Shown here in pieces: positions 1 to 38,585 of a stretch of DNA of 38,585 nucleotides; within the stretch, counting starts at the first letter, position 1, and every line of letters starts with the position of its first letter. The stretch spans positions 1-38,585 of the forward strand of contig JAPLFP010000197.1 in the NCBI GenBank assembly GCA_026390585.1, written 5' to 3'. The position numbers were made by a program, and so were the translations under genes. This DNA comes from Ignavibacteriales bacterium (GTDB lineage: Bacteria; Bacteroidota; Ignavibacteria; UBA10030). The notes under the pieces were generated by a model, which saw only the letters and a list, made by a program, of their open reading frames with translations, did no database searches and was not told the DNA's origin.

Positions 1-1
1 G

Positions 2-283
2 GCGAGGCATGCCTCGCCCCAACAGAAACAACGGAATAATCTCGGCGACATCGTCGGTTCATTCAAATCCGCTGTTACAAACCGGGGAAACAAAATTCAC
101 AACACCCCTGGTGTCACCATCTGGCAACGCGGGTATTTTGAACATGTCATTCGCGATGATCGTTCTTTGCGCAAAATCCGCGATTACATCGCCATCAACC
201 CTCAACGATGGTCCATCGATGATGAGAACGATAATCGAATTGGAGACGATGAACCATTTAACCAGTTGACCATTCACCAATAA
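2..283 (+). CDS. REP-associated (RAYT/IS200-like) transposase, C-terminal part, cut by window start
   Basis: Reading from base 2 there is an open frame of 93 codons to a TAA at 281-283, with no ATG, so only the end of a longer gene is present. It encodes LGDIVGSFKSAVT near the front, then WQRGYFEHVIRD and RDYIAINPQRW. This order is the classic C-terminal half of Y1/HUH single-strand transposases of the REP-associated type (RAYT). By family comparison the tyrosine in RDYIAINP is the likely catalytic one. The HUH half should lie upstream of the window. RAYTs are single-copy relatives of IS200 transposases linked to dispersed palindromic repeats, and such palindromes occur elsewhere in this window. 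The family call is firm. Whether the gene is intact cannot be seen. Confidence 0.85.
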   Translation, partial: ARHASPQQKQRNNLGDIVGSFKSAVTNRGNKIHNTPGVTIWQRGYFEHVIRDDRSLRKIRDYIAINPQRWSIDDENDNRIGDDEPFNQLTIHQ

Positions 284-317
284 CAATTGCGACCGAATCA
301 TTCTGGAGATCAACCAT

Positions 318-2312
318 ATGCGTAGAATCTTTCTTTCAATCCTCCTGATTTTTGCTAGCTTTACACTTGCTGCCGCCCAACCAACCGCAACCACCAAGCG
401 CCCCATCGCTCCTTCCGACGTTTATCGGCTTCAATCCATCGGCGGTCTCCAGGTTTCGCCTGACGGGGAATGGATCGCGTACGTCCTCACCTCTACCGAT
501 TCTACAAAAGACAAGAGGAATTCCGACATTTGGATGATCAGTCGGGACGGCAAACAAAATGTCCAACTCACAAACAGTCCTGACGGGGAAAGTCAACCGC
601 GTTTCAGTCCCGACGGCAAGTACGTCTCATTTGTTGCCAAACGTGGCGAAGACAAGGTGAGTCAGGTCTATTTACTTGACCGGCGAGGGGGCGATGCGAT
701 CAAAGCGACGGATGTTAAAGGAGGACTTGGCGATCATCGCTGGTCACCAGATGGTAAGAAAATACTCTTGGTAGTAAAAGACCCGGATTTTTCCGACACA
801 GCGAAAACCAAGACGCGCACACCGTACGTGATCGATCGCTTTCACTTCAAGCAGGACAACGAAGGCTACCTCGATCGCCGCGCCACACATCTGTACTTGT
901 TCACGCTCGCTGACAAGAAAGTCGACACGCTGACCACCGGCAAGTACGACGAGACCCAGCCGGCGTTCTCCCCAGATGGATTGCAGATTGCGTTTGTCAG
1001 CAACCGCACTGAAGATCCTGACAAGAACGAGAACTCGGATATCTATGTGATGGATGCAAAACCGGGTGCTCCAATGAAAAAACTGACCGACTGGCCAGGC
1101 AGTGACGCCTCTCCCGTCTGGAGCCCCGATGGACAACAGATCGCGTACCTACAGAGCAGCAGCAATGAGAACTTTACGATGTACGGGCAAAACTATCTCG
1201 CCGTCATCCCCAAGGATGGAGGAATGCCGAATCTTCTCTCAAAACCGGTGGACAGGCCGGTGAACACTCCCCGATGGTCAGCGGATGGAAAGAAGATATA
1301 TGTCATCGAGAAGGATGACCGGCAATCGCTTGTGGCGTCATTTGATGTCGCATCGGGCCGATTGACCCGCGTCGTTGACGGCGAGCGAAGCGTTTCCTCG
1401 CTTGAATGTGACAAACCACACGACAGCTGGTTCATGCTTGTGAGCACGCCGACACATCCTGCTGAAATCTTCATGCTTGAGCACGATTCACTCAGAGCAT
1501 TAACAAGCATCCACGACGCATTCCTGGCGCCACTACAGTTGGCAACCGTTGAAGGGTTCCGGTCGAAGAGCAAGGATGGCACGATGATCTCCAACATTCT
1601 CTTTCGTCCGGCAACTGTAGGCGCAAACCAGAAACTGCCATTGATCCTCTACATCCATGGCGGCCCTGTCGGACAAGATGAATTCGGGTTTGACATGACT
1701 TCGCAGATACTTGCTTCCGCCGGCTACGCGGTTGCTGCTGTTAATTATCGTGGAAGCAGCGGCCGGGGAATTGATTTCACCCGTGCGATCTATGCTGATT
1801 GGGGAAACAAAGAAGTAATGGACATTGTCGGAGCAGCGGACCACTTGATCAAGCAAGGCATAGTCGACGAGAAACGGATGGGCATTGGCGGATGGAGCTA
1901 CGGCGGCATCTCTACCAACTACACCATCGCAACAGATCAGCGATTCAAAGCTGCTGCGAGCGGGGCCGGCAGCGGTCTGCAGTTTACCATGTACGGTGTC
2001 GATCAGTACGCGACGCAATATGAAACGGAGCTCGGTGTACCCTGGAAGCAGCCGGAAAAATGGATGAAGCTCTCCTATCCGTTCTTCCATGTGGATCGTA
2101 TCAAAACACCGACGCTGTTCATGGGGTCGCAGAATGACTTTAACGTACCGGTCGCGGGAGCCGAGCAGATGTATCAGGCACTGCGGAGTTTAGGCATTCC
2201 GACAGAGTTGGTAATCTATCCAAATCAAAACCATGGCCTCACAATGCCAAGCTATGTGAAAGACCGTTTGGAACGGTACATCAAGTGGTTCGATAAGTAT
2301 CTGAAAGGATGA
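318..2312 (+). CDS. Exported S9 family peptidase (acylaminoacyl/dipeptidyl peptidase type)
   Basis: A 664-residue serine peptidase of the prolyl oligopeptidase family. The N-terminus (MRRIFLSILLIFASFTLAAAQ) is a signal peptide. Residues about 30-400 carry repeated propeller blades of the FSPDGKYVSFV type (at least six SPDG-like units), and the last 260 residues are the alpha/beta-hydrolase domain. The catalytic triad is readable: Ser527 in GGWSYGG, Asp607 in GSQNDFNV and His639 in NQNHG. A GGAG stretch precedes the ATG. Members hydrolyse short peptides from the N-terminus, releasing dipeptides or acylated residues, here probably in the periplasm. The exact S9 subfamily (B or C) cannot be settled by eye. 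It stands alone, with a kinase relic and a small membrane gene following. Confidence 0.93.
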   Translation: MRRIFLSILLIFASFTLAAAQPTATTKRPIAPSDVYRLQSIGGLQVSPDGEWIAYVLTSTDSTKDKRNSDIWMISRDGKQNVQLTNSPDGESQPRFSPDGKYVSFVAKRGEDKVSQVYLLDRRGGDAIKATDVKGGLGDHRWSPDGKKILLVVKDPDFSDTAKTKTRTPYVIDRFHFKQDNEGYLDRRATHLYLFTLADKKVDTLTTGKYDETQPAFSPDGLQIAFVSNRTEDPDKNENSDIYVMDAKPGAPMKKLTDWPGSDASPVWSPDGQQIAYLQSSSNENFTMYGQNYLAVIPKDGGMPNLLSKPVDRPVNTPRWSADGKKIYVIEKDDRQSLVASFDVASGRLTRVVDGERSVSSLECDKPHDSWFMLVSTPTHPAEIFMLEHDSLRALTSIHDAFLAPLQLATVEGFRSKSKDGTMISNILFRPATVGANQKLPLILYIHGGPVGQDEFGFDMTSQILASAGYAVAAVNYRGSSGRGIDFTRAIYADWGNKEVMDIVGAADHLIKQGIVDEKRMGIGGWSYGGISTNYTIATDQRFKAAASGAGSGLQFTMYGVDQYATQYETELGVPWKQPEKWMKLSYPFFHVDRIKTPTLFMGSQNDFNVPVAGAEQMYQALRSLGIPTELVIYPNQNHGLTMPSYVKDRLERYIKWFDKYLKG

Positions 2313-2350
2313 TTGAGTCAATGAGACAATGAACAAATGAAGAAATCCAT

Positions 2351-2413
2351 ATGACCGGCCAGACAATTTCGCATTATCACATTATGGAAAAGTTGGGAGA
2401 AGGCAGGCGTTAG
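2351..2413 (+). pseudogene. Relic of a Ser/Thr kinase N-terminus
   Basis: An ATG at 2351 opens a 20-codon frame ending in TAG at 2411. It reads MTGQTISHYHIMEKLGEG, then breaks. The first 18 residues match the start of the full kinase at 7530 (IGQTISHYKVLEKLGEGG) almost residue for residue, including the first glycines of the ATP-binding loop. Nothing of the kinase follows. The DNA differs at many third positions, so this is the stub of a different paralogue rather than a recent copy of that gene. The most likely reading is a deletion scar, with the 3' remainder lost before the next gene at 2456. A short leader peptide is less likely. Confidence 0.75.
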
Positions 2414-2455
2414 GTGTTCTTGAGATTGTTTCTAACCACCTATAAGGAGTGACCC

Positions 2456-2809
2456 ATGAATAAATCCGAGACAAGCCTCTTCGTGTTCGGTCTCTACTTG
2501 ATCGTCATCGTAGGACTGGGATTCATTTTTATGCCGACCATGGTGCTCGACATGTTCGGTCTGAAATATGGCGATGATACGTGGCCAAGGTTTGTGGGGA
2601 TGTTGGCCTCAATTATCGGAGCCTACTACATCGTTGCTGTACGAGCCAAGTTGCAGCCGATGTTCATCTGGACGGTCTGGATGAGGTACTATGCTGCCAC
2701 ATTCATGGTGGCATTGCTCCTTATCGGCAAGGTTGGAGTTCCGATTCTGATGTTCGCAGCAATCGATGCTGCCGGCGCAACATGGACGTTGATGACGCTG
2801 AAGAAATAG
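2456..2809 (+). CDS. Small four-helix membrane protein, unknown function
   Basis: A 117-residue hydrophobic protein with about four membrane segments (roughly residues 8-28, 42-62, 70-92 and 94-113) and few polar residues between them. A strong ribosome-binding site (AAGGAG) lies at the right distance before the ATG. No enzyme motif, metal site or signal peptide was recognised. Compact four-helix proteins of this size occur in DoxX-like and other small integral membrane families, but I see no diagnostic motif and assign no function. It sits directly after the kinase relic and before a 546-bp gene-free stretch. Confidence 0.75.
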   Translation: MNKSETSLFVFGLYLIVIVGLGFIFMPTMVLDMFGLKYGDDTWPRFVGMLASIIGAYYIVAVRAKLQPMFIWTVWMRYYAATFMVALLLIGKVGVPILMFAAIDAAGATWTLMTLKK

Positions 2810-2857
2810 AATGTATCCAAGAATGCGTTGGGTCTGGAAAATCCTGATGGCTGGCTT

Positions 2858-3047
2858 GGTACATCCTTCGACCCTTCGGTCATACTCAGGGTCGAATCCT
2901 GAGCCTGTCGAAGGATTCGACTTCGGTCGCAGACAACGCTCCCGCAGCTCAGGATGTGTCCCCTTTTTGTTCCACGCGCTAGCAAAAGAACATGTCACAC
3001 CCTGAGCGGAGCGAATGCTTTTCATGAGCGCAGTCGAAGGGAGTACC
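2858..3047. repeat. MITE/REP-like element with imperfect terminal inverted repeats
   Basis: The ends 2858-2872 and 3033-3047 are inverted copies matching at 13 of 15 positions around the core CCTTCGAC/GTCGAAGG. Inside are a hairpin with a perfect 10-bp stem (2863-2872 with 2907-2916) carrying an inner CTCAGG/CCTGAG stem (2885-2890 with 2898-2903), and a second 10-bp near-perfect pair (2949-2958 with 2996-3005). The TCGAAGG/CCTGAGC vocabulary resembles dispersed intergenic palindromes common in many environmental bacterial genomes. It encodes nothing and may be mobilised in trans. Only one copy is in the window, so the repeat status is inferred from structure. Confidence 0.65.
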
Positions 3048-3136
3048 GGACCTGCCGAAAGACTCAGCCATTAACTAACGTCCCAGCCTGCTTCCATTGA
3101 CCGACGTTGGGTGACGGGGACGGTTTTGGGTTCACG

Positions 3137-3153
3137 AAACCCCGGAGGGGTTT
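3137..3153. repeat. Short perfect hairpin
   Basis: AAACCCC and GGGGTTT arms of 7 bp around a GGA loop. There is no T-run, so it is not a convincing terminator. Confidence 0.55.
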
Positions 3154-3355
3154 GGAAGTCAATGAAGCCGTTCGTTTCAACGAATGGCGGAGGTGCGTCA
3201 CCGGGCTGTTTTTCAATTGTCGAAATAGATAAATATATTGCTTCCGCTATCCGCTTCCATTCCATGGTGATGCTCCGGACCGAGATGCTGACATCGAATT
3301 TTACCACGCATCGGTTCCACAGACCGAATACCAACGATAATAGAAGAACCCGCAC

Positions 3356-5548
3356 ATGAAAAAGTCAGTCCTCCTTCTTCTGCTCCCCCTCACCCTCTTT
3401 GGACAAGGTTTCTCCAAGGAGGAACTATCTCGCTGGCAAAAACAGGCGAGCCGGGTCACGATCATCCGCGACACCTGGGGTATCCCCCACATCTACGGCA
3501 AATCGGATGCAGATGCCGTGTTCGGTCTCTTGTATGCTCAATGCGAAGATGATTTCAAACGCGTAGAAATGAACTACATCGAAAAACTGGGGAGAACAGC
3601 CGAAGTGAAAGGTGAAGCGGCCTTGGCTTCTGATCTCTACATACAATTGGTCATCGATTCATCGGAAGCGATGGCTGACTACAAAAAGAGTCCGGGCTGG
3701 CTCAGGACTCTGATGAATGCCTATGCAGACGGCATTAACTACTATATTTTCACACATCCGTCAGTCAAGCCGGCGTTGTTGAAACGGTTCGAATCCTGGT
3801 TTCCGCTGATGTGGACAAATGGAAGTATCAGCGCGATCAGCACCGGCGATGTAACAGCAAGAGATGTGAGAGCTCTCTACCTTGAGGGAAGTGACCCAAT
3901 CAGCCTCAACCCGACAGAACCGGAAGAACAATTGACCGGCTCGAATGGATTTGCCATCGTTCCCTCGAAAACCCTTTCGGGAAATGCCATCCTCTATATC
4001 AATCCGCACGTTTCCTTCTATTTTCGCCCCGAAGTGCATGTAGTAAGTGAAGAAGGGCTGAACACCTATGGTGCCGTGACATGGGGACAGTTTTTTGTTT
4101 ACCAGGGCTTCAACCAACACTGCGGATGGATGCACACATCCAGTGCTGTCGATGTATCCGACATGTATGTCGAAAAAGTCACAAAGAAGGACGGTCACAT
4201 TTTCTACAAGTATAATGGATCCGAAAGACCGGTGACCGAACGAACAATAACTCTTCGTTACAGAGTGGGAGATAGTCTGCAGGCAAAGACCATCAGGGCG
4301 TACTTCACGCATCACGGCCCCGTGATGGCAAAGCGAAACGGCGAGTGGATCAGCGTGCGATCGTACAACCGCTCGCTCACCAGCCTGATCCAAAGCTGGC
4401 AGCGAACCAAGAGCACGGGGTTTGCGTCATTCAAAAAAACGATGGCGCTTTGTTCCAACACATCCGACAACACGGTTTTTGCCGACGACAAAGGGAATAT
4501 TGCCTACTGGCATGGCAATTTTGTTCCGCGACGCGACAATTCCGTCAACTGGGCAAAACCGGTTGATGGAACGACTCCCGCGACAGAATGGAAGGGTCTG
4601 CACACACTGGATGAAATTGTTCATGTGTACAATCCCTCCAACGGATGGATACAAAACTGCAATTCCACTCCGTTCACTGTATCGGGGGCCAGCAGTCCGA
4701 AGAGAGAGAATTTCCCCGTCTACATGGCGCCCGATGGAGAGAATTTCCGGGGCATCAATGCTGTACGGGTATTGAGTAGGGAACACGCGTTCACTCTGGA
4801 CAAAATCATCGCCGCAGGGTATGATCCCACACTGACTGCATTTGAGATACTGGTGCCTGCGTTGGTCACAGCCTTCGAACAGAATGTAAAACCAAACGAT
4901 TCACTTTTTGTGCAATTGAATGAAGCGGTTACTATTCTGAAGCAATGGGATTTTCGATGCAGTGAGAACTCCATCGCGACGACGCTCGCCGTTGATTGGG
5001 GGAGAGAGTTGAACCCCGCTATCCAAAGAACTCGCATTGATGGAGGAAATTCGGATCAGGTGGAGAAAACAAAGAAGTTTGCAGGCGGGGCATCGGTACA
5101 GGAATTGGCTCTACCATTACTGAATGCAATGCGTGACCTCGAAAAGAGATTTGGAAAGTGGCAAATGCCGTGGGGAGAGATCAATCGTTACCAGCGCCTG
5201 ACGAATGATCTCGAAGAACGATTTGACGACAATCAACCTAGCCTGCCTGTAGGGTTTGCATCGTCGCAATGGGGAATGCTGGCTGCCTATAACAGCCGAT
5301 CATTTTCTGGCACCAACAAGAGGTATGGCATCGGTGGAGCGAGCTTTGTCTGCGCGGTGGAGTTCGGAAAGAACGTGAGAGCCAAATCAGTGTTGACCGG
5401 CGGAGAGAGCGGCGACCCAACGTCGAAACACTTTACTGATCAGGCACTGATGTACACGAAGGGTCAATTCAAGGATGTCCTGTTCTACAAACAAGATGTG
5501 CTGAAACATGTGGAAAAGAAATATCACCCGGGGGAAATAACCCCTTAG
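3356..5548 (+). CDS. Exported penicillin acylase family (S45, Ntn-hydrolase) amidase
   Basis: A 730-residue protein beginning with a signal peptide (MKKSVLLLLLPLTLFGQG). The N-terminal part has the family opening V-x-I-x-R-D-x-W-G-I-P-H-I-Y-G and a YAQCEDDFKR helix typical of the alpha chain. A linker ends at TGSNGFAIVPSKT, where Ser196 is the expected self-cleavage point and beta-chain nucleophile. Downstream, NQHCGWMHTSSAVDVSDMY matches the substrate-side beta strands. Members hydrolyse the amide bond of acylated amines, for example beta-lactams, acyl-homoserine lactones or N-acyl lipopeptides. The sequence does not reveal the substrate. Length fits the family (about 700-800). The ribosome-binding site is weak (AGAAG). 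It probably acts in the periplasm. Confidence 0.92.
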   Translation: MKKSVLLLLLPLTLFGQGFSKEELSRWQKQASRVTIIRDTWGIPHIYGKSDADAVFGLLYAQCEDDFKRVEMNYIEKLGRTAEVKGEAALASDLYIQLVIDSSEAMADYKKSPGWLRTLMNAYADGINYYIFTHPSVKPALLKRFESWFPLMWTNGSISAISTGDVTARDVRALYLEGSDPISLNPTEPEEQLTGSNGFAIVPSKTLSGNAILYINPHVSFYFRPEVHVVSEEGLNTYGAVTWGQFFVYQGFNQHCGWMHTSSAVDVSDMYVEKVTKKDGHIFYKYNGSERPVTERTITLRYRVGDSLQAKTIRAYFTHHGPVMAKRNGEWISVRSYNRSLTSLIQSWQRTKSTGFASFKKTMALCSNTSDNTVFADDKGNIAYWHGNFVPRRDNSVNWAKPVDGTTPATEWKGLHTLDEIVHVYNPSNGWIQNCNSTPFTVSGASSPKRENFPVYMAPDGENFRGINAVRVLSREHAFTLDKIIAAGYDPTLTAFEILVPALVTAFEQNVKPNDSLFVQLNEAVTILKQWDFRCSENSIATTLAVDWGRELNPAIQRTRIDGGNSDQVEKTKKFAGGASVQELALPLLNAMRDLEKRFGKWQMPWGEINRYQRLTNDLEERFDDNQPSLPVGFASSQWGMLAAYNSRSFSGTNKRYGIGGASFVCAVEFGKNVRAKSVLTGGESGDPTSKHFTDQALMYTKGQFKDVLFYKQDVLKHVEKKYHPGEITP

Positions 5549-5601
5549 GGACGTGGCTTGTCCCACTATGAACGATGCACAATTTAAGATGAGGAATCCA
5601 A

Positions 5602-6039
5602 ATGCCTGATGTGCCATCAACACAAAAGAAGTTTCAATGGAAGTGGGTCTGGATTTCGCTGCTGATGTACGTTGTGTTCTATTTCTTTCCCCTCACACTT
5701 GTGCCCGGCGGAATGCTGAGCGGCGCAACAGTGACAAAGGCCTCTGCGGTCTTCATCGGCGTTTGGTCGTTCGCCGGAATGATCGTTATCTCCGGTGTTG
5801 CAGGCTATATCTCCAAAGGCGTGACGATCAAGGAACCGGCCGCCGCTGCCGTCGGTCTTGTGATCTTGTCTCTTGTCGCTGTTCAAATCAAGTTCAACTC
5901 GGCTATACAAATTACGACACAGAGCATCCTTGGATTGGTCATCGCACTGGCCGTCGTCGCCGGATTGTCCCTTGCCGGTGCATGGTTTGGAGAGATACTG
6001 CAGAGGGTTCTCCAATCAAAAGGGCCGGAGCCGGAGTAG
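5602..6039 (+). CDS. Small four-helix membrane protein, unknown function
   Basis: 145 residues, with four hydrophobic segments at about 15-34, 48-71, 77-98 and 105-133, a short charged N-terminus and a polar tail. The ATG at 5602 follows GATGAGGAAT, a usable ribosome-binding site. It starts 53 bases after the acylase stop and may be co-transcribed with it. No motif points to a function. It faces the cytochrome gene tail to tail across an 85-bp gap. Confidence 0.72.
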   Translation: MPDVPSTQKKFQWKWVWISLLMYVVFYFFPLTLVPGGMLSGATVTKASAVFIGVWSFAGMIVISGVAGYISKGVTIKEPAAAAVGLVILSLVAVQIKFNSAIQITTQSILGLVIALAVVAGLSLAGAWFGEILQRVLQSKGPEPE

Positions 6040-6070
6040 CACGGTTGTCGTTGAGTCCGCAAAGAAATCT

Positions 6071-6093
6071 CCCCCGCAACTTTGAGCCGGGGG
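6071..6093. terminator. GC-rich hairpin between convergent genes
   Basis: CCCCCG and CGGGGG arms with an 11-base loop sit in the gap between two convergent genes. There is no clear T-run on either side, so this is at best a weak bidirectional terminator. Confidence 0.4.
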
Positions 6094-6124
6094 GCGCATG
6101 TTCTAACTCCTATATGGTCTTCAC

Positions 6125-7105
6125 CTACTTTGTGTTTGTGAACTTCTCAACCTTGTTCTTTAGAGGCTTCACTGAGCGCAGATATTTATAGATTGCTCCG
6201 AGATCCCTCTCCGTCATCCCTGCGAACATCGTCCAAGGCATTGCCGTGTTGTACTCCATGCTGGTGGCTGGCATGGTCCGCCCTTCCGGGTTATCGTAGA
6301 ATTTGAATTTGTTCACAAAGTCTGTTTCAGACCAAGAGCCGATCCCAGTGTCTTCATCCGGCGTAAGGTTTGCTGATCGTACCAACTGCCCGTTCGGAAA
6401 CGGAAACTCGAACCCGCCTGCGAATTCCAGGCCCGCAATGATCTGTCCATCCTTCCGCTGTGTGTGACATTCAATACAGTTGGCAGCGTTCACCAGATAC
6501 TTTCCATATTCGTAAACATTGGATGTGTCGGGCACGCCATGTTGTGTGTGTTTCCCAGGAATGGTCCGCACGATCAGGTTCAGCGGAAAATTGAGCGTGG
6601 TCGGTGGTGGCGTGTTCTCGATCGGCTTTAGCGTCCGGATGTACGCGATGATCGACAGAATGTCTTCCTCGCTCATCGCCGTGAAGTGCGTGTACGGCAT
6701 CAACGGGAACATTGCTTTCCCGTCTTTGTCAACACCGGTTGTGATTGCCCGATACAGAACACCGTCGCTCACCGAGCCGAGAGCCGCCGGTGTAATATTG
6801 TGGGCATAGATGGTTCCGGGAAAGCCCAACTTTTCATCAAAGACTTCTCCACCTTTACCTTCTGTTCCCGCCAGCGGCGGACCCGAGAAGTACTCCCAGT
6901 TACGTGTGGCATGGCAGTCGATGCAAACAGAAACATGGTTCGCCAGATACGCTCCCCGCGCAAGACGTTCCGGCGTGGCCTGGACCGTCATGTTCTCAAC
7001 CGGTCCGACATCAGGGAACTTTAGAAACAGATAGCCCACCCCCACCGCGATCACCAGCACAACGACACCTAGTCCCCAACCAAGAATCTTGAGGATTTTC
7101 TTCAT
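6125..7105 (-). CDS. Membrane-anchored diheme cytochrome c
   Basis: 326 residues on the reverse strand with a strong ribosome-binding site (AGGAGG) before the start. An N-terminal hydrophobic anchor (about residues 5-30) holds the protein in the membrane with the rest outside. Two class I heme-binding motifs are present: CIDCH (61-65) and CIECH (210-214). Candidate axial methionines lie around 132-136 and near the C-terminal TAMPW and MFAGM segments. The fold resembles the cytochrome subunits that take electrons from periplasmic alcohol, aldehyde or nicotinate dehydrogenases, but no dehydrogenase gene is adjacent. An electron-transfer role is secure; the partner is unknown. It is the only minus-strand gene in the window. 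Confidence 0.9.
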   Translation of the reverse strand: MKKILKILGWGLGVVVLVIAVGVGYLFLKFPDVGPVENMTVQATPERLARGAYLANHVSVCIDCHATRNWEYFSGPPLAGTEGKGGEVFDEKLGFPGTIYAHNITPAALGSVSDGVLYRAITTGVDKDGKAMFPLMPYTHFTAMSEEDILSIIAYIRTLKPIENTPPPTTLNFPLNLIVRTIPGKHTQHGVPDTSNVYEYGKYLVNAANCIECHTQRKDGQIIAGLEFAGGFEFPFPNGQLVRSANLTPDEDTGIGSWSETDFVNKFKFYDNPEGRTMPATSMEYNTAMPWTMFAGMTERDLGAIYKYLRSVKPLKNKVEKFTNTK

Positions 7106-7163
7106 GCAGCCTCCTGAAAGATGAATGTGAAAACCTCCACTTCTCAGAAGATGAAAACAAATC

Positions 7164-7183
7164 GCGGGAAATTTCGTTCCCGC
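7164..7183. repeat. Hairpin, 7-bp stem
   Basis: GCGGGAA and TTCCCGC arms with a six-base loop, lying 59 bases upstream of the cytochrome start. It could be a regulatory dyad or part of its leader. Confidence 0.4.
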
Positions 7184-7198
7184 CCTCTCTTTGTGAGA

Positions 7199-7216
7199 CG
7201 CCTACCTCGGTAGGCG
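7199..7216. promoter_or_regulatory. 18-bp palindrome CGCCTACCTCGGTAGGCG
   Basis: Perfect 8-bp arms around a TC centre, located between the divergent cytochrome and kinase genes about 95 bp upstream of the cytochrome start. The geometry fits an operator for a dimeric regulator. It could equally be a dispersed palindromic repeat. Confidence 0.4.
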
Positions 7217-7529
7217 CAGCGGCCAAACCCCTTGTTTCTCAATCCTTTCTGCACGCTCTTGACAAGCGCAGGCAGAACGACTATCTTTCGGGTGCCTTTC
7301 TCACAGAACCGACAGACTTAGACGTTGTAGTTTCGTTCTTCTGTTGTACCCATCGAACTGAACAAACCGCGGATAGATTTCCTTGAATGCGGTTGGTTCC
7401 ATAGTACACGGCAGGCAATCCCAACGCGACTGGTGTTGCACGCGCTGACGCGACTGAGATGTTTTCAACACCGCGACATATTCTCCACCCGAATCTTTCA
7501 TATCACATCCTGGAACGACACGAGGATCC

Positions 7530-10310
7530 ATGGCGATGATTGGACAAACCATTTCCCATTATAAGGTCCTCGAGAAACTAGGCGAGGGAGGAATGGGGGT
7601 CGTCTACAAAGCCCAGGATACAAAGCTCTTGCGCCCCGTTGCGCTGAAGTTCCTCTCTGCAGACATGACACGCGACCAGGATGCGAAGAAACGTTTTATT
7701 CAGGAAGCACGCGCTGCATCCGCGCTTGATCATCCCAACATCGCTGTCGTTCATGACATCGATGAGACCTCCGACGGTCATTCGTTCATCTGTATGGCGT
7801 ACTACGAGGGTCAGACTCTTAAGGCGAAACTCGCCAAGGGACCCATGAGTGTCGATGAATCAGTGAATATTGCACTTCAGATTGCCAGTGGGCTTCAACG
7901 AGCTCATGAATCCCGCATCATCCATCGCGACATCAAACCGGGCAACATCATCATTACACCGCAAGGAGAGGTGAAGATCGTCGATTTCGGACTTGCTAAG
8001 CTCGCGGTCCAGAGTCATATCACAAGAAGCCATATTACGGGAGGCACCTCCGCCTACATGGCCCCCGAACAAATACTGGGGGATGAAGCAGACGCACGGA
8101 GCGACTTGTTTTCCCTTGGTGTTGTGTTGTACGAAGCAGTCGTGGGCCGAAGGCCGTTTCTTGGAGAGCACGAACCCGCCCTTTTTTATTCCATCGTAAA
8201 CACTGAGCCCATTCCACCATCGGCACTCCAGCCTGGCATTTCACAGGAACTCGAGCGAGTCATTCTAAAACTTCTTGCCAAAGAGCCAACGCAGCGCTAT
8301 CAAAGTGCTGCGGATGTGCGGGCAGATCTCAAACGCTTTCTCGGCGAAGAGCCGACCCCCTCTCCGAGAAGACCGCGCTCACGCCCTGGTAAATCTCGGT
8401 GGATTATCACTGCGAGCACAATTGTCCTCACCGGTGCAATTCTCCTCCTCTGGTTCAGCACGTCAAAGCCAGCACTTTCACTCTCACCGAACGACTATGT
8501 CCTGGTGGCAGCGTTTGAAAACACGACAGGTGAAACCATATTTGACCAGTCGCTCACCGAGGCGATGAGGGTTTCACTGCGGCAATCATCACGCATCAGT
8601 CTTCTTTCAGAATCACGAGTCCAGGATGCACTCGCACGCATGCAGAGCGCGAAGAAGATTCCGCTCGACGCTGTCACAGCGCTCGAGGTCGCCCGACGAG
8701 AAGGGGCGCGCATTGTGCTCGCTGGAAATATCGGCCGGGTCGGAACAGAGTACCTGTTAACGTGCAGGATCATTGACGCTGTGAGCGGCGAAACTGTGAG
8801 CATTCGTCACCATCAAGCCTTAACGGCTGGACAGATCATCTCGCGTTTGGACGATTTGTGCCGGGATGTCCGCGAGGCACTCGGAGAGTCGCTTCACGAA
8901 ATATCACAATACTCCTCTCCTCTTGACAAGGTTACGACACCATCTCTAGAAGCGTTAGCGTTGTATTCACGTGGCAACGTCCTCGAGGGACAGGGAAACT
9001 ACTCCGAGGCAGCCTTGCTGAAAGAACAAGCGGTCGTCAAAGATTCGTTGTTCGTCATGGCCATCAGCGACGTTTCCTATATTCACCGCAAACTGAGAAA
9101 TGACAGCCTCGCTTTGATCTTCCACCGACGTGTTCTTCCACTGGTGAATCGGGTCAGTGACCGAGAGCGATATTATATTCTGTCTCTTTATTACGGGCCT
9201 TCGTTCGAGTATGACTTTCAAACTGCGTTCGAATATGCAAGGAAACTAGTTGCTCGTTATCCAAATAGTGCTGAAGGATTGGCAATGCTCGGCTGGCTCG
9301 CGATGCGCGTCGGGGATCTCCCGACATGTCTTTCCGCGAACGAGAGGTCTGTGTCGGCTGATTCCACCTACGCAGGAACATGCTACAATAATTCAGGTTT
9401 TGCCCTTGCTATGATTGGAAAGCCGGAGGAAGCGCTCGTGTATTTTAATCGGAGCAAAATTCTTCGCCCCACGTTTACCATGATCGATGAGTACAGGGCT
9501 CGCGCATTCTGGATGAGTCTGCGCGTTGATTCCGCTGCCAGGATCTTTCAGTCAATTAACGCCTTGAACTCAATGATCGCACTTCAGTACTTTGGCGGCC
9601 GGCTACAGATCGCAGCGGACCTCTGCCGAGCTGAGATTGCACGTACAACGGAACCAAAGAACCAAGCAGGCCTCCTTCATCTTCTCTCGTTCATCGAGCG
9701 TTCTCGCGGAAACTTTGCGCTGTCACGCAAAGTTCTCATGGAAGCCTTGGCAAAATGCCCTACCTCGGCTGAAGAGTTTTTTCTCATTGGTGCCTCTCTG
9801 GCTCGATCGGGTCGCATCCAGGAAGCCCAGAATGTGCTCGCAAAGATAGACCACATCCGCAGTATCGATCCCTACTTTCAGAAGCGCAAGGGAGACTATA
9901 CTAGCTTTGTCGCCGGTTCGATCGAAATGGCCGCGGGGAAACTCAAAGCGTCAATCGACCATTTTCGCCAGGTGAAACGAATACAGGCGGATGATGTATT
10001 TTTTCTCACTGCTCAGAGATCTCTTGCAGACTGTTACCGTGCACAATCAGAAACCTCGGCAATTGGCATTTATCAATACTTGCTTCAGAAGAGGGGCGAG
10101 GTTCTTATGGCCCCACGCCAACCCTCAATGCACCCTTCCTTTCTTTGGGTTGAGGTCCAGCTCGAACTGGCGAAGTTGTTGTTTTCCCACGGCCGGAAGA
10201 GTGAGGCCCGTGCGAATCTCGAACATCTGCAATCCCTCTGGGCAAATGCTGATGACAACTACATTCACTCTCGCGAAGTGCGTCAGCTCCTCGCGAGAAT
10301 GTCCCAGTAA
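7530..10310 (+). CDS. Transmembrane Ser/Thr kinase with TolB-like domain and tetratricopeptide repeats
   Basis: A 926-residue receptor-like kinase. Residues about 11-270 form a Hanks-type kinase domain with all key residues: GEGGMG loop (18-23), Lys40, Glu59, catalytic Asp134 in HRDIKPGN, Asp152 in DFG, and an APE motif. After a basic proline-rich linker, residues about 289-311 are a single membrane span. The exported part starts with a TolB/FlgO-like alpha/beta domain (about 320-455) and continues as a long helical array of tetratricopeptide-type repeats to the end. The kinase would be cytoplasmic and the repeats extracytoplasmic, where they may sense a protein or peptide. A GAGG ribosome-binding site supports the start; Met3 is an alternative. 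The WPPDT lipoprotein follows 33 bases later and is probably co-transcribed. Confidence 0.92.
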   Translation: MAMIGQTISHYKVLEKLGEGGMGVVYKAQDTKLLRPVALKFLSADMTRDQDAKKRFIQEARAASALDHPNIAVVHDIDETSDGHSFICMAYYEGQTLKAKLAKGPMSVDESVNIALQIASGLQRAHESRIIHRDIKPGNIIITPQGEVKIVDFGLAKLAVQSHITRSHITGGTSAYMAPEQILGDEADARSDLFSLGVVLYEAVVGRRPFLGEHEPALFYSIVNTEPIPPSALQPGISQELERVILKLLAKEPTQRYQSAADVRADLKRFLGEEPTPSPRRPRSRPGKSRWIITASTIVLTGAILLLWFSTSKPALSLSPNDYVLVAAFENTTGETIFDQSLTEAMRVSLRQSSRISLLSESRVQDALARMQSAKKIPLDAVTALEVARREGARIVLAGNIGRVGTEYLLTCRIIDAVSGETVSIRHHQALTAGQIISRLDDLCRDVREALGESLHEISQYSSPLDKVTTPSLEALALYSRGNVLEGQGNYSEAALLKEQAVVKDSLFVMAISDVSYIHRKLRNDSLALIFHRRVLPLVNRVSDRERYYILSLYYGPSFEYDFQTAFEYARKLVARYPNSAEGLAMLGWLAMRVGDLPTCLSANERSVSADSTYAGTCYNNSGFALAMIGKPEEALVYFNRSKILRPTFTMIDEYRARAFWMSLRVDSAARIFQSINALNSMIALQYFGGRLQIAADLCRAEIARTTEPKNQAGLLHLLSFIERSRGNFALSRKVLMEALAKCPTSAEEFFLIGASLARSGRIQEAQNVLAKIDHIRSIDPYFQKRKGDYTSFVAGSIEMAAGKLKASIDHFRQVKRIQADDVFFLTAQRSLADCYRAQSETSAIGIYQYLLQKRGEVLMAPRQPSMHPSFLWVEVQLELAKLLFSHGRKSEARANLEHLQSLWANADDNYIHSREVRQLLARMSQ

Positions 10311-10343
10311 CACACGCCATCTCATCAAGAAAGGAGCCATCAC

Positions 10344-10709
10344 ATGAAACGATTCCTCCTCCCAGCCTCGCTGGCAATTCTCTTCTGGATTGCTTCTGCT
10401 GTCGTTGGCTGCAGCAAATCACCCGACGTGACCCCGAATCGTCCCTGGCCTCCAGACACCTTGTGGGCAGTCCGGCAAGCCGACCAGTCATACAGCGTTT
10501 ACAGCGAATGGCCACCGGATACAACGATCGGCATAGCTGAATTCAATATAATGGGCGCACCACCACCAGCAGTCATGATGATGGCCAAAAGCATCAAACA
10601 TGAGACGTCCACCAAGATCGCGGCTTTTCATGAAGGAACAGCAGGACCTCGTCCGTGGCCGCCGGATACTCTGAGGATGATCCTACGGTTGAAAAAAGTC
10701 ATTCGTTGA
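10344..10709 (+). CDS. Small lipoprotein with three WPPDT motifs, unknown function
   Basis: 121 residues with a signal peptide and lipobox VVGC, placing the lipidated cysteine at residue 23. The mature part carries the pentapeptide WPPDT three times (residues 35-39, 56-60 and 105-109), two of them as RPWPPDTL. The three copies use different third-position bases (CCT CCA GAC ACC, CCA CCG GAT ACA, CCG CCG GAT ACT), so the motif is kept at protein level rather than by recent DNA duplication. A good ribosome-binding site (AAAGGAG) precedes the ATG. It lies 33 bases after the kinase, so it may be a ligand, sensor or substrate of the kinase's exported part. I do not recognise the family. Confidence 0.75.
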   Translation: MKRFLLPASLAILFWIASAVVGCSKSPDVTPNRPWPPDTLWAVRQADQSYSVYSEWPPDTTIGIAEFNIMGAPPPAVMMMAKSIKHETSTKIAAFHEGTAGPRPWPPDTLRMILRLKKVIR

Positions 10710-10752
10710 TTGTTCGCCGGTTCTCGCTTCGGCTTGTTCTCGGTAGTACAAA

Positions 10753-10935
10753 ATGCAGTCTGAATCACTGGCGAACATTACGGGAAATGCGCAGGTGATA
10801 CCCTTCGGGCCAGATGGCTTCTCCGCCGTGGTTGGTGGCGCTTCAGGGATCTATTACTACACCATTTTTGTAAAAGTGGGCAGTAATTTCTGTCCGGTCG
10901 AAGGCAACTCTCCGCCAGAGATGGTCATCGAGTAG
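10753..10935 (+). pseudogene. Truncated paralogue of the 11143-11481 gene
   Basis: A 60-codon frame whose product aligns along its whole length with the C-terminal half of the 112-residue protein encoded 200 bp downstream. Both share a SLAN/PLAN start, an SAVVG core, a tyrosine-rich strand (GIYYYTIFV versus DIYHYCILV) and the ending VEGNSPPxMVIE. The N-terminal half is absent: an in-frame stop sits just upstream (10744-10746) and no related sequence precedes it. There is no clear ribosome-binding site. It is most likely the remnant of a tandem duplication. A short functional product cannot be excluded. Confidence 0.65.
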
Positions 10936-11063
10936 CGCTTGCTTGTGCGGTAGATATACAGTACGTTTGTTCAACACTTGGGGCAAAGGATTGGTCTATG
11001 CTCATTCGCAGCCCTCTCTCCCTTGACCACTCCCCCGCCTGCACTGTATTCTATCCCAAACTT

Positions 11064-11076
11064 CTATGAATCATAG
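11064..11076. promoter_or_regulatory. 13-bp palindrome CTATGAATCATAG
   Basis: Perfect 6-bp arms around a central A, 67 bp upstream of the start at 11143. The ten-base word CATCCACCAT then occurs twice (11088-11097 and 11115-11124) before the gene. This may be an operator region. The evidence is symmetry and position only. Confidence 0.35.
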
Positions 11077-11142
11077 CGCTCCTCCATCATCCACCATGAC
11101 AGCGAAGTCACGAGCATCCACCATAATCAAGAAAGGTTCAAT

Positions 11143-11481
11143 ATGGCTGCCACACAAAAGACGCCGACAAATCCTCAGGTCGATGTAAAGATCATCAAAG
11201 TAGGTGGTAAAGGTGCGAACTGGTTCGTCAAGCCGTTGATCATCCAACCAAATACCAAGGTGGTTTGGCATTGCGGCATTGACAGTTTCACCATCTGGTT
11301 CCCGAAAAACCATAATCCGCTTGCCAATGGCAATACTGAGATTTACGGCAAGAATGGAAAAGCGAGCGCTGTTGTAGGGACTAAGAAGGACATCTACCAC
11401 TACTGCATACTCGTTACAGAGGACAATGTTGATGTTCATCTCGTGGAAGGGAATTCCCCTCCCACCATGGTGATCGAATAG
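11143..11481 (+). CDS. Small beta-rich protein, possibly cupredoxin-like
   Basis: 112 residues with no signal peptide, an AGAAAGG ribosome-binding site, and a predicted all-beta pattern. The order of strands recalls cupredoxin-type sandwiches: IIQPNTKVVWHCG, then SFTIWFP, then a Y-rich late strand DIYHYCILV, and a final VEGNSPPTMVIE. A histidine and a cysteine (in VWHCG and YHYC) are present, but the canonical copper-site spacing is not, so copper binding is not claimed. A truncated paralogue lies just upstream. Together with the kinase and the WPPDT lipoprotein it forms a compact group of otherwise unrecognised small genes. Confidence 0.7.
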   Translation: MAATQKTPTNPQVDVKIIKVGGKGANWFVKPLIIQPNTKVVWHCGIDSFTIWFPKNHNPLANGNTEIYGKNGKASAVVGTKKDIYHYCILVTEDNVDVHLVEGNSPPTMVIE

Positions 11482-11524
11482 CGGAAGTTTAGCTCCCTAG
11501 GAAACCCCTTTCATTTCTGATAAC

Positions 11525-11543
11525 GGACGCAGTGGAGGCGTCC
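11525..11543 (+). terminator. Possible hairpin terminator
   Basis: GGACGC and GCGTCC arms with a seven-base loop, 44 bases after the preceding stop codon. The following bases are only moderately T-rich, so the call is weak. Confidence 0.3.
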
Positions 11544-11715
11544 TCTCGGATTTCGTACGCCCAAAACTCTTGAGTGCTCACATGCCTCAAGTCCCTTTCC
11601 CGCTCGCTCAAGAGTTCGCAACGATGCTTATCTTCTTATTACTTCATAACCGCTGGTCTTCCGGCCATCCATCCCGCGTTTTTAACCATTTTCCACATCA
11701 ATCGTATCATTCTTA

Positions 11716-12324
11716 GTGAGAGAATACAAGAACGATATTGCGGGCTCACATGGGGAGGTTCAGGCGGATGTTGTCAGCCGTTCACAGTGCAGAGATCTCG
11801 CCGCGTTTGAGCAACTCGTCCGGAAATATCAACCCTATGCATTCTCTCTTGCGATGAAATTCCTCTGTGATGAAGCAGAGGCTTCTGACGTTGTCCAGGA
11901 TTCGTTTCTCCGAGTTTGGAAAAACATCGATCATTATGACCCGAATCAGAAATTTTCAACGTGGCTCTACAAGATCGTTACGAATCTCTGCGTCGACCGG
12001 TTCCGTGCGCTCAAAAGAAACCGGAGCATTTTTCTCTCGCGGGACCGTGATCCTATGATGGAAGATCTCCCGGACGAGCGCGACTGGGTAACGCTGCAAT
12101 CCCAAGAACAGTTGGCCGACATTATCAGAACGCTCTCAAATCGGCTTTCGCGAACGCAAAGGCTCGTCTTCACATTGCGGGATCTTCAGGACTTGACCGT
12201 GGAAGAGGTTGTGGAAATAACGGGTCTTTCGATTGGCAGCGTCAAAACAAACTTGCACTATGCGCGGAAATCCATCCGTGATACTCTCGTGCGACACTAT
12301 GGCGTTGTGAGGGGTGAACTATGA
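11716..12324 (+). CDS. ECF-type RNA polymerase sigma factor
   Basis: 202 residues. Region 2 runs from FEQLVRKYQPYAF through ASDVVQDSFLRVWKNI to the FSTWLYKIVTNLCVDRFR segment, which melts and reads the -10 element. Region 4 near the C-terminus has a helix-turn-helix (LTVEEVVEITGLSIGSVKTN) for the -35 element. Regions 1 and 3 are missing, as in group 4 (extracytoplasmic function) sigma factors. The only plausible start is GTG at 11716, without a clear ribosome-binding site. The stop overlaps the next gene by four bases (ATGA), so sigma factor and anti-sigma factor are translationally coupled. Such operons are usually autoregulated by the sigma factor itself. Confidence 0.93.
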   Translation: MREYKNDIAGSHGEVQADVVSRSQCRDLAAFEQLVRKYQPYAFSLAMKFLCDEAEASDVVQDSFLRVWKNIDHYDPNQKFSTWLYKIVTNLCVDRFRALKRNRSIFLSRDRDPMMEDLPDERDWVTLQSQEQLADIIRTLSNRLSRTQRLVFTLRDLQDLTVEEVVEITGLSIGSVKTNLHYARKSIRDTLVRHYGVVRGEL

Positions 12325-13025
12325 GCTGCGAACGGTATCAGCGGTTGCTTCATCTGAATCGATCTGGCGAAATCTCCAAGCACGAGGCTGATGAACTCCG
12401 CCAGCATCTCCGCTTGTGCGAAAAGTGCTCTCTCGAGCTCCAGCGGATCGAAAGGGCTGACGGGTTCATCGATCATCTTGGCGACTTCTCTCCGAGCCCC
12501 AAGAATCCCGAAAAACTCACAGCGGACATTCTGCGCCGCGTGCGGGCAGAGTCCGCTGCGCCAAAGCCATTGAACCCACTGAACCGTTTTCTTGATTTCT
12601 TTCTGCTTCCGTCCGTGCGCTATTCAACCGTGGCAATTATTTCGCTGGTTATTCTGACATCAGCGACGCAACTGGTCATGATGCTGAACGACGTATCCAA
12701 CCTTGAACAGCGCATGGCATCCCCTGTCCGACATGACGCCACCGAGGCGACCTATACGATGCAGTCAAAGACGCTCCAGGAGGTCGCAAAATCAGAACGG
12801 GGCAGGCCCATCAAGGAGAATGTCTCCCTCACCGTGACCAACGACCGCATTGATGTCTCGGCGAAGAAAGTGGATACATTCCTGTCCGACTATAACCTCA
12901 GAAATCTTTCGACAGTCCTTGGAGCCTCGGCCCTGGGTATCGACAAGAAGACGCTTGAGAAGATTGTCAATGAAGTCAAGGCTACGGCTGAACGATCGTT
13001 CCGTCTTGACGGCAAAGGAGCTTAA
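12321..13025 (+). CDS. Membrane anti-sigma factor with zinc-type N-terminal domain
   Basis: 234 residues. The N-terminus has the anti-sigma zinc pattern: Cys3, then His29-x3-Cys33-x2-Cys36 (HLRLCEKC). A single membrane span lies at about residues 100-121, followed by a periplasmic part with an amphipathic tail. The cytoplasmic zinc domain is expected to hold the sigma factor encoded immediately upstream (overlap ATGA). Release would need a signal from the envelope. The periplasmic part has no family I recognise. The third gene follows after three bases, so all three are one operon. Confidence 0.88.
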   Translation: MSCERYQRLLHLNRSGEISKHEADELRQHLRLCEKCSLELQRIERADGFIDHLGDFSPSPKNPEKLTADILRRVRAESAAPKPLNPLNRFLDFFLLPSVRYSTVAIISLVILTSATQLVMMLNDVSNLEQRMASPVRHDATEATYTMQSKTLQEVAKSERGRPIKENVSLTVTNDRIDVSAKKVDTFLSDYNLRNLSTVLGASALGIDKKTLEKIVNEVKATAERSFRLDGKGA

Positions 13026-13028
13026 CCT

Positions 13029-14087
13029 ATGCGACGCATCAACGTTTCAACAAGTCTTACTCTCGGTCTCCTCGGCGCCTTCTTGCTGAGCGGGTGCCTC
13101 GACATCACCTCAACGAGCAAAGTAAACAGCAACGGGAGTATTGTTCGTACGATTGCATTCACGGGCGACTCCACCGACGTTTATGCGGGGAAGTTCCCTC
13201 TCCAACTCGATTCATCGTGGAGCAAGAACATCACAAGATCAAAGGAGAAGGATAAAATCTGCACATTGACAGCCAGCCGGACGTTTCGGGATGCTGAAGA
13301 GATGAACAAAGTCCTTGGCGGGAAATTCAGCTGGACGCTTCAATATCGATTTGTATTCGAAAAATCCTTCCAGTGGTTCTTCACTATCTACCGATATCGG
13401 GAGACGAACCTTCCGTTCTCTCAATACGAGTCTATTCCATTGACGGATTTTCTTTCAAAGGCCGAGATTGATATGCTTGTCCAGGACACACTTGGTGACC
13501 GAACGAAACAACTCATGTCCCGAGGGGACAGTCTTGCGATGGAGAGCTTTATCCCACGCCTGCAAGAGTGGGAGTGGCGGAACAAATTTGAGCCCATCTT
13601 TGCGGCGTTCCTCGACGGAGTAAAGATGCTTAACTATCCCTCACTGACAATCGGCATGGCAGAGACGCTGAAAGACTCACTCTACAGGAAGTCTGAGAAG
13701 GCTATTGACAAGGGAAAGATTGATTCGCTACGGATCATCTTCAAGACCGTGTTGAAAAACCCGCTTGTTGACAAGGCCTGGCAGGCGAATACGCCAGCAA
13801 TTGAAGAGGTGAAACGCAGGTTTGCGTTCGAACATGAGACCAATTCTCATAAGTATTTCACGAACGTCGTCATGCCAGGGTTGATCACGGGATCGAACGC
13901 GAGCAAGATCGAAGGAAACGTGGCAACGTGGCAGGATTATAAAGAGCATGTCCATCATCTCGAATATACGATGTGGGTGGAATCGCGGCAAGTGAACTGG
14001 TGGGCGGTGATCATTGCCTTAGCTCTTGTGGTGACGCTGATGGCTGTCTTGATCATCTCCGTGCTGCGCCGGCGAAATCGGGTGTGA
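13029..14087 (+). CDS. Lipoprotein with C-terminal membrane anchor, third gene of the sigma operon
   Basis: 352 residues. The signal peptide ends in lipobox LSGC (Cys23). The next stretch (TSKVNSNGSIVRTIAFTGDS) looks like the opening of an LppM-like beta domain, but I cannot confirm this. The middle is helical. The C-terminus has one strong membrane span (about 323-345) ending in RRRNRV. A protein lipidated at one end and membrane-spanning at the other should stay in the inner membrane, bridging it as a loop in the periplasm. It starts three bases after the anti-sigma gene, so it may sense envelope state or regulate anti-sigma release. Function unproven. Confidence 0.75.
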   Translation: MRRINVSTSLTLGLLGAFLLSGCLDITSTSKVNSNGSIVRTIAFTGDSTDVYAGKFPLQLDSSWSKNITRSKEKDKICTLTASRTFRDAEEMNKVLGGKFSWTLQYRFVFEKSFQWFFTIYRYRETNLPFSQYESIPLTDFLSKAEIDMLVQDTLGDRTKQLMSRGDSLAMESFIPRLQEWEWRNKFEPIFAAFLDGVKMLNYPSLTIGMAETLKDSLYRKSEKAIDKGKIDSLRIIFKTVLKNPLVDKAWQANTPAIEEVKRRFAFEHETNSHKYFTNVVMPGLITGSNASKIEGNVATWQDYKEHVHHLEYTMWVESRQVNWWAVIIALALVVTLMAVLIISVLRRRNRV

Positions 14088-14128
14088 CTAGAGTAACTTT
14101 AGGCAGGAATGAAGTTCATATACCTATC

Positions 14129-14155
14129 GCCGCTTTCTTTTGTAAAGAAAGCGGC
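14129..14155. repeat. Perfect 12-bp-stem hairpin
   Basis: GCCGCTTTCTTT and its exact complement AAAGAAAGCGGC separated by TGT. It lies 41 bases after the stop of the sigma-operon lipoprotein. It could help end that transcript, but no T-run follows. Confidence 0.75.
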
Positions 14156-14172
14156 AGAAAGTTCCGCTTTAT

Positions 14173-14196
14173 GAATCCCGCTCATAGGCGGAATCC
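14173..14196. repeat. REP-like palindrome, copy A
   Basis: A 24-base palindromic unit centred on CCGCTCATA, matching a second unit at 16306-16329 at 20 of 24 positions. An overlapping alternative hairpin (TTCCGCTTTATGA, 14162-14174, with TCATAGGCGGAA, 14182-14193) could also form. Confidence 0.65.
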
Positions 14197-14213
14197 AAAA
14201 AGCGGGAAAATGT

Positions 14214-14365
14214 GTCCCGAAATTAAACGCCCGTGATTGAGCCGTCTCCACTCAATCCGTAATGTCGCCCCGACAACAGACCGACAGAACTTCAAGTGGC
14301 TACAGGCTGGGGCGACATTAAACGCACTGTCAATCCGCCCATCGCACTTGCCGTAATTTCGGGAC
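14214..14365. repeat. Nested inverted repeats with branched (three-way) architecture
   Basis: Outer arms GTCCCGAAATTA (14214-14225) and TAATTTCGGGAC (14354-14365) are perfectly complementary over 12 bp. Enclosed are two independent hairpins: GATTGAG/CTCAATC (14235-14241 with 14251-14257) and AATGTCGCCCC/GGGGCGACATT (14261-14271 with 14309-14319, 11 bp perfect). The stems nest without conflict, giving a closed 152-base domain with two internal branches. This is what a structured RNA or a folded single-stranded transposition substrate would look like. Strand and function are unknown. No known RNA family was recognised. Confidence 0.7.
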
Positions 14366-14446
14366 CTGCCTTATCCAGGCTTGTTTTGTTTTTCAAAGCT
14401 CGCGAAATCGACGGCGGTGCGTGTTGGACGGCTCTCCCGTGGGTTT

Positions 14447-14505
14447 AATATCGGTGCAGATCATCAATGCCTTGAAGTCACTCTAAATGATTACGCACCG
14501 ATATT
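14447..14505. repeat. 11-bp perfect inverted repeat
   Basis: AATATCGGTGC (14447-14457) and GCACCGATATT (14495-14505) enclose 37 bases, within which ATCAT and ATGAT add inner pairing. Part of the same structured interval. Confidence 0.65.
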
Positions 14506-14539
14506 TCGGCAAGTGTATGGGATGTTCCCCACGTGCGTT

Positions 14540-14576
14540 TCCCCGCCCGACCGCCTGGCGATCAGGCGGGCGGGGA
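14540..14576. repeat. GC-rich inverted repeat
   Basis: TCCCCGCCC (14540-14548) pairs with GGGCGGGGA (14568-14576). An inner CCGCCT/AGGCGG pair gives an alternative extension with a small bulge. Confidence 0.6.
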
Positions 14577-14594
14577 TTTCGCCGTCCTTTTCTG

Positions 14595-14623
14595 GTTACT
14601 CTTTTGACGAGCAAAAGAGTAAC
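14595..14623. repeat. Perfect 12-bp-stem hairpin
   Basis: GTTACTCTTTTG and CAAAAGAGTAAC flank the five-base loop ACGAG. It is the last of the series, 90 bases before the next gene. Confidence 0.75.
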
Positions 14624-14712
14624 GACAAGAATTCATACGCCATTGGTTATCTCGACGCAGCGGCTGAACAGTTGAAGCTTTAACATCACATGACAAATTG
14701 CAGGGCGTAGTC

Positions 14713-15402
14713 ATGAAAACTTTCTTCCCTTTCGTGCGGTGTTTGGGTTCACGCTGTGTGATTACAGTTTGTTCTCTCAGCGCAGCGTTTGTTGTTTCCG
14801 CGTGTGGCGTAACACAGCCCGTGCGGGTCATCGACCAGGGAACCAGCCAAGCAGCCGTGTCACTCGGCGGACCTCTCATCCCATTCGGCGGAATGACCGT
14901 CCCCACTCCCTATCTGAACCTCGGTCTCATTCACGGCTACAAAGACAACCTCACGCTCACCGGCAACGTTCACGTCACGATGGCCCTGCTGAAGAATGCA
15001 GCATTCGATGTCGGTGCGGCGACTCGGCTTGTACGTGAAAGCAACGGTTGGCCCGAGCTGACAGCCAAGGGACAACTCTATTTCTTCTCCGACCTGGAAA
15101 GACTCGACGCCGTGCGCGTCTTTCCTATGGTGAGCATCAACGCAAGCTATCTTCTGGGGCGTTCGACGTTGCTCTACGCCGGCGCCGAACAGCTGATCCA
15201 ATTCAACAAGCCACAATACTTCTTCACACCTTTTGCCGGTACACAGTTGAGCCTTTCCGACCGCTCCGCGCTGCAGATCGAACTCAAGTGGATGACGGCA
15301 AACGCAAACAGCGCACACGGCATCTTCCGGGGAACAGGCTCCATTGGTGACCACGGTGATCTTGGACTCTTTTTCGGATATACATACGGACTCTCCCGAT
15401 GA
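14713..15402 (+). CDS. Barrel-like lipoprotein, unknown function
   Basis: 229 residues from the ATG at 14713. An earlier in-frame TTG at 14698 would add five residues but makes a poorer signal peptide. The leader is unusually cysteine-rich and ends in lipobox VSAC (Cys31). The mature protein has alternating hydrophobic strands and glycine/aromatic turns (for example YLNLGLIHGY, LYFFSDL, LLYAGAEQLIQF, a final LGLFFGYTYGLSR). This pattern suits a small outer-membrane beta barrel or a surface-attached sandwich. The stop overlaps the next start by four bases (ATGA), so the two lipoproteins are probably made together. No named family recognised. Confidence 0.75.
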   Translation: MKTFFPFVRCLGSRCVITVCSLSAAFVVSACGVTQPVRVIDQGTSQAAVSLGGPLIPFGGMTVPTPYLNLGLIHGYKDNLTLTGNVHVTMALLKNAAFDVGAATRLVRESNGWPELTAKGQLYFFSDLERLDAVRVFPMVSINASYLLGRSTLLYAGAEQLIQFNKPQYFFTPFAGTQLSLSDRSALQIELKWMTANANSAHGIFRGTGSIGDHGDLGLFFGYTYGLSR

Positions 15403-16232
15403 AAATACTACCGACGATTCTCCTCGTGATTGTGAGCTTTTCGTTCGCTTCATGCGACCTCGACAGTCTGCTGTTCCACCAGACTACCCTCACATCATAC
15501 ACACTCAGCACGGCGGTCATTCCCGAATCCAATCGTGAATTTGTTACGATGACATCACAAGGAAAGAAGATCTACGGCTATTTCATCAAGTCCAACGGAT
15601 CCTCTCCTTCCATCACGGTTCTGTACTTCCATGGCAACTACGACCATCTTCAATATTACTGGGACCGTGCTGAACTTCTTTACAAAACCGGCTTCAATGT
15701 TTTCATCTTCGATTACCAGGGCTATGGAATGAGTGAAGGCACGCTATCCGAATCAGCTCTCTATGCAGACAGCCGGGCGGCGCTGCAGTATGTGCTTTCT
15801 CGCACGGACGTCTCCGCCAAGCGGTTGGCGTTCTATGGGTACTCTGTCGGAGCGGCCGGAGCAATCGATGTGGCGGCGTACGAATTCACGCCTTCCTGCC
15901 TCTGCCTGGAATGCCCATTCGCTTCAATGTCGACTCTGCTTCAATCCGGCGTAATGTTGGATATTCCCAGTTCGTACATCACGAAGGGAGAGTACAACAA
16001 CGCCGAGAAGATCCGCAAGATCCACGCGCCCCTTCTTTTCATGCACGGTGTGGATGATAAATTCATCGACATCGAAAAGAACGGAGCGGTCGTCTTCAAC
16101 AACGCGAATCCGCCGAAACAGTTCATTCGCATTCCCGGCGCCGATCATGAGGGCATACCGGGAGCGATGGGCGAAAGCAATTACGTTTCCACAGTGAAGA
16201 CATTCATTCAACAACACACTCCCTCCAACTAG
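15399..16232 (+). CDS. Lipoprotein alpha/beta hydrolase
   Basis: 277 residues with a lipobox FASC (Cys19), so it is membrane-attached and exported. The alpha/beta-hydrolase core is complete: VLYFHGN oxyanion loop, DYQGYGMSEG, nucleophile Ser149 in GYSVGAA, acid Asp220 in HGVDDKFI, and His250 in GADHEG. This layout resembles the ABHD13/BEM46 type of serine hydrolases, which act on esters, thioesters or peptides. The substrate is not readable. Its start overlaps the stop of the barrel-like lipoprotein by four bases. A palindrome-containing repeat follows. Confidence 0.88.
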   Translation: MKILPTILLVIVSFSFASCDLDSLLFHQTTLTSYTLSTAVIPESNREFVTMTSQGKKIYGYFIKSNGSSPSITVLYFHGNYDHLQYYWDRAELLYKTGFNVFIFDYQGYGMSEGTLSESALYADSRAALQYVLSRTDVSAKRLAFYGYSVGAAGAIDVAAYEFTPSCLCLECPFASMSTLLQSGVMLDIPSSYITKGEYNNAEKIRKIHAPLLFMHGVDDKFIDIEKNGAVVFNNANPPKQFIRIPGADHEGIPGAMGESNYVSTVKTFIQQHTPSN

Positions 16233-16252
16233 AAGCTATCTCAAAATCACAT

Positions 16253-16354
16253 CGCGCTTCTCTGCGGCCTTGGCGGTTTAGATCTAACCGCAGAGTCCCG
16301 CTCTTGAATTCCGCTCATAAGCGGGATTCAGAGAACGAAAACGCGAAGAAGCGC
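16253..16354. repeat. Nested inverted-repeat element
   Basis: Outer arms GCGCTTC (16254-16260) and GAAGCGC (16348-16354) enclose two hairpins: CTCTGCGG/CCGCAGAG (16260-16267 with 16288-16295) and the palindrome at 16306-16329. The TCTGCGG...ACCGCAGAG vocabulary resembles widespread intergenic repeats. The arrangement of one outer stem with two inner hairpins repeats the plan seen at 14214-14365. Confidence 0.6.
16306..16329. repeat. REP-like palindrome, copy B
   Basis: A 24-base unit whose ten-base arms (GAATTCCGCT and AGCGGGATTC) pair fully with one G-T wobble. It matches copy A at 14173-14196 at 20 of 24 positions. Confidence 0.65.
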
Positions 16355-16522
16355 AAAGAAGATTTTTACGTAGAACCTCCGATATCAGTTTTGAGATGCT
16401 TTCCAGACCCTGCCTCCCGATCTTGCTTGTTTGACGAGGAATCTTCATATTCTCTTCGACATCATTCGTTTCCTTGCCCGCCAATTCGGCCCAAACCCCA
16501 GCTGTTTGCATCGGAGGATGCC

Positions 16523-18748
16523 ATGAGATTGAGTTGCTTGATTGTTGTGCTGGCCATTTGTTCACAACTCACAATCGCACAAAATCAAAAAACCGATTGG
16601 GAATCAATGTTTCGAGGCATTCCCTCTCCGGAACGCCAGCGCGAATATATGCAGCGTCTCTCGGCACGGCCCCACCATGTCGGCTCGGCATACGACAAGG
16701 ATAACGCACAATGGCTGTTGTCGACATTCAAGCAATGGGGGCTGAATGCCCGCATTGAATCGTTCGACGTCCTTTTCCCCACACCGAAAGAACGTCTCGT
16801 TGAGCTTCTCGAGCCAAGGAAGTTCACCGCAACGATGGAAGAACCGAGAGAGGTCGTCGATATCACCTCCGGACAACGGGCGGATCAACTACCAACCTAT
16901 AACGTTTACTCCGTCGATGGCGATGTCGCCGCGCCCCTTGTCTACGTGAACTATGGAATTCCAGAAGACTACGAACAGCTCGAACGGATGGGCATCTCGG
17001 TCAAAGGTTGTATTGTGATTGCCCGATATGGGGGCTCCTGGCGCGGGATCAAACCGAAGGTCGCAGCAGAGAAAGGCACCATTGGGTGCCTGATTTATTC
17101 CGATCCGAAGGAAGACGGCTACTATCATGGAGATGTTTTCCCCGAAGGTCCGTGGCGGCCGAAAGATGGAGTGCAACGTGGCAGCGTTATGGACATGCCG
17201 ATCTATCCGGGAGACCCATTAACGCCGGGTGTTGGCGCAACGGCGGGCGCTAAGAGAATCCCACTCAAAGAAGCAAAGACAATCACGAAGATCCCCGTTC
17301 TCCCGATTTCTTATGCAGACGCCCAACCGTTGCTGGCCGAACTCAGCGGACCTGTCGCTCCCGAGAGTTGGCGCGGAGCGTTGCCCATTACGTATAAGAT
17401 CGGTCCGGGCCCAGCGAAAGTGCACCTCAAGATCAAGTCCAACTGGGATACCAAAACGATCAATGATGTCATCGTCACGATTCCTGGCGCTCTCTTTCCT
17501 GATGAATGGGTCATTCGCGGTAACCATCACGATGCATGGGTCAATGGCGCCGAGGATCCGATTTCGGGACTTGTTGCAGAGATGGAAGAGCTTCGGGGAC
17601 TGTCTGAGCTACTCAAGAAGGGATGGAAGCCCAAACGAACCATTGTCTATTGTGCATGGGATGGAGAGGAAGAAGGATTACTCGGCTCGACAGAGTGGGC
17701 AGAGACCCACGCAGCCGAGTTGAAGCAGAAAGCAGCCCTCTATATTAATTCTGACGCCAATGGCAGGGGGTTCCTCGGAGTTGAAGGGTCGCATTCACTA
17801 GAACAATTCATCAACGGTGTTGCCCGCGATATCGAAGATCCGGAAAAGAAGATCACCGTATGGAAACGAAGTCAGCTCCAACGGATAAAGTCCGCGCCTT
17901 CGCCTGAAGACCGGACAGAAGCCAGGACACGCCCTGATCTTCACATCGGGGCGCTGGGATCGGGATCCGACTATACGGCGTTTCTGGATTACCTTGGAAT
18001 TGCGTCACTCAACCTGGGATATGGCGGCGAAGACGGCGGAGGAATTTATCACTCTATCTACGACGATTTCTATTGGTTCACCCATTTCGGCGACACCGAT
18101 TTTGCCTATGGCCGCGCACTTGCTCAGACCGCCGGAACAGCAGTGCTCCGCTTTGCGGATGCAGATGTTCTCCCGTATGAATTCACCAACCTCAACGAAA
18201 CGATTCGTCACTATCTGGACGACGTGAAACGGCTCCTGAAATCGATGCAGAATCAGATCAAGGAGCGGAACAGGGAGATTACAGAAGGAGTCTTCAGCGC
18301 CATCGACGATCCCAAACACCCGCTCCTTCCTCCACCAACGGAAGAAGAGCCACCATATCTGAACTTTGCTCCACTTGACAATGCCGTGGATGCCCTGAGC
18401 CGCAGTGCTGACCACTATGAGAAGGCGGCGAAGAGAATCGCTCATGCTTTCATTCCTCCTTCGCCAGAAGCACTGAAGGCGATCAATGGTAAGTTGCTGC
18501 TGACCGAACGCGCACTGACACACCCCGACGGACTTCCTGGTCGGCCCTGGTTCAAACACTTGCTGTATGCACCCGGAGCCTACACCGGCTACGGTGTCAA
18601 GACAATTCCCGGTGTACGGGAGGCGATCGAGCTGAAGCGTTGGAAGGAGGCGGAAACAGAAATCGTTCGCGTGGCAGCCGCTCTTCAACTCGAGGCGAAT
18701 GTCATAGAGTCTACAGCACGGGATCTTGACGCGCAACCGACGAAATAG
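16523..18748 (+). CDS. Exported M28 metallopeptidase, glutamate carboxypeptidase II type
   Basis: 741 residues from the ATG at 16523, which has a GGAGG ribosome-binding site and gives a clean signal peptide (MRLSCLIVVLAICSQLTIAQ). An in-frame extension back to 16304 runs through a repeat and is rejected. A protease-associated domain is followed by the M28 core and a C-terminal helical dimerisation domain, the full plan of glutamate carboxypeptidase II/transferrin-receptor-like proteins. Zinc ligands align as His335, Asp345, Glu383, Asp411 and His510, with catalytic Glu382 in WDGEEEGLLG. Members remove C-terminal acidic residues from peptides or poly-glutamates; specificity here is unknown. 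A DedA gene follows after 11 bases. Confidence 0.93.
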   Translation: MRLSCLIVVLAICSQLTIAQNQKTDWESMFRGIPSPERQREYMQRLSARPHHVGSAYDKDNAQWLLSTFKQWGLNARIESFDVLFPTPKERLVELLEPRKFTATMEEPREVVDITSGQRADQLPTYNVYSVDGDVAAPLVYVNYGIPEDYEQLERMGISVKGCIVIARYGGSWRGIKPKVAAEKGTIGCLIYSDPKEDGYYHGDVFPEGPWRPKDGVQRGSVMDMPIYPGDPLTPGVGATAGAKRIPLKEAKTITKIPVLPISYADAQPLLAELSGPVAPESWRGALPITYKIGPGPAKVHLKIKSNWDTKTINDVIVTIPGALFPDEWVIRGNHHDAWVNGAEDPISGLVAEMEELRGLSELLKKGWKPKRTIVYCAWDGEEEGLLGSTEWAETHAAELKQKAALYINSDANGRGFLGVEGSHSLEQFINGVARDIEDPEKKITVWKRSQLQRIKSAPSPEDRTEARTRPDLHIGALGSGSDYTAFLDYLGIASLNLGYGGEDGGGIYHSIYDDFYWFTHFGDTDFAYGRALAQTAGTAVLRFADADVLPYEFTNLNETIRHYLDDVKRLLKSMQNQIKERNREITEGVFSAIDDPKHPLLPPPTEEEPPYLNFAPLDNAVDALSRSADHYEKAAKRIAHAFIPPSPEALKAINGKLLLTERALTHPDGLPGRPWFKHLLYAPGAYTGYGVKTIPGVREAIELKRWKEAETEIVRVAAALQLEANVIESTARDLDAQPTK

Positions 18749-18759
18749 GTTGATCCTGC

Positions 18760-19353
18760 ATGCCCATTGAGACAATTCAACATTGGATTGACCTTTACGG
18801 ATACGCAGCCTTATTCTTCGGGCTGGTGTTCGGCGTCGTTGGCCTGCCGGTCCCCGACGAATCGATGCTCGCCCTGTTTGGATATCTTGTCTCCACGGGG
18901 CGATTCCATTTCGCGCTGACGTACGCCATCGCCAGCCTCGGAAGCCTCACTGGGATCACACTGAGCTATTGGATTGGCCGATCGGGGGGTTATCGACTGA
19001 TACACAAGTGCGGTCCTCGCTTTCACCTCACGGAGGAGCGCCTGCAAAAAGTCCATGGATGGTTCGATCGGATCGGAAAGTGGGCTTTGACGGTGGGATA
19101 TTTCATACCCGGCGTGAGGCATTTTACGGCGCTCGTAGCAGGAGCGTCGGAGCTCCAATATCCTGTGTTTGCAGTATTTGCTTACTCCGGCGGGCTGATC
19201 TGGTCATTGACGTTTATCTCCCTTGGCTACTATCTCGGCGAAACCTGGTCTCAGGATTTCCACGTCGGTTATAGGATCCCTCTCGCGATCGGTGCCACAG
19301 TGCTCTTCGCCGGCATTGCACTTTTCCTCTACGTAAAACGAAAGAGATCCTGA
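18760..19353 (+). CDS. DedA family membrane protein
   Basis: 197 residues with about five membrane segments and the DedA/SNARE-associated core: an early GLPVPDES re-entrant loop, GSLTGITLSYWIGR, and the signature FIPGVRHFTALVAGAS. DedA proteins move lipid carriers such as undecaprenyl phosphate or phospholipids between leaflets and support envelope homeostasis. It starts 11 bases after the M28 peptidase stop and is likely in the same transcript, although the two jobs are not obviously linked. The ribosome-binding site is weak. Confidence 0.92.
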   Translation: MPIETIQHWIDLYGYAALFFGLVFGVVGLPVPDESMLALFGYLVSTGRFHFALTYAIASLGSLTGITLSYWIGRSGGYRLIHKCGPRFHLTEERLQKVHGWFDRIGKWALTVGYFIPGVRHFTALVAGASELQYPVFAVFAYSGGLIWSLTFISLGYYLGETWSQDFHVGYRIPLAIGATVLFAGIALFLYVKRKRS

Positions 19354-19436
19354 TCGCAATTGCATTCGCGCAAGGAGGTCGGGAAGATCGTCACAATACC
19401 AGCGAGTGCGAAGATCATTGACGTCTCTGCGGCAGA

Positions 19437-19522
19437 GTCAGAATACAGGAGACTGAATACAGAAGAGAGGATTTTACTTTCAGGCCCCCGACCATTCTGA
19501 ATTCTGTATTCTGATTTCTGAC
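19437..19522. repeat. Long imperfect inverted repeat before the HAD gene
   Basis: Arms of 28 bases (19437-19464 and 19495-19522) match as reverse complements at 22 positions. They are built from variations of TTCTGAATTCTGTATTCTGA. The spacer is 30 bases. This word pattern is a typical dispersed intergenic repeat. It ends 19 bases before the HAD start codon. Confidence 0.65.
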
Positions 19523-19541
19523 TTCTCAATGCCATTACCGT

Positions 19542-20180
19542 ATGATCAAAAACATCATCTTCGACCTCGACGGAACGCTTGTCGATTCGAAGCGCGACAT
19601 CGCTGCTGCACAACACTGGGTGCTCGCCCAGTTGGGGGTTCATTCATACAAACCGGAAGAGTTATATCCGCTTATCGGAAAACCGCTGGCCGAGACGTTC
19701 GCAAAACTTCTTCCTGCTGATCTCCACAAGCGGATTCCCGAAGCGACGGAATTGTATAAGGAGCACTACCCGCCCCGGGCACTCGAGACTACCACACTGT
19801 TCCCGGGCGTCCGGGAAACCCTTGAGACCCTGTGGGAACGGGGAATTCGCCTTGCCACCGCTACAACCAAGCTGGGCGCCGGCACGCGTCGCGTGCTCAC
19901 ACATTTCGGGATAGCAGAGCACTTCGCCCAGATCCAGGGAAGCGACAACATTCCGTTCAAACCCGACCCATTCATCATCACGAAGATCCTGGAAGATCAG
20001 TCATGGGAGAAGAGTGACACGCTGATGGTGGGAGACACCGACAATGATATCCTGGCGGGCAAGCGGGCAAATGTTCCGACATGCGGTGTCACCTATGGAT
20101 CGCTCACGAAAGAACAGATAGAACAACTTAATCCGGACATCATTATTCACTCTCTGCCGGAATTGCTCCTTCACGTTTAA
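19542..20180 (+). CDS. HAD hydrolase, phosphoglycolate phosphatase-like
   Basis: 212 residues. Motif I IIFDLDGTLVDS supplies the nucleophile Asp8 and acid/base Asp10, followed by an alpha-helical cap, motif II around TATTK, the motif III lysine in PFKPDP, and motif IV VGDTDNDILAGK for magnesium. This is subfamily IA with the length and order of Gph/PGMB-type phosphatases. The likely substrate is a small phosphorylated metabolite such as 2-phosphoglycolate or a sugar phosphate. No ribosome-binding site is visible before the ATG, and the gene lies right behind an inverted repeat. It is cytoplasmic and 24 bases ahead of the rhamnosidase. Confidence 0.88.
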   Translation: MIKNIIFDLDGTLVDSKRDIAAAQHWVLAQLGVHSYKPEELYPLIGKPLAETFAKLLPADLHKRIPEATELYKEHYPPRALETTTLFPGVRETLETLWERGIRLATATTKLGAGTRRVLTHFGIAEHFAQIQGSDNIPFKPDPFIITKILEDQSWEKSDTLMVGDTDNDILAGKRANVPTCGVTYGSLTKEQIEQLNPDIIIHSLPELLLHV

Positions 20181-20204
20181 GGAGAGCGAAGAAAGGTCAC
20201 AGCC

Positions 20205-22583
20205 ATGCGACACTCCTTTTACTTCGTGCTTGCCGCCTGCCTTATCCACTGTTCAGTTCTTTCACAACTTCTGGCGCCGCAAGCAGCCAATTCCGGTTCT
20301 GCGCGCTGGATCTCGCCATATGTGGCAGCGGGAACAAATGAGAAAACGCCATGCCCGATCATGCGATCCACATTTACACTCGGAGCGGAGGTCGCGACAG
20401 GCATTGTGCGAATCGTGGGGCTTGGTCATTATGAGCTGTATCTGAACGGCAAACGCGTAGGCAATGCGCTGATCAAGCAACCCTGGTCGCAGTATGACAA
20501 GACGCTTTATTGGCAGGAATTCGATGTCAGCAACCTGCTCCGCCGCGGAGAGAACGTCTGGGGGGCCATGCTTGGCAACTCTTTCTGGCATGTGGGCCCG
20601 GCAAACGATTCCATGAGGTATGTCAAGACGGACGCAATGCCTGATTTCAGCTCCGGCTATCCTTACCTTCTCTGGCTTGAGGCCCGGATCATGACCAAGG
20701 ACGGAAAGCAACGGGTCATTGCCAGTGATGATTCATGGAAATGGATCGAGGGTCCGCTCACCTTCTCGCACATCTATGCCGGAGAAGATTATGATGCGCA
20801 ACTCTTTCCGGCCGGATGGAATGCACCCGGATTCAACGATCACACCTGGAAGACTGTTCAGATTGCTCCTGCTCCTCCTGCGACATTGGAACGGTACAGC
20901 GGCCCGTCAATGGAAGCATTTGAGACCTTCAAGCCAGTGAAGATCGTCTCCCCCGCTCCGGGCGAGTACACGTACGTCTTCCCTCAAAACTGTTCTGCGC
21001 TTGTGCGATTTACCGTGACAGGTGCTGCCGGGAAAATCATCCGTTTCAAACCGTGCGAGTACATGGACTCCACCGGCCACGTCAAGTTCACATACACCTG
21101 GGGAACTCACAAAGATATCTGGCATGATTATACGACACGGTCGGACGGCAACGAGTCACACCAGATTCTTTTCTGTTATGTGGGATGCCAGTATGTGGGA
21201 GTCACGGGAGCTGTACCGGAGGGGTATCCCAATCCGAAACGACTTCCTGTCGTGAAAAAACTGGAACTCGTTCATGTTCGCGCGGCGAATCCTCTCGCCG
21301 GGACGTTTACGTGCTCGAGTGAGTTGCAGAACGGCGCAGAGCGGATGATCGACTGGTCCATCCGGTCGAACATGAGTTATGTCGCCACAGATTGTCCACA
21401 CCGCGAAAAGAACGGGTGGCAGGAAGAGAATTGGCATATGGCCAGAGCGATGAGCTATCGATTCAATACGGAACGGTGGTTTGTCAAAATAGCACACGAT
21501 CTGCGGGATACGCAACTCCCCGATGGACACGTGCCGACCAATTGTCCGAACTATCTTGTCGGCATTCCTCCGCACGGCTACTGGAATGAGGCCCCCGAAT
21601 GGGGAATTTCGTCAGTCCTTGTTCCCTGGCACATCTATGAGTGGTATGGAAACGAGAGCGTTCTCCAGACAAATTTCGAGAGCATGCGCAAGTTCGTCGA
21701 TTACCTCTCTTCGACCGCAAAGGACGGTATCATCAACAGCAATTTAGGCGATTGGTACGACTACGGCCACGGAAAGGGAGACGGACCATCACAGTGGACA
21801 CCAAACGAACTCAGCGCAACAGCAATCTGGGCGCTGGGAGCAAAAACCGTTGCACAGGCAGCGACGGTCCTTGGCAAGACTTCCGAGGCAGCGACGTACG
21901 AGAAGCTTTTCAATCAGATCAAGCAGGATTTTCAGCGGCGTTTCTATGATGCAACAACAAAGACTCTGAAGAACAACGGATCATGCCAGGCGGCGCATAG
22001 TGCAGCGATATGTGTCGGACTTGTTCCAGAGCAGGATCGTGCGGCGGTTTTGCAAGCAATCGTCGACGATCTCGAGAAACGAAACTGGCAACAGACTGTC
22101 GGTGAGGTGCTGCAGGTGTTCTTCATCCGCGCCCTTGCAGAGGGAAGCCGAAATGATGTTCTTCATCGAGTGTACGCCCGTGAAAACCGTGGTAGCTACG
22201 GTTACATGGTGAAACAGGGATTCACGTCATTGCCGGAGAGTTGGGATGCACAGCCGGGGACAGGCAACAGCATGAACCACTTCATGCTGGGACATCTCAT
22301 GGAATGGCATTATGCGTATGTCGCCGGGATACAGCAGCAGCCAGGCAGTGTTGGCTGGGAAAAGGTCCTGATCGCTCCAAATCCGGGCCCTCTGGAAAGC
22401 GCCTCGGCTTCATTCAATAGCCCATCCGGTATGATTGTGGTGAATTGGCGGCAAGCGAATGGGAAATTCGAGATGACCGTGACTATTCCGAGGGGAATTG
22501 CAGCTGAAGCACTTCTGCCCGATGGCAGCCGACAGGTTTTGAAAGCCGGAAAAACGATTATGCACGGAAAAAGCAGCAAGTAG
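20205..22583 (+). CDS. Exported alpha-L-rhamnosidase (GH78)
   Basis: 792 residues with a signal peptide. N-terminal beta-sandwich domains include ARWISP, LYLNGKRVG and WGAMLGNSFW, typical of rhamnosidase modules. The six-fold alpha-barrel contains DCPHREKNGW, giving Asp396 and general acid Glu401; Glu408 stands where well-studied members have Asp (their GWxGD). A second acid, Glu678 in PESWDAQPGTG, is the probable base, followed by NHFMLG. A C-terminal beta domain closes the protein. It should remove terminal alpha-L-rhamnose from glycosides or polysaccharides outside the cytoplasm. It follows the HAD gene by 24 bases. No transporter or SusCD pair is adjacent. Confidence 0.9.
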   Translation: MRHSFYFVLAACLIHCSVLSQLLAPQAANSGSARWISPYVAAGTNEKTPCPIMRSTFTLGAEVATGIVRIVGLGHYELYLNGKRVGNALIKQPWSQYDKTLYWQEFDVSNLLRRGENVWGAMLGNSFWHVGPANDSMRYVKTDAMPDFSSGYPYLLWLEARIMTKDGKQRVIASDDSWKWIEGPLTFSHIYAGEDYDAQLFPAGWNAPGFNDHTWKTVQIAPAPPATLERYSGPSMEAFETFKPVKIVSPAPGEYTYVFPQNCSALVRFTVTGAAGKIIRFKPCEYMDSTGHVKFTYTWGTHKDIWHDYTTRSDGNESHQILFCYVGCQYVGVTGAVPEGYPNPKRLPVVKKLELVHVRAANPLAGTFTCSSELQNGAERMIDWSIRSNMSYVATDCPHREKNGWQEENWHMARAMSYRFNTERWFVKIAHDLRDTQLPDGHVPTNCPNYLVGIPPHGYWNEAPEWGISSVLVPWHIYEWYGNESVLQTNFESMRKFVDYLSSTAKDGIINSNLGDWYDYGHGKGDGPSQWTPNELSATAIWALGAKTVAQAATVLGKTSEAATYEKLFNQIKQDFQRRFYDATTKTLKNNGSCQAAHSAAICVGLVPEQDRAAVLQAIVDDLEKRNWQQTVGEVLQVFFIRALAEGSRNDVLHRVYARENRGSYGYMVKQGFTSLPESWDAQPGTGNSMNHFMLGHLMEWHYAYVAGIQQQPGSVGWEKVLIAPNPGPLESASASFNSPSGMIVVNWRQANGKFEMTVTIPRGIAAEALLPDGSRQVLKAGKTIMHGKSSK

Positions 22584-22843
22584 TTTTCAAAAGTCCGGCA
22601 CATTTGACTTGTGTACGAACATTTAAGTATTTAGAGTATTGAGAGGGCGAAGATCGTCCTCATAGGCCAAGCTCTTTTCGGCTTTAAAGACTTAAAGAAC
22701 GCATCACTATGGAAAGACTGAGAGTTCCTCTGAGCGACGGGAAAGGAGCACCGATCAGTGTGATGACGCTGAACGCAGGTCGATTGATCAACGGCGACCT
22801 TATTCTTAAGCGGCAGAGCGACGTTGGCACGCCCGGCCGAATC

Positions 22844-25186
22844 ATGCGCAGAGCATTTCTTCTTTCGTTTGCATGTATCTTCATCTGTTCCAGCTCGACG
22901 GCATGGCCGCTCACACAAGAGGGGCCGGCCGCAGACACTCTCGCCAGTCGGGCCGATTCTCTTCTCGCCGCAAAACAGTTTGCGGCAGCAAAAGATCTTT
23001 ACGAACAGATTCTCGATCAGAACGACTCTTCGGTTGTTGCGCTGAAAGGAATGGGCAGGATTGCGTTCGCTGAGAAGTCCTGGTCAAGCGCTGTCAGCTG
23101 GTTTGAAAGGGCTTCAGAATCTGTCCCGAACGATCTTGAGGCGCGCTACTATCTTGGCTGCGCGCACGGCGAGCGCGGAAGAGATTTGTACGTCTTCGAG
23201 ATGATCTCATCTGGATTCGAGATGATCTCATCTGCATTAGGCATATCGACAAACTTCGAGAAAGCTGAAGAGGATTTCCGATGGGTGACTGCCCGAGATT
23301 CGTCTTACAGGGACGCCTTCTATCAACTGGCAATTGTCTATCGTTACAAGCATGAGTACCCCAATGCGATTACGCATGCTCTGAAGCAGGTTGAGGTTAC
23401 ACCAGATCTGCGCATTGCACCTCTTGGCTTATTCAGAATCTACCGTGAAGCAATCGGGATGGCCCAAGGCGCCACGCCTCCGGAGCGATTGCTCCGTCCA
23501 ACCAGCGACTATGACAAATTTTTCTACGCTGATTGGCAACGGAGAAAAGGACAGCCCGCAGAAGCCGAAAAGAGTTTGCTTGCGCTGTTGGAGAAACCCG
23601 GGCTCATACGGCCACAGATCATTTTGCAGTCATTGGCTCGACTGAAGGCCTCCCAAAAATCGGATGAAGACGCTGAGCAATATGTACTCGAGGCAATTAG
23701 TCTCATACAGACAATGGGGGATGCTGATCTGGTTTTTGAAGACATCAAGTACATCATTACAGACGACGAACTGCACCGATACCAGTCGCTTACAAATCCA
23801 ACAGAAGCGAAGAAGTTCTTCGCTGCATTCTGGGCAAAGCGAAACCCTCATGCCGCCGCCAACACCAACGCTCGCATTGGCGAACACTGCCGTCGCCTTG
23901 CCTATGCGGAAGAACACTTCCAACAATTTGGGCGCAAGACTTATTCCCAGGGTTCCGGCGACACGTGGATGCTGAATTTTCCTGAGTCATACTATCTCAA
24001 CGAAGAGCTCAACGACAAAGGGCTTATCTATCTGCATCACGGTGAACCCGACCGGAAAATTACAACCTCCTCCCTTCCGAACGATCGTCGGATGCAACCC
24101 AACGAGTCGTGGCTGTACCAAGCAACCGGGGATTATCCGGAAATGCTGTTCGATTTTGTCATCTCGACCGGAGCGCACGTGGGGGAATGGCGTTTGGTCC
24201 CGATTATATCTGATCCGGCATATTGGAATGACAGAGCCGACTTTTCACGAAAGTATTCGGGACTGTTGTTTGATCCACAATCCGAGACCGGCATTGCGCG
24301 GAATCTCGCTGGCGCAACTGATGAGGGGAAAAGCGAAGTAAGCACTGGATTAGCAACCGAGCGTTTCTCGTTCGGTAAGAACATCAAGTATTTTCAGTCA
24401 CCGATCTCCATCACATGTTACCGCGGAAGCAACGGGAAGACTCTTATGGATTTGGGGTACGTCATCGTTCCTGCAGAGATGACTGACGGAGCTGTTGACT
24501 CGGCTCGGACGTTGAAGGTTGACGCGCTGTGTTCTTTGTATGATCTCTCCTGGAAAAGGACAACCTCCTACCAAAGGTCACGGGTGTACGCGCTGCGCGG
24601 AAGAGGTGGCAACGCGATCATCGAAATGTTTCGCGTGACAGTGGCCCCGGACTCGTATTTCGTCGCCTGGGAGGCAAGGCCGGAGGGAGCAACCATTGTC
24701 GCCAGCCAGAAGATAAAAGCACTGATCCCGGATTTTTCCGGCAGGTCGCTGAACATCAGCGACATTGAATTGGCATATGCAATTGAGCCCGCCAAGCGGA
24801 AGGGGGAATTCAACAAAGGCTCGCTTTCCGTCGTGCCCAACCCGTTGCGAAGGAGCCCCATCGACCGTCCGCTTCACCTGTACTTCGAAGCCTACAACCT
24901 ATCCAAGGATCGAAATGGCAGAACGAAATACACTGTCGAATATGGACTTACTTCAATCCAGGTCGAGAGGTCATTCCTCGCCAAGATCTTCGGGAGCGGC
25001 AAGAAGACATCGATTACCGTTCCAACAGAGAGGGTCGGAAATGAAGATTGGTCCGCCGAGCATGTGGATCTCGATGTCAGTGAGCTCGAGGCAGGCAAGT
25101 ACGAGTTGCACGTAAAGGTGACAGACAATCTAACGAAGACATCTGTTTCAAGGTCGCTGAGCGTGGAGATCTATCAACCGAATTGA
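22844..25186 (+). CDS. Exported GWxTD-domain protein with N-terminal tetratricopeptide repeats
   Basis: 780 residues from the ATG at 22844, chosen because a signal peptide (MRRAFLLSFACIFICSSSTA) starts there; an in-frame start at 22709 would bury it behind 45 polar residues. Residues about 33-300 are tetratricopeptide-type helices. The central part (about 327-410) has the GWxTD-type features FWAKRNP, a YAEEHF helix and GLIYLHHGEPDRK. The C-terminal third is beta-rich with a final strand domain. GWxTD proteins are large exported proteins of unknown role in Bacteroidota-like and Acidobacteria genomes. A 21-bp tandem duplication lies at 23195-23236. Confidence 0.82.
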   Translation: MRRAFLLSFACIFICSSSTAWPLTQEGPAADTLASRADSLLAAKQFAAAKDLYEQILDQNDSSVVALKGMGRIAFAEKSWSSAVSWFERASESVPNDLEARYYLGCAHGERGRDLYVFEMISSGFEMISSALGISTNFEKAEEDFRWVTARDSSYRDAFYQLAIVYRYKHEYPNAITHALKQVEVTPDLRIAPLGLFRIYREAIGMAQGATPPERLLRPTSDYDKFFYADWQRRKGQPAEAEKSLLALLEKPGLIRPQIILQSLARLKASQKSDEDAEQYVLEAISLIQTMGDADLVFEDIKYIITDDELHRYQSLTNPTEAKKFFAAFWAKRNPHAAANTNARIGEHCRRLAYAEEHFQQFGRKTYSQGSGDTWMLNFPESYYLNEELNDKGLIYLHHGEPDRKITTSSLPNDRRMQPNESWLYQATGDYPEMLFDFVISTGAHVGEWRLVPIISDPAYWNDRADFSRKYSGLLFDPQSETGIARNLAGATDEGKSEVSTGLATERFSFGKNIKYFQSPISITCYRGSNGKTLMDLGYVIVPAEMTDGAVDSARTLKVDALCSLYDLSWKRTTSYQRSRVYALRGRGGNAIIEMFRVTVAPDSYFVAWEARPEGATIVASQKIKALIPDFSGRSLNISDIELAYAIEPAKRKGEFNKGSLSVVPNPLRRSPIDRPLHLYFEAYNLSKDRNGRTKYTVEYGLTSIQVERSFLAKIFGSGKKTSITVPTERVGNEDWSAEHVDLDVSELEAGKYELHVKVTDNLTKTSVSRSLSVEIYQPN
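23195..23236 (+). repeat. 21-bp in-frame tandem duplication
   Basis: The unit 23195-23215 is repeated at 23216-23236 with one base changed. It doubles seven residues (FEMISSG then FEMISSA) between two tetratricopeptide-type helices (residues 118-131 of the protein) without breaking the frame. Confidence 0.9.
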
Positions 25187-25240
25187 TGCGAGTGCTCTGT
25201 GCCGGCACGAAACGCGGGTCAATCTCGCAGGAGGTCAACT

Positions 25241-26590
25241 ATGAAAAGCCAAATAGATCGTCGCGAGTTTCTCCAACGAAGCATGATATCAAGTGCTGGA
25301 GTTGTTGTTGCCTCGCTGCTGCCAGCAACGCTGAAGAGTAAAAGCAGCCGTCAGACAACAGGAAGCCAGAACGCTGATGCCCAACTTCTTAAGCCGGCCC
25401 GTGTCTTCACTGCTGAGGATGGCAAAATTCACGAAGGGTGGGTTGTCCTCGTACGTGGAGAACGAATCGCGGCTGTCAGTCCTCCTGCCCAGATTCACGC
25501 ACCGGAAGGGATGAAAACGATCGAGCTCCCTGGAATGACGTTGCTCCCTGGCTTGATGGACATTCACTCTCACATTTTTCTGCACCCGTACAACGAAACA
25601 CTGTGGAATGATCAGGTATTGAAGGAGCCACTCGCCTATCGGACCATCGAAGCCGTCCGACATTGCGAACGCACATTGATGGCGGGGTTCACTCTTCTCC
25701 GCGATCTCGGCACGGAAGGGGCGGGGTATGGAGACGTTTCGGTGCAACGCGCCATACGCGAAGGAATGATCCCGGGTCCACGTCTGCTGGTTGCGACACG
25801 AGCGATTGTTGCCACGGCAAGCTATGGACCAGGCCCCGCTGGGTTTGCACCCGACTTGGTTTTGCCAAAAGGAGCTCAGGAAGTAAGCGGTCAAACCGAG
25901 ATGATCAAAGCCGTTCGCGAACAGATTGGACAGGGGGCCGATTGGGTTAAGGTCTATGCCGACTACCGTCATGGTGTCAGTGGGACTGTCCCAACATTCA
26001 GCGAGGAAGAATTGCGCACGTTGGTAGCGGAAGCTCATAGTGCGGGCAGGCCTGTGTCCGCTCACGCTACCACTCCTGAGGGAATGAGGCGTGCGACGGT
26101 GGCGGGCGTAGATTCGATTGAACATGGATACGGCGGCACAGAAGAAGTGTTCCGACTCATGGCACAGCACGGCACAGCGTTCCTTCCCACCCTGACTGCC
26201 GAAGAAGGCTACGCAGAGTACTTCAATGGATACAAACAGGGAGGGGCATTGACGACCGGGATGCAGCAGGCGCTGCAGGCGTTTAAGCTTGCGATGGACG
26301 CTGGAGTCACGATCGGTTTGGGAAGTGATGTTGGCGTTTTCGCACACGGAACCAACTACCGTGAGCTCGAGTGGATGGTCCGTGGCGGGATGAGCCCAAC
26401 GCAAGCCCTCCTGGCAGCCACGGCGGTGAATGCAAAAATCATTCGGATGCAGGATGAAGTCGGACGCATCGCACCAAATATGTACGCCGACTTGATTGCT
26501 GTCAATGGTGATCCAACTCAGGATATCAAAGCGGCTCGGGATGTTCGTTTTGTTATGAAGGGCGGCACGATCTTCAGGAATCGTTCGTAA
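25241..26590 (+). CDS. Tat-exported metal-dependent amidohydrolase (imidazolonepropionase/prolidase-like)
   Basis: 449 residues from the ATG at 25241, which follows an excellent CAGGAGGT site. The N-terminus has a twin-arginine signal (DRREFLQ then a hydrophobic stretch), so it is exported folded with metals bound. The amidohydrolase metal set is complete: His109 and His111 (DIHSH), carbamylated Lys237 (DWVKVYAD), His275 (SAHATT), His295 (IEHG) and Asp363 (GLGSDVG). This subgroup contains exported dipeptidases of the Xaa-Pro type and related cyclic-amide hydrolases. Substrate not readable. It begins 54 bases after the GWxTD gene. A long open frame on the opposite strand is a shadow. Confidence 0.92.
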   Translation: MKSQIDRREFLQRSMISSAGVVVASLLPATLKSKSSRQTTGSQNADAQLLKPARVFTAEDGKIHEGWVVLVRGERIAAVSPPAQIHAPEGMKTIELPGMTLLPGLMDIHSHIFLHPYNETLWNDQVLKEPLAYRTIEAVRHCERTLMAGFTLLRDLGTEGAGYGDVSVQRAIREGMIPGPRLLVATRAIVATASYGPGPAGFAPDLVLPKGAQEVSGQTEMIKAVREQIGQGADWVKVYADYRHGVSGTVPTFSEEELRTLVAEAHSAGRPVSAHATTPEGMRRATVAGVDSIEHGYGGTEEVFRLMAQHGTAFLPTLTAEEGYAEYFNGYKQGGALTTGMQQALQAFKLAMDAGVTIGLGSDVGVFAHGTNYRELEWMVRGGMSPTQALLAATAVNAKIIRMQDEVGRIAPNMYADLIAVNGDPTQDIKAARDVRFVMKGGTIFRNRS

Positions 26591-26622
26591 CCCGCCATCC
26601 ATCACCATCGGAGTAACTCCTC

Positions 26623-28017
26623 GTGAGGGTTCTCAAGCACCCGTCAGTTGCAGCACTGTTCATATCGCTCTTGGTCCTCGTCCCGCTCTGTTCCCTCGCC
26701 CAGAAGAAAACAACCGAGGTGAAGAGCCCAGAGCCCAACGGGATACAGCTAAGCCGAAAACTGGCGTTTTCTGTCCAACGCTTCGCAGACAGTACCCTGC
26801 AAATCGAACGACGCTATTCGGACTCCCTCACGTCCGTGGTTGCTTTCACTGCAAGGGAGGCAATCAACCGAATCGATTTTCTGGCAGATTCCCTGATCAC
26901 ATCCGCTCACGACTCCCTCGACGCTCCACGGAAGGACACTCTCCGGTTCATCACGAAGTCCCTTCAACAACAGCTTCTTGCGTTCGGTGATACCACGAAA
27001 CAGGCTGTCAGCGGTCCCATTTCCCATTTTTCCGATGAGCTGACAAGAGGAAAAAGAACATACTCCGCCTGCGATAGTTGTGAAAGCGATCCTGACTTCA
27101 ATGACCGGTTCGAACAGTTCCGGGAGTTTGTCGACAACCTCCACGATGGATTCCATGATACAACGGCTGCGCTGATGGACGATCATAAAGACCTCTTTCA
27201 GGACAAGTACGACACTATCCACGATTCCTTGGCCGATCTCCGGGACATCCTGATTGAGAACAGGTTGGATGAAATTGATTATCAACGTTATGTGGCAACT
27301 CGTTTGACCGCCTCAACATGGTATTCGAGTCACACGACGTACCGCGGCCGCGACAACGGAGTCCCCCAGCAAATGATCGCCCCCTCGCTCGCGTTTCGTC
27401 ACTCATCAGGGTTTGGCATTGAGATATCGACCTATTGGCTTGATCAATCACCGAAGCGATGGGACGATGTGGCAGCCTCGGCAACCTATGAATTCATCCT
27501 GGGGAGCCTCCTCGGCGGGGAGTTTTCCTACAGTCACTTTTGGTTCAGCGACAGCAGTCAGTCGGCGAAATCGGTTTTCAAGAATGACTTTGGTGCCAGT
27601 TTTTCCCTGAATTGGCCGGTTCTCTCGTTGTCTGTCGATGGAGATCTGGCAACAGGAAATGCCTCTGAATTCACCACGGTAGTTTCCGCATCTCACGATT
27701 TCGAATTCCCTCTCACGCTCTACAACAAGATCTCTCTCGAGCCCACCCTAACTGCAATCATTGGTGAGCAAAATAGCACACTGACGACATTACGCACGAA
27801 GGGAGTCAAGGGGAAGAAAGTCGTCGGCGTCCAGACGCAAACCAACAATACATTTGGAATCCTTGATTATGAAGTGTCATTCCCGATCACAATCGTCCTG
27901 GGGCCGTTGACGCTTTCTCCATCTGTCGTCTACATCGTACCAATGAATGTCGTTGATTTGAGCACAGAAAAGGCGTTTGTCGATTTCGAGTTCGTCGTCA
28001 GTCTGGCTTTTCATTGA
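26623..28017 (+). CDS. Outer-membrane beta-barrel protein with helical N-terminal region
   Basis: 464 residues starting at GTG 26623. A signal peptide ends near CSLAQ. Residues about 40-215 are charged and helical with a likely coiled coil and a CDSCESD cysteine pair. From about 225 the protein turns into alternating beta strands with aromatic turns (SGFGIEISTYWLD, SHFWFSD, FGASFSLNWPVLSLSVDGDL) and ends in a phenylalanine-rich strand (DFEFVVSLAFH). That ending fits a barrel-insertion signal. It is probably an outer-membrane protein with a periplasmic helical extension. No named family recognised. It lies 32 bases after the amidohydrolase. Confidence 0.75.
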   Translation: MRVLKHPSVAALFISLLVLVPLCSLAQKKTTEVKSPEPNGIQLSRKLAFSVQRFADSTLQIERRYSDSLTSVVAFTAREAINRIDFLADSLITSAHDSLDAPRKDTLRFITKSLQQQLLAFGDTTKQAVSGPISHFSDELTRGKRTYSACDSCESDPDFNDRFEQFREFVDNLHDGFHDTTAALMDDHKDLFQDKYDTIHDSLADLRDILIENRLDEIDYQRYVATRLTASTWYSSHTTYRGRDNGVPQQMIAPSLAFRHSSGFGIEISTYWLDQSPKRWDDVAASATYEFILGSLLGGEFSYSHFWFSDSSQSAKSVFKNDFGASFSLNWPVLSLSVDGDLATGNASEFTTVVSASHDFEFPLTLYNKISLEPTLTAIIGEQNSTLTTLRTKGVKGKKVVGVQTQTNNTFGILDYEVSFPITIVLGPLTLSPSVVYIVPMNVVDLSTEKAFVDFEFVVSLAFH

Positions 28018-28134
28018 ATGCTCCTCAACTGGCCTGACCATCACGCTGCGTCGTCTTATGCCAGAAGATTCGTATCATAACTCTGTAACTGAGCTCAACG
28101 CGTACCACATTTCTTTCATTAGGTAGTCTTCTCA

Positions 28135-28959
28135 ATGCCCGACACCAACGAACATGACAGCTATTTGCTGGGAGTGAACCAGCAGGAACTCGAACGGCTT
28201 CAGTTTCAACACAGCGTTTGGGGCCATGTCACAAGAAAATTCTTCGATCGACTGAATGTCGGGAGGGGATGGCGATGCCTCGATGTTGGCGCGGGCCCCG
28301 GACTTGTAACAATGGATTTGCGGGAATTGGTTGGTGAAACGGGTGAAGTTACCGCACTTGACCCATCACAATTCTACCTGGATTGTCTCAGAAAGCAGGC
28401 CGCCGACAAAGGGTGGACAAACGTGACTTGTGTCCACGGGACAGCGGAAAACACCACTCTTCCATCCCGGTATTACGATTTCATCTTTGTTCGATGGGTC
28501 ATTGCTTTTGTCCCCGATCCGGAACAATTCCTTCTCCCGCTGTTCAATGCCTTGCGGACAGGGGGCATCATTGCCATTCAGGATTACTACTACGAGGGCC
28601 TGTCCCTGTTTCCCCGAGGCGGAATTTGGGATACGATACCCGACATTGTGCGCGCTTACTACCGGTCAGGCGGAGGCGACGCATATGTCACCGGCAAGAT
28701 CCCCGCGATCTTCAGGAAACACGGACTTGAGATCGCCGACTTCACTCCGACATGTCTCTCCGGGGGACCTACGAGTGGTGTGATGGAGTGGGCAAACAGA
28801 TTTTTTTCGTTGCACATCCCCTTGATGGCGAAAAAGGGTGTCATTTCACGTGAGCAAGCAGACGCGTTGATGGCCGATTGGAGCGCCCACCGTCAGAATC
28901 CAGATACATTGTTTTTCTCCCCTCTTGTCGTTGACGTTGCGGGAATTGCTCGCCGATGA
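28135..28959 (+). CDS. Class I SAM-dependent methyltransferase
   Basis: 274 residues, cytoplasmic. Motif I is CLDVGAGPG (48-56), followed by TALDPS (acidic residue that binds the ribose) and a later FVRWVIAFVPDP strand typical of UbiE/Methyltransf_25 relatives. The C-terminal half contributes substrate recognition and shows no diagnostic motif. It transfers a methyl group from S-adenosylmethionine to a small molecule or lipid that I cannot name. A weak ribosome-binding site (TAGGTAG) precedes the ATG. It stands apart from its neighbours (117 bp before, 199 bp after). Confidence 0.88.
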   Translation: MPDTNEHDSYLLGVNQQELERLQFQHSVWGHVTRKFFDRLNVGRGWRCLDVGAGPGLVTMDLRELVGETGEVTALDPSQFYLDCLRKQAADKGWTNVTCVHGTAENTTLPSRYYDFIFVRWVIAFVPDPEQFLLPLFNALRTGGIIAIQDYYYEGLSLFPRGGIWDTIPDIVRAYYRSGGGDAYVTGKIPAIFRKHGLEIADFTPTCLSGGPTSGVMEWANRFFSLHIPLMAKKGVISREQADALMADWSAHRQNPDTLFFSPLVVDVAGIARR

Positions 28960-29082
28960 AGCGGAAGCAGGATTTCGGATTTTCCTCTCTGGAGTTTTTC
29001 GGGAAAAATCCCGTCATTGAATCATTCGCCATTGGTCCCGCGATGGAGGGCTTCACCCCCTGACCATGGCAATCTCCCGACG

Positions 29083-29101
29083 GCCGGCGCAATGCGCCGG
29101 C
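29083..29101. repeat. Palindrome GCCGGCGCAATGCGCCGGC
   Basis: Perfect 8-bp stem with an AAT loop, in the gap before the M61 peptidase. It lies too far from the methyltransferase stop, and lacks T residues, to be a good terminator. Probably a dispersed hairpin repeat. Confidence 0.55.
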
Positions 29102-29158
29102 ACACCTAGCGCCACACGTCGTCAGCAGGCGAATTCTGTTCAACCCGGAGGTTTTTTC

Positions 29159-30955
29159 ATGAAATCCGTTGTACGGTTTTTCCTCTTCATGTTATTGCCG
29201 ACATTACTGATTTCCCAAACCCCTACCATTGAATACAAGCTTGGCATGACCAGGCCGTGGACACATCTCCTTGAGGTGGAGCTGGCGATCAAGGGTGTCC
29301 CCGCCTCTCCGGGAGCGATCGACTTCCTTATGCCCGTCTGGCGTACAGGGCGATATGTTGTGTTCGATTTCGCTGGCGGGGTCCAGGAATTTTCTGCAAC
29401 CGATGGCTCCGGTGCCCCCGTCCGCTGGTCGAAGACAGACAAATCCACGTGGCGCGTGGAGAAGGGCCACACAACGGGAGTGACCATCCGTTACAGAGTG
29501 TATGCAAATGAATTTGAACAACGCACACGCGGTTTGAACGACGAGCACGCATTTGTCGACGGATGTGCCGTCTTCATGTTCCTCGAGAAGTACCGTTCCC
29601 TTCCCCTGACTGTCACCGTTGCACCCTATCAAGACTGGCATGTCACGACAGGGCTTGAGTCCGTTGCCGACGAGCGTTTCAGGTTCAAAGCAAAGAATCT
29701 CGATGAACTCCTGGATTGCCCGATGGAGATTGGCAATCAGAAGGATTTTGAATTTGATGTTGAGGGAAAGAAACACGTACTGAGCATTTTCGGTGCGGGA
29801 AACTACGACCCGAACAAAATGATGGCAGACATCAGCCAGATCGTCAAGTTGAACAAGGAGTTCTGGGGCGATCTGCCATATGAGCGCTATGTGTTCTTCC
29901 TTCACCTGGGGCTGCAGGGCGGCGGAGGAACAGAGCACTTGAACTCAGCGGTCATGCAGACGGGTCCTTTTGGCTTTAGGAATCCAGGTTCATACCGCGG
30001 ATTTCTCGGACTCGTTTCCCACGAGTATTTTCACACGTGGAACGTAAAGCAACTTCGCCCGAAAGGCATCGCTCCATATGACTACACGAAAGAAAACTAT
30101 GTGTACGAGCTCTGGGTCGCAGAAGGGACAACGTCGTACTATGGCGCATTGATGCTTCAGCGTGGGGGCTTCTCTTCGCCACAATTTATCTATGAGTGGC
30201 TTGCCGGCACAGTCCAGGGCGAACGCCAGCGTCCCGGGAATCGTGTACAGTCCGTCTCGGAGTCGAGCTTCGATGCGTGGGTCAAGTATTGGAAGGAGCA
30301 CCAGCAGGGATTCAATTCCGAATCCGACTATTATGGCAAGGGCTCCGACGTAAGTCTCATCCTTGATCTCGAGATCCGGCAACACTCGAACAACAAGTAC
30401 TCCCTTGACGATGTCATGCGAACACTTTACAGGCGTTTTCCCCTCGGCGGACGCGGTTACACTGTTGACGACCTCAGAGCGGTTGCTGAAAAACTCGCGG
30501 GAACCGATCTGAAGAAATTCTTCGAAGACTATGTCACCGGCGCCGTACCGATTGATTGGGAACGATACCTCGGATACGCCGGCCTCTCCCTCCAAGCGAA
30601 AGACTCAGACCGAAAAATCTCGCTTGGGATGGTGACCGCTGACCGAGAAAACCGAACCCGCGTGATGAGCGTGACGGCAGGATCCCCGGCGTATGAAGCC
30701 GGCGTCGATTTCGGCGACGAAGTCGTCGCTTTGAACGGCCTCCGTGTCCGAACCAGCGACTTGCCGGACCGCCTGGCGGACTACAAGCCCGGGGACAAAG
30801 TCAAACTGACGGTATTTCGCAGGGATCGCCTACGGGAATTTGAAATAGCGCTCCGGCTTCAGGATGTCCCCCCGTACAAGGTGACAAAAGTCGAACAGCC
30901 AACCCCTCTGCAAAAATCGATCTTTGAGTCCTGGCTGAAGACAAACTGGGAGTAG
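29159..30955 (+). CDS. Exported M61 glycyl aminopeptidase with PDZ domain
   Basis: 598 residues from the ATG at 29159, preceded by CCGGAGG and starting a signal peptide (MKSVVRFFLFMLLPTLLISQ). An upstream in-frame start at 29066 reads through a palindrome and is rejected. The N-terminal beta domain leads to the metal site HEYFH (288-292) with Glu322 in VAEGTTSYY as third zinc ligand. A PDZ domain (about 499-575) follows, with the typical AGSPAYEAGVDFGDEVVALNG groove. M61 enzymes cleave N-terminal glycine or alanine. It lies 58 bases before the M1 peptidase and may share its transcript. Confidence 0.93.
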   Translation: MKSVVRFFLFMLLPTLLISQTPTIEYKLGMTRPWTHLLEVELAIKGVPASPGAIDFLMPVWRTGRYVVFDFAGGVQEFSATDGSGAPVRWSKTDKSTWRVEKGHTTGVTIRYRVYANEFEQRTRGLNDEHAFVDGCAVFMFLEKYRSLPLTVTVAPYQDWHVTTGLESVADERFRFKAKNLDELLDCPMEIGNQKDFEFDVEGKKHVLSIFGAGNYDPNKMMADISQIVKLNKEFWGDLPYERYVFFLHLGLQGGGGTEHLNSAVMQTGPFGFRNPGSYRGFLGLVSHEYFHTWNVKQLRPKGIAPYDYTKENYVYELWVAEGTTSYYGALMLQRGGFSSPQFIYEWLAGTVQGERQRPGNRVQSVSESSFDAWVKYWKEHQQGFNSESDYYGKGSDVSLILDLEIRQHSNNKYSLDDVMRTLYRRFPLGGRGYTVDDLRAVAEKLAGTDLKKFFEDYVTGAVPIDWERYLGYAGLSLQAKDSDRKISLGMVTADRENRTRVMSVTAGSPAYEAGVDFGDEVVALNGLRVRTSDLPDRLADYKPGDKVKLTVFRRDRLREFEIALRLQDVPPYKVTKVEQPTPLQKSIFESWLKTNWE

Positions 30956-31013
30956 GTTTTTTGACGTGCGATCATCGAGTTGCCGCTCTTTCTTTTGACA
31001 CTGGAGGATTTCG

Positions 31014-33152
31014 ATGAAGAAGACTCTCCTATCGATTCTGGAATACGGGTTCATTCTCGCTGCTATTGTTCTCATTGTGGCCTTTGTGGGACTTCCACCT
31101 GGCCAGAACACGGTTGTGCGGCAACTTCCAAGCCCATCAATTCCAGCGCTGGTCCAGGGAACCGAACCCTGGGACAAGGATCTGAGGCTTCCAACACAAA
31201 GTGATCGTATTGTGCATTACGCGATGGACGTGAGGCTCGACGTGAAGACCAACATCATCAGTGGAACGGAGAAGCTTGAATGGAAAAACACCACTGGCCG
31301 ACCTCAGCAGGAGTTTCCTTTCCACCTTTATCACAATGCCTGGAAGAATAACCGGAGCACATATGCCAAAGAAGAGGGTTGGGAGCTGGGATTGACCGAG
31401 GAAAGTGATTACAGTTATACGAATGTGAAAAGCATCAAGGCCGTGGACACGAAGGGCGAGATGGATATTACCGATACCTTCCGCTACATACAGCCTGACG
31501 ATGGAAACACGGACGACCAGACGGTCTGCCAGGTGCGCATTCCGAAACCGGTGCCGGCAGGCCAATCGGTTGTCTTCAAGATTGAGTTTGAAACAAAACA
31601 GCCGCATCCTCTCTCCCGCACAGGAGCAATTCGGACGTACCACTTTGTGGGACAGTGGTTCCCGAAGATTGGAGTATGGTGGAAGGGAGCGTGGAATTGT
31701 CATCAGTTTCATTCGAACACGGAGTTTTTCGCCGACTACGGCGTCTACGATGTGAAGATTACGGTGCCACAGGGTTATGTCGTCGGTGCGACCGGAGGGA
31801 TCCCGCGCAACATCGAAAACAACAATGACAGCACCACCACGCATGAATTTTATCAGGAAGACGTTCATGATTTTGCCTGGGTGACGGCCCCAGATCTCAT
31901 TCCGACGGTAAGAAAATTCAAACACGTCGAGATCGAGCCAGGCGAACGCACAGATCGCCACCATCCACTGCGGGAGGTCACGGTCATTCTTCTCACACAG
32001 CCGCAGCACGACAACATGATCGACCGATACTTTGACGCAACCTTCAAGGCGCTTCGTTACTACGGTGAGTGGTATGGCGAATATCCGTATGATGCGATTA
32101 CAGTGGTTGATCCCGCCAATGGCAGTGAATCGGGGGGAATGGAATATCCGACACTGTTCACCGGCGGAACGAACCGCTACTCACCCAAAGAACAGTCATC
32201 ACCAGAAGGGGTGACGGTCCATGAGTGCGGCCATCAATGGTGGTATGGAATGATCGGCAACAACGAATTCGAAGAAGCCTGGCTGGATGAGGGGTTCAAC
32301 ACCTATTCAACAGACCGCACCATGAACGCAGGCTGGCCGCCATTTAAAGAGGGACGGGCGTACTTCGGCGGCCGCGGTGCCTATGATCGCGTTGGGATTC
32401 CATTCGTGTTCAATGAAGTTGACGAGCCACCCTTCGGCCCCGGCAACAACGGGCTGCGATTCCAGGGGAAGAACGATGTAATGGCGAGGAAGGGATGGGA
32501 ATACTATCAGACGTACGGTTTGAATTCCTACACCAAACCGGCGCTCTCGCTTGTTACTCTCGAACGATATCTTGGTGAAGAGATGATGTACAGGGTCATG
32601 CGCACCTATCATCACCGGTACCGGTTCAAGCATCCCACATCTCAGGACTTCATTAACACGGTGAACGAAGTCAGCCGAAAGAATATGAATTGGCTGTTCG
32701 AGAACACCTGGTTTAGCTCAAACCTCTTCGACTACAGCATCGATCGTATCATCAATCAGCGGATCCCGGAACCGGAGGGATTCTTCTCCATGAACGGGAA
32801 ACCTGTAGACAGTACCCGCCTCCTCCCGACCAAGAAGTTTGAATGCAGCGTCATCGTGAAGCGCCTGGGAGAGGCTGTTGCCCCTGTGGATGTTCTCATC
32901 GTCTTCAAGAATGGAGAACAGAAACACGAACAGTGGGATGGATGGTACCGATGGAAGAAGTTCACCTATCAGTCTGATTCGCCGGTGAGTTACGCCATTG
33001 TCGACCCCGACAAGAAACTCGCCATGGACATCAATTATAACAACAACAGCAAGGTAGAGCGGGAACCCGGTTATCGATCGCTCGCAGCTCGGAAATACGC
33101 GTCCAAGTGGATGTTCTGGGTCCAGAACTACTTTGAGTTTGCTGCATTCTGA
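31014..33152 (+). CDS. Exported M1 family metallopeptidase
   Basis: 712 residues with an N-terminal hydrophobic segment that may be a cleaved signal or an uncleaved anchor. A strong GGAGG site precedes the ATG. The gluzincin site is complete: HECGH (403-407) followed, after 18 residues, by Glu426 in WLDEGFNTY. The exopeptidase loop is present as GGMEYP, a variant of GxMEN with tyrosine for asparagine. The N-terminal domain has the beta-saddle of M1 aminopeptidases. It removes N-terminal residues from peptides outside the cytoplasm. It follows the M61 peptidase closely, and the two may complement each other. Confidence 0.92.
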   Translation: MKKTLLSILEYGFILAAIVLIVAFVGLPPGQNTVVRQLPSPSIPALVQGTEPWDKDLRLPTQSDRIVHYAMDVRLDVKTNIISGTEKLEWKNTTGRPQQEFPFHLYHNAWKNNRSTYAKEEGWELGLTEESDYSYTNVKSIKAVDTKGEMDITDTFRYIQPDDGNTDDQTVCQVRIPKPVPAGQSVVFKIEFETKQPHPLSRTGAIRTYHFVGQWFPKIGVWWKGAWNCHQFHSNTEFFADYGVYDVKITVPQGYVVGATGGIPRNIENNNDSTTTHEFYQEDVHDFAWVTAPDLIPTVRKFKHVEIEPGERTDRHHPLREVTVILLTQPQHDNMIDRYFDATFKALRYYGEWYGEYPYDAITVVDPANGSESGGMEYPTLFTGGTNRYSPKEQSSPEGVTVHECGHQWWYGMIGNNEFEEAWLDEGFNTYSTDRTMNAGWPPFKEGRAYFGGRGAYDRVGIPFVFNEVDEPPFGPGNNGLRFQGKNDVMARKGWEYYQTYGLNSYTKPALSLVTLERYLGEEMMYRVMRTYHHRYRFKHPTSQDFINTVNEVSRKNMNWLFENTWFSSNLFDYSIDRIINQRIPEPEGFFSMNGKPVDSTRLLPTKKFECSVIVKRLGEAVAPVDVLIVFKNGEQKHEQWDGWYRWKKFTYQSDSPVSYAIVDPDKKLAMDINYNNNSKVEREPGYRSLAARKYASKWMFWVQNYFEFAAF

Positions 33153-33251
33153 CAAACCATTTCTTTGCTTCAGGTGGGACTTTAGCAAACCGTAGAAAGC
33201 ACCCGTGAGCAATCAATCTCTCTTATCAGAGCATCGTCTCAGGAGGCGCAC

Positions 33252-35651
33252 ATGGCTATAGCCTTGCTTGTGATTATTCTTCTGGCGCTCTTGGTGGGTC
33301 TCTTCGTGAAGATCTTTTCTTTCAGTGAAAGGTTGAACCAAATCGAGTTCGATCTTCGGAAAGTCAAGCAGCTTGGCAATCTCCTCGATTCCCTCCAACG
33401 CGAAGTTGAAATCTTAAAGAGCCGTTCATGGCAAGACAAACAGGAATTACGGGGGTTGGTCAAGATTCCCGCGGAACCGGCGGAAAAACCGGCTACTGTT
33501 GCTCCACAACCTCAAGCGAAAGAAGCGGCGGTACCTCCTGTGCCGGCGCGGAATGTTACCCCTCAATTCGCCGAAGAGCCACCGCGACCATCCCGCACAC
33601 GAGAAGAGTGGGAGGCATTCGTCGGTGGGAAACTTCTGAATCGCATAGGCGCTCTTGCTTTGATCATCGGCATTGGCCTGTTCCTCAAACACGCGTTTGA
33701 TGAAAACTGGATTTCCGAAACTGTCCGTGTCCTGATTGGGGTGTTTGCGGGCGCCCTATGCCTCGCTGCTGCTTATCGCACCCATTCCAAAGGACTGAAG
33801 ATCTTCGCGCAGGGGTTGGCGGGAACGGGCATAGCAGTTCTTTATCTTTCAGTGTACGCATCGTTCAGCTTCTACGCGCTCGTTCCGCAGGTGGTAGCAT
33901 TCCTGCTGATGGCTCTCGTAACAACGCTCGCAATCTCTGTGGGATTCTATTATGATTCACTCGCAGCCGCGCTCCTCGGCCTCTTCGGCGGATTCCTGAC
34001 ACCCATCATGCTGAGCACCGGTCACTCGAACGAGATCGGACTCTTCACATATCTTGCCCTGTTGAACGTTGGCCTCCTGGGGCTCCTTTTGAAAAAGGAA
34101 TCGTGGGCCATTCTGGAGCCTTTATCGTTTGTCGGAACATGGCTGCTCTACGCCGCCTGGCACGTCCGATATTATCAGCCAGAGGATCTCTTCCTTACGA
34201 TCTTTTTCATTTCGCTTTTTTGGCTGTTGTACTATGCTCTCGACGTCTATCGTGCTCTTCGTGCCCGCCCGGGACATCTTCCCCTTCATCATGTCATCGC
34301 GGGCACCAACGCAATGGTGTTTTATATCACTCTCTACGTTCTCCTTGACAAACAATACCACGAATGGATGGGATTGGCGACCCTCCTCGTGGGTGCGGTA
34401 TATTTTGGGACGATTCTCATTGCCATGCGACGGACCGGGCTTCCACCCATCACAAAAGCCCGATATCTGCTTGGATCCATGGCTCTGTTGGTCATCGCAA
34501 CAGCAATTCAGTTCCATGATTTCAGAACCGTGATTGTCTGGTCGATCGAAGCTGTGATCCTCATTTGGTGTGGGTGGCATTGGCGTATTCGATATGTCTG
34601 GCAAGCGGCGGCGTGGTTTTTCGGTGTTGTGGTCGTCAAACTCTTGGCTACGGATGGATCTCTGCAATTCGCTCCAATCCGGCAGTTCACCCTTTTTTTC
34701 AGCGAGCGCACTCTGACATTTGCGGTTGTCACTGCCTCCCTGGCAATCGGTGCATGGTTGACAACAATACTCCGCTGGTCCGAAACTGACGAGACTGCCG
34801 ATTGGACGAAGGATGCCCTCCAGTTCGCATGGTGTGCAATGCTTTTCGCCCTGCTGACTATTGAAACGAACGATTACTTCCGCTTGCAGAGTCTTGACCA
34901 ACAGTCCGTTGTGCTGGACATGATTGGCTACACGCGACTGATGACCCTTCCTGTGGTCTGGATTCTCTGTTCTGCGTTCGTTCTGGGGCTGGGCATCAGG
35001 ACAGAGGCACCCACCGTCGTAATCGCCTCACTAGGATTTCTTGCATTGGCTGTCATCGTGGACGCCGCAGGCGGAATGAGCTATGAGCCCATAAGAGCGT
35101 TTACCGCGCTTTTCAACAAACGGGCAGCCTCCATGTTGATAGTCCTTATTGTGATGGTTATTCAGGCCAAAATGATGTTGGCTCATCCGGAGAACTGGGA
35201 CTGGCTGCACACAACACGTGGTATTCTCCAGGTCACGATTGTTGTCTTCCTGCTGCTGTTCTTCACGGCTGAGACTCGTGACTATTTTGAGAACCGGATG
35301 GCGGAGTTGTCCCTGTCATTCCCCGACAACGATATTTCGACTCCCCTCGACCACCTCCACAACCTCCAACAGCTTTCGCTATCGGGAGTCTGGTTGCTCT
35401 ATTCTGTTGCATTGATGGCGTATGGAATATGGCGTTCCGTACGAAACGTTCGAATCGTTGCATTTGTCTTGTTTGGCATTACGATCCTGAAGATCTTTGT
35501 GTACGATCTTTCGTTCCTCGAAACCACCTACCGGATTTGTTCATTTATCGGACTTGGCCTTATCCTGTTAGCCGTTTCGTATGTATACCAGCGGTATAGG
35601 GAACTAATTTTCGGAACGCCGGAGCCGCAGGAGCGCTCGTTCTCTTCATGA
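33252..35651 (+). CDS. DUF2339 polytopic membrane protein
   Basis: 799 residues. After one N-terminal membrane segment comes a coiled coil (about 25-60) and a proline/alanine linker. Then EEWEAFVGGKLLNRIGALALIIG begins the DUF2339 core, a long run of about twenty membrane helices containing GLFGGFLTPIMLSTG. DUF2339 proteins have no proven function; their shape suggests transport, channel or envelope-assembly roles. An AGGAGGCG site precedes the ATG at 33252. It starts 99 bases after the M1 peptidase. Confidence 0.88.
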   Translation: MAIALLVIILLALLVGLFVKIFSFSERLNQIEFDLRKVKQLGNLLDSLQREVEILKSRSWQDKQELRGLVKIPAEPAEKPATVAPQPQAKEAAVPPVPARNVTPQFAEEPPRPSRTREEWEAFVGGKLLNRIGALALIIGIGLFLKHAFDENWISETVRVLIGVFAGALCLAAAYRTHSKGLKIFAQGLAGTGIAVLYLSVYASFSFYALVPQVVAFLLMALVTTLAISVGFYYDSLAAALLGLFGGFLTPIMLSTGHSNEIGLFTYLALLNVGLLGLLLKKESWAILEPLSFVGTWLLYAAWHVRYYQPEDLFLTIFFISLFWLLYYALDVYRALRARPGHLPLHHVIAGTNAMVFYITLYVLLDKQYHEWMGLATLLVGAVYFGTILIAMRRTGLPPITKARYLLGSMALLVIATAIQFHDFRTVIVWSIEAVILIWCGWHWRIRYVWQAAAWFFGVVVVKLLATDGSLQFAPIRQFTLFFSERTLTFAVVTASLAIGAWLTTILRWSETDETADWTKDALQFAWCAMLFALLTIETNDYFRLQSLDQQSVVLDMIGYTRLMTLPVVWILCSAFVLGLGIRTEAPTVVIASLGFLALAVIVDAAGGMSYEPIRAFTALFNKRAASMLIVLIVMVIQAKMMLAHPENWDWLHTTRGILQVTIVVFLLLFFTAETRDYFENRMAELSLSFPDNDISTPLDHLHNLQQLSLSGVWLLYSVALMAYGIWRSVRNVRIVAFVLFGITILKIFVYDLSFLETTYRICSFIGLGLILLAVSYVYQRYRELIFGTPEPQERSFSS

Positions 35652-35682
35652 CATCAGAGATCTTCCAGTTAAGGAGTATTCC

Positions 35683-36732
35683 ATGAACATCATTTCCGCC
35701 TTCAAGCTCGGCTTGTCCAGGGTTTCGCACACGAAGCGTATGGTGCTTTTCGCCTGGTTTGTCAATGTTGTCATCGCCATGCCACTTGCCCTCCCCGTGC
35801 TCAGCCAGCTCGACGGTTATCTCCGCAATACCGTCATGGATGACAAAATCCTGCATCGGATGGACGCCTCTTGGGCCGACAGCTATCGGGCAGACATGGA
35901 AAAGAGTGAGTTTGTGCGCGCGCTGGATTATACGGCCTTCGGTTATGCTCCCTTCGTCAATCACTTCGAGATGCAGATGAATGGCACGTTTATCAAGACG
36001 CTCGGCGGATTTCTCTATGACTTCTTCTTCCGTTGGGAGATTAACAAAGCCTCCACATCGCTTCTCTTTCTGCTGAGCCTGTTGTATGTCTGCGTCAACA
36101 GCTTTTTCTCGGGGGCGTTTATCGCCGTCTACTCGAAAGAATATCCTTTTTCATTCACAGAATTCCTCTCGGAAGGAGCCCGGTATTTCGGCAAGTTCTT
36201 CCGCATTACTCTTATCGCCCTGCTTGTCTATTTTTTGTTCTTCAATGTCGTTGTCGACTGGATGAACAACAGCATCGCACGAGCAACCCAAGCGGGAGCT
36301 TCGGAGACCGTGCCTTTTGCTTACTATATGATTCGCAATGTGGTTGTCCTTTTCCTCTTCTCATTTCTTTCCATGATCTTCGATTATGCCCGCGTTCGGA
36401 TGGTCGTCGATGACCGGACAAGTTCCCTGGCCGCGTCAGTGGCGGGGACAAAATTTGCAGTGACCAATGCCCGCTCCGCGTACGGGTTGTATTTGCTCTT
36501 GTGTCTGATTGGGCTTGTCCTCATCGCGCTCTATGCGATTATCGAGAACGTGATTCCGCAGGAATCGTACTGGCCGATTCTGTTTCTGTTTGTTCTTCAG
36601 CAATGTTATATGCTTGCACGCTTCGGGCTCAAGGCCGCTTTCTACGCTTGCCAAACAGGGTTGTACCAAACCATTTCCTTTGAGCGGCATCTCAGGAACG
36701 CAGGAGCATCCACATCAACGCCGAGTGCGTGA
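35683..36732 (+). CDS. Polytopic membrane protein, unknown function
   Basis: 349 residues with about six membrane segments (near 20-41, 125-150, 170-197, 220-246, 270-296 and 300-320) and an extracytoplasmic loop at about 45-115. A strong TAAGGAG site lies before the ATG, 31 bases after the DUF2339 stop, so the two are probably co-transcribed. The pattern FSEGARYFGKFFRI-like loop between helices recalls DUF975/YesL-type inner-membrane proteins, but I cannot make a family assignment. Confidence 0.75.
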   Translation: MNIISAFKLGLSRVSHTKRMVLFAWFVNVVIAMPLALPVLSQLDGYLRNTVMDDKILHRMDASWADSYRADMEKSEFVRALDYTAFGYAPFVNHFEMQMNGTFIKTLGGFLYDFFFRWEINKASTSLLFLLSLLYVCVNSFFSGAFIAVYSKEYPFSFTEFLSEGARYFGKFFRITLIALLVYFLFFNVVVDWMNNSIARATQAGASETVPFAYYMIRNVVVLFLFSFLSMIFDYARVRMVVDDRTSSLAASVAGTKFAVTNARSAYGLYLLLCLIGLVLIALYAIIENVIPQESYWPILFLFVLQQCYMLARFGLKAAFYACQTGLYQTISFERHLRNAGASTSTPSA

Positions 36733-36791
36733 GGTAAAACCTAAGATTTCCTCAGATCACATATCCACTTTTCATCAAGGAGTCATTCTCA

Positions 36792-38585
36792 ATGGTTCGT
36801 ATCCGACGTATTCCGGTTCTCATCGCACTTCTGTTCATTGTGCCCGCTTCGTTTCTCCTCAGCCAGGAACCATTTTCTGTTGCTGCGCGCTATGAGAAGC
36901 ATGAATACATGATACCCATGCGCGATGGGGTTAAGCTCTTCACTGCAGTCTACATCCCAAAAGACACAACGAAGAATTATCCTTTTCTCATGAATCGAAC
37001 CCCGTACAGCTCTGCCCCGTACGGTGAACATTTCTATCCTCCCTACATCGGTACACAGACGCAGAAGCTTGCCGAAGAAGGATACATCCTTGTCATCCAG
37101 GACGTTCGGGGGCGATACATGTCGGAGGGCACTTATATCAATGTCCGCCCGTACATCGAAAACAAAAAGGGTCCAAAGGACATCGACGAGAGCAGCGACA
37201 CGTACGATACTGTGGATTGGCTCATCAAAAACATCCGGCACAATAATGGCCGTGTTGGGATTTACGGGATATCGTATCCGGGCTTCTACACCACCACCGG
37301 CACGATCGATGCGCACCCGGCGGTCAAGGCAACATCACCACAGGCCCCGGTGTCAAAATGGATGTCAGGAGATGATTTCTTCCACAACGGTGCGTTTCTT
37401 CTACCGCACGCATTCGATTTCTATGCCACTTTTGGATGGCCGCGACCCGCACCGACCGAGCATGATTCCCGCCCGTTCAACCATGGAACGATTGATGGAT
37501 ACAAGTTCTTCCTCAACCTCGGACCACTCCCCAACGCTAACACGAAATACTTCAAAGACAGTGTGGCGTTCTGGAACGATATCATGAATCACGGTACATG
37601 GGACAGTTTCTGGGAAGCGCGCAACATTCTTCCGCACGTGAAGAATATCAAACCTGCTACGCTTGTTGTCGGCGGGTGGTACGATTCAGAAAATCTGTAT
37701 GGCGCGCTCAATCTCTTTGCCGCCATCAACAACCTTAATCCGAAGAACCAGAACAGGCTCGTCATGGGCCCCTGGTCACACGCTGAATGGGGGTACGATA
37801 ACGGGGACTCGCTTGGCAATATCAAGTGGGGCTCGGCAACGGCGAGGTTCTACGTCGACAGCATTGTTGTTCCTTTCTTCAACTTCTATCTGAAGGACAA
37901 GGGGCAACCCAATTTGGCGAAGGCGATGGTCTTTGAAACCGGCAACAACGTTTGGAGATTTCTTGAAAGCTGGCCGCCGAAGAACACAAAAACAACCGAT
38001 CTGTACCTGGACAAGAAGAATCGCCTGTCGTTCTCGCCGCCGGTTCAAGGCGACCATTCAACGGACTACGATGAATATATCAGCGATCCTGCAAAACCGG
38101 TCCCTTATACCGCCGAGATACGGCATTGGTACAACGCCGCGTTTCCCCTTGAAGACCAGCGTTTTGTCTGGACTCGTCCCGACGTACTCGTGTACGAGAC
38201 CGAGGTCCTGACTGACGATATGACGATCGCAGGACCAATCACGGCAAGTTTGTTCGTTTCAACGACCGGCACGGATTCGGATTGGATTGTAAAGGTGATC
38301 GATGTTTTGCCGGAGAATTTCCCGCTGATGGGTCCCGGTGGACAGAGAAATGATCCGAAATTGAGGGGCGCTCAGAGGATGGTGCGGGGTGATGTGCTGA
38401 GAGGAAAATTCAGAAACAGTCTGGCAAAGCCAGAGCCGTTCGTCCCGAATCAACCCACGAAAATCGAATTCGTCTTGAACGATATCTACCACACGTTCAA
38501 GAAGGGACACCGGATCATGGTCCAGATCCAAAGTACCTGGTTCCCGATGATCGACCGCAATCCGCAGACATTCGTCGACATCTAT
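36792..38585 (+). CDS. Exported S15/CocE-type alpha/beta hydrolase, 3' end cut by window
   Basis: An open frame of 598 codons from ATG 36792 runs off the window. A signal peptide (MVRIRRIPVLIALLFIVPAS) starts it and AAGGAG precedes it. The catalytic domain shows IPMRDGVKLFTAVYIP, VIQDVRGRYMSEG, nucleophile Ser161 in GISYPG, Asp298 in GGWYDSE and His330 in GPWSHAEW. The C-terminal jelly-roll domain begins with the family stretch IAGPITASLFVSTTG and is nearly complete at the cut. This is the CocE/NonD and X-prolyl dipeptidyl peptidase (S15) superfamily, which hydrolyses peptides, beta-lactam esters or acylated amides. Substrate unknown. Confidence 0.92.
   Translation, partial: MVRIRRIPVLIALLFIVPASFLLSQEPFSVAARYEKHEYMIPMRDGVKLFTAVYIPKDTTKNYPFLMNRTPYSSAPYGEHFYPPYIGTQTQKLAEEGYILVIQDVRGRYMSEGTYINVRPYIENKKGPKDIDESSDTYDTVDWLIKNIRHNNGRVGIYGISYPGFYTTTGTIDAHPAVKATSPQAPVSKWMSGDDFFHNGAFLLPHAFDFYATFGWPRPAPTEHDSRPFNHGTIDGYKFFLNLGPLPNANTKYFKDSVAFWNDIMNHGTWDSFWEARNILPHVKNIKPATLVVGGWYDSENLYGALNLFAAINNLNPKNQNRLVMGPWSHAEWGYDNGDSLGNIKWGSATARFYVDSIVVPFFNFYLKDKGQPNLAKAMVFETGNNVWRFLESWPPKNTKTTDLYLDKKNRLSFSPPVQGDHSTDYDEYISDPAKPVPYTAEIRHWYNAAFPLEDQRFVWTRPDVLVYETEVLTDDMTIAGPITASLFVSTTGTDSDWIVKVIDVLPENFPLMGPGGQRNDPKLRGAQRMVRGDVLRGKFRNSLAKPEPFVPNQPTKIEFVLNDIYHTFKKGHRIMVQIQSTWFPMIDRNPQTFVDIY

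Follow-up and report, generated by a model that had tools for sequence, protein, structure and literature searches.

A probable MITE-type element built of nested, covarying stems in Ignavibacteriales genomes

The gene-free interval and the layout of the element

The window (the whole stretch of 38,585 nucleotides that was analysed, G000:C172) contains a gene-free interval between an open reading frame that ends at 14087 and another that starts at 14698. The operon upstream (11716 to 14087) encodes an ECF sigma factor, a protein with a weak zf-HC2 (anti-sigma-like) match and a protein without a Pfam match, the gene for the last of which is kept across the genus without the element downstream. 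Positions 14214 to 14365 within the interval hold two nested perfect 12-mers, the outer stem P1 (GTCCCGAAATTA, 14214 to 14225, and TAATTTCGGGAC, 14354 to 14365) and the inner stem P3 (TAATGTCGCCCC, 14260 to 14271, and GGGGCGACATTA, 14309 to 14320). An earlier note on this DNA had placed in a gene-free interval a 12-bp perfect outer stem around two perfect hairpins of 7 and 11 bp, in a three-way arrangement. The interval and the outer stem are as it described, and the inner stem is indeed perfect but measures 12 bp. The 7-bp hairpin (GATTGAG/CTCAATC) is present between the outer and inner stems of the window copy but is not conserved in other copies, where 55.6% of its cells are paired compared with 52.4% after shuffling. 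The conserved structure therefore consists of two (elsewhere three) nested stems and not of a three-way junction.

Folding of 14214 to 14365 as RNA gave z scores against shuffled sequences of −3.6 on the plus strand and −4.0 on the minus strand, and folding as DNA gave −4.8. A perfect 11-bp stem arose in 2 of 2,000 dinucleotide shuffles of the 152 bases and two nested ones in none of the 2,000, in agreement with the earlier view that such stems are improbable by chance. The search of Rfam 15 with this interval, at both gathering and permissive thresholds, retrieved no family, again as that note had it.

This interval is one half of a larger element, which spans approximately 14129 to 14623 and is arranged as hairpin, nested arm, linker, inverted arm and hairpin. 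The second half lies inverted, tail to tail, at approximately 14402 to 14623 on the minus strand, where a covariance model matched 14407 to 14551 (minus strand; E = 5e-13). The features are as follows:

14129 to 14155, plus strand: leading hairpin of the left half, a 12-bp perfect inverted repeat (GCCGCTTTCTTT / AAAGAAAGCGGC)
14162 to 14207, no strand: foreign short palindrome in the linker (TTCCGC...GCGGGA), a dispersed repeat with about 40 matches in the own genome
14214 to 14225, plus strand: 5' arm of outer stem P1, from perfect repeat and covariation
14226 to 14259, plus strand: unit A (AACGCCCG...CACTCAATCCG), conserved among copies
14235 to 14240, plus strand: 5' arm of possible stem P2 (GATTGA), from covariation across copies, weak in the genus of the window
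14260 to 14271, plus strand: 5' arm of inner stem P3, from perfect repeat and covariation
14272 to 14308, plus strand: apical loop, variable in sequence in the alignment of copies
14309 to 14320, plus strand: 3' arm of inner stem P3, from perfect repeat and covariation
14321 to 14353, plus strand: unit B (AACGCACTGTCAATCCGCCCATCGCACTTGCCG), conserved among copies
14330 to 14335, plus strand: 3' arm of possible stem P2 (TCAATC), from covariation across copies
14354 to 14365, plus strand: 3' arm of outer stem P1, from perfect repeat and covariation
14366 to 14401, no strand: linker between the halves, a tail-to-tail spacing that recurs at 24 to 135 bp over 20 pairs
14402 to 14408, minus strand: second half, 3' arm of the outer stem (ATTTCGC), beside the model match at 14407 to 14551
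14447 to 14457, minus strand: second half, 3' arm of the inner stem (GCACCGATATT), from pairing and covariation
14495 to 14505, minus strand: second half, 5' arm of the inner stem (AATATCGGTGC), from pairing and covariation
14541 to 14575, no strand: foreign 35-bp palindrome (CCCCGCCCGCC...GGCGGGCGGGG), inserted at the junction of stem and unit A
14576 to 14582, minus strand: second half, 5' arm of the outer stem (GCGAAAT), from pairing
14595 to 14623, minus strand: leading hairpin of the second half (GTTACTCTTTTG / CAAAAGAGTAAC), an inverted repeat

In each arm, similar conserved units (AACGCACG...CCAACGCACCTGCCG) lie on both strands between the outer and inner stems, and a 37-nt loop caps the arm. 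Copies of other families also have, between these units, a third stem such as GATTCAATCG/CGATTGAATC; this stem, P2 (GATTGA/TCAATC), is weak in the genus of the window. All three own-genome matches to the leading-hairpin pattern fall in the element, and most copies elsewhere are preceded by such a hairpin, with arms that are different but complementary. The dimers contain no gene, only short overlapping open reading frames of about 100 amino acids.

The foreign palindrome at 14162 to 14207 is missing from the corresponding position in two other copies (L002 and L004), and the 35-bp palindrome occurs at the matching position in L005, L009, L012 and L014 and is dispersed in genomes G003 and G005. 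The places at which the two are inserted (after GAAAG, and at the junction of stem and unit) are used repeatedly among the copies, and these palindromes behave as if they preferred recurrent sites inside the element. In one subgroup of copies (L076, L080, L082 and L131) the inner stem (AATCTC.G.GC / GC.C.TCGATT) carries an internal TC/TC mismatch, and unit B starts differently (AAAGTCCC).

Copies in related genomes and covariation of the stems

The genome of the window contains six further matching places, four of which are nearly complete arms. The first covariance model was built from nine copies whose alignment had been cleared of inserts manually. Copies are present in 14 of the 32 genomes of the family, and a broader model found them in at least 23 of 391 genomes in a sample of the class, belonging to at least 13 of 189 genera; these class-wide counts are lower bounds because stricter filters were used. 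The copies analysed amount to 101 arms in 71 loci, among which all 20 close pairs are arranged tail to tail and none head to head. Half elements are common among the copies, L090 being one. The copies are intergenic, among neighbouring genes of every relative orientation, and have no fixed place relative to genes. A motif scan of named genomes gave true matches only in Ignavibacteriales, Ignavibacteriae and unclassified or Bacteroidetes metagenome-assembled genomes; two of its 12 matches (L129 and L137), which lie within coding sequence and show no fold, were discarded as chance. The same motif had no match in viral contigs.

Comparison of L065, L068, L054 and L156 revealed a dimer of which one half is about 95% identical between genomes G004 and G005, while the other half differs greatly and corresponds to another copy in G005. 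As judged from these sequences, halves may have been exchanged between copies. L065 and L068 were also considered as orthologous insertions and rejected as such, since a search with their flanks found repeats in common but not the flanks.

Covariation of the stems was measured at fixed offsets. Own partners in the inner stem match at 11.0 of 13 positions, compared with 7.6 for exchanged partners (z 16.5), and in the outer stem at 9.1 of 12, compared with 7.3 (z 12.6). When 70 matches are aligned, the paired cells amount to 91.4%, versus 65.0% after shuffling, with changes on both sides in all 24 stem pairs. This alignment was fitted to the structure, and the fixed-offset test, whose anchors were drawn from it, is therefore the safer of the two. 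Stem P2 also covaries over 94 copies (z 12.2), whereas a control region does not. Covariation is confined to the nested combination of arms; sequential hairpins or a four-way junction among the four arms were tried and gave none (z −0.6 to 1.3). The earlier note had proposed a search for homologues with covarying arms, and these were found with a strong signal both at fixed offsets and in the alignment.

Empty sites, terminal repeats and target duplications

Two copies are missing from collinear regions of related genomes. The half element L090 (G000:C20) is absent from the corresponding regions of G003, G002 and G004, where its flanks are separated by 97, 66 and 64 bp, and the full element L068 (G004:C65) is absent from those of G002, G001 and G000. 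No duplication can be read at these empty sites because the junctions have diverged and the flanks carry other intergenic sequence.

Defined ends were found in one clade. A 512-bp dimer in G033 (L190/L283; L190 1966 to 2477) ends in terminal inverted repeats (TIRs) of 17 bp, GTAGTGTCTCAATTTGA / GTAGTGTCTCAGTTTGA, and is flanked by a 9-bp target duplication, AGAATGCCG. The same terminal inverted repeats enclose arms in L298 (514 bp) and L303 (538 bp), with no legible duplication, and in L304, a 336-bp deletion form with a duplication of 9 to 10 bp. The TIR pattern has 14 matches in G033, 36 in G306 and 9 in G286, compared with 0 to 3 for the reversed control. It has no match in G000 and G003, the surroundings of the window copy revealed neither a TIR pair nor a target duplication, and the search at most other dimers gave nothing credible. 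No complete insertion sequence sharing these ends was recognised among 30 TIR loci in relatives.

Small elements of 118 to 150 bp that share these ends (GTAGTGTCTYA) but have no arm also occur (L281, L287, L299 and L302; for example G286:C277 2097 to 2215 and G286:C201 5297 to 5446), some of them, including forms of 118 to 119 bp, with duplications of 8 to 11 bp. These are probably other MITEs of the same transposase.

The terminal repeats and duplications suggest that the dimers of the G033 clade are moved in trans by a DDE-type transposase. In the genus of the window the ends would be different or decayed, and movement there would by extension also be of the DDE type. The earlier suggestion of a transposition-like fold was thus right in kind, as seen from the dispersal, the empty collinear sites and, in one relative, the terminal repeats with a duplication.

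Nature of the element

Selection for pairing at the RNA level is expected to leave an excess of G-U pairs. The stem cores contain 9 G-T and 14 A-C pairs in approximately 1,040 (19 and 16 in a larger set), whereas 32 tRNAs of the same genome contain 25 and 0 in 676 pairs, a rough control in that the tRNA finder favours paired stems. Because no such excess is seen, the partner half always lies on the opposite strand and every gene orientation occurs, pairing looks to be kept at the DNA level. The strong covariation, the conserved unpaired units and the low folding energy would all suit a multicopy structured non-coding or cis-regulatory RNA with nested stems selected as RNA. The pair counts, the opposite-strand half, the lack of a constant position relative to genes, the absence of an Rfam match and a search for a promoter-like excess at the copies, which found none, make that reading improbable. 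The element is thus probably not a regulatory RNA, and the regulatory or ribozyme-like RNA proposed in the earlier note is disfavoured. The pairing could instead be neutral, with any inverted repeat in these genomes kept perfect by template-switch correction and a fold that has no role. The arms are nearly perfectly Watson-Crick paired with block-like changes, and template switching between inverted-repeat arms, according to PMC8604942, homogenises such arms elsewhere and is a known way to keep them matched. Neutrality would account for the perfect arms but leave the shared layout, the conserved units and stem P2 across families unexplained, and we regard it as doubtful. Template-switch correction may nevertheless act together with the movement of a MITE.

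Two further explanations concern the mobilising enzyme. The earlier note had also suggested that the fold serves a Y1 transposase as a substrate in single-strand form. A Y1 (HUH) enzyme of the RAYT kind would mobilise a repeat of the REP/BIME or TIRYT type. Single-strand hairpins and tail-to-tail dimers with different stems resemble the layout of REP dimers (PMC3733652), and Y1 genes are present in nearly all these genomes. However, these genes, found in 30 of 32 genomes, are present regardless of the element, which 14 of the 32 carry, and 28 Y1 loci contain no copy at a convincing score. Clustering around Y1 genes is instead seen in three genomes for another repeat, of about 60 bp (L068, G004:C65, at approximately 1875 to 2054; G002:C22 82148 to 83691; G005:C253 5454 to 7026; G004:C271 13227 to 14266) which looks like a genuine REP/RAYT system of the clade, so that a link between the element and Y1 genes would have been visible. 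Target duplications of 9 bp, as in the G033 clade, fit DDE and not Y1 chemistry. Mobilisation by Y1 enzymes is accordingly not supported, and we hold it to be quite unlikely. A folded recombination site acted on by a tyrosine recombinase, as in integron attC, would agree with stems that covary at the DNA level and with one locus, L185 (G039:C15 19500 to 25500), where three arms in direct orientation lie within 2.1 kb and two of them enclose a gene for a tyrosine recombinase whose N-terminal domain is SAM-like. This is the only one of about 70 loci at which such a gene adjoins copies. The closest homologues of the recombinase (G180:C57 and G003:C66) have no copy nearby, one other homologue lies near a copy (L070), and the association was judged a coincidence. 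Direct series of arms in G014 enclose ordinary chromosomal genes, the stem base reads CGAAAT/ATTTCG instead of attC boxes, and a recombination site of this kind is very improbable. A test of gene families near copies for enrichment found only common families and spurious open reading frames, and no transposase.

The element is best explained as a non-autonomous MITE-type transposable element of approximately 340 to 540 bp made of two tail-to-tail copies of a module, a reading to which we give a probability of roughly 72%. It follows from the dispersed intergenic copies, the empty collinear sites in sister species and the covarying stems, and the DDE-type transposase acting in trans from the 17-bp terminal repeats and 9-bp duplication, in one relative only. 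Counted against it are the window copy, without terminal repeats or duplication, the lack of matches to the TIR pattern in G000 and G003, the many half elements, the empty sites at which no duplication is legible, the missing duplications of L298 and L303, and the lack of an enriched transposase nearby. Each module comprises a leading hairpin followed by an arm with two or three nested stems, conserved single-strand units and the 37-nt loop, and the window copy would have moved like the G033 dimer. Pairing of the stems would be maintained because a folded DNA strand or cruciform is the form in which the element functions or is copied, and hairpin-templated correction of the arms perhaps helps to keep them matched.

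Several known systems share parts of this design, bacterial MITEs and REP dimers or TIRYT repeats being the nearest. ERIC-type intergenic palindromes are imperfect, gene-less and about 100 to 200 bp long, as in the element; their sequence is to our knowledge unrelated, and the dimers with leading hairpins set the element apart. Integron attC sites have stems conserved in pairing and not in sequence, which are read as folded single-stranded DNA; the element is alike in its pairing but has no attC boxes, cassette arrays or linked integrase. REP dimers, which are arranged head to head or tail to tail, BIMEs and TIRYT repeats are likewise intergenic palindromes that form dimers of members with different stems (PMC3733652). 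Compared with REP/BIME units of 20 to 40 bp, the arms are long, at about 150 nt, and contain nested stems as well as internal loops that are conserved; the element does not lie beside Y1 genes, has few copies per genome and in one clade carries terminal repeats with a 9-bp duplication. Bacterial MITEs such as the IS982-derived MITE of Cardinium are also gene-less, a few hundred bp long, dispersed and mostly intergenic, with terminal inverted repeats and a target duplication, here seen in one clade (PMC9769881). Unlike these, the element has no recognised parental insertion sequence, and its interior consists of paired, covarying multi-stem arms instead of the remnant of a transposase gene. A search of limited open-access literature found no description of this family, which is best read as new, MITE-like and unusual in its palindromic interior.

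A functional RNA is commonly regarded as proven once its stems are seen to covary. In this family covariation is accompanied by hardly any excess of G-U and by signs of DNA transposition, so that it offers a worked case of a mobile DNA palindrome that passes the standard RNA covariation test. A bolder proposal, which we advance tentatively and consider unlikely, is a class of transposable elements whose recognition signal is a folded DNA shape and not a sequence, read by a transposase or a host factor; the signal would then be inverted pairs of nested stems that covary freely and have conserved internal loops. If the fold is needed for movement, the interior of a DDE-type element would here carry a signal of structure and not of sequence.
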